Assembly (NCBI RefSeq): GCF_003363715.1
Contig: NZ_QREV01000002.1
Span: 124,001 to 188,000 of the forward strand
Reading direction: 5' to 3'
Length of the DNA: 64,000 nt
DNA from: Parabacteroides acidifaciens
GTDB taxonomy: Bacteria > Bacteroidota > Bacteroidia > Bacteroidales > Tannerellaceae
Position numbers and translations under genes: made by a program. Below, one piece after another: positions 1 through 64,000 of this stretch (its first letter is position 1; every line of letters begins with the position of its first letter). Below the pieces are notes generated by a model, which saw nothing but the letters and a program-made list of their open reading frames with translations, did no database searches and was not told the DNA's origin.

Positions 1-198
1 GATAATGTCGGCTTCTTTTACCGCTTCCACATTGTCCAGCGACAGGACAAAGTCGGGATCAGCCTTTTTCATTTTCTCCAAAGTAGCCTCCGACTGTGCT
101 GTACAAGTGATGTCGGATGCTTTGAACCTGTTTCCTTTTGCCAGTCCCCGTGCAATAGCGCCCCCAATGTTTCCGGCGCCGATAATCGTTATTTTCAT
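1..198 (-). CDS. proC: pyrroline-5-carboxylate reductase, N-terminal part (cut by window edge)
   Basis: The minus strand is open from an ATG at 198 to the window edge for 66 codons. It begins MKITIIGAGNIGGAIARGLA, the NAD(P)-binding Rossmann start (GxGNxGxA) of ProC. ProC makes the last step of proline synthesis, reducing 1-pyrroline-5-carboxylate to proline in the cytoplasm. The C-terminal three quarters, including the dimerisation and substrate domain, lie outside. It has its own promoter-like box (229-236) and is divergent from the C1 peptidase. From memory, proC follows argD in Bacteroides arginine operons; here about 12 kb separates them. The fold is certain; ProC rather than a related F420/NADP reductase is likely from sequence and lineage. 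Confidence 0.87.
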   Translation of the reverse strand, partial: MKITIIGAGNIGGAIARGLAKGNRFKASDITCTAQSEATLEKMKKADPDFVLSLDNVEAVKEADII

Positions 199-228
199 GT
201 CTTTTTAATTACTAATTATTAAGGGTTA

Positions 229-290
229 CAAAGATATGAATTTAATTGTCAATAGTTCATTGTCCGTTGTCAATTAAAATAGTATCTTTG
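229..290. promoter_or_regulatory. divergent promoters of proC and the C1 aminopeptidase, with TTGTCAAT repeats
   Basis: On the plus strand a TTG at 260-262, a 20-nt spacer and TATCTTTG at 283-290 fit the Bacteroidetes TTTG/TAnnTTTG promoter for the peptidase. On the minus strand TATCTTTG (229-236) serves proC. Between them TTGTCAAT occurs at 246-253 and 267-274, 21 bp apart, with a third TTGTC at 260. This may be an operator, or only the TTGTC-type intergenic repeat common in this phylum. Confidence 0.6.
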
Positions 291-332
291 CCCATCAGAA
301 TTAATCTTATAACAAAATATAAACAGATTTAC

Positions 333-1550
333 ATGAAAAAGACAATTTTTGCAGTTGGTATGCTGTTCGCCATGACGATGTCTGCAACCATTCATGCACA
401 GGATTCGGAGAAGAAAGACAATGAAGAAGGCTTTGTGTTTACGACGGTAAAGGAAAACCCGATAACCTCGGTTAAAAATCAGAATCGTGCCGGAACCTGC
501 TGGTGTTATTCAACGATGGCATTCCTGGAATCGGAATTGCTTCGTATGGGAAAGGGGGAATATGATCTATCCGAAATGTATATAGTTTACAATACTTATC
601 TGGATCGTGCAGATGCAGCCGTGCGTACTCATGGAGATGTATCTTTCTCACAGGGAGGTTCTTTCTATGATGTCATGTATGGCATGAAAACATTCGGACT
701 GGTTCCGGAAGCAGAGATGCGTCCGGGCGTGATGTATGGCGATACATTGAGCAATCATACCGAACTTTCCGCTCTTACGGATGCAATGGTGGCAGCTGTT
801 GCCAAAGGCAGACTGCGTAAATTGCAGTCGGACGACAATAACGCTATGTTGTGGAAAAAGGCGGTTGCTGCCGTTCATGAAATATATTTGGGCAAAGCTC
901 CCGAAAAGTTCACTTATAAAGGAAAGGAATATACTCCGAAGTCATTCTATGAATCTACAGGTCTGAATCCTTCTGACTATGTGTCTTTGACGTCTTATAC
1001 GCATCGTCCGTTCTATACGGAGTTCCCGATCGAAGTCCAGGATAACTGGCGTCATGGTATGTCTTACAATTTGCCAATCGACGAACTGATGGAAGTATTT
1101 GACAATGCCGTTAATACCGGTTATACGATTGCTTGGGGAGCTGATGTGAGCGAAGCCGGCTTTACTCGCGATGGTGTAGCTGTTATGCCTGATGGTGAAA
1201 AGATCCAGGAACTGAGTGGCTCTGACATGGCTCATTGGTTGAAAATGAAACCGGAAGAAAAGAAACTGAATACGAAGCCCCAACCACAGAAATGGTGCAC
1301 GCAGGCAGAACGTCAGTTGGCTTATGATAACTACGAAACGACAGACGACCATGGTATGCAGATCTATGGTATTGCGAAAGATCAGGAAGGTAATGACTAC
1401 TATATGGTGAAGAACTCTTGGGGTACGGATAACAAATATAAAGGAACCTGGTATGCTTCCAAGGCTTTTGTCCGTTACAAAACCATGAACATCGTTGTTC
1501 ACAAAGATGCACTTCCTAAAGCTATCAAGGCTAAATTAGGTATTAAATAA
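333..1550 (+). CDS. secreted C1-family cysteine peptidase (bleomycin hydrolase / aminopeptidase C type)
   Basis: A 405-residue protein. The ATG at 333 is chosen because it starts a clean signal peptide (MKKTIFAVGMLFAMTMSA..HAQ); the longer reading from 246 runs into the promoter. Papain-type catalytic residues are visible: Gln50 and Cys56 in QNRAGTCWCYS, His340 in DDHGMQIYG, and Asn361 in KNSWG. The long insert between Cys and His is typical of the bleomycin hydrolase/PepC (C1B) group, which trims amino-terminal residues from peptides. Because of the signal peptide it should work in the periplasm on imported peptides, unlike cytoplasmic PepC. It is monocistronic, with its own promoter and a strong terminator. 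Confidence 0.9.
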   Translation: MKKTIFAVGMLFAMTMSATIHAQDSEKKDNEEGFVFTTVKENPITSVKNQNRAGTCWCYSTMAFLESELLRMGKGEYDLSEMYIVYNTYLDRADAAVRTHGDVSFSQGGSFYDVMYGMKTFGLVPEAEMRPGVMYGDTLSNHTELSALTDAMVAAVAKGRLRKLQSDDNNAMLWKKAVAAVHEIYLGKAPEKFTYKGKEYTPKSFYESTGLNPSDYVSLTSYTHRPFYTEFPIEVQDNWRHGMSYNLPIDELMEVFDNAVNTGYTIAWGADVSEAGFTRDGVAVMPDGEKIQELSGSDMAHWLKMKPEEKKLNTKPQPQKWCTQAERQLAYDNYETTDDHGMQIYGIAKDQEGNDYYMVKNSWGTDNKYKGTWYASKAFVRYKTMNIVVHKDALPKAIKAKLGIK

Positions 1551-1571
1551 ACAGAGACGGAATCCATATAA

Positions 1572-1618
1572 AAAAACAGAGGCTATCCCATAGGAACGGG
1601 AGAAGCCTCTGTTTTTTT
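1572..1618. terminator. bidirectional rho-independent terminator
   Basis: AAAAACAGAGGCT and AGCCTCTGTTTTT form a 13-bp stem around a GC-containing loop, with A and T runs on both sides. It lies between the convergent C1 peptidase and NlpE-like genes and can stop transcription from both sides. Confidence 0.9.
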
Positions 1619-1648
1619 ATATAAAGATGTGTAGCGAAGATGTTTTAT

Positions 1649-2218
1649 CTATTGTACGAGTGTCAGCGTATAATTGAGATCGGAAGCAGCCTTCTGCAAA
1701 TCCTGGTTCAACATTGTCAGGCTGTCGCCTTCTGCCTGGAAATAGAAGACCATGCTACCGTCGCTTGGGATCAGTTCATATACAATTGCGCTTGCATCGG
1801 CCGGAGTGCCTTTCTTCACTTTGCGCTTGCCGGTGGAAGTAAACGTCTGGTCTTTGTTGTTCTCCGCTTCCAGATAAGTGGCATCCAGTTCGTAAACACC
1901 ATCATCGCTATCCTGCTGATAATACAGAGTCAGATCATAAACAATACCGGGACCATCGGCAGCCGGAACCGTGCCTTTATATTTTTTCTGTACGACTGCA
2001 CCCTTTTTCGGATCCGTTTTCAGGGAGTCACGCATATTGATCGGTTTTGCAGGCTTAGCCTTTACAACCGGTAATTCCGGAAGGGAAGGAGCGTCAGGAG
2101 CTGCTTCGGCTACGGCAAGACTTTCTTCTTCTACTAATACGGGAGCGTCTTTTGCTGCTTTCCCGCTACATGCAGCCAAAAATGCCAGTGCTGCTACTGC
2201 GATAAAATACTTTTTCAT
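1649..2218 (-). CDS. NlpE-like copper-homeostasis-type lipoprotein lacking the cysteine pair
   Basis: A 189-residue lipoprotein with lipobox LAAC (Cys17) and a charged, Pro-rich linker to about residue 70. It then has an NlpE_N-like beta domain (YKGTVPAADGPGIVYDLTLY... to the C-terminus). NlpE family proteins are outer-membrane lipoproteins that sense surface or copper stress. The family usually shows CADC before GI; here the two Cys are Ala and Gly (AADG), so metal or disulfide chemistry at this site is lost. It is a single gene between two terminators. The function is only a family-level guess. Confidence 0.7.
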   Translation of the reverse strand: MKKYFIAVAALAFLAACSGKAAKDAPVLVEEESLAVAEAAPDAPSLPELPVVKAKPAKPINMRDSLKTDPKKGAVVQKKYKGTVPAADGPGIVYDLTLYYQQDSDDGVYELDATYLEAENNKDQTFTSTGKRKVKKGTPADASAIVYELIPSDGSMVFYFQAEGDSLTMLNQDLQKAASDLNYTLTLVQ

Positions 2219-2262
2219 TATTCTGCTTTTATTTGATGATTTAGTGACTTTTGGAATTATAA

Positions 2263-2303
2263 CAAAAGACCCCCTGCATTTTGTTTTTGCAGAGAGTCTT
2301 TTT
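2263..2303 (-). terminator. hairpin downstream of the MscS-type gene
   Basis: AAAAGAC pairs with GTCTTTT, with an inner TGC/GCA pairing. It lies in the gap between the mechanosensitive channel stop (2328) and the next gene. Confidence 0.6.
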
Positions 2304-2327
2304 AACTATTTCGGGGAAAAGCTCCTT

Positions 2328-4172
2328 TTATTTATTTTTCAGATAGTCTTCCGGGATTGTCGTGGCACTTCCGTCGCGGCTGGCAAAGTAGTGTGGTGAC
2401 ATGATTTCGACACCGGCTTCGTTGAAGGTGTCCTGGATATTCTGGTGCAGATCGGAGGTGATCTGTGCCAGTCGGTCGGCATCTCTGATGTAAGCGTTGA
2501 TCTGATAACAAGGATAATAGTCCTGTAGTTCAGTCTCCAACACGAATGGTTTCGGATGAGCCAGAACGCCAGGGGTGGAACGGGCTGCATTTATCAACAA
2601 TTGGTGGACCTGTCGCCAGGGTGCGTCATAACCAATCGTCACTGTCGTGTGGATGATAAGTCCGAACTGGCGTGCCGAAGCGCTGTAGTTGACGGTGTGG
2701 GACGACATGATAAAGGCATTCGGTATCGTCACCACTTCATTCTTGGGCGTACGCAAGCGGGTGACGAAAGGTGTCTTTTCGATTACGTTACCGGTTGTCT
2801 CGTTCAGCTTGATACGGTCACCCAGCTTGAAGGGGCGCATATAGGTGATGACAAGTCCGGCAATGATATTCCCGATCACCGTACTGGAACCGAGTGAGAT
2901 AATCAAACCTACAAATACCGATATCCCCTGGAACACACCGGATTTGGATCCCGGCAGATAAGGATAGACCATTGCGATCATAAAGGCGTAGAGCAAAAAG
3001 CGGATGATATTAAACGTCGGTTGCGCCCAGTCCGGGTAGAAGCCGGTGATCTTCAGCTTTTCGTTCTCGATCTCGTTGGCGATGTATTGCATTCCCTTTA
3101 TGATATACTTGATACAGTACCAGATTACCAGAATGATGAACAGGTTCGGGATGTACTCTATGATCGATTTGAAAACCATTTTGACCGGTTCCATGATATA
3201 GATGAATATCCTGAGTGCCAGTTTCTCTGTTTGCGGGAAGATGGCGAACAGCATCGGGACACTGAACATCAACTGTATCAGCAGGACGATATACCGGCAT
3301 ATATTGCTGAAGAATATCAGAATACGCCCTTGCCGGTGTGTATTCAGAAACTCGTAATCGCGGATGACGATCGATTTCAGCCGTTGTTGCTTGAGCCGTA
3401 TGATCTGCCGGCGCAGCTTCCGGAAAAGGTAGTTTGTCACGCGGAACAGCAGATATTGGATGGCCAGGACCAACACGAAAAGTGCTGCCCGCTTGGCAAC
3501 CTGCAACAGGCTGTTTTCCTCTTTCAGCTCCTTGATTTTTTCGGCAATGACGGGCACATATTGCTGTGCCAACTCCTGGCGTGTCGTGTTCTGCCAAAGC
3601 GCATCCTGGTCGGTAATGCTGGCGATCACTTTGTCGCCATACATGATGTCGACGTAATACTCGCTGTCGAACGTATAGACCGAATCTTTGTGCAGCTTGC
3701 GGTCTTTCCCGATCTTCAGGATGATGTCGTTGACGCTCGCTGCACGGTCGAGGGCTGAATGTCCGCCCCGCTTGGCATACAAGGTGAAAAGCGTGTCGCC
3801 ATCCACCAAGACCGGTACGCCGGGCGTGAGGGCACGGAGCGAGTCTATACTGCGACGTTGCTCTACGCGTTTCAGTGAATCGGTTGCCAGATTTCGGTTG
3901 TGTGCGTCATCTAATTCTGTGCGCAGAACAATCTCGTTCAGCCTCATTTCCTGTAGCTGTAATGTCATCTCCTGGATACGGATCGAATCCAGGCGGTGAC
4001 GCTCTTCGACAGTCAGCGTGTCAGCCGAGACTGTCGGAAGAGAATCGGGGTGAGGCTCGTTGATGGCTGTCTGGATCAGCTTTTCAGCCTTTTCGATCAA
4101 CTGTGCCTGGGCCGGAGAATAGAAAGCAAATATCCCGATAAAGATCAGGAAATATTCCGCTAATTGTTTCAT
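2328..4172 (-). CDS. MscS-family mechanosensitive ion channel with periplasmic extension
   Basis: A 614-residue protein. It has an N-terminal signal sequence (to about residue 23) and a charged helical periplasmic region to about 220. Several membrane segments follow (about 225-250, 290-320, 340-365, 385-410, 420-450). The MscS core has a Gly/Ala-rich pore helix (SVFVGLIISLGSSTVIGNII) and then the beta domain with FKLGDRIKLNETTGNVIE. Such channels release solutes upon hypo-osmotic shock. The large N-terminal part is like MscK/YbdG-type enlarged family members. It follows the DPP IV gene by 31 nt on the same strand, so they are probably co-transcribed; no functional link is evident. Confidence 0.9.
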   Translation of the reverse strand: MKQLAEYFLIFIGIFAFYSPAQAQLIEKAEKLIQTAINEPHPDSLPTVSADTLTVEERHRLDSIRIQEMTLQLQEMRLNEIVLRTELDDAHNRNLATDSLKRVEQRRSIDSLRALTPGVPVLVDGDTLFTLYAKRGGHSALDRAASVNDIILKIGKDRKLHKDSVYTFDSEYYVDIMYGDKVIASITDQDALWQNTTRQELAQQYVPVIAEKIKELKEENSLLQVAKRAALFVLVLAIQYLLFRVTNYLFRKLRRQIIRLKQQRLKSIVIRDYEFLNTHRQGRILIFFSNICRYIVLLIQLMFSVPMLFAIFPQTEKLALRIFIYIMEPVKMVFKSIIEYIPNLFIILVIWYCIKYIIKGMQYIANEIENEKLKITGFYPDWAQPTFNIIRFLLYAFMIAMVYPYLPGSKSGVFQGISVFVGLIISLGSSTVIGNIIAGLVITYMRPFKLGDRIKLNETTGNVIEKTPFVTRLRTPKNEVVTIPNAFIMSSHTVNYSASARQFGLIIHTTVTIGYDAPWRQVHQLLINAARSTPGVLAHPKPFVLETELQDYYPCYQINAYIRDADRLAQITSDLHQNIQDTFNEAGVEIMSPHYFASRDGSATTIPEDYLKNK

Positions 4173-4203
4173 GTCGAACTATTACTGTATATCTGCTTGT
4201 TTG

Positions 4204-6510
4204 TTATTTGCCGCCGGCCGGCAGGTGGTCGAGCCAGTATTTAGCCATTGTCATGCGCAGGTGGAGCGTCGTTCCCGGACGTTCGTATATGCCGTGGCTA
4301 CGCATCGGGTAGCTGACCTGGCTGAACATCTTGCCGTGTTTCACCAACTCGTTCACCAGCATTTCGCAGTTCTGGTAATGAACGTTGTCATCACCTGTGC
4401 CGTGTATCAGCAGCAGATTGCCCTTCAGACCGGATGCGTATGTGATCGGCGAACCTTTGCGGTAGCCGTCCGGGTTGTTCTGCGGCGTATTCATATAACG
4501 TTCCTGGTAGATCGTATCGTAGGTGCGCTGGTCGGCGACGAAAGCGATGGCGATACCCGTGTGGAATACCTCCGGATAACGGAACATGGAGTTCAGCGTC
4601 TGGCTTCCTCCGCCGCTCCATCCGGTGATGCCGATGCGGGCGGTGTCGATAAACGGATAACGGCGTGCCATATCCTGGATGCCGCGTGCCTGGTCTTCAG
4701 AAGCAAACGTACCGACTTCGCCATAGATACACTTGCGCCATTCGCGTCCGCGCGGTGTATTGGCTCCGCGGTTGTCGATGCTGACCACGATGTATCCGAG
4801 GTTGGCGATATACTGGTTCCACAGGTCGCCGCCTCCCCATACATCCTGTACCGTTGAGCTTGCCGGTTCGCCATAGACTTCTATGATAACGGGATATTTC
4901 TTTGTCGCATCGAAATTGACAGGCTTGATCATCCAGGCATCCAGCGTGAGGTCGCCCGATGTCACTTTGACAAACTCTTTCGGATTCAGGCCGAGGGCTG
5001 CATATTGTTCGCGTGCCTTGGCGTTGTCCTCAATGACCCGTACGGACTGGTGTTTGGGGAAAGAAACCATATCGATCACCGAAGGGGTAGCCGCATTGCT
5101 ATAGGTGTGGACGGCCCATTTACCGGTGGGTGACATATTATAGCGGTGCTGTCCCGGTTGGTCCGCCGGGCTGAGGCGTTTCACATCGCCTTTGCCGAAC
5201 AGGTTAGCGCTGTACAGATAACGCTGCGTGAAGTTATCCGGAGAAGCAATGAAGTAGACTAACCCTTTTTGAAGGTCTGTCCCGACCGGCGAGATGTAAT
5301 CGAAATCGCCTTTCGTAATGGGCAGAATCTCTTTCCCGTCGCGGCTGATGCGGTAGAGATGGCGCCAGCCGTCGCGTTCGCTTTCCCATGTGAACCAGGT
5401 GTTGTCTTTCAACCACTGGATATTGTCGTTCGTGTCTAACCAGGCGGCATCCGTGTCGGTAAATATATTTTCAGGCGTGGCACTGCCGATGCGGGCAATC
5501 CAGACCTTATTCGTATTCTGCGGGCGGTTCAACTGCTGGATAAACAGTTCGTTGCTTCCGGGGATAAATTCCATACGCGGGATATAGTTATTACGCGGGT
5601 CGCCCGGAATCTCCACCCAGGTAGTCGCTCCGCCGGCCACCGGCAGATAGCCCACTTTGACAGCCGAGTTCGTGCATCCTGCCTTCGGGTAAGGGAAATG
5701 CAGGATGGTCGGATAGATGGAATCTACATTGTTGATGATGTCGAACACGCCCGTCCCTTTCGTATCGCTCTGCCAATAGGCGATGTACTGTCCGTCCGGA
5801 CTCCAGCGGAAACCGTCGCGGCAGGCGAACTCTTCTTCATACACCCAGTCGAATGTCCCGTTCACGATCGTATCGCTTCCGTCGTGTGTCAACTTTGTGA
5901 CCTGGCCGGAGGCGATGTCTTCCACATATAGATTGTTGCGTGATACATAGGCCACACGCGTTCCGTCGGGAGAGAACTTGGCGAACATCATGGACGATTC
6001 GGGCAGCCCTTTACCCAACCTGCGGAGTGAACCGTCTTTCAAACTCAGCACCCAGTAGTCGCCTCGTGTGTCGTAGCGCCATACCCGCTGGGTATTGGTA
6101 TATATCAGAACCTTCTCATTGTCGGCACTCCAGGAGATGCTGCGGATGGCGATCGGTTTTCCTGTCTCTTTATTGATAAACATGGACGAGGGGATGATGA
6201 CTTCGCGCCGGTTGTCTTTGGCTCGGTAGGCAACGATGTCCATGCCGCCTGTCTCGGTGTTCGGTTCCATCCGGCTGTAGCGTTCGCCGTCTTTCATCCA
6301 GTTCATGGCGCCGATTCCTCTGGTCTGCACCAACCGTCCGGCTACGACATCTTCGAGATGCAGCTTGCCTTGCGTTTTGGCTGTTTCGCTTTTGGCAAAC
6401 GGATCATTGTCCGTCTCCGTCCGGTTTTCCCAAGGCATGATTTGTGCCATACAGACATTTCCGGCAAACAGTATGCAGGCTACCGGAAGAATGAGTTTGT
6501 TTAGTTTCAT
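4204..6510 (-). CDS. dipeptidyl peptidase IV (S9B serine peptidase)
   Basis: A 768-residue protein with signal peptide MKLNKLILPVACILFAGNVCMA. The N-terminal eight-blade beta-propeller holds the DWVYEEEF double-Glu motif that anchors the free amino end of the substrate. The C-terminal alpha/beta-hydrolase domain has nucleophile Ser632 in GWSGGG, Asp707/708 in GTGDDNVH and His739 in RSHGI. It removes X-Pro (or X-Ala) dipeptides from peptides in the periplasm. The residue after the nucleophile is Gly where DPP IV enzymes usually have Tyr (GWSYGG), so specificity may differ. It is the first gene of a pair with the MscS-type channel. Confidence 0.92.
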   Translation of the reverse strand: MKLNKLILPVACILFAGNVCMAQIMPWENRTETDNDPFAKSETAKTQGKLHLEDVVAGRLVQTRGIGAMNWMKDGERYSRMEPNTETGGMDIVAYRAKDNRREVIIPSSMFINKETGKPIAIRSISWSADNEKVLIYTNTQRVWRYDTRGDYWVLSLKDGSLRRLGKGLPESSMMFAKFSPDGTRVAYVSRNNLYVEDIASGQVTKLTHDGSDTIVNGTFDWVYEEEFACRDGFRWSPDGQYIAYWQSDTKGTGVFDIINNVDSIYPTILHFPYPKAGCTNSAVKVGYLPVAGGATTWVEIPGDPRNNYIPRMEFIPGSNELFIQQLNRPQNTNKVWIARIGSATPENIFTDTDAAWLDTNDNIQWLKDNTWFTWESERDGWRHLYRISRDGKEILPITKGDFDYISPVGTDLQKGLVYFIASPDNFTQRYLYSANLFGKGDVKRLSPADQPGQHRYNMSPTGKWAVHTYSNAATPSVIDMVSFPKHQSVRVIEDNAKAREQYAALGLNPKEFVKVTSGDLTLDAWMIKPVNFDATKKYPVIIEVYGEPASSTVQDVWGGGDLWNQYIANLGYIVVSIDNRGANTPRGREWRKCIYGEVGTFASEDQARGIQDMARRYPFIDTARIGITGWSGGGSQTLNSMFRYPEVFHTGIAIAFVADQRTYDTIYQERYMNTPQNNPDGYRKGSPITYASGLKGNLLLIHGTGDDNVHYQNCEMLVNELVKHGKMFSQVSYPMRSHGIYERPGTTLHLRMTMAKYWLDHLPAGGK

Positions 6511-6539
6511 GTATATTAGTTTTAATAGTTTGCTGCCTG

Positions 6540-6572
6540 CAAAGAACGGAATGTTTTACGAGATGGACAAAA
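6540..6572 (-). promoter_or_regulatory. probable promoter of the DPP IV-MscS pair
   Basis: On the minus strand a TTTG (-33 type) is followed after 20 nt by GTTCTTTG, matching the TAnnTTTG -7 box in its TTTG half only. The 5' leader would be about 25 nt. Confidence 0.4.
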
Positions 6573-6714
6573 GAAAGAATTTAAATGTTTATGTAACAGA
6601 AAAAAATTAACTTGGCGCATTGGGAATATAATGCTTTTGTGCAACATGCTCTTCTTTCCCATATTTAAAAAGAAAAATGTCAGATATAAGAATAGACAAT
6701 TCTTTCACTCATTT

Positions 6715-6722
6715 TACCTTTG
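6715..6722 (+). promoter_or_regulatory. -7 box of the rhamnosidase gene
   Basis: TACCTTTG is a perfect TAnnTTTG match 28 nt ahead of the chosen ATG (6750). No clear TTTG is seen at -33. Confidence 0.55.
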
Positions 6723-6749
6723 TCCTCAAATCACAAAAAGAAGAATACC

Positions 6750-9038
6750 ATGAGTAAATTATTGAACCGATTCACCCTGTTTGCCTCTTGCGCCCTTTCT
6801 GCGTTTTGCCTGCAGGCTGCTGACAGGAAGCCTTCCGGGCTAATGACTGATCTGATTGAACATACTGAACGGACCTGGCAGAACGGCTATGCGTCGAACC
6901 TGCCGGTCTGGAAACTCGATGTTGCGATAGAACCCCTGCAATATGCCGCCATACGTTCGGCGCATCCCGCCTTTTCATGGATCGTGCCCGGTGAAACCGA
7001 GGGGACGTGCCAGACGGCCTACCGGTTGATCGTGGCTGATAACCCGGCTGATGCCGCCGCCGGAAAAGGCAATGTATGGGATAGCGGGGAGGTCGGAAGT
7101 GACCGTTCGGTGGCTGTCCGTTATGCCGGTGAGGCATTGAAACCCGGCACTGCCTACTTCTGGCGGGTGAAGACAACAACGAATACCGAAGGCGAAAGCG
7201 ACTGGTCTGAGGTGAAAGCATTCCGCACAGCCGACCGCCTGTCCGAATATGAAACGACTTACTATCCGCAGGTGAAAACAATGGAATATCCGGCCGGTGT
7301 GAAGGAACTTGGTTCCGGTACGCGACTGATCGACTTCGGTAAGGATGCTTTCGGACAATTAGTGCTGACGCTAACGTCGGACGGGAGATGCGATTCGGTG
7401 ATCGTACACCTGGGAGAGTGCCTGGAAAACGGACGTATCCTGCGCGATCCGGGAAAGTCAACGATCCGTTACCATCGCTATCCGTTGGCTTTGATGAAGG
7501 GGACCAATACGTACCGGATCAAGATCGATAAAGACAGACGGAATACCGGTTCGGCAGCTGTGCTGATGCCGGAGTATGTCGGCGAGGTAATGCCTTTCCG
7601 CTATTGTGAGATTGAAGGATATGAGGGCGCTTTACCGTCTGCTGCTGTTGTCCGCGAAACGGTGCACTATCCTTTTGACGAGACGGCTTCCTCTTTCCGT
7701 TGTTCCAATGATACGCTGAACCAGATTTGGGACCTGTGTAAATATTCAGTCCGTGCAACCTCTTTTACAGGTATTTATGTGGATGGGGATCGCGAACGAA
7801 TCCCGTATGAGGCGGATGCCCTGATCAACCAGCTTTGCCATTATGGCGTGGATCGCGAATATGCGATAGCACGGCGTTCGCATGAATACTTGTTGCAATA
7901 TCCTACCTGGCCTACCGAGTGGATATTGCAGGCTGTGTCGATTGCCTGGTATGATTATCTGTACACGGGCGACAGCCGTTCGTTGGAGGCAAGCTATGAT
8001 ATCTTGAAAGCCCGTACCTTGTTGCAGCTTCGTGAGAAAAACGGTTTGATCAGTACGACAACCGGCTTGCAGACGGATGCTTTTCTGAAATCCATTCGTT
8101 TTAAAGATAAGATACGGGATATCGTCGATTGGCCTCATACCGGTATCCTCGGTTTAGGAAAACAGGAGGGGGGAGAATCCGACGGATTTGTCTTTACCGA
8201 CTATAACGCCGTAACGAATGCCTGGCATTATGAAGCCCTGAAGCTGATGGGGCGTATTGCCGGCGTGCTCGACAAGACGGAGGACGCTGCTTTCTTTACT
8301 TCCGAATCGGAGGCTTTCAGGAAGTTATACACCCGTTCTTTCTTCAACGCCCGTAAAGGGTATTTCATCGATGGGCTGGCTGCCGATACCGAACATGCGT
8401 CCCTGCATGGCAATATGTTTCCGCTGACGTTCGACCTGGTTCCGGCAGGGAAGAAAGAAGGGGTTGCCCGCTTTCTCCAAACCCGTGGTATGGCTTGCAG
8501 CGTCTATGGCTCGCAATTCCTGATGGATGCCCTCTATGAAGCGAATGATGCCGAATATGCCTTGCATATGCTGACGAAAACGGACGACCGGAGCTGGTAT
8601 AATATGATCCGTGTCGGCTCGACCATCTCGCTCGAAGCCTGGGATAACAAATATAAACCGAACCAGGACTGGAACCATGTCTGGGGTGCTGCCCCGGCTA
8701 ATATCATCCCGCGCCGTCTGATGGGTGTCGAACCGCTGACGCCGGGTTTCGGTACGATCCGTATCAAACCGCAACTTGCCTCTTTGGACTGGGCTGAAGC
8801 TACGGTCCCGACGATCCGGGGTGGCGTTCGGATGTCTGTTGAAAACAAGGCTGACTCCTATACGCTGAAAGTGACGATCCCGGCCAATATGTCCGCTGAA
8901 GTTTATCTGCCGCTTCCCTCCGGTAAGTATGCTGTAACGAAAAACGGGACTCCTGTAAAGGTTTCCCGCGTAAAAGGCGAACCGTTCCTGTATGCCGGAA
9001 AGATCGGTTCAGGGAGCTATAGCTTTGTCGTGGATTGA
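6750..9038 (+). CDS. GH78-type alpha-L-rhamnosidase
   Basis: A 762-residue protein. The start at 6750 gives a signal peptide ending near CLQAADRK. The layout is an N-terminal Fn3-like/beta-sandwich domain (to about residue 310, including PGTAYFWRVKT) and an (alpha/alpha)6 barrel with DGDRERIPYEAD (from Asp345) holding the expected acidic catalytic residues. Further on are AWDNKYKPNQDWNHVWG and a C-terminal beta domain (GFGTIRIKPQ). GH78 enzymes cut terminal alpha-L-rhamnose from pectins, flavonoids or bacterial glycans by inversion. It acts in the periplasm or at the surface. No SusCD or other glycan gene adjoins it. A 9-codon copy of its 3' end lies beyond the serpin gene (11870-11896). Confidence 0.88.
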   Translation: MSKLLNRFTLFASCALSAFCLQAADRKPSGLMTDLIEHTERTWQNGYASNLPVWKLDVAIEPLQYAAIRSAHPAFSWIVPGETEGTCQTAYRLIVADNPADAAAGKGNVWDSGEVGSDRSVAVRYAGEALKPGTAYFWRVKTTTNTEGESDWSEVKAFRTADRLSEYETTYYPQVKTMEYPAGVKELGSGTRLIDFGKDAFGQLVLTLTSDGRCDSVIVHLGECLENGRILRDPGKSTIRYHRYPLALMKGTNTYRIKIDKDRRNTGSAAVLMPEYVGEVMPFRYCEIEGYEGALPSAAVVRETVHYPFDETASSFRCSNDTLNQIWDLCKYSVRATSFTGIYVDGDRERIPYEADALINQLCHYGVDREYAIARRSHEYLLQYPTWPTEWILQAVSIAWYDYLYTGDSRSLEASYDILKARTLLQLREKNGLISTTTGLQTDAFLKSIRFKDKIRDIVDWPHTGILGLGKQEGGESDGFVFTDYNAVTNAWHYEALKLMGRIAGVLDKTEDAAFFTSESEAFRKLYTRSFFNARKGYFIDGLAADTEHASLHGNMFPLTFDLVPAGKKEGVARFLQTRGMACSVYGSQFLMDALYEANDAEYALHMLTKTDDRSWYNMIRVGSTISLEAWDNKYKPNQDWNHVWGAAPANIIPRRLMGVEPLTPGFGTIRIKPQLASLDWAEATVPTIRGGVRMSVENKADSYTLKVTIPANMSAEVYLPLPSGKYAVTKNGTPVKVSRVKGEPFLYAGKIGSGSYSFVVD

Positions 9039-9167
9039 TTTTGTTCGCTTGGCATGGGGTTGATGCAATGGGATAAATCATTTATCTATGTTTTTGTGTC
9101 ATTTATTGGCATTTTTGAAAGAGTTTTATAATTATATTTAAGCATTGAATTTTAATGTTTACCAAGT

Positions 9168-10598
9168 ATGAAAAGGCTCTTTGATTTAAAATTTATGGGA
9201 CACTTGTTGGCTACCACATTGTTGGTATTCGTATTTGGTTGTACCCAAAGTGATTTGGAACGGAATTCGATTGTTCCGGTTACAAATGTGAATGATGGTG
9301 CTATTCTTGCATCGACTCTCTCTCATGCCATCCCTATGGATTCAATAGAATCAATAGCGAAATTATTACCTAATACATTTAATAAGGAACAAACAAAAAG
9401 TAGTGAAAAAGTAATTAAAGAAATTTTGCCGTTGAGCCATTTTGTCTATGAAGCACCTCGGACGAAAAGTACAGAGGAATATGCCGATTATATTTATGTT
9501 GTAAATTATGAAGACAATCAGGGCTTTTCTATCATTTCTCAAGATACGCGCATCCCGACTGTATTGGGATATTCGGATAATGGGAATATTACGCCGGGAG
9601 AAATACATGACGGGCTGGCTTATGTGTTAAACTCAATCCCGAATTATGTAAATCAGAAGATGGAAGAATACCAACAGATGCTCGATAGCCTTAATCAGCA
9701 TCTGGATGTAGCCTCGTTGCTTGTCCGGACAAAGGCTTTCGGCGATTGCCAGTATGATTCTTTGGCTACAGTAGTGGATGGCACAGGTTATGACATAGAC
9801 AATTCGGCCAATAACCGGATTATCGATGTTTACAATATCACCGAAGGCGATTGGATTCTTGAGGGACAGAACGGACCGTTATATAATGGTGTCCGTTGGC
9901 ATCAAGGATATCCTTACAATGTTAATATTCCTTCTAGGCCTGGATGTTCCAATGCTTTGGTCGGATGTGTGGCGATAGCAGTTGCTCATATTTTGGCTTA
10001 TAATCAATATCCGGGTAGTTTTACGGCGAAAGGAGTTTCTTATTCTGTTAATTACGGTACATTATCATCTACCTACGCTCCTTTTTTGAGAGGGGTTGCC
10101 GATGCCGTTGATATGGATTATGGATGTGGAAATCCAATTGATGATGGAAGCGGTTCTCTCATTAGCAATGCTAAAGCTGCACTCGAAAATATATTTCATT
10201 ATAAAACCGGCGGTGCTGTCTCTTATAATTGGAATGATGTATATTCTGATTTGGCTAATAATAGACTTGTGTATACACAAGGACGAACAGTTAATGATGA
10301 GGGGCATGCATGGATTATTGACGGATATTATAGAAGGAGTAAATTAACGCATCAGATAGGTGTTGTGTATAGCAATTCTTTGAATTGTGTAGTAGGTTAC
10401 AGATGTATAGGTGAAACTACTCCGGTTCAGAATTTAGTTCATTGTAATTGGGGGTGGTATTCCCGTATTGGAGACGGGTACTTTGAAAGCGGTATATTTA
10501 CACCTTCACATCCTGTTATTGGTGAAGGGTATCCTGATCCTTCTGAAGATTATAATTTTGGTCAATCACAAATGATCATCAAAAACGTACGTCCATGA
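9168..10598 (+). CDS. C10-family (streptopain-like) cysteine protease, lipoprotein
   Basis: A 476-residue protein with lipoprotein signal (VFVFGC). It has a Spi/PrtT-type propeptide (YVVNYEDNQGFSIISQDTRI) and a C10 catalytic domain with Cys267 in VGCVAIAVAHILAYNQYPG and His380 in GHAWIIDGY, then HCNWGW. These enzymes are made as zymogens, and relatives include streptopain (SpeB) and the Bacteroides fragilis Bfp proteases. The gene is strikingly AT-rich compared with its upstream neighbour, suggesting transfer. Its last four bases overlap the start of the serpin gene (ATGA), so the protease and a putative inhibitor are made together. It probably acts at the cell envelope. Confidence 0.9.
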   Translation: MKRLFDLKFMGHLLATTLLVFVFGCTQSDLERNSIVPVTNVNDGAILASTLSHAIPMDSIESIAKLLPNTFNKEQTKSSEKVIKEILPLSHFVYEAPRTKSTEEYADYIYVVNYEDNQGFSIISQDTRIPTVLGYSDNGNITPGEIHDGLAYVLNSIPNYVNQKMEEYQQMLDSLNQHLDVASLLVRTKAFGDCQYDSLATVVDGTGYDIDNSANNRIIDVYNITEGDWILEGQNGPLYNGVRWHQGYPYNVNIPSRPGCSNALVGCVAIAVAHILAYNQYPGSFTAKGVSYSVNYGTLSSTYAPFLRGVADAVDMDYGCGNPIDDGSGSLISNAKAALENIFHYKTGGAVSYNWNDVYSDLANNRLVYTQGRTVNDEGHAWIIDGYYRRSKLTHQIGVVYSNSLNCVVGYRCIGETTPVQNLVHCNWGWYSRIGDGYFESGIFTPSHPVIGEGYPDPSEDYNFGQSQMIIKNVRP

Positions 10599-11848
10599 AA
10601 ACAAATTTAATTCCTTTTATTTTACTTATCGCTCTGTTTGCGGGGTGTTCGGATAATGAAGATTCACCGAATATCCCGAAAGAACGGGTCGATATCGAGT
10701 TGACGGCTGAAGAACGACAAGTCAACGATCAGGTTCAGGATTTTGCTTTTGATTTCATCCGTGCATTTGCACAGGAAAGAGAAAAAAAGGAACCGGAGAT
10801 CAAGAATTATGCAATATCCCCGTTAAGCCTTTCTTTTGTATTGGGTATGGTGCTGAACGGGGCGGATGGTGAGACATACAAGCAAATGCAAGAAGTTTTG
10901 GGTTTCGGAGGAATGGACAATGAAAGTATCAACCGGTATATGCAAACCATGCGAATCGCTTTGCCGGATTTGGACAACACGACTACATTCCTCAACGCAA
11001 ACAGTATCTGGATGGCGAAAGGCTGGAACTTCCTGCCGGATTTCAAACAGATGAACCAGACCTATTACGATGCCTTGCTAAAAGCGGATGAAGATTTCGA
11101 CCAAAAAAGTGCGGATGCAATCAACGGGTGGTGTAAAGAGAAAACGAAAGGGATGATACCGGAATTTGTAGAAGTGGACGAAATTAGCAGCTTGAAAGTC
11201 TTGCTTCTGAATGCCCTCTACTTTAAAGGCAAATGGAAATATCCTTTTGAACCGTCTGAAACCCAGATGCAAGTTTTCGTACGGAAGGATGGATCGCCGA
11301 TCAGAGTGCCGATGATGAAGATGCATAAAGTTTTGGCATGTGTTTCTACAGACGATGCCATTATCGTCTCGCTCCCTTACGGGAATGGGGCATTTAATAT
11401 GCAGCTCTTGCTGCCTGCCGACCGGACGGTCCCCATCGAAGAACTGTTAGGAAATTTGACCTCGGAGCAATGGAATGAATGGAAAGCACAGGAAATGGGT
11501 TATTCGGTTACGTTTGCATTACCCAAATTCGATATCGATTATGAAGATGGAAAGTTGCATAATGTTCTGAAGGTGTTGGGAATTGGAGATGCCTTTACAT
11601 CAAAAGCTGATTTTTCAAAAATGTGCAATGCAGGTCTATATATTTCTTGGGTTAAGCAGCGTTCGGTGATTCATGTCGATGAGAACGGGACGGAAGCCTC
11701 TGTAGTAACGGGGGTAGGAGGGGCTACAGATGATATGCCTCCTGCTTTGCAAGTCGATTTCAACCGTCCTTTTGCATTCTTCATAACAGAAGTCAGCACG
11801 AACACGATTATTTTTGTCGGGAAAGTGGGGGATCCGATTGTGAAATAA
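10595..11848 (+). CDS. serpin-family protease inhibitor, surface-type lipoprotein
   Basis: A 417-residue serpin with lipobox LFAGC. The acidic stretch after Cys (SDNEDS) resembles the Bacteroidetes signal for export of lipoproteins to the cell surface. The fold is near full length, from NYAISPLSLSFVLGMVLNGADGET to FNRPFAFFITE..TIIFVGKV. The hinge of the reactive loop is well kept (ENGTEASVV, Glu363-Gly365-Thr366), so it is likely inhibitory. Counting P15 from Gly365 puts P1-P1' at Asp379-Asp380. It overlaps the C10 protease gene by 4 nt, an arrangement expected for translational coupling. Cross-class inhibition of the C10 enzyme is possible but unproven; alternatively it blocks host proteases. 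Confidence 0.92.
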   Translation: MKTNLIPFILLIALFAGCSDNEDSPNIPKERVDIELTAEERQVNDQVQDFAFDFIRAFAQEREKKEPEIKNYAISPLSLSFVLGMVLNGADGETYKQMQEVLGFGGMDNESINRYMQTMRIALPDLDNTTTFLNANSIWMAKGWNFLPDFKQMNQTYYDALLKADEDFDQKSADAINGWCKEKTKGMIPEFVEVDEISSLKVLLLNALYFKGKWKYPFEPSETQMQVFVRKDGSPIRVPMMKMHKVLACVSTDDAIIVSLPYGNGAFNMQLLLPADRTVPIEELLGNLTSEQWNEWKAQEMGYSVTFALPKFDIDYEDGKLHNVLKVLGIGDAFTSKADFSKMCNAGLYISWVKQRSVIHVDENGTEASVVTGVGGATDDMPPALQVDFNRPFAFFITEVSTNTIIFVGKVGDPIVK

Positions 11849-11857
11849 TGGGAAATA

Positions 11858-11896
11858 ATGTTTGGGAACGGGAGCTATAGCTTTGTTGTAAACTGA
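11858..11896 (+). pseudogene. remnant of a rhamnosidase 3' end
   Basis: Reads GNGSYSFVVN-stop, versus GSGSYSFVVD-stop at the end of the intact rhamnosidase. Seventeen bases (11870-11886) are identical to 9012-9028, and 23 of the 27 bases from there to the stop match; two of the four differences are silent third-position changes. No further similarity is visible on either side. It looks like the tail of a lost paralogue, or a trace of the event that placed the protease-serpin pair here. Confidence 0.7.
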
Positions 11897-11905
11897 TCTT
11901 TCCCA

Positions 11906-11937
11906 TTTGCGCCGTATTGCTCTGAATGTTATCTTTG
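11906..11937 (+). promoter_or_regulatory. promoter of the FKBP gene
   Basis: TTTG (11906-11909), 20-nt spacer, TATCTTTG (11930-11937): an exact match to the Bacteroidetes consensus, 32 nt before the ATG. Confidence 0.8.
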
Positions 11938-11969
11938 TGCCTTCAAAACAATAAAAGACTGAAGAACAA

Positions 11970-12476
11970 ATGAAGAGAACTATTTATGCGGCAGCCTGTT
12001 TGATGATGGTATTGCTGATTGGGTTTACAGCCTGTGGAGATGATGACAACAACTTTTCTGCCGAGCAGATCGCCTATTTCGAAAAGAACCGCGATTATAT
12101 CCGCGAGAAGAAAGCCCTTAAGGGTGAGGACGGGGAATTGCTTTATAAACAGGTGGTTTTAGGTGGCGATACCGCATTGTATCGTGTGTTGAGCAAGGAA
12201 GGAACGGAGATGGAGAAGCCGACGAGACAGACTACTATCACAGTGACATTGAAAGGCGATTTTATTAATAATACTAACTTTCAGCCGGAAATGTCGATGC
12301 CGCTTACTCCGGTAGGGGTAGTTCCCGGTTTGGGTGCTATCTTGTTAGAAAACACAGTCGGTGAACGGGTTGAAGCTATTATACCGGCTTATTTAGGATA
12401 TGGATATTATGACAACAGGGGAATCCCTGCCGGTTCAACCCTGATCTTCACTTATACAGTTGAGAAATTCAATTGA
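11970..12476 (+). CDS. FKBP-type peptidyl-prolyl isomerase lipoprotein
   Basis: A 168-residue protein with lipobox FTAC followed by GDDDNN, an acidic tract typical of surface-exposed Bacteroidetes lipoproteins. The C-terminal half is an FKBP domain (VGVVPGLGAILLENTVGERVEAIIPAYLGYG..IPAGSTLIFTYTVEKF). FKBP isomerases speed cis-trans rotation at proline bonds and help fold exported proteins. The usual Trp of the VIPGW motif at the floor of the active site is Leu (VVPGL), so catalysis may be weak. It has its own promoter and terminator and is probably independent of the serpin gene. Confidence 0.85.
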   Translation: MKRTIYAAACLMMVLLIGFTACGDDDNNFSAEQIAYFEKNRDYIREKKALKGEDGELLYKQVVLGGDTALYRVLSKEGTEMEKPTRQTTITVTLKGDFINNTNFQPEMSMPLTPVGVVPGLGAILLENTVGERVEAIIPAYLGYGYYDNRGIPAGSTLIFTYTVEKFN

Positions 12477-12506
12477 TAAGAGTTAGATTGTAATAATGAT
12501 ATAGCA

Positions 12507-12546
12507 AAAGCTCCACCTTCCGGAACTTCCGGGGTGGAGCTTTTTT
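12507..12546 (+). terminator. rho-independent terminator after the FKBP gene
   Basis: AAAAGCTCCACC pairs with GGTGGAGCTTTT around a CCGGAACTTCCGG-type loop, followed by a T run. It also lies downstream of the convergent argD. Confidence 0.9.
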
Positions 12547-12567
12547 AATAAAGACACAATTAAATAT

Positions 12568-12594
12568 TGTAGGGGCGGTTCGTGAATCGCCCTC
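12568..12594. repeat. short palindromic repeat (AGGGGCGGTTC / GAATCGCCCT)
   Basis: A near-perfect palindrome just past the argD stop. It resembles the dispersed GGGCGATTCATGAATCGCCC-type repeat seen in many bacterial genomes; only one copy is present in this window. Confidence 0.6.
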
Positions 12595-12602
12595 TTTTAT
12601 TT

Positions 12603-13730
12603 TCAGGCATTCAGCACCTTGCGGAAACGAACCAGGAACTCTTTCGCCTCGTCTATCGTCAGACAAAGAGGAGGGAGCAGACGGATCGTATTTGTTCCGG
12701 CAACACCCGTGAAGACCTTCTCTTCGAACAGCAGTTTGCTGCGCACTTCCTTGATCGACTCTTCAAACTCGATACCGATCATCAGGCCTCGTCCGCGAAT
12801 TTCCTTGATACCTGGAAGTTTGTGCAGTTCTTCCAGCAGGTATGCACCCACTTTGGCCGCATTGTCGATCAGCTTCTCATCTTCCATAATATCCAGTACG
12901 GCGATGGCTGCCGCACATGCCAGATGGTTACCTCCGAATGTCGTTCCCAACATACCATATACAGGCTTGAACATCGGGCTGATCAGTAATCCGCTCATCG
13001 GAAAACCGTTGCCGATACCTTTGGCAACCGTGATCAGATCCGGCTTGATCCCTGCATACTGGTGGGCAAAGAACTTTCCGCTACGTCCGTAACCGGATTG
13101 GATTTCATCCAGGATCAGGCAGGCTTCATATTTCGTACACAAGGCACGCAGTTCCTGCATGAAGGAATCTGTTGGCAGTTGGATACCGCCTACACCCTGG
13201 ATCCCTTCGATGATAACCGAGGATACATCGCCTTTTTTCAGTTCTGCTTCTACGGCTGCTGCATCGTTCAGGGGCACGTAGGTTACAGCCAGGTCTTCAT
13301 TTACCGGTGCGATGATCTTCGGGTTATCGGTCACGCGTACGGCTGCCGATGTGCGTCCGTGAAACGCGTGTTTGAAGGCGATCACCCGCTTCTTGCCGTT
13401 ATGGAAAGAAGCTAACTTCAGGGCATTTTCGTTTGCTTCGGCTCCCGAGTTAATCAGGAACAGCGAGTAGTCGTCGTAGCCGCAGGCTTTACCTAACTTG
13501 TCTGCTAACTTCTGCTGAAGGCTGTTGATGACAGAGTTGGAATAGAATCCTAACTTGCCGACTTGTTCGGAGATAGCCTTCACATAAGTGGGATGGCTAT
13601 GGCCGACGGAGATCACGGCATGTCCGCCATACAGGTCGAGGTACTCGTTTCCCTCCGTGTCCCATACATGGCATCCTTTGCCTTTCTGTATCTCGATATT
13701 AAATAATGGATATACGTCGAATAAATGCAT
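12603..13730 (-). CDS. argD: acetylornithine (or succinylornithine) aminotransferase
   Basis: A 375-residue class-III PLP aminotransferase starting MHLFDVYPLF. Longer readings start inside the intergenic repeat (ANWHIGKL...) and are rejected. The PLP-binding Lys237 lies in TVAKGIGNG; SGAEANENALK and the LDEIQSGYGRSGK motif are present. It converts N-acyl-glutamate semialdehyde to N-acylornithine in arginine synthesis. In Bacteroides the pathway is known to use N-succinyl rather than N-acetyl intermediates at the transcarbamylase step, so the substrate here may be succinylated. It is the last gene of the minus-strand arg operon in this window. Confidence 0.93.
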   Translation of the reverse strand: MHLFDVYPLFNIEIQKGKGCHVWDTEGNEYLDLYGGHAVISVGHSHPTYVKAISEQVGKLGFYSNSVINSLQQKLADKLGKACGYDDYSLFLINSGAEANENALKLASFHNGKKRVIAFKHAFHGRTSAAVRVTDNPKIIAPVNEDLAVTYVPLNDAAAVEAELKKGDVSSVIIEGIQGVGGIQLPTDSFMQELRALCTKYEACLILDEIQSGYGRSGKFFAHQYAGIKPDLITVAKGIGNGFPMSGLLISPMFKPVYGMLGTTFGGNHLACAAAIAVLDIMEDEKLIDNAAKVGAYLLEELHKLPGIKEIRGRGLMIGIEFEESIKEVRSKLLFEEKVFTGVAGTNTIRLLPPLCLTIDEAKEFLVRFRKVLNA

Positions 13731-13748
13731 AATGAATAATGTGTTTAA

Positions 13749-13825
13749 TTTGCCAATGTGCCAATTTGCCAATGAAGAAGACACCTGTATTTCTTAATTG
13801 GCATATTGGCAAATTGGCACATTGA
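13749..13825. repeat. TTGGCA/TGCCAA inverted repeat between argC and argD
   Basis: The left arm (TGCCAAT units from 13751) and right arm (TTGGCA units to 13825) share a perfect 19-bp stem. The same family recurs at 14819-14887 and, as one arm only, at 16135-16156. It would form a stable hairpin in the arg mRNA. Confidence 0.85.
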
Positions 13826-13832
13826 TTAATTA

Positions 13833-14801
13833 TTAAAACGCCGAAGGCTTAAGGTGCAGGCCGACCGTTTCTTCGAGGCCGAACAACAGGTTCATATTGT
13901 GGACGGCTTGGCCGCTGGCGCCTTTCAGCAGGTTGTCGATCATCGAGATGATCAGCAACTTGTCTTCATGTTTCTGCAAATGGATCAAGCACTTGTTGGT
14001 GTTGACCACCTGTTTCAGATCCGGATTCTTGTCTGTGATGAAGGTGAACGAATGATCATCGTAATACTCTTCGTAAATACGCGTGATCTCATCTAACCCG
14101 ATCTTACAGTCCAGATAAGTTGTCGCGAAGATGCCTCGCGAGAAGTTTCCTCTTACCGGGATAAAGTTGATCGAGCTGCTGAAACTGTTCTGCAACTGGC
14201 GCAGACTTTGTCCGATCTCGGCAAGGTGCTGATGCGTGAATGGTTTGTAGATCGAGATATTGTCGTTTCGCCAGCTGAAGTGGGAAGTAGACGACGGCTT
14301 TACGCCGGCTCCCGTCGAACCCGTGATTGCGTTTACATGCAATTCGGAGTTCAGCATCAGGTGCTTGGCTAATGGTAAAACGCCTAACTGGATACAGGTG
14401 GCAAAACATCCCGGGTTTGCAATATGTTTAGCGCCGCAGATGCGGCGTCGGTTCAGCTCGGGCAGGCCGTACACGAAATCGTGTTCGGGGCTTTCGATAC
14501 GGTAGTCCATGCTAAGATCGATGATCTTCACATTTTCGGGTACGGTATGGCTTTCCATGAACTTCTTCGTATCGCCGTGGGCGGTACAGAAGAACAGCAG
14601 GTCGATCTGGTCCAACGGCAGTTCACCGGTAAACACCAGGTCGGTTTCTCCATATAGTCCGCTGTGCACATCCGTTATCTTGTTACCTGCATTGCTCGTA
14701 CTGTTCACAAATGTAATCTCGGCGTCCGGATGATTCAGCAGCAGGCGAATCAGTTCGCCTGCCGTGTATCCCGCACCACCTATAATTCCTATCTTGATCA
14801 T
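13833..14801 (-). CDS. argC: N-acetyl-gamma-glutamyl-phosphate reductase
   Basis: A 322-residue protein. The start MIKIGIIGGAGYTAGELIRLL (ATG 14801) gives the NADP-binding GxxGxxG at once; the upstream extension lies in the repeat. The catalytic Cys is in NPGCFATC, and GSTGAGVKPS and the FFCTAHGD segment fit ArgC. It reduces N-acyl-glutamyl phosphate to the semialdehyde, the step before ArgD. It lies between argG and argD and is separated from both by the TTGGCA-type hairpins. Confidence 0.95.
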   Translation of the reverse strand: MIKIGIIGGAGYTAGELIRLLLNHPDAEITFVNSTSNAGNKITDVHSGLYGETDLVFTGELPLDQIDLLFFCTAHGDTKKFMESHTVPENVKIIDLSMDYRIESPEHDFVYGLPELNRRRICGAKHIANPGCFATCIQLGVLPLAKHLMLNSELHVNAITGSTGAGVKPSSTSHFSWRNDNISIYKPFTHQHLAEIGQSLRQLQNSFSSSINFIPVRGNFSRGIFATTYLDCKIGLDEITRIYEEYYDDHSFTFITDKNPDLKQVVNTNKCLIHLQKHEDKLLIISMIDNLLKGASGQAVHNMNLLFGLEETVGLHLKPSAF

Positions 14802-14818
14802 AAATAATGTGTATAATT

Positions 14819-14887
14819 TGCCAATATGCCAATGTGCCAATTAAGAATGCGAATGTATCCATTAATTGGCACATTGGCATATTGGCA
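14819..14887. repeat. TTGGCA/TGCCAA inverted repeat between argG and argC
   Basis: Arms 14819-14844 and 14862-14887 are perfectly complementary over 26 bp, with a 17-nt loop. Each arm is three 8-bp units of TGCCAAT(A/G/T). Confidence 0.9.
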
Positions 14888-14897
14888 CATTGATTAA

Positions 14898-16088
14898 TTA
14901 TATTTTATGGTTATTATAATAAACACGCAGCGGAGTGGAAGTTACCTTGATGAATCCTTTTGCATCTTCGGCAGTCCAGCCCTTTTGCATTTCGCCGTAT
15001 TCGCCGAACTTGGTCTTTACCAGGTCGTCTTTCGAGTCGACACCGACGGTCGAGAAGGAGAGCGGGCGAAGTTCCAGGATGGCTGTTCCGTTTACGTTAC
15101 GCTGCGATTCCTGCAACATGGCTTCGATGTCGCGCATAACCGGTTCGAGGTACTGGCTTTCGTGGAGGAACATTCCGTACCAGTTGGCAACCTGGTCTTT
15201 CCAGTACTGCTGCCATTTGCTCAGCGTATATTTTTCGAGGAAACGGTGTGCGCCGATGATCAGCATGGGAGCGGCAGCTTCAAATCCGACACGTCCCTTG
15301 ATACCGATGATGGTGTCTCCCACGTGCATGTCGCGGCCGATGCCGTATGCAGCTCCGATCTCTTCCACCTTCTGGATGGCAGCGATCTTGTCTTCGAAAA
15401 CTTCACCGTTCACGGCATAAATCTCACCATTCTTAAACTCGATGCGAAGTTCTTCGCTACCGGTTTTTTCGACTTGTTTCAGGTAAGCGCTTTCGGGTAA
15501 ACCCTGTGTCGAGTCGAGGATTTCGCCGCCACAGATGGATGTTCCCCACAAGCCTACGTTATAAGAATACTTCAACTTGGTGAAATCCGCTTCGAAACCA
15601 TGTTCTTTCAGGTAGTTGATTTCGTAGTCGCGCGTCAGGGCCATGTCGCGTGTCAGCGTGATGATCTCTACGTTCGGAGCCAGTACCAGGAACGTCATGT
15701 CGAAACGGATCTGGTCGTTTCCTGCGCCGGTAGAACCGTGGGCGATAGCATCCGCACCAATCTCATTTGCATAGCGGGCGATTGCCAATGCCTGGAAGAT
15801 ACGTTCCGAGCTGACGGAGATCGGATACGTGCCGTTACGCAGTACGTTTCCGAAGATCATATATTTCAGGCTCTTTTCATAATATTCTTTTGTAACATCG
15901 ATAGTCACATATTTGGTTGCGCCCAACTTGTAGGCGTTTTCTTCATTCTGCTTCAGTTGTTCTTCGCTGAAACCGCCTGTGTTGGCACAAGCTGCATACA
16001 CTTCATAACCCTTTTCTTTAGCCAGATACATAACAGTAAAAGATGTATCCAATCCTCCGCTGAATGCGACTACTACTTTCTTCTTCAT
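14898..16088 (-). CDS. argG: argininosuccinate synthase
   Basis: A 396-residue enzyme with the ATP pyrophosphatase P-loop near the start (AFSGGLDTSF), then STGAGNDQIRFD and SICGGEILDSTQGLPES. It joins citrulline and aspartate using ATP to make argininosuccinate. The length and motifs are those of a complete ArgG. The start follows the GNAT gene by 84 nt that contain one arm of the TTGGCA repeat. It is expected to be repressed by ArgR with the rest of the operon. Confidence 0.96.
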   Translation of the reverse strand: MKKKVVVAFSGGLDTSFTVMYLAKEKGYEVYAACANTGGFSEEQLKQNEENAYKLGATKYVTIDVTKEYYEKSLKYMIFGNVLRNGTYPISVSSERIFQALAIARYANEIGADAIAHGSTGAGNDQIRFDMTFLVLAPNVEIITLTRDMALTRDYEINYLKEHGFEADFTKLKYSYNVGLWGTSICGGEILDSTQGLPESAYLKQVEKTGSEELRIEFKNGEIYAVNGEVFEDKIAAIQKVEEIGAAYGIGRDMHVGDTIIGIKGRVGFEAAAPMLIIGAHRFLEKYTLSKWQQYWKDQVANWYGMFLHESQYLEPVMRDIEAMLQESQRNVNGTAILELRPLSFSTVGVDSKDDLVKTKFGEYGEMQKGWTAEDAKGFIKVTSTPLRVYYNNHKI

Positions 16089-16134
16089 TATTCTATATAT
16101 TAATGTTATTATTCCTGTTTATCGAGCCCTCTTT

Positions 16135-16156
16135 CAATTGGCACATTGGCACATTG
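16135..16156. repeat. single arm of the TTGGCA repeat
   Basis: Three TTGGCACA-type units without the complementary arm, between the GNAT gene and argG. A degenerate or half copy of the repeats at 13749 and 14819. Confidence 0.7.
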
Positions 16157-16172
16157 AACAATTAGCCCATTA

Positions 16173-16754
16173 TTATAAATTCCTCTCTCTCGCTTCCCTT
16201 TCCGCCCGGTGAGGATCGTCCGGATCGAAGAGCATACCTGTACAGATGCAATATCGCCGGTTGGTCCTTTCGAGGACATCGTGGTTGACACATCCTTCGC
16301 AACCTCTCCAGAATGATTCGTCGTCCGTCAAGTCGGCAAAGGTAACCGGAACGTATCCTAACTCCGTGTTCATTTTCATCACTGCGGCGCCGGATGTCAG
16401 ACTGAAAACCTTCGCGTGGGGCCACCGCATACGTGCCAGTTGGAAGGTCATTTCCTTAATCCTCTTGGCAATGCCCAAGCCCCGGAAGTCCGGGTGTACA
16501 ATCAGACCGGAAGTGGTCACGTATTGTTTGTTACCCCATGATTCGATATAACTGAAACCAGCAAATTTGTTACCTTCGAGCGCGATGACGGCTTTTCCTT
16601 CCTTCATCTTCTGTGCAACATATTCGTGCGTACGCTTGGCGATACCGGTTCCGCGCACTTTGGCAGCGGCCTCGATCGTTTCGAGGATTATGTCGACATA
16701 TTCCTCGTGGCAAGCTTCAGCAATCATCACATCAATTTTTCTTTGTTGTTCCAT
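16173..16754 (-). CDS. GNAT acyltransferase of the arginine operon (putative N-acylglutamate synthase)
   Basis: A 193-residue GNAT-fold protein. The acyl-CoA pyrophosphate-binding loop is visible (VHPDFRGLGIAKRIKE, R/Q-xxG-x-G/A pattern), followed by the beta-bulge strand and a Cys-rich tail (GCEGCVNHDVL..RRYCIC). It sits between argR and argG, where Bacteroides-type operons carry a short acetyltransferase. The probable job is the first step, acylation of glutamate (acetyl- or succinyl-CoA donor), replacing classical argA/argJ. That assignment is from position and family; the donor cannot be read from the sequence. Confidence 0.8.
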   Translation of the reverse strand: MEQQRKIDVMIAEACHEEYVDIILETIEAAAKVRGTGIAKRTHEYVAQKMKEGKAVIALEGNKFAGFSYIESWGNKQYVTTSGLIVHPDFRGLGIAKRIKEMTFQLARMRWPHAKVFSLTSGAAVMKMNTELGYVPVTFADLTDDESFWRGCEGCVNHDVLERTNRRYCICTGMLFDPDDPHRAEREARERNL

Positions 16755-16801
16755 TTTATGTTTGTTCTTTTATCTTCTTGTTGTGGAGACACGCGGCCGT
16801 A

Positions 16802-16829
16802 GTAGAGACACACGGCCGTGTGTCTCTAC
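16802..16829. repeat. perfect 28-bp palindrome beside the argR stop
   Basis: A perfectly self-complementary sequence centred on CGGCCG (GTAGAGACACACGG and its complement), ending one base from the argR stop. A degenerate half copy (GGAGACACGCGGCCGT) lies just before it at 16785-16800. It looks like a member of the REP-type GTAGAGAC palindrome family of Bacteroidales genomes. Confidence 0.8.
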
Positions 16830-16830
16830 G

Positions 16831-17274
16831 TTATATGAAATGCGATAAGGCGTTAACTATTTTATCCCGGCTGATCCCTTCGCGAGGAATGATCAGGATG
16901 GTGTCGTCGCCGGCGATTGTCCCCAATATTTCGTGAGGCGCATGCGTGTCGATGTCGGAGGCGATCCCCATTGCATATCCCGGACGGGTCTTGACTACTG
17001 CTAAGTTTCCCGAAAACTCGATGTTGGGATGATGCTGCGTTTGCTCTTTCGCGGGTTGCATAAGCGCTGAATAATCAGGCAGGCGATATACATAATTCCC
17101 GTTTCCGTCGTGTACCTTGACAACTTTCAGCTGCTTGATGTCGCGCGACAGTGTTGCTTGGGTAACCTGGAATCCGCTATTCTCCAATTGTTTAAGCAGC
17201 TCCTCCTGATTACCTATTTTCTCTGTCTGTATAATGCGGCAGATGGCATCCAATCGTTCTTTTTTTGTACTCAT
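16831..17274 (-). CDS. argR: arginine repressor
   Basis: A 147-residue ArgR/AhrC family protein. The start [16 protein letters not shown] is preferred; the longer reading runs through the promoter and ARG boxes. The N-terminal winged HTH holds [17 protein letters not shown]. The C-terminal oligomerisation and arginine-binding domain holds [17 protein letters not shown] (GTxAGDDT is the ligand motif). With arginine it should form a hexamer and repress the operon it heads (argR, GNAT, argG, argC, argD). Three ArgR-box-like sites lie just upstream. Confidence 0.94.
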
Positions 17275-17277
17275 ACT

Positions 17278-17364
17278 TGTATATTTATGCAACAAGACTG
17301 CAAATATAAACAGTATGATTGAATAAATATGCAAATATCCGCTCTTTTTTTGCATAAATCTTTA
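17278..17364 (-). promoter_or_regulatory. arg operon promoter with three ARG-box-like operators
   Basis: The -7 box TATATTTG (minus, 17301-17308) precedes argR. Compared with the ArgR half-site dyad TGAATWWWWATTCA, the window holds TGAATAAATATGCA at 17320-17333 (13 of 14), TGTATATTTATGCA at 17278-17291 (12 of 14 as complement) and TGCATAAATCTTTA at 17351-17364 (11 of 14). Their centres are 42 and 31 bp apart, about four and three helical turns. The middle site covers the -33 region and the first covers the leader. Confidence 0.7.
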
Positions 17365-17424
17365 TATTCTTTATTCGTTGGGTAAAAAGCTCTTGTGAAT
17401 TGTTTATTAATAAAAGAGAAATCA

Positions 17425-17432
17425 TATTTTTG
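17425..17432 (+). promoter_or_regulatory. -7 box of the M48 protease gene
   Basis: TATTTTTG, 27 nt before the ATG. It is divergent from the arg promoter, and the third ARG-box-like site lies 60 bp upstream. Confidence 0.5.
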
Positions 17433-17459
17433 CAAACACTTAGAAACAAAAGATAAGAG

Positions 17460-18257
17460 ATGAAAAAGATTACAGGTTTATTTGTCGCAATGCTGTTATT
17501 GTTAAGTAGTTGCGGTAGTGTTCCACTGACCGGAAGAAAGCAGGTGTTGCTTGTTTCGGATCAGGAAGTGTTGTCGTCCAGTCTGACCCAATATTCCGAT
17601 TATATGAAGTCGGCTGCCAAATCGTCCTCCAAAGACGGGGCGGCTATGGTGACGCGTGTCGGCAAGAAGATTGCCGCCGCTACCGAACAATATCTGAAAA
17701 ATAATGGGTTGGAGAGTGAAATCAAGAATTTCTCCTGGGAGTTTAACTTGGTGAAAGACCCGCAGGTGAACGCTTTTTGTATGCCCGGTGGTAAAATTGT
17801 CGTCTATGAAGGGCTGATGCAGTTGGTTTCGTCGGACGACGAACTGGCTGTCGTAATCGGTCATGAAGTGGCGCATGCCGTTGCCAAACATAGCAACGAA
17901 CGCATGAGCCAGCAGTTGATGGCACAATACGGCGCCCAGATATTGGGGCAGGCGTTGAGCAATAAATCGGCCGCTGTCCAGCAGGTAGGAAATACAGTCT
18001 ATGGCTTAGGTGCACAATACGGCGTTATGCTGCCTTTCTCCCGCAAGCACGAATCGGAAGCCGATTACATGGGATTAGTCTTTATGGCAATGGCCGGTTA
18101 TAACCCGGAAGTCGCCGTCACTTTCTGGCAGAAGATGTCCGCCGGAAGTTCCGGCTCCACCCCCGAATTTATGAGCACGCACCCCAGCGATGCCACGCGT
18201 ATCAACGAGATCAAGCAGCATTTACCGGAGATTGAGAAGTATAGGACGAAGAAGTAA
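17460..18257 (+). CDS. M48-family zinc metalloprotease lipoprotein (LoiP/BepA-like)
   Basis: A 265-residue protein with lipobox LLSSC (Cys17). The zinc motif is His135-Glu136-x-x-His139 in VIGHEVAHAVAKH, with the third ligand in HESEADYMG. The C-terminal STHPSDATRINEIKQHLP is typical of periplasmic M48C peptidases that degrade or mature outer-membrane proteins. CGSVPLTG after the signal has no acidic surface-export motif, suggesting a periplasm-facing location. It is a single gene with its own promoter. Confidence 0.92.
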   Translation: MKKITGLFVAMLLLLSSCGSVPLTGRKQVLLVSDQEVLSSSLTQYSDYMKSAAKSSSKDGAAMVTRVGKKIAAATEQYLKNNGLESEIKNFSWEFNLVKDPQVNAFCMPGGKIVVYEGLMQLVSSDDELAVVIGHEVAHAVAKHSNERMSQQLMAQYGAQILGQALSNKSAAVQQVGNTVYGLGAQYGVMLPFSRKHESEADYMGLVFMAMAGYNPEVAVTFWQKMSAGSSGSTPEFMSTHPSDATRINEIKQHLPEIEKYRTKK

Positions 18258-18290
18258 TCTTATTTAAAAAAAGAAATTTTGTGTCGATAA

Positions 18291-18298
18291 TATATTTG
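18291..18298 (+). promoter_or_regulatory. -7 box of the PorT-like barrel gene
   Basis: TATATTTG, 49 nt before the ATG; no convincing -33 element. Confidence 0.5.
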
Positions 18299-18346
18299 TT
18301 CATCGCTTCGTTATTAAAGGGTATGAATGATTAAAATAGAAAGTGT

Positions 18347-18952
18347 ATGAACATGAAAAAAGTATTATTGTTTGCCTTGGTTCTTATGTTGGCTGCTCCT
18401 ATGTCTGCGCAGTGGTCTGTTGGAGGGAAAATAGGTTTGAATACATCTTCCGTAAACTATCCGGATGATATCGAGAATCCTTCGCATTGCTTTGGTATAA
18501 ACGGAGGTTTTCTCACGCAGTATCGGTTTAACCGTTTTTTCAGCCTGCAAGCCGAGTTGTTGTACATGAAACAGGGCTATAAGGAGAAGGATCTTATTTG
18601 GATTAACATGGGGGATGATCCGATGGATATGGATATCGCCCTTCATTATTTGGAAATTCCTTTTTTAGCCAAATTTACGCATAAGACGGGTCTTAATCTT
18701 CAGCTCGGACCACAGATCGGTTTTCTACTTAAAAGAAGGTTGCGGGTCGGTGAAGTGGTACAGCAGCAGAAGCTGATGGGCGAAAAGCAACCATTCGATT
18801 TCAGCCTTGCTTTTGGGGCCGGATATGAATTCAAAAACGGATTTCTTTTTGATTTCAGGTATTTGCTGGGGCTGACAAGCGCTTACAAAAATGTGGAGGG
18901 ATTTCAAAACAGGACTTTTTATTTTTCATTGGGTTATAAATTTGATTTGTAA
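18347..18952 (+). CDS. PorT-like outer-membrane beta-barrel protein
   Basis: A 201-residue protein. Signal peptide MNMKKVLLFALVLMLAAPMSAQ (start 18347 or 18353) is followed by WSVGGKIGLNTSSVNY and alternating amphipathic strands. It ends in an aromatic strand, FYFSLGYKFDL, as outer-membrane barrels do. Size and layout match the small PorT/OMP_b-brl_2 family of eight-stranded barrels in Bacteroidetes, whose roles are mostly unknown. No operon partner: the next gene is 0.87 kb away on the other strand. Confidence 0.8.
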   Translation: MNMKKVLLFALVLMLAAPMSAQWSVGGKIGLNTSSVNYPDDIENPSHCFGINGGFLTQYRFNRFFSLQAELLYMKQGYKEKDLIWINMGDDPMDMDIALHYLEIPFLAKFTHKTGLNLQLGPQIGFLLKRRLRVGEVVQQQKLMGEKQPFDFSLAFGAGYEFKNGFLFDFRYLLGLTSAYKNVEGFQNRTFYFSLGYKFDL

Positions 18953-19110
18953 ACGTGCTGAAAAATGATATTGTAAGTTGTCATTTTATCATTGACTTAT
19001 TGTATAAAACGCATTTTTTTAGATTCAAAAGGCATCCGAAATTAAACAAATGTTAATCCGCTTTTTTGACCTCAAAAAGGGACTTTTCTCTCTTTTTTGA
19101 GTGTTTTCCG

Positions 19111-19230
19111 CCATTGCGACCGTCCTCTTTGCCATTACGACCGTGCTAATGTGTAGTGCACTCGGCACCTCGCGAAGATTAGGACGGTCGTAATGGCGAT
19201 TATGACCGTCCTAATTGGAAAGAGGACCGT
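19111..19230. repeat. nested GACCGTCCTAAT palindrome cluster with alternative stems
   Basis: Stem A pairs 19131-19150 with 19178-19197 (19 of 20 bp). Stem B pairs 19178-19194 with 19199-19215 (16 of 17 bp, 4-nt loop). Both use 19178-19194, so they exclude each other. An outer TCCTCTTT/AAAGAGGA pairing (19123-19130 with 19219-19226) encloses both. The unit GACCGTCCTAAT occurs several times in both orientations. Confidence 0.75.
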
Positions 19231-19672
19231 TTTCAGGGCAAAAAAGCACCTGAATTTCCTTGAGATATTTGGGACGCCGTCCGTTTTGTTTTCAAATATT
19301 CGATTCTCCGGGAGTTAAGCTTTATCACTTTGTCGGCGTTTCCGGTTTTTGCCAATCAAATTGCACGCTTTTCGAAACGGATTGCGCACCTCGTTTTTTC
19401 TATTGTCAGAAAGGGGAGCTTAAACCGTGAAAAGAGTCAATCTAAAAAGGATCAGATTTTCGGACGAAATAGAAAAACGTCCGAAATGAGGGTTATTGTA
19501 AATTTCTTAATTTACAGAAGGTCTAAATCTAAGAAATAATGAGCCTGTAAAATGCTGACTTGGTTGTTGTTTTTGGCTTGATCCAAAAGTAACCAGAAGA
19601 TCAAGGCTTAACCGTTCGGGCTACTTCGGGCTATAGCGAACCGATTATGTTTACACCCACAATGGCCGTGGG

Positions 19673-19809
19673 GGATATGTCAAAAGTCCCTTGTCCCCGC
19701 GCTTGACGCGGGGCCGCAAAAGAACAGGCCTTATCAATCAGTTGTTTATACGGTCGGTTTTAATGCGATCCCGCGTCAAGCGCGGGAACAAGGCTGTTTT
19801 GACACATCC
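19673..19809. repeat. pair of inverted REP-like hairpins (BIME-like)
   Basis: Arms 19673-19713 and 19769-19809 are inverted copies over about 41 bp with few mismatches. Each arm also holds its own small hairpin (CCCGCG-CTTGA-CGCGGG). Two head-to-head REP units separated by about 55 bp just past the stop of the giant gene; this may act as its terminator or protect the mRNA end. Confidence 0.75.
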
Positions 19810-19818
19810 TCGTCTTGA

Positions 19819-22800
19819 TTATTTGAGGACTTTGAGGTGCTCTTCATTGTGAACAAGAATATACATGTTGTCTTGCAAAAGCGGGATCAGCTGTTCGGTG
19901 GTAGTCACCTTTGCCTGGTAGAGCCGTTGGCCTGTGGCGGAATAGACGGTTAATACTTTTCCCAGTGTCAGGCCGCTGACAAGGATTCCGTTTGACATGG
20001 CTACGGCGCGTATGGATGTCTGCTCCACCTTTTCGTTTCCGGTAGGAGTGGATGGCCCGGAAGGCGAATCGCTCGTCCATTTGCCATAGAGTGTCATGTC
20101 TTGGGGCACTATGTTCTTGAAATCCCATATTTCGGTAAACGACGCGTCTGTGTACCAACCGTCGAAGGTGTATCCGCTGCGTACCGGCTCTGCGGGCTCT
20201 GCGACAGGTGTCAAACAGGTGGTGGACTGGGTGAAAGGCGGGAGGCCGTCGATCGTGAAAGTCACATTCACCTCCTGCGGCGCGCCGTCGGGCAGCTCGT
20301 CCAGCATGACGCCGAGAATGTTGCTTGTGCCGTCGGCGTCCGGGAAGTTGATACGGAAGTAGCCTATGCCTTGTTCGCTCTGGAGATTCGCTTTTTTCAG
20401 GTCAACCTGTACGCTTCCGCCCTCATTGGGCCATGAAACGGCAGTGCTGTTTATGTTTGTCCAGTTCGTTTGATCGGTGGAGTATTGCACTGTTCTTTCT
20501 GGCGAATCGGAGCGCAGTTTTTGTTGTTCTTCCCAAGGCTTTTCGGGTTCGCTGAATTGGAGCGTCAAATAATCTTCAGCCTTCGAGATTATTGCATCCG
20601 GAACAACCGGCTCTTCGTATGATCTTACATGAAGGATGGCAACATCTCCTAAGAGTTTCTTATAATGGACCATCAAGGTTACATCTCCGGCACCTTCACC
20701 ATAGGGTAAAATTCCTTTGCTAAAGGAGGCGAGAGCGGTACTGTCGGTTTCCTTCTTGAGTGAGGCCATCTTGTGTTTGTCATAATTGATGTCCCATGTG
20801 ATGGCATTGGGATCGGTGATCTCCGTCTGCTCGTCTTTCTGGTCGATGATCCGTGCAAGAAGTTTAACATCCGCTTTTCCGTCTTTATTTAACCTGAAAG
20901 TCGTATAACCGCCCGGTGTGAGGAGTTTGACCGATTTGGTTTGATCTTTGCCGGATGTGAAGTCTGAGCTTACAAGATACTTCCCGATTGTTATATTGCC
21001 TGCCTTGTCGATCGCTTTGAAATTGAGCACAAGGGAGTCTGTAACATCCAGGGAGAAGCCTTTGGCTGTGAGCTGCGGGGTGATGTCATGTCCGTTGAGG
21101 AAGAGGTCTGCCCCGGCTTCAGTCGTTCCCGAGAGGATGAACCGGACATTGTCTTTCGACGTGCCGTCGCGTTCGAGGCTCGTAAGCATCAGAATCGGCG
21201 GAACGTTGTCTATTTTTATGCGGAACTCATAGAGGGTCGTGTCGCTATTGTTATTATAGAACAGGGCCTGCGCATAGTATGTCGTGTCTTTATCGAGCGG
21301 CGTCATCTCTACAGTGAACTCGGTTCCTGATGAGGTCGGTGTTATCTTATCATAAGTTACTCCATCTACCGAATGCCTGAATTCCATGTTGGCTGAACCG
21401 GAGTTGATGCTGCTTTGACAATTTAGTATTAACTTATCGCTGCTCTGCGCATAGATGACAGTACCGGCAATGGATGCGGGAGTTGCATCCAGCAGTAATC
21501 CGTTCGTTATTACCGGTACCTGCTCTTTATTCTCCTTCTCCAGGTAAAACTTTGTCGGGAGTGCATATAAAGTGAAAAACTCGGGATCGGGTATCATCAG
21601 CGAATCATTGACCGAACCGGCTTTTCCGAATATGTTTGTAATGGAGTCGAGTTGGTGGAAAGGCTTCACGGTGACTGCATACTTTTTGTTGGTTTCCAGC
21701 ACTGCGGATGAGTTGTTGTCATTGTTAGATTCGGGTCTGCCGGCACGAACACGGAGTTCACTGGCATCCTTGTTTGCTGTAAAGGTAGAACTCTTCCCGG
21801 CTTCATCCGTGAAGGTCACGATGTAGCCGTCTGTCTTTTCATTGGAACTGCTTTGCCAGGTTATTTGTGCTATTCCACTGCCGGCTGCTTTTCCTGTTAC
21901 GGCGGTCGCTTCTCCCGGATTATTCGGATTGGTATAGGAGTATTGTTCCTTGCTGAAGGCTTTGCTGACCGGTTCGTATAGGTCGTAAGTTTCGTTGCTT
22001 CCTTCAATCTTTGCCTGATCTACAAATTTTTCGAGCGTGACTTGCACATAGTATTTGCCGTTCACGGTCTTGAAGGCTTCGCTTTGGGGATTTATAGTAT
22101 AGTCACTTATGCTGCCCTGTATCTGAATTGTATCGATCGGTTGTAAGTTCGTCTGATTAACCGTGTCTTCTACCAATGCATACAGCAGGCGGTAGTTAGA
22201 GTCACTATCGATATTGTCGGCTGAAAGGTTGACTGTTGTTTGATTAGTCAGCTTGACATCGTGAATCTTTTCCGTCTCCTGTGCGACAAATATCTGCATT
22301 TCAATCTTTCCGTTACCGTCGAGTTCAGTACCATCGGCATTCATTGCTTCCACCTTCCAGTCTCCTGCAAAGTTCATATTATCTTCTGCGCTTTTATTTA
22401 ACGGGAGGCTTACCTCGTAATAGTCAAGTGCCTTTCCGTCTGCATCGAGCGCCTGGTGCCATTGCAGGTCGTTGGCTGCGAAATCCTGGCTGTATAATGC
22501 GTCATTTTCATCTTTCATCGGCGTCGTAACCTTCAGTCCTGTCTGATTGCTTTTCGAGCGTACGCGCAGGATAATACGGTTCTCATCTACACTAAGCGGT
22601 TCGGTTGCCGAAGCTTTATAACCATCCCCGAAAGCGCGCAGGAAGGAACTCTGTTTGCGCTTCTGCACCGGGATGATATTGGATGTAAAGGTGATCGGAC
22701 GGTTATTGCCTGTATCCGTGCTTCTCAACCGGGAGGGTTGCGGCAAGATATATTCGTAGCCGTAGATCGGCATACCGGCCTCTACGTCTTTCCCGGAACG

Positions 22801-25800
22801 CAAACCGGCGCCTGCTGTCAGGGCTTGGGGCGTTGAGTATTTATATTGTATCCATGCGTAGGCATCGATGCTACCACTAAGGAATGCGAAATCGATATAC
22901 GCTTTGATGCTGGCATCAGCCCGGATATAATCTTTGTTACCGCTTATTCCGGCTTCAGCCTCGAGGCCTGCAAACGGCAGGTCTATGGGGATGGCCAGCT
23001 TGATTTTGCCCCAATAATCCACATCCATTACATCATAAAGAATTTCGCTGACTTCCGTAAGTGACACGTTGCCCGGATTCTCTATCTTATTCATTATATA
23101 GTCCTTGCCTTTACGGCTTTTCGCGAGGTCGACACGGAGGCGTGCGCCGGCATCTCCCGTCAGGACTCCGATTCCACCTACGTCCAACTTGCCCTTGCCG
23201 GATACCTCGAACCAGGGGATTGTCTTTTTGTTATAGGTTGTACCTCCCCACGAACACATCCCTTCCATGTCTGTCAGGAGAGGAATGAATATATCCAGAC
23301 TGGCATCCGTCATCCCGACATGGGTTGCATTCAGTATACCAGTCCCGGCCACATTGATAGGCCCCTTACCGAGTCCTAAAGTCCCCCTCAACTCCATGGT
23401 GGGCGGGTTGGTCAGGTAGTTTCTGGAACTGGTGTTGTCAAGGTTTTTGACATCGATTAAGAGCTTCAGGTCGCAGACACCTATCGGGCCTTCATACCCG
23501 ACCTTGAAACTGGTGGGCAACCACAAATCGAAAGGCAAATCGCTGGTATGTCCTTGCTGGTTGTATCGGTCGTCTACCGGCTTGCATTCTAATCCTCCTT
23601 TTGCCTCGAAGAGCCGATAGAGATTGAAGGAGCCGTCGATATTGAAATACCGGTTTTTGCTCAGGGGGAGCATGTCGAAATTCACATCGGCTTGCGCCTT
23701 GAATCCGATCTGTTCGAACAGGTGCAGGCCGAGTGTCCCGTTCAGCAGGGAACCGCGTGCCCCCATGAAACCGTATTCACCGAATAAGGATTCTTCCACA
23801 TTCAGCTCTGCATCCAGGATGTTGGAAGGCAGGAAACAGTCGGCTTTGGCTTTCCCGTTCAGCGAGAAGCCGTCGAGGTAGAGCCTGGGCGTTCCGGTGT
23901 CGGATATTGTGACGTCGCCAATACCCACTCCCTGGTTCGCGACGCCTCCTTGTATCAGGATAGGCGTCCTTTTGTCGTCTGCATCTGCATACGTGTTTCT
24001 GTAATTGATATTGCTGTCCATTTCGATGCGAATCTGATTCTTTTCGCCTGAACTGGAGCTGAATACTTTCTGTCCGTAAGCATATAAGTTCGTGATCACT
24101 GTCCCGTTGCTATTACTGAGTGTTATGAACTTGACGGTTTCGGCTTTTTGATCCCAGGTCAGCGTAGCGAGCGGAGAAGGCGTGCTTGAATTAACCTTGT
24201 CGTTCTTCAGCTGCATGACACCGTTGATCAACGCATTTTCGTTGATGTTATATATGATTTTGTCATCCGTACTGTTTTTATCTTTCTCCATAAAACCGGT
24301 TATTTTCATCAGCGTCTTGCTTGAACCGTGGAGAGGCGGTTCGTAACGGCTTACAGACAAATACTTGCCATCCTCCTGCACGACCACCAGTTGCGTGACG
24401 ATTTTGTCCGGATCTATAGTCTCCACATTCTTCTCTACAGTAAAATTATGTTTGAATGTTTCGCCGTTTTTTCCGATGCAGTGTAGCTGGTATTTTCCTA
24501 ACGGTTGATCCTCTAATAAGGTGGAAAGGTCGAAACAATAGCCTAAGTCACCGGGTGTGGAAAGTGTGGTTATTTCTGTTCCTATCTTTTCATACTCATC
24601 GTTATAAAGTTCAACTTTCGAGAACTTCTCGGTATTACTTAATAGGAGATAGATCTTTTGGTCTCCAGAGGCAGGCAGTGCCTCTGGAAATGCTCCGTAG
24701 AACCGGAGCATATCTTCTGCTCCCGGTAGCGTATATTCTTCAGTTTTACTGCAACTGGCCGGTAGCTTTTCCCAAACCTGGCTTACCGACGAGGTTAAGT
24801 TGGCCGTTGGTGTCTGGAGGGCAAGTGTCAGGCCGCGGTTAGTTTCGCTGAATGAAGGATAAAACATATTGACCGGCCAGTCCAATGAGAGCGAGTCGTT
24901 TGGTAAAACTCTGAATGAGGTGCTTTTTCCTGCATAAGGCGGCTCTGATCCCAAAGTAAAATCTCCGCCTATTGACCAAATCTCATCGCTCGATACGGGA
25001 TATCCATTATATTGATCTTGATATGATTGTTGATTTTTGCCGCTGAAGAAATAGGTTAAAACCGGTTGGAAAGCTGTTACGTATATGGGATAAGCGGCCT
25101 GGTTGATATAGGTTATATGAACGGTGTTCGATTCTGTTTTGTTGTCGACTCCGTACATTAGCTCGCCACCATTGTCTGGCTTGAGTATGGTTTTATACTC
25201 AAACCTGGATTTTACCTTCAGGGCATTTGACTGATAGGGCATTTCTTCTATAACAAAGTAATGACCGTTTAAGTCACTGGCCATTGCTAATGATTGGTAA
25301 TTTGCTTTGTTGTCGCTTTGCCCGTATTTATCCACATCTATCGTTGAAATAGACTCCTTGACCAAATGAAAAGAAATAAACGCCCCTTTATATTTTTTGA
25401 GATCTTTCCAGGGGCGTTTCTTGTCGAGAAAGCTGTTGAGATCATCTTTGCTTTCAAATTGGGCACACAGGAAGGTGATTTTATTCAGGTCATCATAAGA
25501 CTTCTTCAAGGAAAGGATACAGTTTCCCTTTTCTGGTTCGTCCGTCGTCTTGAGGAAGAGGGATTCTCCATACTTGGAAGTCCCGCTCTTCGCCCGTAAT
25601 TTAACAGGAATCCAGCCTCCGGGAGAGTGACCATTTACGTCTGTGTAAAGCAGCGTGCCTCTGTTTGCCTTTTTAAAGAACACATAAATTTCGCTACCGT
25701 GTGTCGGATCTTGTGCGGAGATTTTGTTTACACCGCTACACAGCAGGGCTGCCAGAATAAAAAGGTATATCAGCCATCGGTTGTGTGGACGGAGAGATAA

Positions 25801-25821
25801 AATAGTAACTTCTTTCTTCAT
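19819..25821 (-). CDS. 2000-residue secreted multidomain protein, function unknown
   Basis: Signal peptide to about residue 36 (LFILAALLCSGVNKISAQ). Residues about 40-640 are beta-rich with no family I recognise. About 640-1000 is a Gly-rich amphipathic strand region (LNGTLGLHLFEQIGFKAQADVNF, KGPINVAGTGILNATHVG) resembling stacked AsmA- or barrel-like strands. An Fn3-type domain lies near 1300-1400, an Ig-like domain (SGTTEAGADLFLNG) near 1540-1620, and an InlB-type B-repeat (GYTFDGWYTDASFTEIWDF) near 1880-1920. The last about 70 residues (LTVYSATGQRLY..MYILVHNEEHLKVLK) resemble type IX secretion C-terminal sorting domains or DUF6383. It is a stand-alone gene flanked by repeats, and probably surface-exposed. 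The AraC-type regulator upstream is the likely controller. Confidence 0.85.
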   Translation of the reverse strand: MKKEVTILSLRPHNRWLIYLFILAALLCSGVNKISAQDPTHGSEIYVFFKKANRGTLLYTDVNGHSPGGWIPVKLRAKSGTSKYGESLFLKTTDEPEKGNCILSLKKSYDDLNKITFLCAQFESKDDLNSFLDKKRPWKDLKKYKGAFISFHLVKESISTIDVDKYGQSDNKANYQSLAMASDLNGHYFVIEEMPYQSNALKVKSRFEYKTILKPDNGGELMYGVDNKTESNTVHITYINQAAYPIYVTAFQPVLTYFFSGKNQQSYQDQYNGYPVSSDEIWSIGGDFTLGSEPPYAGKSTSFRVLPNDSLSLDWPVNMFYPSFSETNRGLTLALQTPTANLTSSVSQVWEKLPASCSKTEEYTLPGAEDMLRFYGAFPEALPASGDQKIYLLLSNTEKFSKVELYNDEYEKIGTEITTLSTPGDLGYCFDLSTLLEDQPLGKYQLHCIGKNGETFKHNFTVEKNVETIDPDKIVTQLVVVQEDGKYLSVSRYEPPLHGSSKTLMKITGFMEKDKNSTDDKIIYNINENALINGVMQLKNDKVNSSTPSPLATLTWDQKAETVKFITLSNSNGTVITNLYAYGQKVFSSSSGEKNQIRIEMDSNINYRNTYADADDKRTPILIQGGVANQGVGIGDVTISDTGTPRLYLDGFSLNGKAKADCFLPSNILDAELNVEESLFGEYGFMGARGSLLNGTLGLHLFEQIGFKAQADVNFDMLPLSKNRYFNIDGSFNLYRLFEAKGGLECKPVDDRYNQQGHTSDLPFDLWLPTSFKVGYEGPIGVCDLKLLIDVKNLDNTSSRNYLTNPPTMELRGTLGLGKGPINVAGTGILNATHVGMTDASLDIFIPLLTDMEGMCSWGGTTYNKKTIPWFEVSGKGKLDVGGIGVLTGDAGARLRVDLAKSRKGKDYIMNKIENPGNVSLTEVSEILYDVMDVDYWGKIKLAIPIDLPFAGLEAEAGISGNKDYIRADASIKAYIDFAFLSGSIDAYAWIQYKYSTPQALTAGAGLRSGKDVEAGMPIYGYEYILPQPSRLRSTDTGNNRPITFTSNIIPVQKRKQSSFLRAFGDGYKASATEPLSVDENRIILRVRSKSNQTGLKVTTPMKDENDALYSQDFAANDLQWHQALDADGKALDYYEVSLPLNKSAEDNMNFAGDWKVEAMNADGTELDGNGKIEMQIFVAQETEKIHDVKLTNQTTVNLSADNIDSDSNYRLLYALVEDTVNQTNLQPIDTIQIQGSISDYTINPQSEAFKTVNGKYYVQVTLEKFVDQAKIEGSNETYDLYEPVSKAFSKEQYSYTNPNNPGEATAVTGKAAGSGIAQITWQSSSNEKTDGYIVTFTDEAGKSSTFTANKDASELRVRAGRPESNNDNNSSAVLETNKKYAVTVKPFHQLDSITNIFGKAGSVNDSLMIPDPEFFTLYALPTKFYLEKENKEQVPVITNGLLLDATPASIAGTVIYAQSSDKLILNCQSSINSGSANMEFRHSVDGVTYDKITPTSSGTEFTVEMTPLDKDTTYYAQALFYNNNSDTTLYEFRIKIDNVPPILMLTSLERDGTSKDNVRFILSGTTEAGADLFLNGHDITPQLTAKGFSLDVTDSLVLNFKAIDKAGNITIGKYLVSSDFTSGKDQTKSVKLLTPGGYTTFRLNKDGKADVKLLARIIDQKDEQTEITDPNAITWDINYDKHKMASLKKETDSTALASFSKGILPYGEGAGDVTLMVHYKKLLGDVAILHVRSYEEPVVPDAIISKAEDYLTLQFSEPEKPWEEQQKLRSDSPERTVQYSTDQTNWTNINSTAVSWPNEGGSVQVDLKKANLQSEQGIGYFRINFPDADGTSNILGVMLDELPDGAPQEVNVTFTIDGLPPFTQSTTCLTPVAEPAEPVRSGYTFDGWYTDASFTEIWDFKNIVPQDMTLYGKWTSDSPSGPSTPTGNEKVEQTSIRAVAMSNGILVSGLTLGKVLTVYSATGQRLYQAKVTTTEQLIPLLQDNMYILVHNEEHLKVLK

Positions 25822-25862
25822 ATTAATCTACTTTTAATTGATTAGACCTCGGATGTCGTCTG

Positions 25863-25931
25863 TAAAAGTAGATGAGGAGAGGGAGAAGGATATGTCACTT
25901 TGTCCTGCGGTTGGTCCAAATTGTCCTGCGG
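25863..25931 (-). promoter_or_regulatory. promoter of the giant gene with a 21-bp-spaced direct-repeat operator
   Basis: TTGTCCTGCGG occurs at 25900-25910 and 25921-25931, start to start 21 bp (two helical turns), the classic form of an AraC-family operator. A weak -7 box TACTTTTA (minus, 25863-25870) lies 29 nt nearer the gene with no TTTG at -33, as expected of an activator-dependent promoter. CTACTTTTA (25828-25836) and TAAAAGTAG (25863-25871) also form an inverted repeat in the leader. Confidence 0.6.
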
Positions 25932-25956
25932 AAGAGTAATTTTACGAATAAAGGAA

Positions 25957-25984
25957 AAGGCTGTCTCACGAATGAAACAGCCTT
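25957..25984 (-). terminator. terminator of the AraC-type regulator gene
   Basis: AAGGCTGT and ACAGCCTT form the stem, followed on the minus strand by TTTTCCTTTATT. It separates the regulator from the operator of the giant gene. Confidence 0.85.
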
Positions 25985-26010
25985 CCTGGTTAAAACTATC
26001 TAAAACCGTG

Positions 26011-27813
26011 TTAAACCTCTAACGTCCCCGCCATCTTCCGGTACTCCGCCGGACTGATGTCGTACTGCTTTCGGAACAGGCGGTAGAAGGTATGGGCCGT
26101 GTTGAAACCGCAATCCAGGGCGACGGCCTCGACTGTCAGTTCCGGATGTTTATCCAGCATTCGGCGGGCTTCTTCCAATTGCATCTCGCGGATATACTCC
26201 ATCGGCTTTTTCCCCGTAACCGCTTTGACGGCTTCGGTGAGGGCATTCTTGTTGGTCGATAAGGCGGAGAGAAGACTCTCCCGGTTTATATCTATTTTCG
26301 TGAAGTTTTGGTCGCGAAGCAGATATTCGTGCAAGCGTGCGACCAGTTCCCGTTGCTGCTGGTTGCCGGGAAGCAGAGGAACCGTTTTATCATTTATTTC
26401 TTCTGTTTCTACCAAGGTAGGAGGCTGTGATAATGACAACGCTTCGTAATGGCGCCTCATCTGTTCCAGTTCCTCCGCCAGGCGGTCCTGCGCTTTGATC
26501 TGCCTGTACAGCCCCCGGTTCTTTTTGGTGATCATCCGGTTGTAATAAACGGTGCCTCCCAGAAGAAGGAATAGCAGGATACAGCCGCCGAGGGCAAAGA
26601 GGAAGTAGTTGCGGTTCCGCTTCTTCTCGGCCTTAAACTTGTCCACTTCATATTGTGTACGGAGTTCGTCTACTTGGGCGGCAATCTTTGTTTTTTGGAT
26701 GGAGTCGTTGTGAAAGTACAACTCCCGCCATGCTTCCGACGATATGTCGTGCAGGCCGCCGGTCCAGGCCAGTTCGGCTCTTTCCCGCAGGTAGCCTTCG
26801 AGGGTGACGGCGCTGTTTTCGACGTAAACCCGGGTGGAGTCCAGGGCTTTTATAGCGTTGGGGTAATCTTTCTGTAGTTGGTATAGTTGGCTCCATGCCG
26901 AATAGGTGAGGTATTTCGACAGGACCGCATCTCCCAGCTGGGGGCTCATCTGTTCGCATTTGCGGATGTATTCCTCCGCCTTTCCGTAATCTCCCATGTG
27001 CATGTGTACATAGGCGGCGTTTATGTTATAGTTGAACCATGCGCCGACATTATCCTTGAAGTTTGCTTCGAGGACTTCGCGCCATTCGTTCAGCCATTTT
27101 TCAGCCTCTTCCGTATGTCCTCCGATGGCGAGTATCAGGCTTAATGTGCGGTAGCCTTCCAGTATCTGGACGGATGTCTTTTCTTTCTTGAGCCTTTGTA
27201 CCGATTCCCGCAGGAAATCGATGCATTCTTCCGTCCGTTCCTGGTAATAGTAAATTGTCCCGATGATATGCGCCATTGCGCCTATGCCGTAGTTCAGATC
27301 TTTCTTTTTGAAGAACTCGTATTGCTCTTGCGCCACATTCAGCGCTTCGTCCATTTTTCCGACTAACAACAGGTTCTGCAAGTAGGTCACGTTGACCGAT
27401 GCATATTTATCCCATAATTCATGTTCGCGCCAGAACGCAAGGTCTTCATCCCATGTCGGGGTCTTCGTGTCCTTCAAGCGATTCGCATTCGTATAGGCTG
27501 CCATACGAACCATCCGGGCGTTGCTCTCCTGTTCGATGTCTTTCTGGGAATGTGCATACTCTACCCATTCATTGAAATTGGTCATGCGTGTGTCGAAGTC
27601 GTCCAGTTGGATGTAGGCGCTGTCTAATTGCTGGTAAATACGGTAACGTTCTTTCCCTTGTTGCGAATGCAGAAGGTTCTTCAACGAGTCCGCTTGCAGG
27701 TTGGCATCTTGTGCTGTCATGCATGTATTGGCAAACAAAAACATGCAGAGGAGGCACAACAGTTGATGTTTTACTTGTTTGATGCGATTTGTAGTAATCT
27801 GATGATCTGGCAT
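26011..27813 (-). CDS. membrane-tethered TPR sensor with C-terminal AraC-type DNA-binding domain
   Basis: A 600-residue protein with a cleavable or anchoring signal (QLLCLLCMFLFANTCMTAQ). A helical TPR array spans about 40-380 (GDYGKAEEYIRKCEQ type units). One transmembrane helix lies near 405-428 (YFLFALGGCILLFLLLGGTVYY), then a coiled coil. The AraC HTH pair is near 507-597 (MEYIREMQLEEARRML.., VALDCGFNTAHTFYRLFRKQYDISPAEYRKM). Topology implies a periplasmic sensor and cytoplasmic DNA-binding domain in one chain. It starts 22 nt after the MutS-like gene, with no own promoter seen. The adjacent operator and giant gene are its probable target. Confidence 0.88.
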   Translation of the reverse strand: MPDHQITTNRIKQVKHQLLCLLCMFLFANTCMTAQDANLQADSLKNLLHSQQGKERYRIYQQLDSAYIQLDDFDTRMTNFNEWVEYAHSQKDIEQESNARMVRMAAYTNANRLKDTKTPTWDEDLAFWREHELWDKYASVNVTYLQNLLLVGKMDEALNVAQEQYEFFKKKDLNYGIGAMAHIIGTIYYYQERTEECIDFLRESVQRLKKEKTSVQILEGYRTLSLILAIGGHTEEAEKWLNEWREVLEANFKDNVGAWFNYNINAAYVHMHMGDYGKAEEYIRKCEQMSPQLGDAVLSKYLTYSAWSQLYQLQKDYPNAIKALDSTRVYVENSAVTLEGYLRERAELAWTGGLHDISSEAWRELYFHNDSIQKTKIAAQVDELRTQYEVDKFKAEKKRNRNYFLFALGGCILLFLLLGGTVYYNRMITKKNRGLYRQIKAQDRLAEELEQMRRHYEALSLSQPPTLVETEEINDKTVPLLPGNQQQRELVARLHEYLLRDQNFTKIDINRESLLSALSTNKNALTEAVKAVTGKKPMEYIREMQLEEARRMLDKHPELTVEAVALDCGFNTAHTFYRLFRKQYDISPAEYRKMAGTLEV

Positions 27814-27835
27814 AATTGTCGTTATTTTGTTTTTG

Positions 27836-29629
27836 TTAGACTGTGATTCCCATCTTCTTCATCAGAAAACAAGCATTCATATTTTGTGCGATACCTTCGC
27901 GGAGCTGATAGGAGAAGGTCAGTTCTTCATTTGTGATGTCAGCCTCGAAACGATAATTTTTGATCTGGTTTGGAAATTCTTTTTCCAGTTCCCCTAAAGC
28001 CAGGTCATGCGTGGCGATGATGCCGCAAGCCTGGTTTGCGACCAACTGTTTCATCAAGGCTAACGAGCCTTTCTGCTTGTCGATCGAATTGGTTCCTTTC
28101 AGGATTTCATCCAGGATGATGAAAAGCTTTTCGCCCTGTTGCAGGCGGTCGATTATCATCTTCAACCGTTTCAGTTCGGCAAAGAAATAAGATTCGTTGC
28201 TTACGAGCGAGTCCGAGGTGCGCAGGCTGGTTACCATCTGGGCCGGATATACGGTAAGCGAACCGGCACAGACCGGAGCGCCAATGCAGCTCAGCAGGTA
28301 GTTGACTCCGACCGTGCGCAGGTATGTACTTTTTCCCGCCATATTCGCCCCTGTGATGATCAGGAACCAGGGACTTTTCTCGATGTCGATGTCATTCTTT
28401 ACGCAGACATCCCGGCGCAGGAGCGGATGTCCGAGCGCTTTCCCTTCCATCTTGAAGTATGTGTCGGCTATTTCCGGATAGATATATCCCGGGTGATTGA
28501 AGGCAAAACCGCCTAACGAGCAGTAAGCGTCGAACAGCCCTAACGCCTCGAACCAGCGTTCCGTGTCGTGCCCGTGTGCCAGTTTCCACTTTTCTAATTT
28601 CATAGCCATACGGGTATCACGCAGGGTGAGGATATTCAGAATGACGCCGATCGCACTGAAACGTTGGTTGAGTGCGCCGATATGTTTGGAAAGTTTTTTG
28701 ATGACTGATGAGGCTGTCTGTCCGTCATTGACAAACTGTTTGTAGATATCTGTCAATTCGGAAGACCGGAAGTTTTCTTTTTCGATGCTCTTGATCAGGT
28801 CGGAATAGGTATGGAGGATTTGCTCGGTCTTGTCCAACGAATTATGTAGCTTTGTGATCTGTACGGCATTCAGATAAGAGATGACAAACGAGGCTCCGAA
28901 AAGTATTCCGGCGGCAGAGGCGGGGAGCAGGTTTAACACACAGCCGGCAATCACGACTACCCAGATCGCCGGGATCAGCCAGACCAATACCTTCCAAAGG
29001 ATACTGTTGATAAAACTTGGGGCCTCGTTGCTGAGTAGGGAAACCAACCGTTGGTCGTTTTTGTTTCCCGGTTGCAGGATGCCTGTCACATAGAAATGTT
29101 GGCGCAGCTGCGTGTATGCCTCTAACTCGCGTATGGCGTCCTGTCGTTTTAAGATCATCGCTTTGTCGGTCAGCGGGTGGATAAACCAGTCGGCCAGCTT
29201 CTCTTTTCCGATATAAGTCACCGTGCGGTTAATGGACTGAAAGAGGGAATGGTCTCCGAACAAATCCAGGTCGAGGCTGAACGAATGCTCGGCCGAACTT
29301 TTTTCCGGTGCCCCGTCGAAAGCGCTGAAATCGTAGTCCAACCCGTTCAGCTCGTTCCGGCAAAGCTGTGCCAGCGCTTCCGCATAACATTTCCGGGCAA
29401 ACAACCGGGTGTGCCATACCATCAAAGCAATGAAGGGGATCATGAACACCACCACGATACCTGCCAGCACCTTCCAGTCTTCCGACTTGAAAAGCCAGAT
29501 CATCGCGATCAGTCCGGCTACCAACAACAGCCGGATGCTTCCGAGCAAGTGTATTTTTCTTTTCAGGTTTTCAGCTCTGCGCGTATAAGCCGTGACAGTC
29601 TCTTTATAATAGTTGTATATCTTTTCCAT
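27836..29629 (-). CDS. membrane MutS-like ATPase (MutS domain V)
   Basis: A 597-residue protein. Two membrane helix pairs are present (about 30-75 and 210-255). The MutS ATPase domain is at the C-terminus: Walker A GANMAGKSTYLRTVGVNYLL, then SLRTSDSLVSNESYFFAELKRL, Walker B LFIILDEILKGTNSIDKQKG and the ATHD switch. The mismatch-recognition and connector domains are absent, so this is not mismatch-repair MutS but one of the widespread membrane-bound relatives of unknown role. A TATCTTTG box sits so close (29635-29642) that the transcript may be leaderless. The AraC-type regulator follows on the same strand. Confidence 0.85.
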   Translation of the reverse strand: MEKIYNYYKETVTAYTRRAENLKRKIHLLGSIRLLLVAGLIAMIWLFKSEDWKVLAGIVVVFMIPFIALMVWHTRLFARKCYAEALAQLCRNELNGLDYDFSAFDGAPEKSSAEHSFSLDLDLFGDHSLFQSINRTVTYIGKEKLADWFIHPLTDKAMILKRQDAIRELEAYTQLRQHFYVTGILQPGNKNDQRLVSLLSNEAPSFINSILWKVLVWLIPAIWVVVIAGCVLNLLPASAAGILFGASFVISYLNAVQITKLHNSLDKTEQILHTYSDLIKSIEKENFRSSELTDIYKQFVNDGQTASSVIKKLSKHIGALNQRFSAIGVILNILTLRDTRMAMKLEKWKLAHGHDTERWFEALGLFDAYCSLGGFAFNHPGYIYPEIADTYFKMEGKALGHPLLRRDVCVKNDIDIEKSPWFLIITGANMAGKSTYLRTVGVNYLLSCIGAPVCAGSLTVYPAQMVTSLRTSDSLVSNESYFFAELKRLKMIIDRLQQGEKLFIILDEILKGTNSIDKQKGSLALMKQLVANQACGIIATHDLALGELEKEFPNQIKNYRFEADITNEELTFSYQLREGIAQNMNACFLMKKMGITV

Positions 29630-29634
29630 AGACG

Positions 29635-29642
29635 CAAAGATA
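29635..29642 (-). promoter_or_regulatory. -7 box of the MutS-like gene
   Basis: TATCTTTG ends 5 nt before the ATG at 29629, placing the expected transcription start at or next to the start codon. Confidence 0.6.
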
Positions 29643-29668
29643 GAAAAAATGAACTAACCGTTCTGCAA

Positions 29669-29700
29669 TTGGTTCTATTTAAAAGATTCGCCTATATTTG
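29669..29700 (+). promoter_or_regulatory. promoter of the phospholipase A gene
   Basis: TTG (29669-29671), 21-nt spacer, TATATTTG (29693-29700), divergent from the MutS-like promoter. Confidence 0.65.
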
Positions 29701-29737
29701 CGTATATCTTTATTGATAAGTAAACTTGATGCATTTT

Positions 29738-30589
29738 ATGAAAAAAATCGTTATGCTCCTGCTTCTGTCCGTGATGGTATGCCGGGTGTCGGCACAGGAG
29801 AAAAAAGGAGAGACCATCGGAGAAAAGATCGTGGCGAATGCATATAATGCAGATAGTGTCCGCGCCGTTTTAGACAAAATGCCGTACTTCACTTTGTTCA
29901 AAGACAACTATTTTGTCGGAGGTACAACGATCGGCCACAAACCGACTGCTGCCAATTCGGATGTGAAATTCCAGCTGAGCATCGCCCAGCGGTTGACAAA
30001 AAGTAAGCTGCCGTTCGATACGTATCTGTTTATCCAATATACCCAGAAAGCCTTTTGGAACGTCTTTCAGGAATCGTTGCCGATGAAAGACCTGAATTTT
30101 AATCCCGGTATCGGCTTAGGGCATCTGATTGTCTCCCATAATAAATATATAGGAAAAGGATACCTGATGCTTGAACACGAGTCGAACGGGAAAGACAGCA
30201 CCGCTTCCCGCAGCTGGAATAAAGTGACCTTTGCCGTTGCCATAACGCTTTCCCGAAACTGGGAGGCGCAGTTCAAGACTTGGATACCGATCGTAGACGG
30301 CAAATACAACAAAGACTTGCTGAAGTATAACGGAATCTTTCAGGTGGCAGCCAATTACCGGACCAATAACCGCCGTTTCAATTGTGGCGTGATCCTGACC
30401 AAACGTAAGACCTGGACGAGTTTCAATTCCCAGGTAGAGCTGAGTTATAAATTCAACAATAACGAGAACCAATATTTCTTCCTGCAATATTATAACGGGT
30501 TCGGGGAAAACCTGCTGGAATATAATAAGTTCAAGAGTATGTTGAGAATCGGCTTTGTAATCAAGCCGACTGACTTCAGTCTTTATTAA
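29738..30589 (+). CDS. outer-membrane phospholipase A (OMPLA family)
   Basis: A 283-residue protein. Start 29738 gives signal peptide MKKIVMLLLLSVMVCRVSAQ; an ATG at 29729 is also possible. The OMPLA catalytic motif is intact: His147 and Ser149 in EHESNG and Asn161 in SWNKVTF. The spacing is identical to His142-Ser144-Asn156 of E. coli PldA. Later strands (NENQYFFLQYYNGFGENLLEYN) and the aromatic end fit the 12-stranded barrel. It hydrolyses phospholipids misplaced in the outer leaflet and is calcium-dependent as a dimer in the known family. It is monocistronic. Confidence 0.9.
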   Translation: MKKIVMLLLLSVMVCRVSAQEKKGETIGEKIVANAYNADSVRAVLDKMPYFTLFKDNYFVGGTTIGHKPTAANSDVKFQLSIAQRLTKSKLPFDTYLFIQYTQKAFWNVFQESLPMKDLNFNPGIGLGHLIVSHNKYIGKGYLMLEHESNGKDSTASRSWNKVTFAVAITLSRNWEAQFKTWIPIVDGKYNKDLLKYNGIFQVAANYRTNNRRFNCGVILTKRKTWTSFNSQVELSYKFNNNENQYFFLQYYNGFGENLLEYNKFKSMLRIGFVIKPTDFSLY

Positions 30590-30662
30590 GGAGATGATAA
30601 ACAACCTTGCTCCCATATTGTTATTTATATAGGTGTAAGGTATAATAAATCGAAATAACAAA

Positions 30663-31673
30663 ATGAGCTTAAAAGAACAGTATTGGAGAGTCTCCCTGAT
30701 TGCAATTATTATTGTATTGGGTGTTATTCTCTTTGTCGAGTTTATTCCTTTTCTGGGTGGAATATTAGGGGCTTCCACCATTTATATACTGGTGAGGAGA
30801 CAAATGTTATATCTGACGGAAAAGAAGCACTGGAACCGGAGTTTCGTCGCTTTCCTTCTCTTATTGGAGGCAGTTCTTTGTTTCCTGATTCCTTTATCAC
30901 TGGCCGTCTGGCTGTTTGTGAGCAAACTGCAAAACTTTAACCTGGACCCGACCCAACTGGTCAAGTCGATCGAACATGTCGCAAGCCTGATCGAACAGCG
31001 TACCGGGTATGATGTGCTCGACACCTCTAACCTGATGTCGGCCGTTTCCATCTTGCCGAAGATCGGACAAACGGTGATGGGAAGTATCAGTGGGTTTGCC
31101 ATCAATGTGGCGGTCCTGGTGCTTATTCTCTATTTTATGTTGATCGGCGGGGCCAAGATGGAGAAATATGTGTATAGTATCCTGCCTTTCAGCGACGAAA
31201 ACAAGAAGAATGTCTTGAGCGAAATCAATATGATTGTAACGTCCAATGCGATCGGTATCCCGTTGTTGGCCATAATCCAGGGCGTGATCGCTTTGATCGG
31301 CTATTGGATATTTAATGTGCCGAGCCCTTTCCTATTCGGCTTTCTGACTTGCTTTGCTACGATCATTCCGGTTGTCGGGACGGCGTTGGTCTGGTTTCCG
31401 CTTGCTCTTTATATGGCGTTGACGGGCGATTGGGTGAATGCGCTTGGGCTGACGGCTTATGCGCTGATCGTCGTTACGAATGTGGATAATCTGATCCGTT
31501 TTGTCTTGCAGAAAAAGATGGCGGATACACATCCGTTGATTACTATATTCGGGGTGATAATTGGCTTGTCTCTCTTCGGGTTTATGGGGATTATCTTCGG
31601 TCCGCTTCTGATCTCTATCTTTATTCTTTGTTTCAATATATTCAAGGAAAAGTATCTGGAAAATGCCGGATAA
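30663..31673 (+). CDS. AI-2E family membrane permease
   Basis: A 336-residue polytopic membrane protein with about eight hydrophobic segments and the family's central and C-terminal motifs (IIPVVGTALVWFPLALYMALTGDW, FGVIIGLSLFGFMGIIFGPLL). Members of this family (YhhQ/TqsA/PerM type) have been linked to autoinducer export, sodium/proton exchange and other transport, so no substrate is assigned. The stop overlaps the promoter of map, which follows in the same direction. Confidence 0.85.
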   Translation: MSLKEQYWRVSLIAIIIVLGVILFVEFIPFLGGILGASTIYILVRRQMLYLTEKKHWNRSFVAFLLLLEAVLCFLIPLSLAVWLFVSKLQNFNLDPTQLVKSIEHVASLIEQRTGYDVLDTSNLMSAVSILPKIGQTVMGSISGFAINVAVLVLILYFMLIGGAKMEKYVYSILPFSDENKKNVLSEINMIVTSNAIGIPLLAIIQGVIALIGYWIFNVPSPFLFGFLTCFATIIPVVGTALVWFPLALYMALTGDWVNALGLTAYALIVVTNVDNLIRFVLQKKMADTHPLITIFGVIIGLSLFGFMGIIFGPLLISIFILCFNIFKEKYLENAG

Positions 31674-31677
31674 CCGT

Positions 31678-31685
31678 TACCTTTG
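31678..31685 (+). promoter_or_regulatory. -7 box of map
   Basis: TACCTTTG, 21 nt before the map ATG, placed just after the permease stop. Confidence 0.55.
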
Positions 31686-31706
31686 TGTGTATAAAAGAAT
31701 AAAGCT

Positions 31707-32567
31707 ATGTATAGCAGAAGAGTTAAAAACAATTGGCATATCATTAAAGGGCAGCCTCTTACCGAGTTAGACAAAAAAGTACTTTACTTTCAGAATAAAG
31801 GCCATCTGGTTCCCTCCCGTAAGTTAATCAAGACAGCAGAGCAGATAGAAGGAATCCGCCGGAGCAGCGTAGTGAATACCGGTGTTCTCGACCTGGTGGC
31901 AAAAGAGATTAAAGCCGGGATGTCTACGGCCGAGATCGACAAGTTGGTATATGATTATACCGTTTCCCATGGGGCTATTCCTGCGCCTCTCAACTTTGAA
32001 GGATTTCCGAAAAGTGTTTGTACTTCAGTCAATGAGGTGGTTTGCCATGGGATTCCCAGTGAAGATGAAATATTGGAGGAGGGAGATATAATTAATGTGG
32101 ATGTCTCTACAATCCTGGACGGATATTATTCGGATGCTTCCCGTATGTTTGTCATCGGTAAAACTACACCTGAAAAAGAAAAGTTGGTGCGGGTCGCAAA
32201 AGAATGCCTTGAAGTGGGGATGCAGGCGGCGAAACCTTTCGGTTTTGTCGGTGATATAGGAAACGCAGTTCAGCGTCATGCCGAGAAGAACGGTTTCTCT
32301 GTCGTTCGCGATTTGTGCGGGCATGGTGTCGGACTCGAGTTTCACGAAGAACCGGAAGTCTGCCATTTCGGCCGGAAAGGAACCGGAATGTTATTGGTTC
32401 CCGGCATGGTGTTTACCATCGAACCGATGATCAATATGGGCACGTGGCAGGTCTTTATCGACGAAGAAGACGGCTGGACAGTCGTGACGGAAGACGAATT
32501 GCCTTCCGCGCAGTGGGAGCACACGTTTCTGATGACGGAAACGGGGCTGGAAATATTATCGGATTAG
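31707..32567 (+). CDS. map: type I methionine aminopeptidase
   Basis: A 286-residue enzyme with a basic N-terminal extension of about 45 residues before the catalytic domain (IKTAEQIEGIRRSSVVNTGVLD). Metal ligands are in NVDVSTILDGYYSDASRMF, the HGVGLEFHEEPEV His motif, TIEPM and the C-terminal WEHTFLMT. It removes the initiator methionine from nascent proteins. The extension resembles the ribosome-binding or SH3-like N-terminal extensions of some Map isoforms. Its stop abuts the stop of the convergent BamE-like gene with no gap. Confidence 0.93.
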   Translation: MYSRRVKNNWHIIKGQPLTELDKKVLYFQNKGHLVPSRKLIKTAEQIEGIRRSSVVNTGVLDLVAKEIKAGMSTAEIDKLVYDYTVSHGAIPAPLNFEGFPKSVCTSVNEVVCHGIPSEDEILEEGDIINVDVSTILDGYYSDASRMFVIGKTTPEKEKLVRVAKECLEVGMQAAKPFGFVGDIGNAVQRHAEKNGFSVVRDLCGHGVGLEFHEEPEVCHFGRKGTGMLLVPGMVFTIEPMINMGTWQVFIDEEDGWTVVTEDELPSAQWEHTFLMTETGLEILSD

Positions 32568-32897
32568 TCAATTACTCGTCGAGGTGTTCTCGCTGTGTCT
32601 GTGAGCTGGCGGAAGGATATAGTCCCATTCTGCCACCTTGCCGTTTGACAGGCGGAGACGATAGATGCCGTTTTGCAAATCTACATATCCGATTACTTCT
32701 TGATAACCGTCTGCCGTTTGCTTGGCTTCCATCACTTTGTATGTGTCTCCCATTATAGAGATAACTTCTTTTTTGGTCATGCCGATTCTGACTTTTTGCA
32801 TATTATCATCGGCTTTCCATTCATTTTTCATCCTGGTGGTATAACAAGATGTGAATATGCATATAGGAATAAAGAGAAGTAGTAGTTTCTTGATCAT
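32568..32897 (-). CDS. BamE/SmpA-like small lipoprotein
   Basis: A 109-residue protein with lipobox IFTSC (Cys18). The short domain contains VRIGMTKKEVISIMGDTYKVMEA and an end strand LSNGKVAEWDYIL, the pattern of the SmpA/OmlA (BamE) fold. BamE belongs to the outer-membrane barrel assembly machine, but many small lipoproteins of this fold do other things. It has promoter TATATTTG (32934-32941) and is tail-to-tail with map with zero spacing. Confidence 0.7.
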   Translation of the reverse strand: MIKKLLLLFIPICIFTSCYTTRMKNEWKADDNMQKVRIGMTKKEVISIMGDTYKVMEAKQTADGYQEVIGYVDLQNGIYRLRLSNGKVAEWDYILPPAHRHSENTSTSN

Positions 32898-32933
32898 GTC
32901 AGTCTATGTTTGAATTTCGTTTTTCGATATCTG

Positions 32934-32941
32934 CAAATATA
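32934..32941 (-). promoter_or_regulatory. -7 box of the BamE-like gene
   Basis: TATATTTG on the minus strand, 36 nt before the ATG. Confidence 0.5.
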
Positions 32942-32964
32942 GACAATTAGGAATGGTTTAAAAC

Positions 32965-32993
32965 AAAAAGGATGTCGTTTTTCGACATCCTTT
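32965..32993 (-). terminator. terminator of mscL
   Basis: AAAGGATGTCG and CGACATCCTTT form an 11-bp stem with a TTTTT loop, right after the mscL stop. Confidence 0.85.
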
Positions 32994-33000
32994 ATATTTG

Positions 33001-33423
33001 TTATTGATTCTTTTTCAATAAATCCCGGATTTCTGTCAACAACTGTACGTCGGCTGGTGGAGGAGCCGGAGCTGCCGGTGCTTCTTCTTTCTTCCGGTTC
33101 AGGGCATTGATTCCTTTTACCAACATAAAGATTGCAAATGCAATAATGATGAAGTCGAAAGTGACCTGCAGGAAGTTTCCGTAATTAATGGAAACAGCCG
33201 GTGATACAACCTTATCGCCTTCCATTACTGCTTGTTTCAATACGATTTTCAGATCGGTGAAATTCACGCCTCCAATTAGCAAACCGACGGCGGGCATAAT
33301 AAGATCACCTACAATCGATGATACGATCTTGCCGAAAGCGCCGCCAATAATGATACCCACAGCCATGTCGATCACATTTCCGCGCATGGCAAACTGTTTG
33401 AACTCTTGTAATATATTCCCCAT
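33001..33423 (-). CDS. mscL: large-conductance mechanosensitive channel
   Basis: A 140-residue protein, normal for MscL. The N-terminal amphipathic helix and TM1 are clear ([45 protein letters not shown]). TM2 is [24 protein letters not shown], and the cytoplasmic helix at the end ([11 protein letters not shown]) follows a Pro/Ala linker. It forms a pentameric safety valve upon hypo-osmotic shock. It is a single gene with promoter box TACTTTTG (33451-33458) and its own terminator. Confidence 0.96.
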
Positions 33424-33450
33424 AGCTTTTACCTTTTTGTATTATAACTA

Positions 33451-33458
33451 CAAAAGTA
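33451..33458 (-). promoter_or_regulatory. -7 box of mscL
   Basis: TACTTTTG on the minus strand, 28 nt before the ATG. Confidence 0.55.
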
Positions 33459-33528
33459 AACATTTAGTTATGGATTATCAAAACTATTTTTTGGTTTACT
33501 TCCACATTAGCCGTTATCAGTCAGAAAA

Positions 33529-34842
33529 TCAGATTTTCGGTAGTTCCCAAGGAGCCCGGTACTCTTTACATAAGTACTTGTCGGCTTCTGCATCGTGGAA
33601 GCTCTTGCCGTCCCAGGTCAGCTTTTTGCCGGTACGGTAGGCGATGTTCCCTAACTGCGAGAACTTAGCGATATGGGCGCCGATCTCGATACTGGCATTA
33701 CAGTTACGGTTGCGCGACTTGATGCATTCCAGATGGTTCTTGACATGCAGGTTCAATCCGCCTTCGCCGTACGATTTCTTCAACGGAACAGCTTCCATGC
33801 GGGCTTTGCCGTTTACCTTTTCGGGGATTACTTCCCAGCCGCCGCGATCTACGACCAGTGTCCCGTTCTCTCCGACAAATCCCAGGCCGTGATTACGTCC
33901 GTAAGCTCCGTCATCGATGCCGATTGCATGATCCCACATAACGGTGAAGTCGTCAAAAGTATAGATCGTCTGTAATAAGTCAGGTGTTTCGCAAGCATCG
34001 TCCGGGTAGCCGAATTTGCCGCCCGAAGCCATGATAGAGTTCGGAGCCGTTACATTCATCCCGTACAAAGCATAGTCAAGCAGGTGCACGCCCCAGTCCG
34101 TCATCAGACCGCCTGCATAATCCCAGAACCAGCGGAACGTAAAGTGGAAACGGTTGCCGTTGAAAGGACGTTTAGGTGCCGGGCCTAACCACATATCGTA
34201 GTCTACTCCGGCCGGGACAGCTTCGTCCGGCTTAACCGGGATGGAAGGACACCAGCCCTGATAAGAGAATACACGTACGGTACGGATCTTTCCCAACTGT
34301 CCGCCATGTACGAAAGCCATGGCATCTTGCCAATGCGGGTCGCTGCGTTGCCATTGGCCGACTTGTACGACGCGATTGTATTTTTCGGCGGCACGGATCA
34401 TGATGTTACATTCTTCGATGCTGTTGCCCAACGGCTTTTCGCAATAGACGTCTTTGCCCGCCTGGCAAGCTGATACCATTTGCAGGCAGTGCCAATGGTC
34501 GGGAGTACCGACGATCACGACATCGATATCTTTGTTATCAATCAGTTTGCGCCAATCTTTGTAGAGGTTTTTTACTTTTTTCCCGGTAATCTTTTCGGTC
34601 TCGGCAGCCCGCTTATTCAGTACGCTTTCGTCTATGTCCGACAGTGCGATACATTCTACTTCCGGATTGCGGAGGAATGCTTTCAAATCTTCAAATCCCA
34701 TCCCGTTACAGCCGATCAGGCCGACATGAATTTTGTCGTTCGCTCCAACATTTCCAGGGGTTGCATTAATAAAGAAAGGACTCATTGTCATTCCGGCGCC
34801 TAATAAAGTGGCTTGCCGAATGAAGTCTCTGCGTGTTGTCAT
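33529..34842 (-). CDS. Gfo/Idh/MocA family oxidoreductase with Tat-type signal
   Basis: A 437-residue protein beginning MTTRRDFIRQATLLGAGM, a twin-arginine-like signal. The Rossmann domain is VGLIGCNGMGFEDL; the family EKP motif is in CEKPLGNSIEE and the GTPDHWH substrate-site motif is present. The C-terminal domain binds the sugar. Such exported members oxidise or reduce sugars, often at C3 of glycosides, with a tightly bound NAD. It is a single gene divergent from the PCMD lipoprotein. The substrate is unknown; it is one of three paralogues in this window. Confidence 0.88.
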   Translation of the reverse strand: MTTRRDFIRQATLLGAGMTMSPFFINATPGNVGANDKIHVGLIGCNGMGFEDLKAFLRNPEVECIALSDIDESVLNKRAAETEKITGKKVKNLYKDWRKLIDNKDIDVVIVGTPDHWHCLQMVSACQAGKDVYCEKPLGNSIEECNIMIRAAEKYNRVVQVGQWQRSDPHWQDAMAFVHGGQLGKIRTVRVFSYQGWCPSIPVKPDEAVPAGVDYDMWLGPAPKRPFNGNRFHFTFRWFWDYAGGLMTDWGVHLLDYALYGMNVTAPNSIMASGGKFGYPDDACETPDLLQTIYTFDDFTVMWDHAIGIDDGAYGRNHGLGFVGENGTLVVDRGGWEVIPEKVNGKARMEAVPLKKSYGEGGLNLHVKNHLECIKSRNRNCNASIEIGAHIAKFSQLGNIAYRTGKKLTWDGKSFHDAEADKYLCKEYRAPWELPKI

Positions 34843-34880
34843 GGTCTTATGAATTAGATTATATTAATAAGTTATTGAGC

Positions 34881-34911
34881 CAAATGTATGAATAAAAGGT
34901 GAGTAGTACAA
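34881..34911 (-). promoter_or_regulatory. promoter of the first Gfo/Idh/MocA gene
   Basis: On the minus strand TTG (34909-34911), 20-nt spacer, TACATTTG (34881-34888). Confidence 0.65.
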
Positions 34912-34962
34912 TAAAAACTGTGATAAAAACATAAATGCAATGGCATTTTAGGAAAAGGAACG

Positions 34963-34970
34963 TATTTTTG
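34963..34970 (+). promoter_or_regulatory. -7 box of the PCMD lipoprotein gene
   Basis: TATTTTTG, 48 nt before the ATG, divergent from the Gfo/Idh/MocA promoter. Confidence 0.5.
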
Positions 34971-35018
34971 TGGCTGGTTTGCATTAACAGAGGCTAATAA
35001 TTTCAATAACACAAACAA

Positions 35019-36140
35019 ATGAAGAGAAGAACGCATTTAATTACTTGTCTTTTGATGGGGCTTGTTTTGGTTTCGTGTATACGGGACGAAGCCCCGAATG
35101 CCGAAGCTGATATATTAACTTGTATAGTTCCTGCCGATATACTGAAAAGGGATCCGGTCATCGAGAATAATAAAGTGACGCTGATGGTAAGGGCTGATAT
35201 CGATCTGAAGCATCAGGCTCCGGAGTTTACCTTGACTCCCGGCGCAACGATTTCTCCGACTAGCGGTACGGAACGCGATTTTACGACTCCGCAATATTAT
35301 ACGGTGACATCGGAAGATGGAAACTGGAAGAAAAAGTATCAGGTATCATATCAGATTGCAGGTATCAGTACCGAATATCATTTTGAGGAAGTGCGTAAAG
35401 TCGAGACTGATAGGTATGTATATGATGTTTTCTACGATACGAATAAGACGACAGGTGATGTGATAGACTGGGCGAGCGGTAATTCCGGTTTTGCCATAAC
35501 AGGTGTCGGGACGGAAGATCCTGCAAGCTTCCCCACTTCCTCGTTGGAAGACGGAAAGGAAGGTAAAGGCGTGCGGTTGGAAACAAAATCAACCGGTGAT
35601 TTTGGTACAAGGTTTGGTATGCCGATTGCTGCCGGTAACCTTTTTATGGGGACTTTTGATATGCTGAGTGCTTTAACAAATGCCTTGAAAGCAACCCGTC
35701 TCGGCATGCCGTTCGAGCATGTTCCGACTTACCTGAAAGGATATTATAAGTATAAAGCAGGGGAAACATTTGAAGAAAAAGGCAAGCCCGTACCAGACAA
35801 GAAGGATACTTGGGATGTCTACGCTATCTTCTACGAAGTAACCGATAAAGTCCGTTATCTTGACGGAACCATTGTCGAGGACAATTATACGCACCCGAAC
35901 CTGGTGTCTGTCGCTTTGTTGGACGATAAAGACCGGAAAGAAACGGACGAGTGGACGGAGTTTTATATTCCTTTTGTGATGAAATCCGGAAAGACAATCG
36001 ATCGTGAGAAGCTGAAAGCCGGTGGCTATAACGTCTCCATCGTCTTCTCTTCCAGTAGAGAAGGCAATTATTTCCGGGGTGCCCCCGGAAGCACTTTGCT
36101 GATTGATGAAGTGGAATTGATTTATGCTGCCGACAATTAA
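35019..36140 (+). CDS. PCMD-domain lipoprotein (putative carbohydrate-related)
   Basis: A 373-residue lipoprotein, lipobox VLVSC. An N-terminal Ig-like repeat region (TLTPGATISPTSGTERDFTTPQYYTVTSEDG) is followed by a PCMD domain (YVYDVFYDTNKTTGDVIDWASGNSGFAI... GAPGSTLLIDEVELIY). PCMD domains are common in Bacteroidetes surface lipoproteins near glycan genes and have a jelly-roll, carbohydrate-binding-like fold; no activity is established. The next gene starts 1 nt past the stop, so this lipoprotein and an outer-membrane barrel form one operon and may act as a pair. Confidence 0.8.
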   Translation: MKRRTHLITCLLMGLVLVSCIRDEAPNAEADILTCIVPADILKRDPVIENNKVTLMVRADIDLKHQAPEFTLTPGATISPTSGTERDFTTPQYYTVTSEDGNWKKKYQVSYQIAGISTEYHFEEVRKVETDRYVYDVFYDTNKTTGDVIDWASGNSGFAITGVGTEDPASFPTSSLEDGKEGKGVRLETKSTGDFGTRFGMPIAAGNLFMGTFDMLSALTNALKATRLGMPFEHVPTYLKGYYKYKAGETFEEKGKPVPDKKDTWDVYAIFYEVTDKVRYLDGTIVEDNYTHPNLVSVALLDDKDRKETDEWTEFYIPFVMKSGKTIDREKLKAGGYNVSIVFSSSREGNYFRGAPGSTLLIDEVELIYAADN

Positions 36141-36141
36141 A

Positions 36142-36945
36142 ATGAAGAACAAAATGAAGAAGAATATCATATCTATCTATATATGTGTGCTGACCTTGTC
36201 GTTGGCGGCACTTCCTGCTTTCGGGCAGATGGACCGGAATCAGGGAATTATCAAATCGGCCCTGCTTGGCCTGGAGTATGAAATAAAAGCCGGGTTTAAT
36301 ATCGGCGGTACGGCGCCACTGCCATTGCCGGTTGAAATCCGTGAGATAACAGGCTATAATCCGACTCTCGCCGTGGCGATAGAAGGAAATGTGACCAAAT
36401 GGTTCGATGCCGAAAGGCAATGGGGCATGCGGATTGGTATCCGCCTCGATAATAAAGGAATGAATACCGATGCACGGGTTAAGAATTACGGAATGGAGAT
36501 TATCGGTGATGGAGGCGAGATTGTAAAGGGGAACTGGACGGGATATGTAAAGACAAAGGTGAAGAATTCTTACCTCTCTTTCCCTGTTTTGGCGACTCAC
36601 CAGTTCAATCCTCGTTTCAGCATGAGCCTCGGCCCGTATTTTGCTTATATGCTGGAAGGGGATTTCTCGGGAAATGTCTATGACGGTTATCTGCGTGAGG
36701 GAGATCCGACAGGGAGCAAGGTCGTTTTTGAAGACGGCAAGAGCGCGTCGTACGATTTCTCGAAAAACCTCCGCCGTTTCCAGTGGGGAGCGCAGTTGGG
36801 GGCTGAATGGCGTGCTTTCAAGCACTTGAACGTCTGTGCAGACCTGACTTGGGGGCTGAACGATATCTTCCGGAAAGATTTCGAAACGATTACGTTTGCC
36901 ATGTATCCGATTTACCTGAATGTAGGCTTTGGATACGCCTTTTAA
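36142..36945 (+). CDS. outer-membrane beta-barrel protein (PorT-like)
   Basis: A 267-residue protein. Start 36142 (MKNKMKKNIIS..) or 36154; both lead into a signal peptide ending AALPAFGQ. A barrel with amphipathic strands follows (YEIKAGFNIGGTAPLP, FSMSLGPYFAYMLEGDF, WGAQLGAEWRAFKHL), and the chain ends in the aromatic strand YLNVGFGYAF. It is directly downstream of the PCMD lipoprotein, which may be its surface partner. No ligand can be named. Confidence 0.78.
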   Translation: MKNKMKKNIISIYICVLTLSLAALPAFGQMDRNQGIIKSALLGLEYEIKAGFNIGGTAPLPLPVEIREITGYNPTLAVAIEGNVTKWFDAERQWGMRIGIRLDNKGMNTDARVKNYGMEIIGDGGEIVKGNWTGYVKTKVKNSYLSFPVLATHQFNPRFSMSLGPYFAYMLEGDFSGNVYDGYLREGDPTGSKVVFEDGKSASYDFSKNLRRFQWGAQLGAEWRAFKHLNVCADLTWGLNDIFRKDFETITFAMYPIYLNVGFGYAF

Positions 36946-37067
36946 GGCACATATTTTATACTCATTGTTGTGGCTTTCCTGATTCATCATTATGAAATGG
37001 GAGAGCCATAATTATATTATTAAAAGACATCTTTTTCGTAACAGTTCATTATTCCGATTTTAATTAA

Positions 37068-37075
37068 TATATTTG
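37068..37075 (+). promoter_or_regulatory. -7 box of the second Gfo/Idh/MocA gene
   Basis: TATATTTG, 41 nt before the ATG; no clear -33. Confidence 0.5.
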
Positions 37076-37116
37076 CCTTTGATTTAATTTTTTAGTCCAA
37101 TATATTTTGAATTACC

Positions 37117-38469
37117 ATGAAAGAAAACACTAAGAAAGGGGTAACCCGTCGAGAGTTCCTCGGCCTTTCCGCTCTTGGATTGGCAAGTTTGACTATCCTG
37201 CCCAGTTGGGCTGTTAATGGTGTACGTATCGCACCGAGTGATCGTGTCGTTTTAGGATTTGTCGGATTAGGGCAGCAAGGTTTGTCCGACTTCCGGAGTT
37301 TCTCTACTTGTCCGGGTGTACAGGTGGCGGCATGTTGTGATGTAGACTCGTTGAAGCGGGAACGTTTCAAACGTCGTGCCGAAGCTTGGCAGAAATCGCT
37401 GAATGTGGCTCCCCGTTGCGATATGTATGAGTTCTATGAAGACTTGTTGGATCGTAAGGATATCGATGTTATCGAAGTTGCGACTCCCGACCATTGGCAT
37501 GCCTTGGTTGCTATCCATGCCTGCCAGAGCGGCAAGGATGTCTATTGCCAGAAACCGTTGGCCTATACGATTACGGAAGGTTTGGCCGTGGCCCGTGCCG
37601 TACGCGATAATAACCGCGTGTTCCAGATCGGTAGCCAGCAGCGTTCGAGCAAGGAATTTCAGGATGCGATCGCATTGGTCCGCGCCGGCAAGATCGGCCA
37701 TATCGAAAAGATATATGCCCGTGTCGGTGAGCCTCCCAAACCACTGGACCTGCCGGAAATGGATGTTCCCGGTAATCTGAACTTCAACCAGTGGATGGGA
37801 CCGTTGAACGATCCGAAGATACATTATCATCCCGATCTTTGTCCTCCTATCACGCTCGAACCCGAACAGAATGAACAGCTGTGGGGCGCATGGCGCTGGT
37901 ATCAGGAAACCGGAAACGGATATACGGCAGACTGGGGTGCGCATATGTTCGACATTGCACAGGCGGCTATCGGTATGGATGGTTCCGGTCCGGTAGAGTT
38001 TATTCCGGCCGGATATAAAGGAACGAAATATGCAACCATGAAATATGCGAACGGCATCGTGATGACCGAACAGCCTTATCGTGAAGACAATCCGAATGCA
38101 CAGGGAATACAGTTTGTCGGCGACAAGGGCTGGTTGAAAGTGGCTCGTGGCTATATCGAATGCTCGGATCCTTCTTTGTTGCCGAAGAAAGAACAGAAAG
38201 TCGGTAAAGGCGAATATGAAGTAAGTTCTCCGCATATGCAGAACTTTATCGATTGCGTTCGTTCACGCGAGAACCCGATTGCTCCGGTTGAGGTCGGTTG
38301 CAGTACGAATACGCTTTGCTGCTTGCAGAATATCGCCCGCGAATTGGGCCGTCCGGTTCATTGGAATCCGGCAACCCTGAGCTTTGAAGGTGATAAGGAA
38401 GCGCAGGCGCACCGCTTATACTGGTACGAATATCGGAATCCGTATAAATTGCCGTATTGCCATAAATAA
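37117..38469 (+). CDS. Gfo/Idh/MocA family oxidoreductase with Tat-type signal
   Basis: A 450-residue protein, signal GVTRREFLGLSALGLASL. The Rossmann motif is LGFVGLGQQGLSDF. ATPDHWHALVAIHACQSGKDVYCQKPLAYT carries the family Lys-Pro (here QKP rather than EKP). The C-terminal substrate domain ends YWYEYRNPYKLPY. It is predicted to act in the periplasm on a sugar or glycoside. The sulfatase gene follows in the same direction after a hairpin and its own promoter box, so a shared glycan substrate is possible but not shown. Confidence 0.87.
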   Translation: MKENTKKGVTRREFLGLSALGLASLTILPSWAVNGVRIAPSDRVVLGFVGLGQQGLSDFRSFSTCPGVQVAACCDVDSLKRERFKRRAEAWQKSLNVAPRCDMYEFYEDLLDRKDIDVIEVATPDHWHALVAIHACQSGKDVYCQKPLAYTITEGLAVARAVRDNNRVFQIGSQQRSSKEFQDAIALVRAGKIGHIEKIYARVGEPPKPLDLPEMDVPGNLNFNQWMGPLNDPKIHYHPDLCPPITLEPEQNEQLWGAWRWYQETGNGYTADWGAHMFDIAQAAIGMDGSGPVEFIPAGYKGTKYATMKYANGIVMTEQPYREDNPNAQGIQFVGDKGWLKVARGYIECSDPSLLPKKEQKVGKGEYEVSSPHMQNFIDCVRSRENPIAPVEVGCSTNTLCCLQNIARELGRPVHWNPATLSFEGDKEAQAHRLYWYEYRNPYKLPYCHK

Positions 38470-38488
38470 GGAAAATAGAAAGTATTTA

Positions 38489-38535
38489 CCGGACGCAGAT
38501 GACGCAGACGAGCGCTGTCTGCGTCCGGTTTATTT
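38489..38535 (+). terminator. hairpin after the second Gfo/Idh/MocA gene
   Basis: CCGGACGCAGA (38489-38499) and TCTGCGTCCGG (38518-38528) are perfectly complementary, followed by TTTATTTG. The inner GACGCAGA unit is repeated, so it may also be a dispersed palindrome. Confidence 0.7.
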
Positions 38536-38602
38536 GTTTACAGATGCACCCTCTTTTTTATATTTTTCCACCTGCGATAGTGATAATTCCGCCAGCTCTG
38601 TT

Positions 38603-38610
38603 TAAATTTG
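38603..38610 (+). promoter_or_regulatory. -7 box of the sulfatase gene
   Basis: TAAATTTG, 30 nt before the ATG. Confidence 0.5.
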
Positions 38611-38639
38611 CAAAATCCAGACAAAAAACATAATGTATC

Positions 38640-40214
38640 ATGAAAACTAATCAACTATTTCTTTTGACGGGATTGGCAGCAGTTGCTCTTCCTGCCTGTG
38701 TCCAAAAAGACAAAAAGGAGGTGCCGGAGAAACCTATGAACATTCTCTACATCATGTGTGATGATCATTCTTATCAGACAATCAGCGCCTACGACCATCG
38801 TTTTATTGAAACGCCGAATATAGACCGGATTGCGAACGAGGGTGTACGGTTTACGAACAGTTTTGTCGCCAACTCGTTGAGCGGTCCCAGCCGTGCCTGC
38901 CTGTTGACAGGTAAACACAGCCATAAAAACGGTTTTACCGATAATACGAAACGTTTTGACGGCAGCCAGCAAACCTTTCCGAAACTCTTGCAGCAGGCCG
39001 GTTACCAGACTGCCATCGTCGGAAAATGGCATCTTACATCCGATCCGACAGGGTTCGACTATTGGAACATCCTGACCGGACAAGGTGATTATTATAATCC
39101 CTATTTTATTGACAACGGGGAGAAGAAACAGATAGAAGGCTATGCAACGAACATTACGACCGACCTGGCTTTGGATTGGTTGGATACCAAACGTGACAAA
39201 GACAAACCGTTCTGCCTCCTGCTGCATCACAAAGCTCCCCACCGTACCTGGATGCCGGATACTTGCGATCTGGACTTGTATGACGATATTGTCTATCCGA
39301 TTCCGGAAACGTTCTATGACAAATACGAAGGCCGTATCGCCGCTTCCGAACAGGAAATGAATATTATCAAAGATATGGACCTTGTCTATGACCTGAAAAT
39401 GGCGGATAAGGAAAACGAGATCCATACGACAACCGGATTGGAAGCTAACGGCCGTGCGCTGTATAACCGGATGACTCCGGCACAGAAAGCAGCCTGGGAC
39501 AAACATTACGACCCGATCATAAAGAAGTTCAAAGAGCAGAAACTCACAGGCAAAGCATTGGCCGAATGGAAATACCAGCAGTATATGCATGATTACCTGC
39601 GTGTGATCCATTCCGTAGACCGTAATGTGGGCCGCGTATTGGACTATATGGAGAAAAACGGTTTGTTGGAGAACACGATTATCGTTTATACCTCCGACCA
39701 GGGTTTCTATATGGGCGAACACGGTTGGTTCGACAAGCGTTTCATGTATGAAGAGTCTTTCCGTACCCCGATGCTGGTACGTTTCCCGGGTGGAGTGAAA
39801 GGTGATATTCCGGAAATGGTTCAAAACATCGACCATGCCGCCACTTTCCTGCAACTGGCTGGTGCTCCCGTTCCCGAAGACATCCAGGGCGATTCTTATC
39901 TGCCGTTATTGAAAGGGGAAAAACCGAAAGACTGGCGTACTTCCCTGTATTATCATTATTATGAATATCCGGCGGAACATGCCGTGAAACGCCATTACGG
40001 TGTCCGTACCGACCGCTATAAACTAATGCATTTCTATAATGACATCGACGTGTGGGAACTGTACGATCTGCAAAACGATCCCCAGGAAATGCACAACATC
40101 TATAACGAGCCCGGTAACGAATCCCTGATCGACAGCCTCAAAACAGAACTCCATAAATTGCAAAAACAATATGACGACCCGATCGAGTCGGAGTTGGCAA
40201 ATGCAAAGAAGTAA
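38640..40214 (+). CDS. Ser-type (anSME-matured) sulfatase lipoprotein
   Basis: A 524-residue S1-family arylsulfatase fold. Lipobox LPAC (Cys20) anchors it. Metal-site Asp pair lies in IMCDDHSY, and the maturation motif Ser81-Gly-Pro-Ser-Arg is followed by ACLLTGK. The modified residue is Ser rather than Cys, so formylglycine must come from an anaerobic radical-SAM maturase (anSME), not found in this window. Other active-site pieces are GKWHL, the KAPH motif and TSDQGFYMGEHGW. It removes sulfate from a glycan such as mucin or glycosaminoglycan. The substrate is not readable from the sequence. Confidence 0.92.
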   Translation: MKTNQLFLLTGLAAVALPACVQKDKKEVPEKPMNILYIMCDDHSYQTISAYDHRFIETPNIDRIANEGVRFTNSFVANSLSGPSRACLLTGKHSHKNGFTDNTKRFDGSQQTFPKLLQQAGYQTAIVGKWHLTSDPTGFDYWNILTGQGDYYNPYFIDNGEKKQIEGYATNITTDLALDWLDTKRDKDKPFCLLLHHKAPHRTWMPDTCDLDLYDDIVYPIPETFYDKYEGRIAASEQEMNIIKDMDLVYDLKMADKENEIHTTTGLEANGRALYNRMTPAQKAAWDKHYDPIIKKFKEQKLTGKALAEWKYQQYMHDYLRVIHSVDRNVGRVLDYMEKNGLLENTIIVYTSDQGFYMGEHGWFDKRFMYEESFRTPMLVRFPGGVKGDIPEMVQNIDHAATFLQLAGAPVPEDIQGDSYLPLLKGEKPKDWRTSLYYHYYEYPAEHAVKRHYGVRTDRYKLMHFYNDIDVWELYDLQNDPQEMHNIYNEPGNESLIDSLKTELHKLQKQYDDPIESELANAKK

Positions 40215-40227
40215 GATGGATAGAAAT

Positions 40228-40259
40228 AAAAAAGGCATTCAGAAATGAATGCCTTTTTT
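40228..40259 (+). terminator. terminator of the sulfatase gene
   Basis: AAAAAAGGCATTC and GAATGCCTTTTTT form a 13-bp stem with U run. On the other strand it follows the tRNA and may end its transcript too. Confidence 0.9.
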
Positions 40260-40279
40260 ATTGAATAGTAGTGAATTTG

Positions 40280-40353
40280 TGGAGCATATCGGACTCGAAC
40301 CGATCACCTTCAGACTGCCAGTCTGACGCTCTAGCCAGATGAGCTAATGCCCC
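40280..40353 (-). tRNA. tRNA-Ala (GGC anticodon)
   Basis: Read on the minus strand: acceptor stem GGGGCAT/ATGCTCC with the G3-U70 pair that is the alanine identity element. The D arm is GCTC..GAGC, the anticodon stem TCAGA/TCTGA has loop CTGGCAG (anticodon GGC), and the T loop is GTTCGAGTC. Length 74 nt with discriminator A. The 3' CCA is not encoded (genomic CAA follows), so it is added by tRNA nucleotidyltransferase. Confidence 0.96.
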
Positions 40354-40403
40354 GTAGCGTTTATTTTCGAGTGCAAATATAGGGCTTTTCCTGATATTAG
40401 CAC

Positions 40404-40411
40404 TATCTTTG
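40404..40411 (+). promoter_or_regulatory. -7 box of the DUF4286-ruvC operon
   Basis: TATCTTTG, 25 nt before the first ATG. Confidence 0.55.
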
Positions 40412-40436
40412 TCTTAGAATTTTTATCAAAAATAAG

Positions 40437-40751
40437 ATGATAGTCTACAATACAACGTTCCATATAGAAAAAGATATTCAGGAGGAAGGCCTGGATTATC
40501 TGAAGAAACAGTATATGCCGAAAGCGATAGCAAGTGGCTTTCTGCAACATCCGTGCCTGCGGCGGGTGATGCATACGGAGGCGGAAGAGGGAGTGAGCTT
40601 CTCTGTGCAGTTTCATGTGAAGAATGTCGATACGCTGAATTTCTGGTTGCAGAATGAGGGAGGCCGTCTTCATAAGGAATTGGTTGCCCGTTTTGGCCAT
40701 AAGATAGCCGGTTTTAGTACTTTACTGGAAGAGATAGACTGGGAGAAATGA
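40437..40751 (+). CDS. DUF4286 family protein
   Basis: A 104-residue cytoplasmic protein ([30 protein letters not shown]...), a small ferredoxin-like alpha/beta protein conserved in Bacteroidetes and matching what is called DUF4286. It overlaps ruvC by four bases (ATGA), so the two are translationally coupled. This pairing suggests a link to recombination or merely shared expression; no function is known. Confidence 0.75.
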
Positions 40752-41305
40752 CAAAAGACCGTATTATATTAGGGATCGACCCGGGAACGATTGTGATGGG
40801 ATACGGAGTCCTGAAGATTGAAGGTAATAAGCCTAAGCTGGAAGCAATGGGGGTCTTGCAATTGAATAAATATGAGGACCATTACTTGCGATTGCGTAAG
40901 ATTTTCGAACGCGTATTGGGACTTATCGACCAGTATCATCCGGACGAACTGGCTATCGAAGCCCCGTTCTTCGGCAAAAACGTACAGAGTATGTTGAAGT
41001 TAGGACGTGCCCAAGGAGTTGCGATGGCGGCCGCCCTTGAACGGGATATCCCGATCTTCGAGTATGCCCCTTTGAAGATTAAGATGTCCATTACCGGAAA
41101 CGGAAATGCGGCAAAGGAACAGGTTGCCGGAATGCTACAGCGTTTCCTGCATATCCCGGAAGAATCCATGTTGCCGCAGCTGGATGCAACAGACGGCCTG
41201 GCGGCAGCCGTGTGCCACTATTTTCAGACCAATAATCCCGTGCAGGAGAAGAAGTACACGGGATGGAAAGACTTTATCGCCAAGAACCCGGGCAAAGTGC
41301 GCTAA
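40748..41305 (+). CDS. ruvC: crossover junction endodeoxyribonuclease RuvC
   Basis: A 185-residue enzyme. Catalytic acidic residues sit in LGIDPGT (first Asp), [11 protein letters not shown] (Glu) and the C-terminal [14 protein letters not shown] (Asp pair). It resolves Holliday junctions with RuvAB. The length is slightly above the usual 170-175, with a short extra tail ([19 protein letters not shown]). It is second in the operon with the DUF4286 gene. Confidence 0.95.
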
Positions 41306-41311
41306 GACCGG

Positions 41312-42076
41312 TCAGAAGCCGAAACCTCCGTGGTCGTCCTGCTCCGTTTCTTTTTCATGACCTTTGATCAACAGGTAGGTATCGCCGGATTGAAGAATGT
41401 CCGATGCTTCGACTTTATTTTTTAACTTCCCGACCTCTTTCCCGTCTGTCACTTCTATGAGTGCCCGATAACCTTTGGCAGGCTTGTCGGCGATGTACCA
41501 GATGCCCGAATAAGAGATGTCTTTCACCAAATTGGCGAGAGACATACTTACACCGGATATGGAGATCGGACCGCGCAGCAGTTTCAACTTTCCGGAGTAG
41601 GGAGTCGACAGGCCAAGTGCTTCCGGTATCCGGGGATTCTCTTTACTATCCAAAGGTACGTACAGGCGGATCAGCTCGTCGACCTTGCTTTTTGCATCTT
41701 CGGAACCCGAAGGAAACACGACGGACACGTATTTGTTCCCGGCTACCGCTTGCAGTTGATAGGGAGCTAAGCAGTCGATGCAGCCCAATGTGTCCGCCCG
41801 GCTGCATTTGAAGATATGCAGCGAATAAATTCCGAAAGCATCTTCAGCTGTCGGCATATCGTAAATGTCGATTGTATATTCGTTTCCTTCATAGACGACA
41901 TCCCGTGTGACCAGTTTGCTAACCCCGTATTCGAGGAACTGGTCTGCGCCCCCGTTCATAAAACCATACAGGCCTGTGCCGGTAAATACCCGTTCGCGTT
42001 TGACCTCAGGAGCTTGCCCGAAGAGCGTAACCTGGACAAACAGGGTGAACAGGAGTCCTATCAGATATTTGTTCAT
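41312..42076 (-). CDS. DUF6599-like exported protein
   Basis: A 254-residue protein with signal peptide (LLFTLFVQVTLFGQ). The start of the mature part, GTGLYGFMNGGADQFLEYGVSKLVTRDVVYEG, matches the pattern I associate with DUF6599, followed by AFGIYSLHIFKC and a CxxC (LGCIDC). A C-terminal stretch is HEKETEQDDHGGFGF. Its ATG overlaps the stop of the DUF362 gene by 4 nt, so the two form one unit. No function is known; it is probably periplasmic. Confidence 0.65.
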   Translation of the reverse strand: MNKYLIGLLFTLFVQVTLFGQAPEVKRERVFTGTGLYGFMNGGADQFLEYGVSKLVTRDVVYEGNEYTIDIYDMPTAEDAFGIYSLHIFKCSRADTLGCIDCLAPYQLQAVAGNKYVSVVFPSGSEDAKSKVDELIRLYVPLDSKENPRIPEALGLSTPYSGKLKLLRGPISISGVSMSLANLVKDISYSGIWYIADKPAKGYRALIEVTDGKEVGKLKNKVEASDILQSGDTYLLIKGHEKETEQDDHGGFGF

Positions 42077-43239
42077 GCTTGCAGATTTATTTCCTTGAGT
42101 TCTATTTTGTCTTTATCTGCAACGCCCAGTTTCAGTTCCTGCGCTGTCTCCATGAAAGCGCGCGAGCCTGCCTTTTCGCCGTCCTGTATGCCTTCCTCGA
42201 TTCGTTTGGCGAGGACGATGTCGTAGCAGATACGGTCTGTTGCAACCGGATCGGTTCCTACGACAAGCGTATTGTAGTGGCAGATAAACTGAGGGTTGGC
42301 TGACGGACCTCCGTCGAAACATCCGGTCAAGCCGTCGGCAATGTTCAGCACGACCTTATCGCGCAAGGGTGGGAAAGCACACGCACAGGCACAGGTGTCG
42401 TGCCACATCGGTCCGTGGAGCCTCGCCGTGTTCGTAATCGAACCGAAAGCAAGGTTCTTCATGCAAACCGTGATTGTGGAACCCGCGTTCTTGATGACCG
42501 GGACATTGATGATTTTGGTGACCATCTCCGTACATATCTTAGTGAAGTAAGAATGCTTTCCTCCGTTTATCATATAAGGCATCGTGTAGGCGTCATATTC
42601 GCCTTCGAGGTCTACGAAAAACGACTGCGATTTGTCGATCCGGCTTTCCCCGTAAAACTTACCGTCCTTGTCGATATAGCTGCCGTCTGCGTCCTGATAT
42701 TCCGTGCCGATAATCTTGATGCCGGGATAATTTTCTTCCGTGAAGCCGGATTCTTTCAGGTCTTCTTCGCGTCTGTCCCAGATGATTAGATTCTTTCGGG
42801 GAATGCCCGCTTCTTCCAATTGTTTGATGATAGATCGGGTAACGGCATGCGAGGTGGAAAGGAGTTTTCCGGCGATCGGGTTTACCTTCAGACCGATGAT
42901 ATCCTGCGGGCCGACCATTTCGAGCCATGCTTTGCGCAGGTCTGCCTGACCGGTCAGGTTCAGCATAGAGGTTTTCAACATCTCATAGGCAACCGTTTCC
43001 GAAGGCTGTCCGTCTACGATGCAACCCGGATGGCTGGTCTTGACTACCTTACCCGGATATTTGCCCGGCATGGAATGGGCTGTCCGGGGGATGGCGGTTG
43101 CTTCGTTTATATTTGTTGCCGGTTTTTGTTTCTCCTGATCCTGCAGGGGAACCGCTTTGGCAATAGGGGAAAGGGCGGCTGTCATACCTCCCAGCGCGAT
43201 GGAACGGAAAAAGTTTCTTCTTTGCATGGCTTTATTCAA
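42073..43239 (-). CDS. DUF362 family protein with Tat-type signal
   Basis: A 388-residue protein (start MNKAMQRRNFF or four codons in). RRNFFRSIALGG is a twin-arginine-like signal. The body (GPQDIIGLKVNPIAGKLLSTSHAVTRSIIKQLEEAG, IINVPVIKNAGSTITVCMKNLAFG) fits DUF362, a fold often joined to ferredoxin domains in other bacteria. Here CACACAF and CFDGG supply cysteines but there is no CxxCxxCxxxC cluster. It is coupled to the DUF6599-like gene. A redox or metal-related envelope role is possible but unproven. Confidence 0.72.
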   Translation of the reverse strand: MNKAMQRRNFFRSIALGGMTAALSPIAKAVPLQDQEKQKPATNINEATAIPRTAHSMPGKYPGKVVKTSHPGCIVDGQPSETVAYEMLKTSMLNLTGQADLRKAWLEMVGPQDIIGLKVNPIAGKLLSTSHAVTRSIIKQLEEAGIPRKNLIIWDRREEDLKESGFTEENYPGIKIIGTEYQDADGSYIDKDGKFYGESRIDKSQSFFVDLEGEYDAYTMPYMINGGKHSYFTKICTEMVTKIINVPVIKNAGSTITVCMKNLAFGSITNTARLHGPMWHDTCACACAFPPLRDKVVLNIADGLTGCFDGGPSANPQFICHYNTLVVGTDPVATDRICYDIVLAKRIEEGIQDGEKAGSRAFMETAQELKLGVADKDKIELKEINLQA

Positions 43240-43311
43240 TTAAAGTTAATGTTCGTAGTGTTATCCCGGATAGCACCCGTGACAAATGTACGGATTAATG
43301 ACGGGAAAACA

Positions 43312-43342
43312 AAAAAGGATGCATGTAATATACACGCATCCT
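43312..43342 (-). terminator. terminator of gdhA
   Basis: On the minus strand AAGGATGC and GCATCCTT enclose a 13-nt loop, followed by TTTTTT. Confidence 0.8.
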
Positions 43343-43388
43343 TCCTTTCATAGACACATTCTCTACGTATATTGAATACACATTGATT

Positions 43389-44723
43389 TTATACAATACC
43401 TTGCGCCATCATAGCTTTGGCTACCTTCATGAAGCCGGCGATATTGGCACCTTTCACATAGTTGATGTATTTGCCGTCCTTGCCGTGTTCTACGCACTGT
43501 TCGTGGATGGCGCTCATGATCTGATGCAACTTGGCGTCTACTTCTGCAGCCGTCCAAGAGATATGCATGGCATTCTGTGTCATTTCCAGGCCGGAAGTTG
43601 CAACACCGCCGGCATTGACAGCCTTACCCGGAGCGAAGAGCTGTTTGTGTTCGATAAAGAGGTCGACAGCTTCAGCCGTACATCCCATGTTGGATACTTC
43701 GGCAACACACAGAGTCTTGTTTTCGATCAGCTTGCGTGCATCGTCTGCATCCAGTTCGTTTTGGGTTGCACACGGAAGAGCGATATCCACCTTCTGTTCC
43801 CAAGGTTTCTTGTTAGGATAGAACGTTGCACCGGGGAATTCGTCAGCATAAGGAGCTACGATGTCGTTGCCTGAATTACGCAATTCCAGCATATATTCGA
43901 TCTTTTCGCCCGAAATACCGTCCGGGTCGTAAATATAACCGTCCGGTCCGGAGATTGTAACGACCTTGCCGCCCAGTTCGGTTGCTTTCGTTGCTGCACC
44001 CCATGCTACGTTACCGAAACCGGAGATGGCAATCGTTTTGCCTTTTATATCAATACCGTGAGTTTCCAGCATCTGGTGAACGAAGTAAAGGGCACCGAAA
44101 CCGGTTGCTTCGGGACGGAGGTTAGAACCGCCGAACTCCATTCCTTTACCTGTGAATGTTCCGGTGTTTTCACGAGCCAGTTTCTTATACATGCCGTACA
44201 TATAACCTACTTCACGTCCGCCTACGCCGATATCGCCTGCCGGAACGTCGCGATCCGGACCCAGGTTACGCCACAGTTCAAGGATGAATGCCTGGCAGAA
44301 ACGCATGATTTCAGCGTCACTCTTACCACGGGGAGCGAAGTCGGAACCGCCTTTGCCACCACCCATCGGCAATGTTGTCAATGCATTCTTAAAAGTTTGT
44401 TCAAAGCCTAAGAACTTAAGGATGGACAGGTTTACCGAAGGATGGAAACGGATACCTCCCTTGTACGGGCCGATCGCATTGTTGAATTGTACGCGATATC
44501 CCAGGTTTACTTGTATTTCCCCCTTGTCGTCTACCCAGGGTACACGGAAAGTGAAAATACGTTCCGGCTCAACCAACCGTTCGATGATTTTAGCTTTCTC
44601 GAATTCGGGATGCTGGTTGTACACTTCTTCAATTGAAAGAAGAACTTCTTTTACTGCTTGCAAATACTCCTTTTCGCCCGGATGTTTTGCTTCCAATGCT
44701 GATAAGATGACTTCTGTCTTCAT
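43389..44723 (-). CDS. gdhA: NADP-type glutamate dehydrogenase
   Basis: A 444-residue hexameric-type enzyme starting MKTEVILSALEAKHPGEKEY; the upstream extension (MQTECYLKK) lies in the leader and promoter. Substrate-site motif PMGGGKGGSDF with the catalytic Lys, GGREVGYMYG and the Rossmann GFGNVAWGAATKATELGGKVV are clear. It assimilates ammonia by reductive amination of 2-oxoglutarate (NADPH-specific form by length and similarity). It has its own promoter and terminator. Confidence 0.94.
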   Translation of the reverse strand: MKTEVILSALEAKHPGEKEYLQAVKEVLLSIEEVYNQHPEFEKAKIIERLVEPERIFTFRVPWVDDKGEIQVNLGYRVQFNNAIGPYKGGIRFHPSVNLSILKFLGFEQTFKNALTTLPMGGGKGGSDFAPRGKSDAEIMRFCQAFILELWRNLGPDRDVPAGDIGVGGREVGYMYGMYKKLARENTGTFTGKGMEFGGSNLRPEATGFGALYFVHQMLETHGIDIKGKTIAISGFGNVAWGAATKATELGGKVVTISGPDGYIYDPDGISGEKIEYMLELRNSGNDIVAPYADEFPGATFYPNKKPWEQKVDIALPCATQNELDADDARKLIENKTLCVAEVSNMGCTAEAVDLFIEHKQLFAPGKAVNAGGVATSGLEMTQNAMHISWTAAEVDAKLHQIMSAIHEQCVEHGKDGKYINYVKGANIAGFMKVAKAMMAQGIV

Positions 44724-44759
44724 AGTATATAATTTCTTTTTTAGATAACATTCTGTTTG

Positions 44760-44789
44760 CAAATGTAGGCAATAACCTGGGTTGGCAAA
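44760..44789 (-). promoter_or_regulatory. promoter of gdhA
   Basis: On the minus strand TTTG, 18-nt spacer, TACATTTG (44760-44767); leader about 30 nt. Confidence 0.65.
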
Positions 44790-44914
44790 GTATTTTGCTT
44801 ACTTTTTGATAGTTGTTTTCTATGTTATTGAACAATGTTTTTCAAGCGTTGTTCCGGTACTTCTCCGGAAGCGGACTGATAGAAAGGTGTCATTTTGTAA
44901 TAACGAGTTTATTA

Positions 44915-44996
44915 TGCCAACACGGTGGCATAGCCGTGCCATCGGCATGGCATAGTTGTGCCATCAGTATGGCACAACCGTGCCAACGTGGTGGCA
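44915..44996. repeat. phased TGCCA/TGGCA array (eight half-sites every 11 bp)
   Basis: TGCCA and TGGCA alternate at 44915, 44926, 44937, 44948, 44959, 44970, 44981 and 44992, each exactly 11 bp apart with 6-bp spacers. Each TGGCA-N6-TGCCA is a dyad and the whole repeats with a 22-bp period. It lies between the divergent gdhA and receiver-PPDK genes, 58 bp before the latter's -7 box. The rest of this 363-bp gap holds only the two promoters. Confidence 0.85.
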
Positions 44997-45053
44997 AAGG
45001 CAAGAGGTTGGCTCAAATTCAGGAGCAAACTACCTGTGAATTGTTTTTTTCCT

Positions 45054-45061
45054 TACATTTG
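45054..45061 (+). promoter_or_regulatory. -7 box of the receiver-PPDK gene
   Basis: TACATTTG, 26 nt before the chosen ATG at 45087; no clear TTTG at -33. Confidence 0.55.
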
Positions 45062-45086
45062 GGGAGTTAATTCTATAAAAATCATC

Positions 45087-48053
45087 ATGAGCGGAATACC
45101 GGACTTTAAAAACCTTGTGTTCAAAGACACATCGTTCGCCAATCTAATGAATAAGCGTATATATAATGTATTGCTTATAGCTACTAAATATGATGCCTTC
45201 ATGCTGGAAGACGACGGGCGTGTAGACGAGCAGATCTTCAACGAATATACCTCTCTCAGCCTTCGTTATCCGCCCCGGTTTACGCAAGTGACTACAGAGG
45301 AGGAGGCACTTGCCGAATTGAAAGACCGTAACTTCGAACTGATCATTTGTATGCCGAATATGGATAACCGCGACATTTTTGCAGCGGCAACGGAAATCAA
45401 GATCCATTATCCCAATATACCGATCGTAGTCCTGACGCCTTTCTCGAAAGAGGTGTCCAAACGGATTGCGAATGAGGACTTGAGTGCGATCGACTATGTG
45501 TTCAGCTGGTTGGGAAATGCAGAGTTGCTGCTTGCCATCATCAAGCTGATCGAGGACAAGATGAATGCGCCGGATGATACGGCAAGTGTCGGTGTGCAGA
45601 TTATCCTGCTGGTGGAAGATTCCATCCGCTTCTATTCTTCCGCTTTGCCGCATCTGTATAAGTTCGTATTGGAACAGAGCCAGATGTTTGCCAAGGAGGC
45701 GTTGAACGATCATCAACGTACGCTCCGTATGCGCGGGCGTCCTAAAATCAAGCTGGCGCGTACTTATGAGGAGGCTGTCCGCATCTTTAACCAGTATCGC
45801 GACAATATGCTGGGGATCATTTCCGACATGAGTTTCATGCACGATGGCGTGAAAGACCCGTATGCCGGCTATAAGTTCGGACAGTATGTGAGGAAGACCG
45901 GTTTGATCATCCCTTTCGTGCTCGAATCGTCCGAGGCAACTAATAAAGTATATGCAAAGGAGTTAGGAGCTTCTTTTATCGATAAAAACTCCAAAAGCTA
46001 TCCGCAGGACCTCAGGAAGAAGATCATGCAGCGGTTTGGTTTCGGCGACTTTGTCATCCTGAACCCGCAGACGAAGGAAGAGATCATGCGTATTAAGGAC
46101 TTGAAGGACTTGCAGAAGAAAGTGTTCCAGATTCCCGATGATTCGCTTGTCTATCACCTGAGCCGCAATCATTTCTCCCGTTTCTTCTATTCCCGCGCCA
46201 TGTTTCCGCCGGCAGAGGTCTTGAAACGTGTGGACGTGAGCGATTATAAGGATATGGATGAGGCACGGCAGTTGATTTTCGATCTTATCGTGCAATACCG
46301 GCGGATGAAAAACTCCGGTGTCGTGGCTGTCTACCAGAAAGAACGTTTCGACGAATACAGTAATTTCGCCCGCATAGGAGACGGGTCGCTCGGAGGAAAG
46401 GGGAGAGGCTTGGCGTTTATCGGTGCCATGGTGAAGCGTTATCCTGATCTGGAGCACGAACATTTTGCCGTAACCATTCCAAAGACAGTCGTGATCTGTA
46501 CCGATATCTTTGACGAGTTCATGGATACGAATGAGCTATATCCGGTTGCTTTGGGTGATGCGGATGACGAGACGATCTTGAAATACTTCCTGCGGGCCAG
46601 TTTACCGGCCCGCCTGATCGAAGATTTGATGGCTTTCTTTGATGTCGTCAAAAGCCCGATTGCAGTCCGTTCGTCCAGCCTTTTGGAGGATTCCCACTAT
46701 CAGCCGTTTGCTGGTATTTATTCTACCTATATGATACCTAAACTGGAGGATAAATATGATATGCTCCGGACGTTGAGCGATGCGATCAAGGCGGTTTATG
46801 CTTCTGTTTTTTATCGTGACAGCAAAGCTTATATGACAGCAACATCGAATCTTATCGACCAGGAGAAGATGGCGATTGTTTTGCAAGAAGTCGTAGGTAA
46901 CCGCTATAATGACCGTTTCTATCCGACAATTTCGGGTGTGGCGCGTTCGCTGAATTTCTACCCGATAGGTAATGAAAAGGCGGAAGACGGGATTGCCAAT
47001 ATCGCTTTAGGTCTTGGTAAATACATTGTGGACGGAGGGCAGACCTTACGCTTTTCTCCTCGCCATCCGCATAATATATTGCAAATGAGTACGATGGATT
47101 TTGCTCTTCGCGAAACGCAAACCCGCTATTATGCGCTTGACTTGAAGAACTTGACGGAGCAATTCTCCGTAGACGATTCCTTCAACCTGCTCCGCTTGAA
47201 TCTGAAAGATGCGGATGCGGACGGTTCTCTGAAATTCATTGTATCTACTTATGATCCTTATGATCAGATAATCCGTGACGGTTATTATCCCGGTGGCCGT
47301 AAGATATTGTCTTTTGTGAACATTCTCCAGCACGACGTTTTCCCGTTGGCAGAGACGCTTGACCAGATTTTGCATGCCGGGCAGGACGAAATGGGACGTC
47401 CGATCGAAATAGAGTTTGCCGTGAACATTGATCCGGAGAATCCGGAACGGGCTACTTTCTATCTGCTGCAGGTGCGTCCGATCGTGGATAATAAGGAGGT
47501 GATGGAAGAAGATTTGACGCAGGTTGAACAGGCTGATACGATACTGTCGTCTACCAGTGTGCTGGGACATGGCATCGTGACAGATGTGCAGGATATTATA
47601 TATGTAAAGACCGGCGCTTTCAGCTCTTCCAATAACCAGTTGATTGCTTCCGAAATAGAGAAGATGAACCGTCAGTTTACCGAAGGGGAAAAGAATTATG
47701 TCCTGGTTGGTCCCGGTCGTTGGGGAAGCAGTGATTCCTGGTTAGGGATTCCGGTGAAATGGCCGCATATCAGTAATGCCCGCGTCATAGTGGAATGCGG
47801 ACTGGAAAACTATCGCGTCGATCCGAGCCAGGGCACACACTTCTTCCAGAATCTGACTTCATTCGGCGTCGGCTACTTTACTATTAACCCGTTTAAAGGA
47901 GATGGCTGGTTCGATGAAGAATATCTGAATTCCCTGCCAGCCGTAGAAGAAACCGAATATCTCCGTCACGTCCACCTCGATGCACCGATCGTCATCAAGA
48001 TGGACGGGAAGAAGAGTTTGGGAGTCGTGCTAAAACCTAATCTTTCTTCTTGA
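45087..48053 (+). CDS. double receiver-like / PEP-pyruvate-binding (PPDK_N) fusion protein
   Basis: A 988-residue protein; the ATG at 45087 is chosen because the extension from 44958 reads through the repeat array and promoter. Residues about 25-160 are a receiver-like domain; about 170-325 a second one with the usual Glu177-Asp178, Asp247 (IISDMSF) and Lys300. A PPDK_N ATP-grasp domain starts near 430 (GDGSLGGKGRGLAF) with VRSSSLLEDS near 528 and LLQVRPIVDN near the end. The swivelling phosphohistidine and PEP-binding barrel domains of PPDK/PpsA are missing; instead about 150 residues (VGPGRWGSSDSWLGIP) follow. It is probably a phosphotransfer or ATP-binding regulator rather than a metabolic dikinase. 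Its last 17 nt overlap the convergent phosphoesterase gene. Confidence 0.82.
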   Translation: MSGIPDFKNLVFKDTSFANLMNKRIYNVLLIATKYDAFMLEDDGRVDEQIFNEYTSLSLRYPPRFTQVTTEEEALAELKDRNFELIICMPNMDNRDIFAAATEIKIHYPNIPIVVLTPFSKEVSKRIANEDLSAIDYVFSWLGNAELLLAIIKLIEDKMNAPDDTASVGVQIILLVEDSIRFYSSALPHLYKFVLEQSQMFAKEALNDHQRTLRMRGRPKIKLARTYEEAVRIFNQYRDNMLGIISDMSFMHDGVKDPYAGYKFGQYVRKTGLIIPFVLESSEATNKVYAKELGASFIDKNSKSYPQDLRKKIMQRFGFGDFVILNPQTKEEIMRIKDLKDLQKKVFQIPDDSLVYHLSRNHFSRFFYSRAMFPPAEVLKRVDVSDYKDMDEARQLIFDLIVQYRRMKNSGVVAVYQKERFDEYSNFARIGDGSLGGKGRGLAFIGAMVKRYPDLEHEHFAVTIPKTVVICTDIFDEFMDTNELYPVALGDADDETILKYFLRASLPARLIEDLMAFFDVVKSPIAVRSSSLLEDSHYQPFAGIYSTYMIPKLEDKYDMLRTLSDAIKAVYASVFYRDSKAYMTATSNLIDQEKMAIVLQEVVGNRYNDRFYPTISGVARSLNFYPIGNEKAEDGIANIALGLGKYIVDGGQTLRFSPRHPHNILQMSTMDFALRETQTRYYALDLKNLTEQFSVDDSFNLLRLNLKDADADGSLKFIVSTYDPYDQIIRDGYYPGGRKILSFVNILQHDVFPLAETLDQILHAGQDEMGRPIEIEFAVNIDPENPERATFYLLQVRPIVDNKEVMEEDLTQVEQADTILSSTSVLGHGIVTDVQDIIYVKTGAFSSSNNQLIASEIEKMNRQFTEGEKNYVLVGPGRWGSSDSWLGIPVKWPHISNARVIVECGLENYRVDPSQGTHFFQNLTSFGVGYFTINPFKGDGWFDEEYLNSLPAVEETEYLRHVHLDAPIVIKMDGKKSLGVVLKPNLSS

Positions 48054-49032
48054 TAAAGTCCGAAGGATAGTTTACGGTGTTGATGATTTCGCCACCTTTC
48101 AGGCGTATCCAGGTTTTGAAGTTCTTTTCACCTTCGGTCATTTTGATTACGCGGGCGCCGTTGGTCAGGTTGTTATACACAGTGTCTCCACCTGTATAAC
48201 GACCGTAGGCCAACAGGATGCCTTTCCAGTAAACGGCGTAGTCGTCATCATGATCATGGCCGACAAATACGCCTAAGATGTCTCCCATTTCTTTCATGGA
48301 TGTGAACATGCCGGAGTTGAGTTGGGGCGCACAGGCTTTTTCCTTACGTGTTCCTACTAAAATAGCTGTTTCGTCTGCCGCCGCCTGGTTGTATTCCGGC
48401 AGGGCGATGTGGAAGAACGCTAATGAGGGTAGGGGATTGCCGCCGTTCTGTTTCGTATATTTGGCACTGTTCTCACGGTACCATTGTATCTGGTCGAACT
48501 TGATATAGTCGTATCCGCCTATACCCTTGATTTGTGAGTAAGAATGTGAATCCAGACAGTAAAGGATTGCTGCATCCTTCTTCCCGTCGGACGATTTCAG
48601 CGGAAGGATGAAGTTCGTAGCTCCTACGACTCCGGCTACGGAATCGGTCAGGTTGTAGGGGATTGTCTGAATGATATCGAACAACTGGGTACGGGTAAGT
48701 CCCTGTTCGTTATCATGATTGCCGAATGTGACTCCGAAAGGAATTTTGCGGTCTGCGGCTAAGTTCAGGATCGTGCGCATCCCTTCTTCTGCCGGCTGCC
48801 CATAGATGACATCTCCGGTAAAAAGAACGAGATCCGGTTTCTCGGCGTCCAGTACCTCATTGATACGTTCGATGGATATTGCCGATTTGGGATTTCCATG
48901 AATGTAATGTACATCCGTAAATTGTACGATTTTAAATTTGCCGTCTTTGTTGAACTGCAAAGTCGGCTTCTGCGCATAGCCTGATTGCAGACAACCGAAC
49001 ACAAGCGCAAGGGTAATAAGAAGTTGTTTCAT
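48037..49032 (-). CDS. secreted calcineurin-like metallophosphoesterase
   Basis: A 331-residue protein with signal peptide (LLITLALVFGCLQSGYAQ). The metallophosphatase motifs are in order: FTDVHY, LVLFTGDVIYG, FGNHDNE, SLAFFHIALPEY and GVFVGHDHDDDY. Members cleave phosphomonoesters or diesters with a two-metal centre; this resembles the secreted purple-acid-phosphatase-like group, and the substrate is unknown. It acts in the periplasm. Its 3' end overlaps that of the receiver-PPDK gene by 17 nt (convergent). Confidence 0.9.
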   Translation of the reverse strand: MKQLLITLALVFGCLQSGYAQKPTLQFNKDGKFKIVQFTDVHYIHGNPKSAISIERINEVLDAEKPDLVLFTGDVIYGQPAEEGMRTILNLAADRKIPFGVTFGNHDNEQGLTRTQLFDIIQTIPYNLTDSVAGVVGATNFILPLKSSDGKKDAAILYCLDSHSYSQIKGIGGYDYIKFDQIQWYRENSAKYTKQNGGNPLPSLAFFHIALPEYNQAAADETAILVGTRKEKACAPQLNSGMFTSMKEMGDILGVFVGHDHDDDYAVYWKGILLAYGRYTGGDTVYNNLTNGARVIKMTEGEKNFKTWIRLKGGEIINTVNYPSDFIKKKD

Positions 49033-49065
49033 TTCAATATGTGTTTAGATTATGTTTTTATGTAA

Positions 49066-49110
49066 CAAAGGTATCGAATTATAGTGATTGGTTCATAATT
49101 CGATACCTTT
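49066..49110 (-). promoter_or_regulatory. 16-bp dyad overlapping the phosphoesterase promoter
   Basis: AAAGGTATCGAATTAT (49067-49082) and ATAATTCGATACCTTT (49095-49110) are perfectly complementary with a 12-nt loop. The inner arm contains the minus-strand -7 box TACCTTTG (49066-49073). It may be the terminator of the SusC-to-enolase operon, an operator for the phosphoesterase gene, or both. Confidence 0.6.
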
Positions 49111-49160
49111 TATTTGACGAATAATTGATAAACGGTTAATAACCTAAACAATTATGCCTT

Positions 49161-50621
49161 CTATATTTGTGGAGGAAACCAAGCTGCATAATGAGGCGAT
49201 TGTTCAAATATTCCCCCGCTTTCAGCAAAATAATCATCATCAAGAACAAAAGTCCCTTTGTTGACTTTAGCCCACGATTTATCGGCTGTCGGATTATATG
49301 TCAGCATTTTATCCCACTGAGCATAATTTTGATGCCCGTTACTTTCTACCAGTCCGAGTCCTCCTTTTATTCCAGGGAAAGCGTTTAAACGTGAAGCCAC
49401 AATTTTATTCCACTCTACCAGGATCGGATTAACTGTCAGATCCGCACAGAAACAAGGTATATTATTATCGTACGCTAACTGGGCAACTTTCATGGACATG
49501 CTCATCGTTTTAGCTATTGGTTTCAAGGCGATAGCTGAATATCCCAATCGGATTCTTTCCAATGCATGTTTGTCGGTATGTGCAGTCTCATCTGACACGA
49601 TACGTACTCCCATATCACTTACATCATACATTTTTTCTTCGGCGAACGGTTCTTCTATAATCGCAATTTGATCGAATGCACCGATTTTTTTTGCATGGTC
49701 GAGGAAACGTAACATGGTTTCTTTTTTCTCGTATCGGCCGTTTGCATCGAAGTAATAAGGTAGTTTTCCCGATTCTGTATATGAAGTGCGGGCATTCCCG
49801 ATCGCAGCATGTATCTCACTTAGCCGTTTCATGTCTTTTTCGACCATTTCTTCTTGTGTGCCAGCCTGCCCGATTTTTATTTTCATAAAAAAGTATCCGG
49901 CATCTACCGTGTCTTTTATTTCTTGGACCGGGATATTGTAAGCCATAAGAGGAATACATGCAACCTTATTATGATGATTGGAAAGACATGGGCGATAGGC
50001 AACCGGAACCATATCATCGAAATTGTTAATCCCATTTTCGGCACAATAAAGCAACCACGCTGCATTGTCTATTCCGACTAATGCATTCAGGATAAATGTC
50101 TCCTTTAAATCTGGGTTTCCTGTGATCTTTTTTCCATATTCCCATAATTCGTCCAATATATCTTCCTGCAATTGGACTGGATTGGAAAATGTTTCCCCTT
50201 CTATCATTTGCAAGGCCCGAGTTGTAATGTTATACATCAATGCATTACTCGCACTTTCAGAGTGTACCTCGAAAACTGTCGGATCACTCCAAAGGACGTT
50301 TTGGGTACATATTCCGAATTTCCTGTATCCATTTTCACTTCCGAGCAATGCCGCCGTTTGCCAGATCTCTTTCATCGCTCCCCCCTTAAATCCGAATGGA
50401 CGTATTAAAGGCTCCCGTTCGAAATTGGCATTCGTCTCAATAATCTTTATTTTTTTCTCCCCGGGAATCCCGATAAATGTGGATTTTGTCCCTATTGTCT
50501 TACTTTTTCCCGAAGGAAGAGCCTCTTCTTTGGCTGGTGGCGAACAGCTCTGTGCCGCAAAAGCCAAGCTGCTGGTCGCGGCAAAGAAGCTGCTGTGTTT
50601 TATAAAGTTTCTTCTGTTCAT
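49161..50621 (-). CDS. exported enolase-superfamily enzyme (MLE / dipeptide epimerase-like)
   Basis: A 486-residue protein. The N-terminus MNRRNFIKHSSFFAATSSLAFAAQSC has a twin-arginine-like motif and a Cys after FAAQS that could be lipidated. Enolase-superfamily barrel residues are present: Lys-x-Lys in FFMKIKIGQ, Asp in YYFDANGRY, Glu in IIEEPF, Asp/Glu in VSDETAH and Lys in ALKPIAK. Enzymes of this superfamily pull a proton from carbon next to a carboxylate and then racemise, epimerise or dehydrate. It is last in the SusC operon, 6 nt from the previous gene. A uronate, aldonate or peptide-like substrate is implied, not proven. Confidence 0.82.
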   Translation of the reverse strand: MNRRNFIKHSSFFAATSSLAFAAQSCSPPAKEEALPSGKSKTIGTKSTFIGIPGEKKIKIIETNANFEREPLIRPFGFKGGAMKEIWQTAALLGSENGYRKFGICTQNVLWSDPTVFEVHSESASNALMYNITTRALQMIEGETFSNPVQLQEDILDELWEYGKKITGNPDLKETFILNALVGIDNAAWLLYCAENGINNFDDMVPVAYRPCLSNHHNKVACIPLMAYNIPVQEIKDTVDAGYFFMKIKIGQAGTQEEMVEKDMKRLSEIHAAIGNARTSYTESGKLPYYFDANGRYEKKETMLRFLDHAKKIGAFDQIAIIEEPFAEEKMYDVSDMGVRIVSDETAHTDKHALERIRLGYSAIALKPIAKTMSMSMKVAQLAYDNNIPCFCADLTVNPILVEWNKIVASRLNAFPGIKGGLGLVESNGHQNYAQWDKMLTYNPTADKSWAKVNKGTFVLDDDYFAESGGIFEQSPHYAAWFPPQI

Positions 50622-50627
50622 GATCGA

Positions 50628-51608
50628 TTAATCTAAATTGTGTTCTTTCAACTTTTCGCGAAACCAGTCAATATCCTGTTTTAGGCAGTGTGCTATTTTT
50701 TCATGACTCATTGTTGGTGTCCGACTACCTTTGTCGGCTCCTCCCAAGTCATATTCTAAATGAATACTGAATGGACCGGAAAGTTTTAATTCTACGTATT
50801 TACGGAGAAAAGCATCAAAATCAACCATTCCATAGCCTAAAGGCATGTCTTGTATTTGCCAATGATCCCCCGTTTTTTGCCAGATAAAATCTTTGATTGG
50901 ACAGCTTTTAATCCAAGGAGCAAGCAATTCCATCCCTAATGACCAAGATTGGCCACCTTCGCATATTGCATGACGAATATCATATTGTACCCCGATATAT
51001 TGTGGATCCAGATCTTTTACCAGTAAGTATAAATCCCAGACAGGACCGCCAACTCGGGTTCCTGAATGATTCTGATAAGATCCATGTATATCATATTTAC
51101 GATTAAGTTTTTCAAGCTGTTCAAAAGATCTCTTCACTATATCTATATTCTGAGGTATTGTTTTTGTTTTATCATAATTTATATACCCCATTCGATAATG
51201 CTGTATACCCATTTCTGCTGCTGTAGCAAGAATAGATTCTGTATATTTATCTTTTGCGTCAATGATTGTTGTTACCATCATGGGTGTCGATATACCTTCT
51301 TTTTGGAGTGTTTTTACTAAACGTGGCAGATCGCTTTTTACCTTTTCAGGTTGTACGTGTCCACCATCGCGAACAGATAAATCAGCTCCGTTATAGCCCG
51401 CTTTTGCAAGAGTTTGAGCGAGTTGTTCATAATTCAGATATTGCAAGCATTTTGTAAATACACATATTGTTTGGGAGTTTACTTTATTACCGGGAATGTT
51501 AGATATTATTGGATTATAAACCTTTTTTGCGTAGGCATTGGGGGCTAAAATAGCCCCCGTTGCCAATATAACACTGGTCTTAATAAAACTTCTTCTAGAA
51601 TTATTCAT
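50628..51608 (-). CDS. exported TIM-barrel sugar isomerase/epimerase-like protein (AP endonuclease 2 family)
   Basis: A 326-residue protein with start MNNSRRSFIKTSVILATGAIL chosen for its twin-arginine-like signal; the upstream extension overlaps the previous gene. The xylose isomerase-like TIM barrel is visible in LAKAGYNGADLSVRDGGHVQPE, GIQHYRMGYINYD, YDIHGSYQNHSG, YIGVQYDIRHA and SIHLEYDLGGADKG, with the usual Glu/Asp/His metal ligands. Related proteins act on keto-sugars, including lyases that split 3-keto-glycosides. It is placed 10 nt after the Gfo/Idh/MocA gene, which would supply such a keto product. Confidence 0.82.
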   Translation of the reverse strand: MNNSRRSFIKTSVILATGAILAPNAYAKKVYNPIISNIPGNKVNSQTICVFTKCLQYLNYEQLAQTLAKAGYNGADLSVRDGGHVQPEKVKSDLPRLVKTLQKEGISTPMMVTTIIDAKDKYTESILATAAEMGIQHYRMGYINYDKTKTIPQNIDIVKRSFEQLEKLNRKYDIHGSYQNHSGTRVGGPVWDLYLLVKDLDPQYIGVQYDIRHAICEGGQSWSLGMELLAPWIKSCPIKDFIWQKTGDHWQIQDMPLGYGMVDFDAFLRKYVELKLSGPFSIHLEYDLGGADKGSRTPTMSHEKIAHCLKQDIDWFREKLKEHNLD

Positions 51609-51618
51609 AACCAAAAAG

Positions 51619-53004
51619 TTAAATAGTCCAAGGTCTTCGATATTCATATCCCAGCATTTCGTTTGCTTTTTCTGAATTAAGGAAACGTTCATTTACAGCG
51701 TCCCAATGTAAGCGCTCCTTTGTTGCTAATGCAATATTGGCAAGATGTGCAAAACTTGTTGATCGATGCCCTTCTTCCAATGGGCATAAAGGAGTTTGTC
51801 TGGATTTAACACAATCAAGAAAATCTCGTATTAGTCCGGTTGTACTATCTGCACTACTGGCATCTCCTAATAGTTTCATTTTATTATCGAATGATATTTC
51901 ATCAAAATGCTTATTCCAATTTTGGAATTGTCCTGGTGATGTGGGTCGGATACGGTATCCTCCTTCATATGCATAAGCAATTCCGTCTGTACCTCTTAAC
52001 TCCAATTCTCCATAAGGGAACATACCGCCGCTTGTCGTTTCCATAATGCTATAGGTGATAATTTTACCAGATGCAAATTCAAATGTCACGAATGCAGTGT
52101 CATCTATATCTGCATCATGATTTAAAACGTATTTACCTCCATGGGCAGAAATGTAAGTCGGTGCAGTCTCATTCATTAGCCAACGTAATGCATCTAAGTG
52201 ATGTACTCCCCAATTCCCCATTTGAGAGGAATAATCTCCCCACCAACGAAATTTATAAGGTGCGATATTATACTGGTAAGGACGGTATGCGCGCGGACCT
52301 AACCACATATCCCAATTGAAATCTTTGGGAGGTTCTTCCGGTTGCATTTTACCGATACCATTCGGAAACAAATTGCTGATATGAGCTGCTCGGCCAACTG
52401 TTATTTGTCCGATTCTGCCAGCATGGATCTCTGCTACTAATTTTTGATAAGCTATATTTCCACGACGGTTAATACCAACGGCTACCACTTGTTTGCTGGC
52501 AGCTTGTGCTTCTACCATTTTTCGCCCTTCCCTTAAAGTGCTGGTCAGGGGTTTTTCGCAGTAGACATCCTTTCCTGCTTTAATAGCTGCAATGGTGATA
52601 TAAGCATGCCAATGGTCGGGTGTTGCAATACATACGGCATCTATATCTTTATCGTCAAGTAGTTTCCTGAAATCAGAATACAATTTGGGCTGCTTAGGAA
52701 ATTTTTCACCCATCTTTGGAATCTTGTCTGTGAGATCTTTTAGCCATCGTTCATTGACTTTACTTCTATCTCTGTGAAGATAGGGCTCATAGATGTCACA
52801 TAAGGCGGCTACCTCGCAATCTGGTTGTTGCATAAACAATCCTAATAGTTCGGATCCTCTGTTTCCCACCCCGATGAATCCCATTCGTACTTTATCATTT
52901 GCTCCTGTTTTATGTGAGGACGTTACTGTACCAAATATATGTGTGTTAGTTGTAAAGCCAGCTGTTAATACTGCCGCGCTTTTTAAGAAATCTCTTCTTT
53001 CCAT
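51619..53004 (-). CDS. Gfo/Idh/MocA family oxidoreductase in the SusC/D operon
   Basis: A 461-residue protein, Tat-type start MERRDFLKSAAVLTAGF. The Rossmann motif is MGFIGVGNRGSELLGLF. Family motifs are ATPDHWHAYITIAAIKAGKDVY, CEKPLTST and the GNWGVHHLDALRW substrate-domain helix. It is likely to oxidise (or reduce) a sugar hydroxyl, often C3, in the periplasm with bound NAD. It lies 51 nt after susD and 10 nt before the TIM-barrel gene, so it belongs to the locus that imports its substrate. It is distinct from the paralogues at 33.5 and 37.1 kb. Confidence 0.9.
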   Translation of the reverse strand: MERRDFLKSAAVLTAGFTTNTHIFGTVTSSHKTGANDKVRMGFIGVGNRGSELLGLFMQQPDCEVAALCDIYEPYLHRDRSKVNERWLKDLTDKIPKMGEKFPKQPKLYSDFRKLLDDKDIDAVCIATPDHWHAYITIAAIKAGKDVYCEKPLTSTLREGRKMVEAQAASKQVVAVGINRRGNIAYQKLVAEIHAGRIGQITVGRAAHISNLFPNGIGKMQPEEPPKDFNWDMWLGPRAYRPYQYNIAPYKFRWWGDYSSQMGNWGVHHLDALRWLMNETAPTYISAHGGKYVLNHDADIDDTAFVTFEFASGKIITYSIMETTSGGMFPYGELELRGTDGIAYAYEGGYRIRPTSPGQFQNWNKHFDEISFDNKMKLLGDASSADSTTGLIRDFLDCVKSRQTPLCPLEEGHRSTSFAHLANIALATKERLHWDAVNERFLNSEKANEMLGYEYRRPWTI

Positions 53005-53055
53005 ATTATAATTATTTATTTGTTCAACTTGTTGATTATGATAATAAAAACAGAA

Positions 53056-54879
53056 TTATTCATATCCGGGATTTTGAATTAGCAATGAATTCCTATTCAT
53101 TTCTGTTCGTGGGATAGGGAAAAAATAAGCTTTGTCTAACCATGCCCTTTTTTCAAATTCATAAGGGGTTATTGTAGGGATTTCATCTGTAACATGTGTT
53201 TCCTGATCCATTTTATATATAATAGTAACACCATGAACAGGTTTATATGCCTGTGGTCCAATAGCCCAACGACGTACATCCCACATACGATGATCTTCGA
53301 ATGCCAATTCGACACGTCTTTCATGTCGACAACATTCTCGTAATTCGACTCCTGTAGCTGTAATATCAGGCATGCCAGCTCTTTTTCTTATTTTATTCAA
53401 GTATATTTTTGCTTCATCATATTCCCCTAATTCAATGCATGCTTCCGCGTAATTAAGTAATATTTCAGCATAGCGGATATGTCTCCAAGGTGTATCTTGT
53501 GCAATATCTTGATATTGCCCATCCATTGATGGATCCAAAAACTTGCGAAGATAATATCCTGTATAGCCTCCTTCAAAAGCGGAAACGGTACTATTTCGTC
53601 CGTCTGGTCCATACCATAATTGCATTTCATTCTTTTCAGTATTCCAGATTTCTTTATTCCCAATACTGATAATTCCATTAGGCTCTATACTGATAACGTC
53701 AGCTGTCCGAGTTCTCCATTTAGCCCCTTCATAAAGGATTGATGCATAGAAACGAGGATCTCTATCTTTGTATGGAGTCTTAGCATGTTCAGGATTATCC
53801 CAACTGAAAGGTATGCCAGAGCGCATTTCATATTCATCAACAATTTCTCCGATAGGACAGTTGTTACCTCCTCCATGATATCCGTTAGGTGTATTATTAT
53901 TTAATATGTTATTGTTATAAGGTACTAGTCTGGAGGTAAAATATCTTATAAAAATATCTTCTTCCGTAGCTTTAGGTGCCAGGAAAAGATCTGTAATATT
54001 CTGTGCAATAGAATCTGTCGGAGATGGATTAGCTTTGAACAGATCGTATAGATGCATATCTATTACTGCTTTAGCGGCGTCTTTGGCTGCTTTCCATCTG
54101 CTGTTTTGAGAACCAGTGGTATATTTTAAATATTCTGGTTTTTCGTAATTCTCAAAATTGAAAGAGTTATGTAAATCGCTGGCTGCATAAAGCAATATGC
54201 GTGATTTTAAAGCGAGTGCGGCTCCTTTGGTTGCTCGGCCATTGTTGCTACCACTATGAGTAAGAGGTAATAATTCAGCGGCTTTGTCACAATCCTCAGA
54301 AATGAACTTGATACAATCTTCATAAGAACTTCTGGCAATATTGTAATCATCTCCTAATTGATATACTTTGTCTACAATGGGAACTCCTCCATAAAGATTG
54401 GTTAGATAAAGATAAGTCCATGCTCTTAAAAAATAGGCTTCTCCTTTCAAACGCTCTTTTTTTGTTTTACCATCAATGAGGGTATTATCATCCGGTAATT
54501 TATCAATACCCGTTAGAGATATGTTACATTTACGTACAATAGCATAGAGTTGATCCCATATCATACGTGGATGTCCTTCTCCTTTGGTCCACCCTGGTAT
54601 ATTATCCGGGTTTAAGACACAATTGTTGAAATTCATAACATCACTGTTGTCACGACGATGCCCTTCATCAACAAAGCACATTTGCATATATTTAGCATAT
54701 GGAATATCCATTGCATCGTAAATACCATTAATGAATAATTCTGATAAAGCAGGATCTTTCCATACATCGGTTTCTGAGTACTCCCCTAATGGTTTTAGGA
54801 CGAGTGCATCATCAGAACATGAGATGGTAAGTATTCCCATGAAAAGAAGTACTGTTGAAAAATATTTAAAACCTTTCAT
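53056..54879 (-). CDS. SusD/RagB-like surface glycan-binding lipoprotein
   Basis: A 607-residue lipoprotein, lipobox LTISC followed by SDDA (surface-export type). SusD features: LKPLGEYSETDVWKDPALSELFINGIYDAMD, the TPR-like helices (AYFLRAWTYLYLTNLYGGVPIV, ALALKSRILLYAASDL) and the C-terminal LNKIRKRAGMPDI..ERRVELAFEDHRMWDVRRW. It binds the oligosaccharide (or other nutrient) at the outer face and closes over the SusC channel like a lid. It follows susC by 12 nt. Confidence 0.95.
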   Translation of the reverse strand: MKGFKYFSTVLLFMGILTISCSDDALVLKPLGEYSETDVWKDPALSELFINGIYDAMDIPYAKYMQMCFVDEGHRRDNSDVMNFNNCVLNPDNIPGWTKGEGHPRMIWDQLYAIVRKCNISLTGIDKLPDDNTLIDGKTKKERLKGEAYFLRAWTYLYLTNLYGGVPIVDKVYQLGDDYNIARSSYEDCIKFISEDCDKAAELLPLTHSGSNNGRATKGAALALKSRILLYAASDLHNSFNFENYEKPEYLKYTTGSQNSRWKAAKDAAKAVIDMHLYDLFKANPSPTDSIAQNITDLFLAPKATEEDIFIRYFTSRLVPYNNNILNNNTPNGYHGGGNNCPIGEIVDEYEMRSGIPFSWDNPEHAKTPYKDRDPRFYASILYEGAKWRTRTADVISIEPNGIISIGNKEIWNTEKNEMQLWYGPDGRNSTVSAFEGGYTGYYLRKFLDPSMDGQYQDIAQDTPWRHIRYAEILLNYAEACIELGEYDEAKIYLNKIRKRAGMPDITATGVELRECCRHERRVELAFEDHRMWDVRRWAIGPQAYKPVHGVTIIYKMDQETHVTDEIPTITPYEFEKRAWLDKAYFFPIPRTEMNRNSLLIQNPGYE

Positions 54880-54891
54880 ATTCGTATGTTT

Positions 54892-57800
54892 TTAAAACGT
54901 TAATGCTAATCCAATACTATATATCTTATTAAGTGGATATGCGACTGCTGAAGTCGTTTCCGGATCAAAAGTTTTCATACCGCAGATAGTGAATAAATTC
55001 ATTCCACTGAAATATATACGTGTACTTTCTATACCTAATTTGCTGTATAATTTTTGTGGCATGTTATAACCGAGTTCCAAATTTTTTAATCTGATGTAAT
55101 CCGATTTTCTGTTCCAATAAGTATTAGGACCTGTTTGTGTTTGGTTCCAATATTCGGATCTGTAGTTCCCGACTCTGGGTTTTGATGCATTTGTATTAGT
55201 CGGTGTCCATCTGCCTTCTAAATCTTCCATAGAGAAATTACCAGCTTCACCGGATTCCACTTCATGATATCGAGTGGCTCCGGCTGCACCTTGGAAGCCT
55301 ATAGTTAAATAAAAGTCTTTATATCCAAGATCAATATTTAGCCCTCCTGTCAGTGTCGGAATATTGGTCTTGTCTGATCTGACACGATCGAGCCCATCGA
55401 TTTTATTATCTCCGTTCACATCTCTGAAAATAATATCTCCTGGTTTTGCCCCTTGCCAGTGCGGATATCTTTCGAGATCTGTTTCATCTTTGAAGATACC
55501 AATTGCTTCATAATACAAGCCTGCTGAATTATCTCCGATTAGACTTGGGTTGATAGGCTTTCCTGTTGCTCGTTGATAATCTGGAATATTGGGTGATTCA
55601 TCCCAGAAGATAATTTTACTTTTGGAAAAGCCTCCATTAAGGCCGATTTGATAAGTGAAATCCCCAATATTGTTATTGTATGCGATATCAAATTCAAATC
55701 CTTGGTTTTTTACTTTCCCTATATTTTCACGGGGAAGAGTCAACCCCGCTGTCGCTGGTATGGAAGCATTACGGTAGCATAAAATATTGGAACGGATATT
55801 ATGAAAATAATCAACTGATATTCTTAAACTACCATTTAATGTTTGCAGGTCAAAACCGACATTGCTTTGGTTTGCGACTTCCCATGTAATAGACGGATTA
55901 GGTATTCTTAATTCTTGGAGGAATTTAGCTTCTGTATTCCCATCGAAAACAGTTGTATTTTTGGAGTCTTTCGGACTGTGCATGTTTCCTGCGGCTGAGT
56001 TATCAAAACCATAACTGGCCAGATATTGGTAAGGACTTACCCGGTCATTACCTGTTTGACCCCATGACCCACGAAGTTTGAAAGAGTTGATAAAGGCAAG
56101 TTTTTCTTTCCAGAAGTTTTCTTCAGAGATAACCCACCCTAATGAAACAGAAGGGAAAAAACCGTATTGTTTTCCTTTTGGGAAAATATAAGAACCATCA
56201 TAACGGAATACAAATTCAACTAAATATTTGGATGAATAGTCGTAATTAAATCGGCCGAAATAATTAATACGGGCATCATGGCTGGCAGAGCCTGTATTGG
56301 TTTTATCAAGATCCCCTCCGGCAAATAATTCGTCAATCAATGTGGAAGCAAAATAAGTCCGGTAGGCAGAAAAATTCATGGACTCTCCTGTTTTTCTTTC
56401 GAAACCAATCATCGCCTTTAATCCGTGTGTTTGGGCAAACGTATGAGAGTAATTCACTAATGCATTTAAGGTCAAACCATGATCATCTTGCATATATTGA
56501 TTTAAACTGGGGGATGAATATCCTGATGATGCGCCTGAAACAACAGGCATATTGTTAGAATCAAGCGTTTTACCATCCCAAGAGTAAAGAGTCCATGGTG
56601 TTTTCCATGTTTTTTGGTTTCTGATAAATTTATCGAATGCGACATTACCGGTAACAGTTAATCCTTCTATACCCGGGATTGTGATATCCAACTTTATGTT
56701 ACTTGTTAATATATAGCTTATATTGCGATCATAGCCTGTTGCATTTGTAGCAACAACGGCAGGATTCATTCCTCCTTCATACCCAGACGCAGGATATTCG
56801 CCATAAAAAGCAACTCTATTAGGACGTCCCATTCCATAGCGAAGTAGTTCACTTAACGCTGCCGTAGAGTTATTACGATTTTCCTGTCGGGCTGCCAGAT
56901 CGATACCAAGATTGATATATTTGGTAACCTTCGCATCCAGATTACTTCTTATATCCATCTGTCGATAGCTGTTTGCACTACGTTGGAAGATTCCTTTTTG
57001 ATAATTGAATCCGGCAGATACAAAATATTTTACTCTTTCGCTACCCCCACGTAAAGATGCATCTACATATGTTTGCGGTGTGAACTTCTTGAAAACTAAA
57101 TCATACCAATCTGTATTAGGATGCCCCCAAGGATCGGAACCATCCGCGAATAGCTTAATATCTTCATCTGTATATCTTGGCTGACGGTTGGCATATAAAT
57201 CAATTTCATTAAGTGCCTGTGCGTAGGTTGCTGCATCTGCCCATTCTGGAACAATGGTTGGAGTTGCCCAACCCTGCCTAACGTTTACATTGATAACAGG
57301 TTTACCTATAATGCCTCGTTTGGTTGTGACAAGAATTACTCCATTTGCTGCCTGTGCTCCATAAATGGCAGCTGAGGCATCTTTGAGAACTGTAATACTT
57401 TCTACGTCTGCAGGGTTCAGTCGATTCATATCTCGTCCTGCAATACCATCAACTACTACTAATGGATTATTATCTCCCAGAGTATTGGAACCGCGTATTC
57501 TTAAAGTGGAATTGTCAGAACCGGGCTGTCCGGAAGTTGTGACAGCCGTTAATCCGGCGAATTTACCAGCTAATGCATTTGTGAAGTTATTAGCAGGGAT
57601 AGATTTTAACTTGTCTCCCTTCATAGATGCAATGGAACCTGTGATTGTCGCTTTTTTGGTTGTTCCGTATCCGATTGCAACGACTTCGCCTAAACCTATC
57701 GCTGTTTCCTCTAATGCAATATTGAAGGTCGTTTTATTGCCGGCTGGAACTTCTTGTGTTTTCATTCCGACAAAAGAAAACACAAGAATGGCTTTTTCTG

Positions 57801-58338
57801 GAATTGCAGACAGTGTATAATGGCCATCAGCATTGGTTATTGTACCGATTGTTGTTCCTTTAACGGACACATTTGCTCCAATTATAGGCTCATTATTGAT
57901 ATCTGTTACAATACCTGAAATTGTTTTGCCTGATTGTTGTGAAGTCGTTACTCCCGGAGAACCGGTTGATAAAATAATACTTTTCTCCATTACCGAATAG
58001 CGGATGTCCGTTCCTTTGAAGAGTTCATTCAGAATGGAAAAGACGTTTTTGTTACTACTCTTTATCGAAACAATGCGGTTGGTATTCACTTGTTTGTTGT
58101 TGTAGAAGAAGTGAAACTCGGATTGCTTCTCGATTTCGTCCAGTACGTTTTGTACTGTTTGGTTCTTTATATCCAAGGATAACAAGGTGGATTGACTGTA
58201 GCTGTTTTCTGCAAATACCAATCCTATCGACACAAATAACATAAGGATGGATAGTCTCATAAATAGTGGTATTTTCTTTAAGATAGCAAATGGTGATTTT
58301 ACCACCCTAAAGTATTGGATGCTAAAATAATTTGTCAT
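54892..58338 (-). CDS. SusC/RagA-like TonB-dependent transporter with STN domain
   Basis: A 1148-residue protein from the ATG at 58338; a start at 58413 is possible but less typical. The signal is LSILMLFVSIGLVFAENSYSQ. The STN domain (LLSLDIKNQTVQNVLDEIEKQSEF) is the part that talks to FecR anti-sigma. A carboxypeptidase-like domain (ISGIVTDINNEPIIGANV), the TonB box/plug (LGEVVAIGYGTTKKATITGSI, NPLVVVDGIAG) and the 22-strand barrel follow. It imports a ligand captured by the neighbouring SusD using TonB energy. STN plus the upstream FecR/ECF pair indicates ligand-induced transcription of this operon. Confidence 0.95.
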   Translation of the reverse strand: MTNYFSIQYFRVVKSPFAILKKIPLFMRLSILMLFVSIGLVFAENSYSQSTLLSLDIKNQTVQNVLDEIEKQSEFHFFYNNKQVNTNRIVSIKSSNKNVFSILNELFKGTDIRYSVMEKSIILSTGSPGVTTSQQSGKTISGIVTDINNEPIIGANVSVKGTTIGTITNADGHYTLSAIPEKAILVFSFVGMKTQEVPAGNKTTFNIALEETAIGLGEVVAIGYGTTKKATITGSIASMKGDKLKSIPANNFTNALAGKFAGLTAVTTSGQPGSDNSTLRIRGSNTLGDNNPLVVVDGIAGRDMNRLNPADVESITVLKDASAAIYGAQAANGVILVTTKRGIIGKPVINVNVRQGWATPTIVPEWADAATYAQALNEIDLYANRQPRYTDEDIKLFADGSDPWGHPNTDWYDLVFKKFTPQTYVDASLRGGSERVKYFVSAGFNYQKGIFQRSANSYRQMDIRSNLDAKVTKYINLGIDLAARQENRNNSTAALSELLRYGMGRPNRVAFYGEYPASGYEGGMNPAVVATNATGYDRNISYILTSNIKLDITIPGIEGLTVTGNVAFDKFIRNQKTWKTPWTLYSWDGKTLDSNNMPVVSGASSGYSSPSLNQYMQDDHGLTLNALVNYSHTFAQTHGLKAMIGFERKTGESMNFSAYRTYFASTLIDELFAGGDLDKTNTGSASHDARINYFGRFNYDYSSKYLVEFVFRYDGSYIFPKGKQYGFFPSVSLGWVISEENFWKEKLAFINSFKLRGSWGQTGNDRVSPYQYLASYGFDNSAAGNMHSPKDSKNTTVFDGNTEAKFLQELRIPNPSITWEVANQSNVGFDLQTLNGSLRISVDYFHNIRSNILCYRNASIPATAGLTLPRENIGKVKNQGFEFDIAYNNNIGDFTYQIGLNGGFSKSKIIFWDESPNIPDYQRATGKPINPSLIGDNSAGLYYEAIGIFKDETDLERYPHWQGAKPGDIIFRDVNGDNKIDGLDRVRSDKTNIPTLTGGLNIDLGYKDFYLTIGFQGAAGATRYHEVESGEAGNFSMEDLEGRWTPTNTNASKPRVGNYRSEYWNQTQTGPNTYWNRKSDYIRLKNLELGYNMPQKLYSKLGIESTRIYFSGMNLFTICGMKTFDPETTSAVAYPLNKIYSIGLALTF

Positions 58339-58508
58339 AATTTTGTACTGTTTTAAATGATAAAATAGATAAGTGAGACCTGTCGCCAAACAGGTGGACC
58401 TTTTGTTTTTCACACGAGGAAATACGCCAATATTTTCTCGTGTGTTTTGCTTTTAAGGAGGACGTGCTTTCATGTTTTGTTCTTTTAAAGATTAATAATG
58501 TTGGATAT

Positions 58509-59525
58509 TTAGTAAAGTACAACTTTGCTTTTCGTTTGAATAGTCTTTTCTCCAGGTTCCGGTTCTATTATACGATATTGGATGCCGGATGCTATTCGGA
58601 AATGCTCCAATATTTGAATTAACTGTTGGGTATCGAATGTACCTGTGAAAGAACTTTTCTTTATTGCTTCCCTTTCTATTATAAAATCGACATTGAAACG
58701 GTGGCTTAGTTTTTTCAAAACAGCCTCTAACGGAGTATCTCTTAAAACAATCTTACCCTCTTTCCATGCAATTTCGCTTGAGACGAATGTTTCCTTTTTC
58801 TTTGCTTCTCCTGTATTTTTACAATAAATCACTTTTTGGTTCGGATGCATGACTAAAGTGTTTAACTTTTTGTCTTCCGTTTTATATAAAAGGCGAACAG
58901 AACCTTCTTCCAAGGTTGTTGCAATGTAATTCTCATCTTCATATGCTTCAATGTTGAATTTGGTACCCAAAACTTCAACTTTTAAATCCTCACCGGAAGA
59001 TACGATAAATCTCTTGTCAGGATCTTTCGCTATCTGGAAATAAGCTTCACCGGTAAGACTGACTTCACGGGTTTTGCCAGTGAATTTTAGCGGACGGATT
59101 AACTTGGAACCTGAATTTAACCACACTTTACTGCCATCGGGCAAGTCGATGGATGTGATCATACCCGGAGTTGTTGTGAACTCCATATATTCTACGGGTT
59201 CTTCTCTCAGCCAATAATAGGCGGAGACCAATAACAATGGAATGAACAGGATTGCAGCAATACGCTGGAGCCAGATAAAAAGACCTGCCCTTTTGCGTTG
59301 TTTGATTTTTCTCTTTACTGTTTTCAGGGATGCGGAAGCATCTGTAAGTTTAATCGTATTTAGTGCCTCGGATGCAAGACAAATTGATTGTATGTCCCGT
59401 GCCAACTTTTTGTTTTCTTCAGATTGCTCAATCCACTGTTTGATTATATCTTTTTCAGATAAAGAGACTGAGCCTGTAAAATAGTTCAAAAGAGTTGTTT
59501 CATCTATATGTATGTGTTCTTCCAT
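58509..59525 (-). CDS. FecR-type anti-sigma factor
   Basis: A 338-residue single-pass inner-membrane protein. The N-terminal cytoplasmic region (about 1-85) holds an anti-sigma domain; the transmembrane helix is near 88-106 (LQRIAAILFIPLLLVSAYYWL). The periplasmic FecR domain (TTPGMITSIDLPDGSKVWLNSGSKLIRPLKF, VLGTKFNIEAYEDE) is followed by a C-terminal STN-like DUF4974 domain (DTPLEAVLKKLSHRFNVDF). It relays the SusC signal to the ECF sigma factor. It is 170 nt upstream of susC on the same strand and divergent from the sigma gene. Confidence 0.93.
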   Translation of the reverse strand: MEEHIHIDETTLLNYFTGSVSLSEKDIIKQWIEQSEENKKLARDIQSICLASEALNTIKLTDASASLKTVKRKIKQRKRAGLFIWLQRIAAILFIPLLLVSAYYWLREEPVEYMEFTTTPGMITSIDLPDGSKVWLNSGSKLIRPLKFTGKTREVSLTGEAYFQIAKDPDKRFIVSSGEDLKVEVLGTKFNIEAYEDENYIATTLEEGSVRLLYKTEDKKLNTLVMHPNQKVIYCKNTGEAKKKETFVSSEIAWKEGKIVLRDTPLEAVLKKLSHRFNVDFIIEREAIKKSSFTGTFDTQQLIQILEHFRIASGIQYRIIEPEPGEKTIQTKSKVVLY

Positions 59526-59606
59526 TTTCTCCTTTTTATATATATGACTGATGGGAAAGGAAACCTCCTAAACAGAAACCGGATTTTTTTATTTATTTTT
59601 TTGTGA

Positions 59607-59636
59607 TTGTTTTTTTGAGATAAAAGATTACATTTG
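59607..59636 (+). promoter_or_regulatory. promoter of the ECF sigma gene
   Basis: TTG (59607-59609), 19-nt spacer, TACATTTG (59629-59636), i.e. a housekeeping-type promoter. Confidence 0.65.
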
Positions 59637-59679
59637 TTGCATCTGGTAGATGAGGCCTGTGATTGTTGATTTTAAATAC

Positions 59680-60261
59680 ATGATTCTAATGCTACATGAA
59701 ATTCAATATACAACTGATGAATCTCTTTTTCAATATTTAACTAAAGGAGATGAGAAAGCGTTCGATGTTTTATTTCTGAAATATTACCCTTCCTTATGTG
59801 CTTATGCACGACAGTTTGTGGAGTATGACGATGGTCAGGAGATTGTGCAGGATGTGATGGTTTGGCTATGGGAGAACCGGGAGATGCATACGTTTGAGAT
59901 TTCTCCGAAAAGTTACTTGTTCAAAGCAGTGAAGAACCGTTGTCTGACATTGATCAGTCGCAATGAAATCAAGCAAAGAATAGTGAATACTTTATATGAT
60001 GACCAACAGTTACGATATGAAGATCCTGACTTTTATATCGTGGAGGAGTTGAGCCGGAAAATAGAGGAGGCACTGCAACGTTTGCCTAATAGCTATCGGG
60101 AAGCTTTTGAAATGAATCGTTTCCAACATTTGACTTATGGCGAAATAGCAAGTCAACTGAATGTCTCATCAAAAACAGTAGACTATCGTATCCAACAAGC
60201 GCTGAAATTGCTGCGTGTAGATCTGAGAGATTATTTGCCAATATTGCTTGCCATTATTTAA
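59680..60261 (+). CDS. ECF-family RNA polymerase sigma factor
   Basis: A 193-residue protein from 59680 (59689 also possible). Region 2 is LFQYLTKGDEKAFDVLFLKYYPSLCAYARQFV..IVQDVMVWLWENRE. Region 4 is ALQRLPNSYREAFEMNRFQHLTYGEIASQLNVSSKTVDYRIQQALKLL. This is the Bacteroidetes RpoE-like group paired with FecR. When released by FecR it should drive the susC operon. The sigma and fecR genes are divergent here, whereas they are usually co-directional. It is convergent with the HTH gene that follows. Confidence 0.93.
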   Translation: MILMLHEIQYTTDESLFQYLTKGDEKAFDVLFLKYYPSLCAYARQFVEYDDGQEIVQDVMVWLWENREMHTFEISPKSYLFKAVKNRCLTLISRNEIKQRIVNTLYDDQQLRYEDPDFYIVEELSRKIEEALQRLPNSYREAFEMNRFQHLTYGEIASQLNVSSKTVDYRIQQALKLLRVDLRDYLPILLAII

Positions 60262-60282
60262 AAACGATTCCTATGTATGTTT

Positions 60283-61242
60283 TTATAAAGTGTCTATTAT
60301 CTCATGCTGTTTTTTGAGGAAAGGAATACGCTGTGCTTCTCCACTTCCTGATATCAGAACGGAATGCCGTTTTAAAGATTGGATCCAATTGCGTTGCATT
60401 TGGCAGATGTGCGGACTTTGCGAATCCATTGAGTTGATGGAATAGACTCGTATCATGCTGATTTGAAAATCTTTCTTTTCGATGTAACTGTATGTCGCTT
60501 CGAAATGGATATTGGACAGATAGATATAGACTTCCTTGTTTTCACTAAATTGACCTTTGATCGATAATGCCTCCATAGAATCAAGCAAATGATGGAGCTC
60601 TTCTTTTATGTGAATGATGTCATCTTGCGAAATCAGGTTGAGGCAGGCAAAATATTTAATCTCTTCTATGAACGTGAGAAAAATATTGGTATCCCAGATA
60701 AAATAGGTCTTTTTGCATTGTTTTGTAGCCTCGCTTAGGTGTTTATGTACATCCACAATCCGGTCTTCTACGTGCATCTCCGATAAAGACTTTGGTACTT
60801 TTTGCCCATTCTGATAAATCCATCGGCAAAGGCGGAATTTGGATAAGTATTCAAATGAAGAATAAAGGGTAAAAGGAAGAACGTTGGAGACTGTATGGAC
60901 TTCAGTGCTTTCGTCATTTTTTACATAGTTGAATATTTGAAAGTAACGATTGGCGATATCGTAATAACTTTCCAAGGCATTGGATGGACTGTGTAAATTC
61001 AAATCGAAAGTGACTTTGTTTGAGAAATGATTACCGATAATCTGGTCGATAGAAATACCCAGCTTGTTGGATAGAAGCGCGACTTCATTGATCGTAAACG
61101 CAACTTCTCCCCGCAGCCTGCGATAAACAGCTTCTTTCCCTAAACACAATGCATCTGTCAGGTAGTTGGCAAGATTTTGTCCTTTAGGTATTCGTTCTTT
61201 TATGATCGTAGTCAGTTCGTCTAAAACGTGATTTTTCATCAT
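60283..61242 (-). CDS. HTH-domain protein, putative transcriptional regulator
   Basis: A 319-residue protein. An N-terminal HTH-like segment (LCLGKEAVYRRLRGEVAFTINEVALLSNKLGISIDQII, residues about 30-70) resembles Cro/XRE-type folds used in Bacteroidetes regulators. The remaining 250 residues are helical and not recognised. It has promoter box TAAATTTG (61290-61297). It sits between the PUL sigma factor (convergent) and the Wadjet operon; which of these it serves, if either, is unknown. Confidence 0.6.
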   Translation of the reverse strand: MMKNHVLDELTTIIKERIPKGQNLANYLTDALCLGKEAVYRRLRGEVAFTINEVALLSNKLGISIDQIIGNHFSNKVTFDLNLHSPSNALESYYDIANRYFQIFNYVKNDESTEVHTVSNVLPFTLYSSFEYLSKFRLCRWIYQNGQKVPKSLSEMHVEDRIVDVHKHLSEATKQCKKTYFIWDTNIFLTFIEEIKYFACLNLISQDDIIHIKEELHHLLDSMEALSIKGQFSENKEVYIYLSNIHFEATYSYIEKKDFQISMIRVYSINSMDSQSPHICQMQRNWIQSLKRHSVLISGSGEAQRIPFLKKQHEIIDTL

Positions 61243-61289
61243 TGATCCTTTCCTTTTTTAATTGATTACCGCCATTTACACAGCATTTG

Positions 61290-61297
61290 CAAATTTA
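61290..61297 (-). promoter_or_regulatory. -7 box of the HTH gene
   Basis: TAAATTTG on the minus strand, 48 nt before the ATG. The 263-nt gap 61243-61505 holds nothing else recognisable. Confidence 0.5.
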
Positions 61298-61505
61298 AAG
61301 TAAGAAAACAATATCTTAGTGGCGAAAAGCAGGTTGGAATAAGTAATTGTTTTGTCTAATTGCAAGCAAAAAGAAAGGGGCGGTGACTTTGAGTAAGGAT
61401 TGGCGTAAATATGTCTTTTGATATTTCGTTTTTCGAAAGAGGAGTAAGGCTTTAGTTGTGATTTTTGTAGCAAGTCCATGATGTGTAAAAACATGCTATA
61501 CCGGT

Positions 61506-62033
61506 TTAATCCGGTGCTGAGTGTTTTAATGTGAATTTCCAACAGCAGGCGCATCCCTGATCGGTAACCTCCGGATAGCAACTTATCATTTCGGTAACGA
61601 TCCTTCCATCAATAACGCGTGCAAACCCGTCATGTTCGATGAAACCAACCGGTGCGCATGGATGAAACGGCATGCCTTTTGCCTTTCGGGCAGATTGTAC
61701 CCTGCATTCATTTATACGATATATAAGAGAATCTCCTTCTCTAAAGATACTGACAGAAGGGTTCGACAATGCAGAGAATCTTATCGCCAATGCCTTCTCC
61801 AATCCTTCAAGGCCAGCTTCGTCCGGAAGGTTCAGAAAGTTTTTAATCCTTTTGGCTTCCGTACGGGTGAATTTTACCCATGCATTCTTGTCATGCCACA
61901 TCGCCTCCTCCATGTCGCTCTTCTCTTCCACTGATTGGAACCATACTCCGTCAAGGGCATAGATGTTCTTCGCGTATATTCTGATCAAGTCTTTAAGTTC
62001 TTCTTTTGATAATAGGTCGAGTTTGTCTGTCAT
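61506..62033 (-). CDS. DUF6125-like cysteine-rich protein
   Basis: A 175-residue cytoplasmic protein. The N-terminal helical part (LLSKEELKDLIRIYAKNIYALDGVWFQSVEE) is followed by a C-terminal domain with ordered cysteines: INECRVQSARKAKG, FHPCAPVGFIEHDGFA, ISCYPEV and CACCWKF. This fits proteins labelled DUF6125 and suggests a metal or thiol site. It starts 45 nt after the jetD stop on the same strand, so it may be a rider gene of the Wadjet operon. No function is known. Confidence 0.65.
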   Translation of the reverse strand: MTDKLDLLSKEELKDLIRIYAKNIYALDGVWFQSVEEKSDMEEAMWHDKNAWVKFTRTEAKRIKNFLNLPDEAGLEGLEKALAIRFSALSNPSVSIFREGDSLIYRINECRVQSARKAKGMPFHPCAPVGFIEHDGFARVIDGRIVTEMISCYPEVTDQGCACCWKFTLKHSAPD

Positions 62034-62078
62034 GATTTTTAGAATTATCTTTATTACTTTGCTTTACTTTGTTTCGTC

Positions 62079-63233
62079 TTAATCTACATTTAAACAGATA
62101 CAAAGGTAAGTCACAACATCGACATATGGTATCTGTTCTTGCTCTAACCGGAAATTATTTTCTTGTAGATGACGATATAACTCCTGCTCTTCTTCGGTTA
62201 ACAAAGGTAATGTTTGTAGTGATGCCGGCGTCCCTTCTTTTACCAGATGCCGATATTTATGGAATGTATCCCAATTCATCATCAGTGAGAGAGCTGAAGG
62301 ATAATAGTTACGGAACTGATTGAGTATTTGCAAACCTTGCGCATCTAAATCGCCCCAGTAATAACATTGGGCATGGGTTATCCACGGAATGTCTTTTAGA
62401 TAACTGATGTTGAAACCTCCTCCGCTCCAGATGGCAATACTGTCCGGTAGTTGAGGCAGTGTTAGGAAATTCATCTTGTTTTCCGTTATAAATATGTTTT
62501 TGCAGGCACAGTTTAGTAGACGAAAGTCCGGCAATGGAAGAGATGTATCCATCCAACGAGGACCGATTGCTAAGGCTTTATCTAAAAAACGTATGCGGAT
62601 TAACGGTTCGGCACATTTCAATCCGTATCGTTTCTCAAATGCTTTTTCTTCGTGATCAATAGCCGATTCGGGTAATAGTCCGTCCAGCAAATTTCTGAGT
62701 AAATCTTTGTTCTCTTCGATGTATTTGGTGTGTACATCAATGGGTAGTTCCCGGATATAGAGGTGGGGACAGGGATGTTCGATAAAGTATTTGCAAACCT
62801 TGATTGTATCTTTCCATGTGTCGTGGCTGATCAGTCGGAGAGGATTGCTTCGGCACCATTCGATGAGCCTGGGCATTTCATCGTTGATGAGTTGCCAATT
62901 CCGGGTAAAAGTATCTAATTCATTCCGTTTCCGGGTAATACGTAAATAAACATCCAAAGAAGGAATCAGTATGCAAACAGGAATATTCTGATTCCCGATC
63001 TTCTCGAAGTTCTTTTCTGCCATTTCTACTACATATCCCCATATAGAGGCACTTTTTTGCAGTTCTGCGATGGCAGCTTTATGCTCTGATAGTTTCAGCA
63101 GGATATCTTTCGCTGTTATCTTTCCGATGCGGGTAATTCTTTTCGGAAAGAAAGGCTCTCCTGCCATGTTCGACAGGAGTAATTCTTTCCACCAATTCAG
63201 GCATTGTTTTTTTATATCTTGTGGTGTAATCAT
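62079..63233 (-). CDS. jetD: Wadjet anti-plasmid system nuclease subunit JetD
   Basis: A 384-residue protein with the JetD layout: an N-terminal DUF3322-type domain (PFFPKRITRIGKITAKDIL to about 190) and a C-terminal DUF2220 Toprim-like domain. The Toprim acidic residues are in FITENKMNFLTLP and YYWGDLDAQGLQILNQF, with a late Glu in RLEQEQIPYVDV. In Wadjet, JetABC forms an SMC-like loop extruder and JetD is the topoisomerase VI-like nuclease that cuts small circular DNA. Its ATG overlaps the jetC stop by 4 nt. jetA and jetB are expected beyond the right edge. Confidence 0.92.
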   Translation of the reverse strand: MITPQDIKKQCLNWWKELLLSNMAGEPFFPKRITRIGKITAKDILLKLSEHKAAIAELQKSASIWGYVVEMAEKNFEKIGNQNIPVCILIPSLDVYLRITRKRNELDTFTRNWQLINDEMPRLIEWCRSNPLRLISHDTWKDTIKVCKYFIEHPCPHLYIRELPIDVHTKYIEENKDLLRNLLDGLLPESAIDHEEKAFEKRYGLKCAEPLIRIRFLDKALAIGPRWMDTSLPLPDFRLLNCACKNIFITENKMNFLTLPQLPDSIAIWSGGGFNISYLKDIPWITHAQCYYWGDLDAQGLQILNQFRNYYPSALSLMMNWDTFHKYRHLVKEGTPASLQTLPLLTEEEQELYRHLQENNFRLEQEQIPYVDVVTYLCICLNVD

Positions 63234-64000
63234 GGGATGATTTCTATTTGTGAATGATACTGGCTTTTTTCTGCTTTGTACTCTTCGATACTTAAATTAC
63301 GGATTTGCGACTCATTGCCTTCCGGATTCGATACATAATGGACGGAATGGATGTAGTTTTCAATGACATGGATTTTCTGCATCGGGGTGACAATCAGTAG
63401 TTGTAGATTCAGTTTCTTGAACAGGTCGAGTCCGAATTGCGTACTTTCATCATCGCCACGACCGAAGGCCTCGTCTATGACAACAAACCGGAACGACTGA
63501 CTCCGCTCTTCCTGATAGTTCAGTCCAAACTGATAGGCGAGGGCAGAGGCCAGAATGGTGTAGGCCAGCTTCTCTTTCTGGCCACCCGATTTGCCGGAAG
63601 TGCCGGCGTAGAACTCCTTCTCCGAGTCGTCGGCCCGGTAACGTTCACTCACATTGAAGAGGAACCATTGACGTACGTCTGTAACTTGTGCGGTCCATTC
63701 AATATCCTTGTTTTCATTGCTGCGGAAACGATTCAGAATACATTGTACCTGTTCGAAACGATCCTCGGTGTACGCATCGTCCGTGCTGAGAATGTTGCTG
63801 TAGCAAGCTTTCTGATTTTCCTTGAATTCAAGAATTTCCCGGTTGGGATTGGCTACCGTTTGGAGTTTGATGTAAGTACCCTTGTTGAACTCGATAGCCT
63901 CCAGGTGACGGTTGATTATTTCTATTTTTTTCTGAATTTGTTTGGCATGCAAATCCAGTTTATTGTCGAAGGTAACGATGCTTTTTATGGTATCCTGATT
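63230..64000 (-). CDS. jetC: Wadjet SMC-like ATPase JetC, C-terminal part (cut by window edge)
   Basis: The minus-strand frame is open to the window edge (at least 256 codons, reading ..NQDTIKSIVTFDNKLDLHAK), so the apparent short start near 63952 is not real. A coiled-coil end (IQKKIEIINRHLEAIEF) is followed by the ABC/SMC head: signature SGKSGGQKEKLAYTILASAL and Walker B FRFVVIDEAFGRGDDES, then the D-loop and switch (LLIVTPMQKIHVIE). This is the C-terminal head of JetC, the Wadjet SMC/MukB-like motor. It is coupled to jetD by ATGA. Confidence 0.9.
   Translation of the reverse strand, partial: NQDTIKSIVTFDNKLDLHAKQIQKKIEIINRHLEAIEFNKGTYIKLQTVANPNREILEFKENQKACYSNILSTDDAYTEDRFEQVQCILNRFRSNENKDIEWTAQVTDVRQWFLFNVSERYRADDSEKEFYAGTSGKSGGQKEKLAYTILASALAYQFGLNYQEERSQSFRFVVIDEAFGRGDDESTQFGLDLFKKLNLQLLIVTPMQKIHVIENYIHSVHYVSNPEGNESQIRNLSIEEYKAEKSQYHSQIEIIP

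Follow-up and report, generated by a model that had tools for sequence, protein, structure and literature searches.

C10 (streptopain-like) proteases of Bacteroides are known to be encoded next to a second, exported protein. In the Bfp/Bfi and Btp/Bti systems the gene of the C10 zymogen adjoins the gene of its partner, which is located either upstream or downstream and is included in the same transcript (PMC2873492, PMC3462683; papers are cited here by accession number and statements refer to the accessible part of each text). The locus analysed in this work has a comparable layout, a C10 zymogen gene with an adjacent gene for a predicted exported partner. The Bacteroides partners, however, are beta-rich proteins of 116–138 aa, whereas the partner found here is a 417-aa serpin, a member of a family that acts irreversibly. 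The original prediction for this locus, made from the DNA letters alone, took it as background that Bacteroides C10 enzymes have staphostatin-like partners. The two papers agree with this statement in their accessible parts, where inhibition of the enzymes by these partners is itself a prediction (PMC2873492, PMC3462683).

Papain-clan proteases with co-encoded inhibitors are also represented by SpeB–Spi in Streptococcus and by staphopain–staphostatin in Staphylococcus (PMC3462683, accessible text); in our locus the inhibitor role of the second protein is putative. Spi and the staphostatins are small and thought to be cytoplasmic, and Spi is an analogue of a propeptide; in the locus described here, in contrast, the enzyme carries an I69-type propeptide as part of its own chain, and a predicted exported serpin comes second. 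This partner, a serpin by Pfam, is not a small protein of the I69 or the staphostatin type.

A serpin is likewise known from Tannerella forsythia, where it is called miropin. A close relative of miropin (locus L116) has no C10 neighbour, while the serpin considered here belongs to another clade, one linked to C10 genes. T. forsythia, which belongs to the same family as the organism studied here, also has potempins, lipoprotein inhibitors paired with secreted proteases. The KLIKK/potempin systems involve other protease families and inhibitors that are not serpins. The KLIKK proteases are treated in the accessible part of PMC4404884, where miropin is proposed to protect T. forsythia from its own secreted serine proteases.

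The word ‘serpin’ is absent from the main texts of PMC2873492 and PMC3462683, and a C10–serpin pair is not described in the accessible parts of PMC8861167, PMC7999743, PMC8201313, PMC7863939 and PMC13271334. Literature on serpins, C10 operons, Bacteroidetes lipoprotein inhibitors, streptopain and Parabacteroides gene clusters, judged by titles and the opening lines of abstracts (subscription papers and preprints lie outside this scope), yielded no description of such a pair either. Since no C10–serpin report was found and C10 operons with small partners are already known, we regard the pair as a new version of an established protease–inhibitor operon.

The C10 protease and serpin genes

The window (the whole stretch of DNA that was analysed, 64,000 nt from Parabacteroides acidifaciens) contains at positions 9168..10598 of the forward strand an ORF for a lipoprotein C10 protease zymogen of 476 aa; all features given below are located on the same strand. 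The precursor has a predicted lipobox (VFGC) with Cys25 (codon 9240..9242), an I69/Spi-type propeptide domain at aa 71–159 (9378..9644) and a C10 catalytic region at about aa 240–439 (9885..10484), the latter placed by Pfam, by alignment with PDB sequences and by an alignment of C10 proteases that have a serpin nearby. The score of PF01640 (C10) is 82.4 bits at a curated cut-off of 26, and PF13734 (I69/Spi propeptide) scores 54 bits, also above its curated cut-off. Streptopain (SpeB) and interpain are the closest solved relatives by sequence. The GCVA and GHA segments aligned to these two enzymes contain Cys267 (codon 9966–9968) and His380 (codon 10305–10307), both unchanged in all 11 rows of the alignment of C10 proteases with a nearby serpin; an NWGW motif occupies aa 427–430. 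We take Cys267 and His380 to be the catalytic residues by correspondence with those of SpeB. The domain together with the aligned Cys and His places the product in peptidase family C10 as a predicted protease. There are three C10 genes (four domain rows) in the genome.

The gene for the serpin, a 417-aa lipoprotein, occupies positions 10595..11848. As originally predicted, the two genes share four nucleotides, an ATGA stop/start overlap at 10595..10598, and both products carry lipoprotein signals, a lipobox-like Cys25 in the protease and Cys18 (10646..10648) in the serpin. The same overlap is present in L028 (which is the L008 locus) and in L026, and we infer that translation of the two genes is coupled.

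PF00079 (serpin) matches with 318 bits over profile positions 3–370 of 370, thus the serpin domain is of full length; the best PDB match is miropin of T. forsythia (E = 4e-57). The hinge and reactive-centre loop, GTEASVVTGVGGATDDMPPALQVD, are encoded at 11687..11758. The hinge ENGTEASVVT (GTEASVVT) is of the inhibitory type: in the motif ExGTEAAAA, compatible with loop insertion according to the accessible text of PMC8233489, the AAAA is replaced here by ASVV, a conservative variant. Domain and hinge fit an inhibitory serpin (family I4), with inhibition putative. In non-inhibitory serpins the hinge is often lost. By hand count, and under the usual P numbering, the canonical P1 residue is Asp, and Asp does not readily suggest cleavage by a C10 enzyme. 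The predicted lipid-anchored Cys18 is followed by SDNED, which resembles SDDDD, a surface-export signal proposed for B. fragilis (PMC5080379, accessible text). The genome encodes three serpins; in the stretches examined, no C10 gene was found beside the other two, one of which is located at a contig end.

Probable insertion of the gene pair as a cassette

To the left of the pair is a gene of the alpha-L-rhamnosidase family (6720..9038) and to the right a gene for an FKBP-type lipoprotein (11970..12476), both outside the cassette delimited by a 31-nt direct repeat. The left copy (9012..9042) covers the 3′ end of the rhamnosidase gene plus the next 4 nt; the right copy (11870..11900) is a remnant of the rhamnosidase 3′ end, and collinearity of the window with the relatives' empty site starts at this point. 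The repeat is imperfect, with 26 of 31 positions identical and 17 exact matches in a row; its score was reached in none of 1000 shuffles.

Eight loci around the FKBP-type lipoprotein gene, the window included, were compared. The rhamnosidase-type gene directly adjoins the FKBP-type gene in L166–L169 (genomes G046, G043, G050 and G037, respectively); L170 stops before the rhamnosidase-type gene, and L171 and L172 have other neighbours. Genome G050 has the empty site here and an ATGA-coupled pair on another contig, and in G052 (locus L008) and at L026 the pair is located among neighbours other than those in the window. As the two genes lie between genes that adjoin each other in four relatives and are flanked by the 31-nt repeat, they probably entered as one cassette. 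The site is empty in relatives and the pair is flanked by direct repeats, both of which are features of a mobile cassette. It is not an autonomous mobile element: ORFs of at least 60 aa between the repeats are the C10 gene, the serpin gene and frames overlapping them, with no transposase or integrase.

Conservation of C10–serpin adjacency

The same 123 genomes of the family were searched for serpins, found in 66, and for C10 proteases, found in 87. Ten of 83 serpin ORFs (79 family loci) have an adjoining C10 gene on the same strand, where 83 is the number of ORFs examined and not a blind sample (the 10 loci were first chosen from search coordinates), some of the examined serpins are so close to the end of a contig that a neighbour may have escaped notice, and many fragmentary serpin matches were left out of the 79 loci. 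The original prediction had named restriction to this strain as one of the outcomes that would speak against it, and had proposed a search of genomes for adjacent genes. The pair is not confined to this strain: the search places the 10 pairs in nine genomes of three genera (G000, G050 with two pairs, G052, G008, G006, G020, G083, G094 and G102).

The C10 gene comes first in six pairs (gaps of −4, −4, −4, 3, 12 and 37 nt) and the serpin gene in four (gaps of 37, 60, 60 and 315 nt, with a truncated C10 frame as the neighbour at the 315-nt gap). The ATGA overlap is present in three of the 10 pairs, from three species of the window's genus. In a rough Poisson estimate, for which the numbers of genes and of C10s were assumed, ∼0.05 pairs are expected vs the 10 seen, i.e. 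adjacency exceeds chance. Adjacent, co-oriented C10 and serpin genes are conserved across species, as is the case in operons of a protease and its cognate inhibitor.

A search of named genomes for C10 only produced 18 loci, three of which (L008, L011 and L025) also have a serpin near the C10 gene. L008 is the G052 locus; at L011 (Bacteroidales bacterium) a 175-aa gene is located between serpin and C10, and at L025 (Odoribacter sp.) the C10 is split over two ORFs. L011 and L025, which are outside the 123-genome set, were excluded from the 10 pairs. None of 29 order-level C10 loci outside the family has an adjacent serpin, and inspection by eye of the matches listed for 393 order-level genomes revealed no place shared by serpin and C10 outside the family; such pairs seem to be rare there. 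Given that 73 of the 83 serpins examined within the family have no C10 neighbour, serpins have other jobs in the family as well.

Partners in the slot next to C10 genes

Neighbours were tabulated for distinct C10 ORFs from 118 loci, with identical C-termini merged, scores below 60 dropped and contig-edge rows set apart. An adjacent partner was present for 48 of 63 single-domain lipoprotein C10s (seven serpins and 41 other lipoproteins of 110–450 aa) vs 6 of 27 C10s longer than 560 aa, where the partner was never a serpin (Fisher test, P = 2e-6); all six positives were counted, although two of them, L215 (561 aa) and L060 (580 aa), are likely to be single-domain proteins whose frames were drawn too long. 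With the serpin cases removed, the proportions are 41/56 vs 6/27 (P = 1e-5). Where no lipobox was called, 13 of 19 C10s of up to 560 aa have a partner, one of them a serpin. The background of the lipobox rule is a lipoprotein neighbour at 14 of 71 unlinked serpins and at 3 of 21 window genes, two of the latter three involving the C10–serpin pair itself.

The slot partners form several groups; BLAST matches between groups at E 0.01 are weak or span ∼20 residues, if there are any. Nine of 10 partners scanned have no Pfam match above the cut-off, and the match of the tenth is to BACON, which is a putative binding domain. In AlphaFold2 models, two partner families are all-beta; comparisons of these folds gave weak results, with no inhibitor family that could be named. 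L027 has two tandem cassettes, whose partners are a 262-aa lipoprotein and a serpin. The presence of the serpin in a slot otherwise held by small lipoproteins suggests that it shields its maker from the protease; by analogy, the other slot partners may be inhibitors too.

We considered the SDNED-like export signal as a feature of the linked serpins as a class and rejected it. At least two acidic residues follow the called Cys in 32 of 49 C10s, in 43 of 56 other slot partners and in only four of eight serpins, for several of which the simple lipobox caller chose an early Cys. The window serpin and its orthologs have SDNED-like signals, and the signal is not used outside this clade.

Phylogenies of the two families and divergence of the reactive loop

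With the 10 adjacent pairs labelled, the C10 tree (n = 64) has five changes of the serpin label, at least three of them forced by well-supported branches; the serpin tree (n = 80) has seven changes, all seven forced. The labelled rows formed one clade in none of 200 bootstrap trees of either family. Labelling L011 as well gave six changes, five forced, on a tree of 65 C10s built without duplicate loci, domains shorter than 230 aa and the second C10 of L027, and not containing L025; the number of forced changes fell from five to three after removal of L011. The serpin tree with L011 and L025 labelled (n = 82; L132 omitted, L117 and L141 trimmed) has nine changes, six forced.

Two placements illustrate the exchange. 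The C10 of L029, which has a serpin partner, is sister to the C10 of L059, which has a 211-aa lipoprotein (support 100/100, and 100/99 in the rerun); the C10s of L030–L034 (serpin) and of L055–L058 (lipoproteins of 137–147 aa) make up one group with 100/100 support in both runs. Long branches make some placements unsure and individual gains are indistinguishable from losses, but a single, unchanged inherited pairing fits neither tree; both require that the serpin partner was gained or lost several times. Conserved adjacency, insertion as a cassette and partner exchange in one slot give good support to the earlier suggestion that protease and serpin form a unit.

A cognate bait signature in the reactive loop was looked for and rejected. 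The serpins of the window and L028 are 73% identical in the body and 45% in the loop, and the loop identity of 14 other serpin pairs with 65–75% body identity averages 45%. Over all aligned serpin pairs, linked pairs behave like the others with respect to loop vs body; since linked loops diverge as fast as unlinked ones, no cognate bait sequence is visible.

Proposed function and alternative explanations

We propose that the pair is a transferable cassette of a protease and an anchored inhibitor, with the serpin as the inhibitor, and give this reading a probability of about 0.58. Trapping of proteases is the known biochemical work of serpins with an inhibitory hinge. From the slot and the fold we infer that the serpin would inhibit its co-encoded C10 enzyme. 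Serpins do inhibit papain-like enzymes: as given in the accessible parts of the respective papers, human SCCA1 inhibits staphopains (PMC7863939) and miropin was reported to inhibit papain and gingipain (PMC7999743, PMC8201313). Maturation would free the B. fragilis C10 from its lipid anchor (PMC2873492, accessible text). Taken together, inhibition of papain-like enzymes by serpins and loss of the anchor on maturation point to a scheme in which the enzyme departs and the anchored serpin protects the cell that made it.

The sequence of events could be the following. The C10 gene would yield a lipid-anchored zymogen carrying its own I69 propeptide, and cleavage on maturation would separate the catalytic domain from the anchor. 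The overlapping serpin gene would be translated in step with that of the protease, and its product would stay anchored in the envelope, probably on the surface, where it would trap prematurely or locally active C10 as a covalent complex and so protect the producer. The serpin would thereby occupy the slot that holds various other lipoproteins in related cassettes.

The alternative that survives best, though we rate it rather unlikely, is that the two proteins share a mission: a miropin-like serpin would block proteases of the host or of neighbours (e.g. of the elastase type) and not the C10 enzyme, the two being co-expressed for inflamed or crowded sites. Miropin, the closest solved relative, is described as an inhibitor of neutrophil elastase, cathepsin G, trypsin and plasmin (PMC8201313, accessible text), and such a role is in line with the fast evolution of the reactive loop and with the 73 of 83 family serpins that have no C10 neighbour. 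What it leaves unexplained is the presence of small lipoproteins in the slot beside the same type of protease, as well as the fact that serpins of several clades occupy that slot.

Less probable still, and in our view improbable, is a module resembling toxin and immunity, where released C10 would hit neighbouring bacteria or surface proteins and the anchored partner would be the producer's immunity factor. The organization in two genes flanked by a 31-nt repeat, the empty sites, the variety of partner families in one slot and the tandem cassettes of L027 would suit such a module, but signs of delivery to other bacteria are absent, and the studied C10 enzymes act on host proteins (PMC2873492, accessible text). 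The partner could also be a chaperone, an anchor or an activator of C10, with the serpin fold reused for that purpose; this agrees with the absence of Pfam matches in nine of the 10 scanned small partners and with BACON in the tenth, and we consider it very improbable, as the serpin retains a hinge of the inhibitory type. Chance or loose clustering of genes for secreted proteins, with which the rarity of adjacency outside the family would agree, is already disfavoured by the linkage data, i.e. the excess of pairs over the number expected on assumed numbers, the ATGA overlap in three of the 10 pairs and the co-insertion.

The preferred reading, a cassette of protease and anchored inhibitor, can be extended, tentatively and with a smaller likelihood of being correct, to Bacteroidales at large. 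There it would be a mobile weapon-and-safety cassette in which a released lipoprotein C10 is accompanied by an anchored immunity lipoprotein of freely swapped fold; the suicide serpin would be one of the folds recruited, and its presence would mark the other partners as protease inhibitors.

The finding ties a serpin genetically to one enzyme and thus offers a directly testable native target. If the proposed inhibition is true, this would be a case of a bacterial cysteine protease that has a serpin as its dedicated partner. Since the other occupants of the serpin's slot are largely unannotated lipoproteins, an inhibitor function is predicted for several different protein families of gut bacteria.

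Surroundings of the window insertion site and serpin loci

On the right side of the insertion site of the C10-serpin pair in the window, a gene (window positions 11970–12476) encodes an FKBP-type lipoprotein that matches BamJ below the threshold, scoring 60 bits where the cut-off is 100. The minus-strand genes adjoining the site (window positions 12603–16088) are, judging by their sequences, presumably genes of arginine biosynthesis.

Among loci from other genomes, L120 (positions 2489–8114, genome G079) carries four tandem serpin genes with 4-nt overlaps at two junctions and no C10 gene alongside. The unlinked serpins of L036, L136 and L151 all adjoin one and the same gene, which, judging by its N-terminus, resembles a Sir2-type deacetylase gene.

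Lipoproteins adjoining C10 proteases

A lipoprotein family with the motif DLLNP ... KVWYNGE adjoins C10 proteases across Bacteroidales (loci L084, L085, L078, L095, L086, L096, L097, L063, L077, L081, L087, L061, L080, L092 and L066). Pfam matches were absent in both members scanned; the predicted structure is all-beta, and no good structural match to this model was found.

Two cassettes are arranged in tandem in L027 (positions 1978–7097, contig C40 of genome G050), C10 with a 262-aa lipoprotein preceding C10 with a serpin. In L011 (positions 974–4717), C10 is located between two small exported-looking proteins of 188 and 175 aa, which have an N-terminal stretch in common, with a serpin farther downstream. 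After some long C10 proteins (>560 aa; L203, L210 and L213) we observed lipoproteins of 175–184 aa, perhaps another type of partner.
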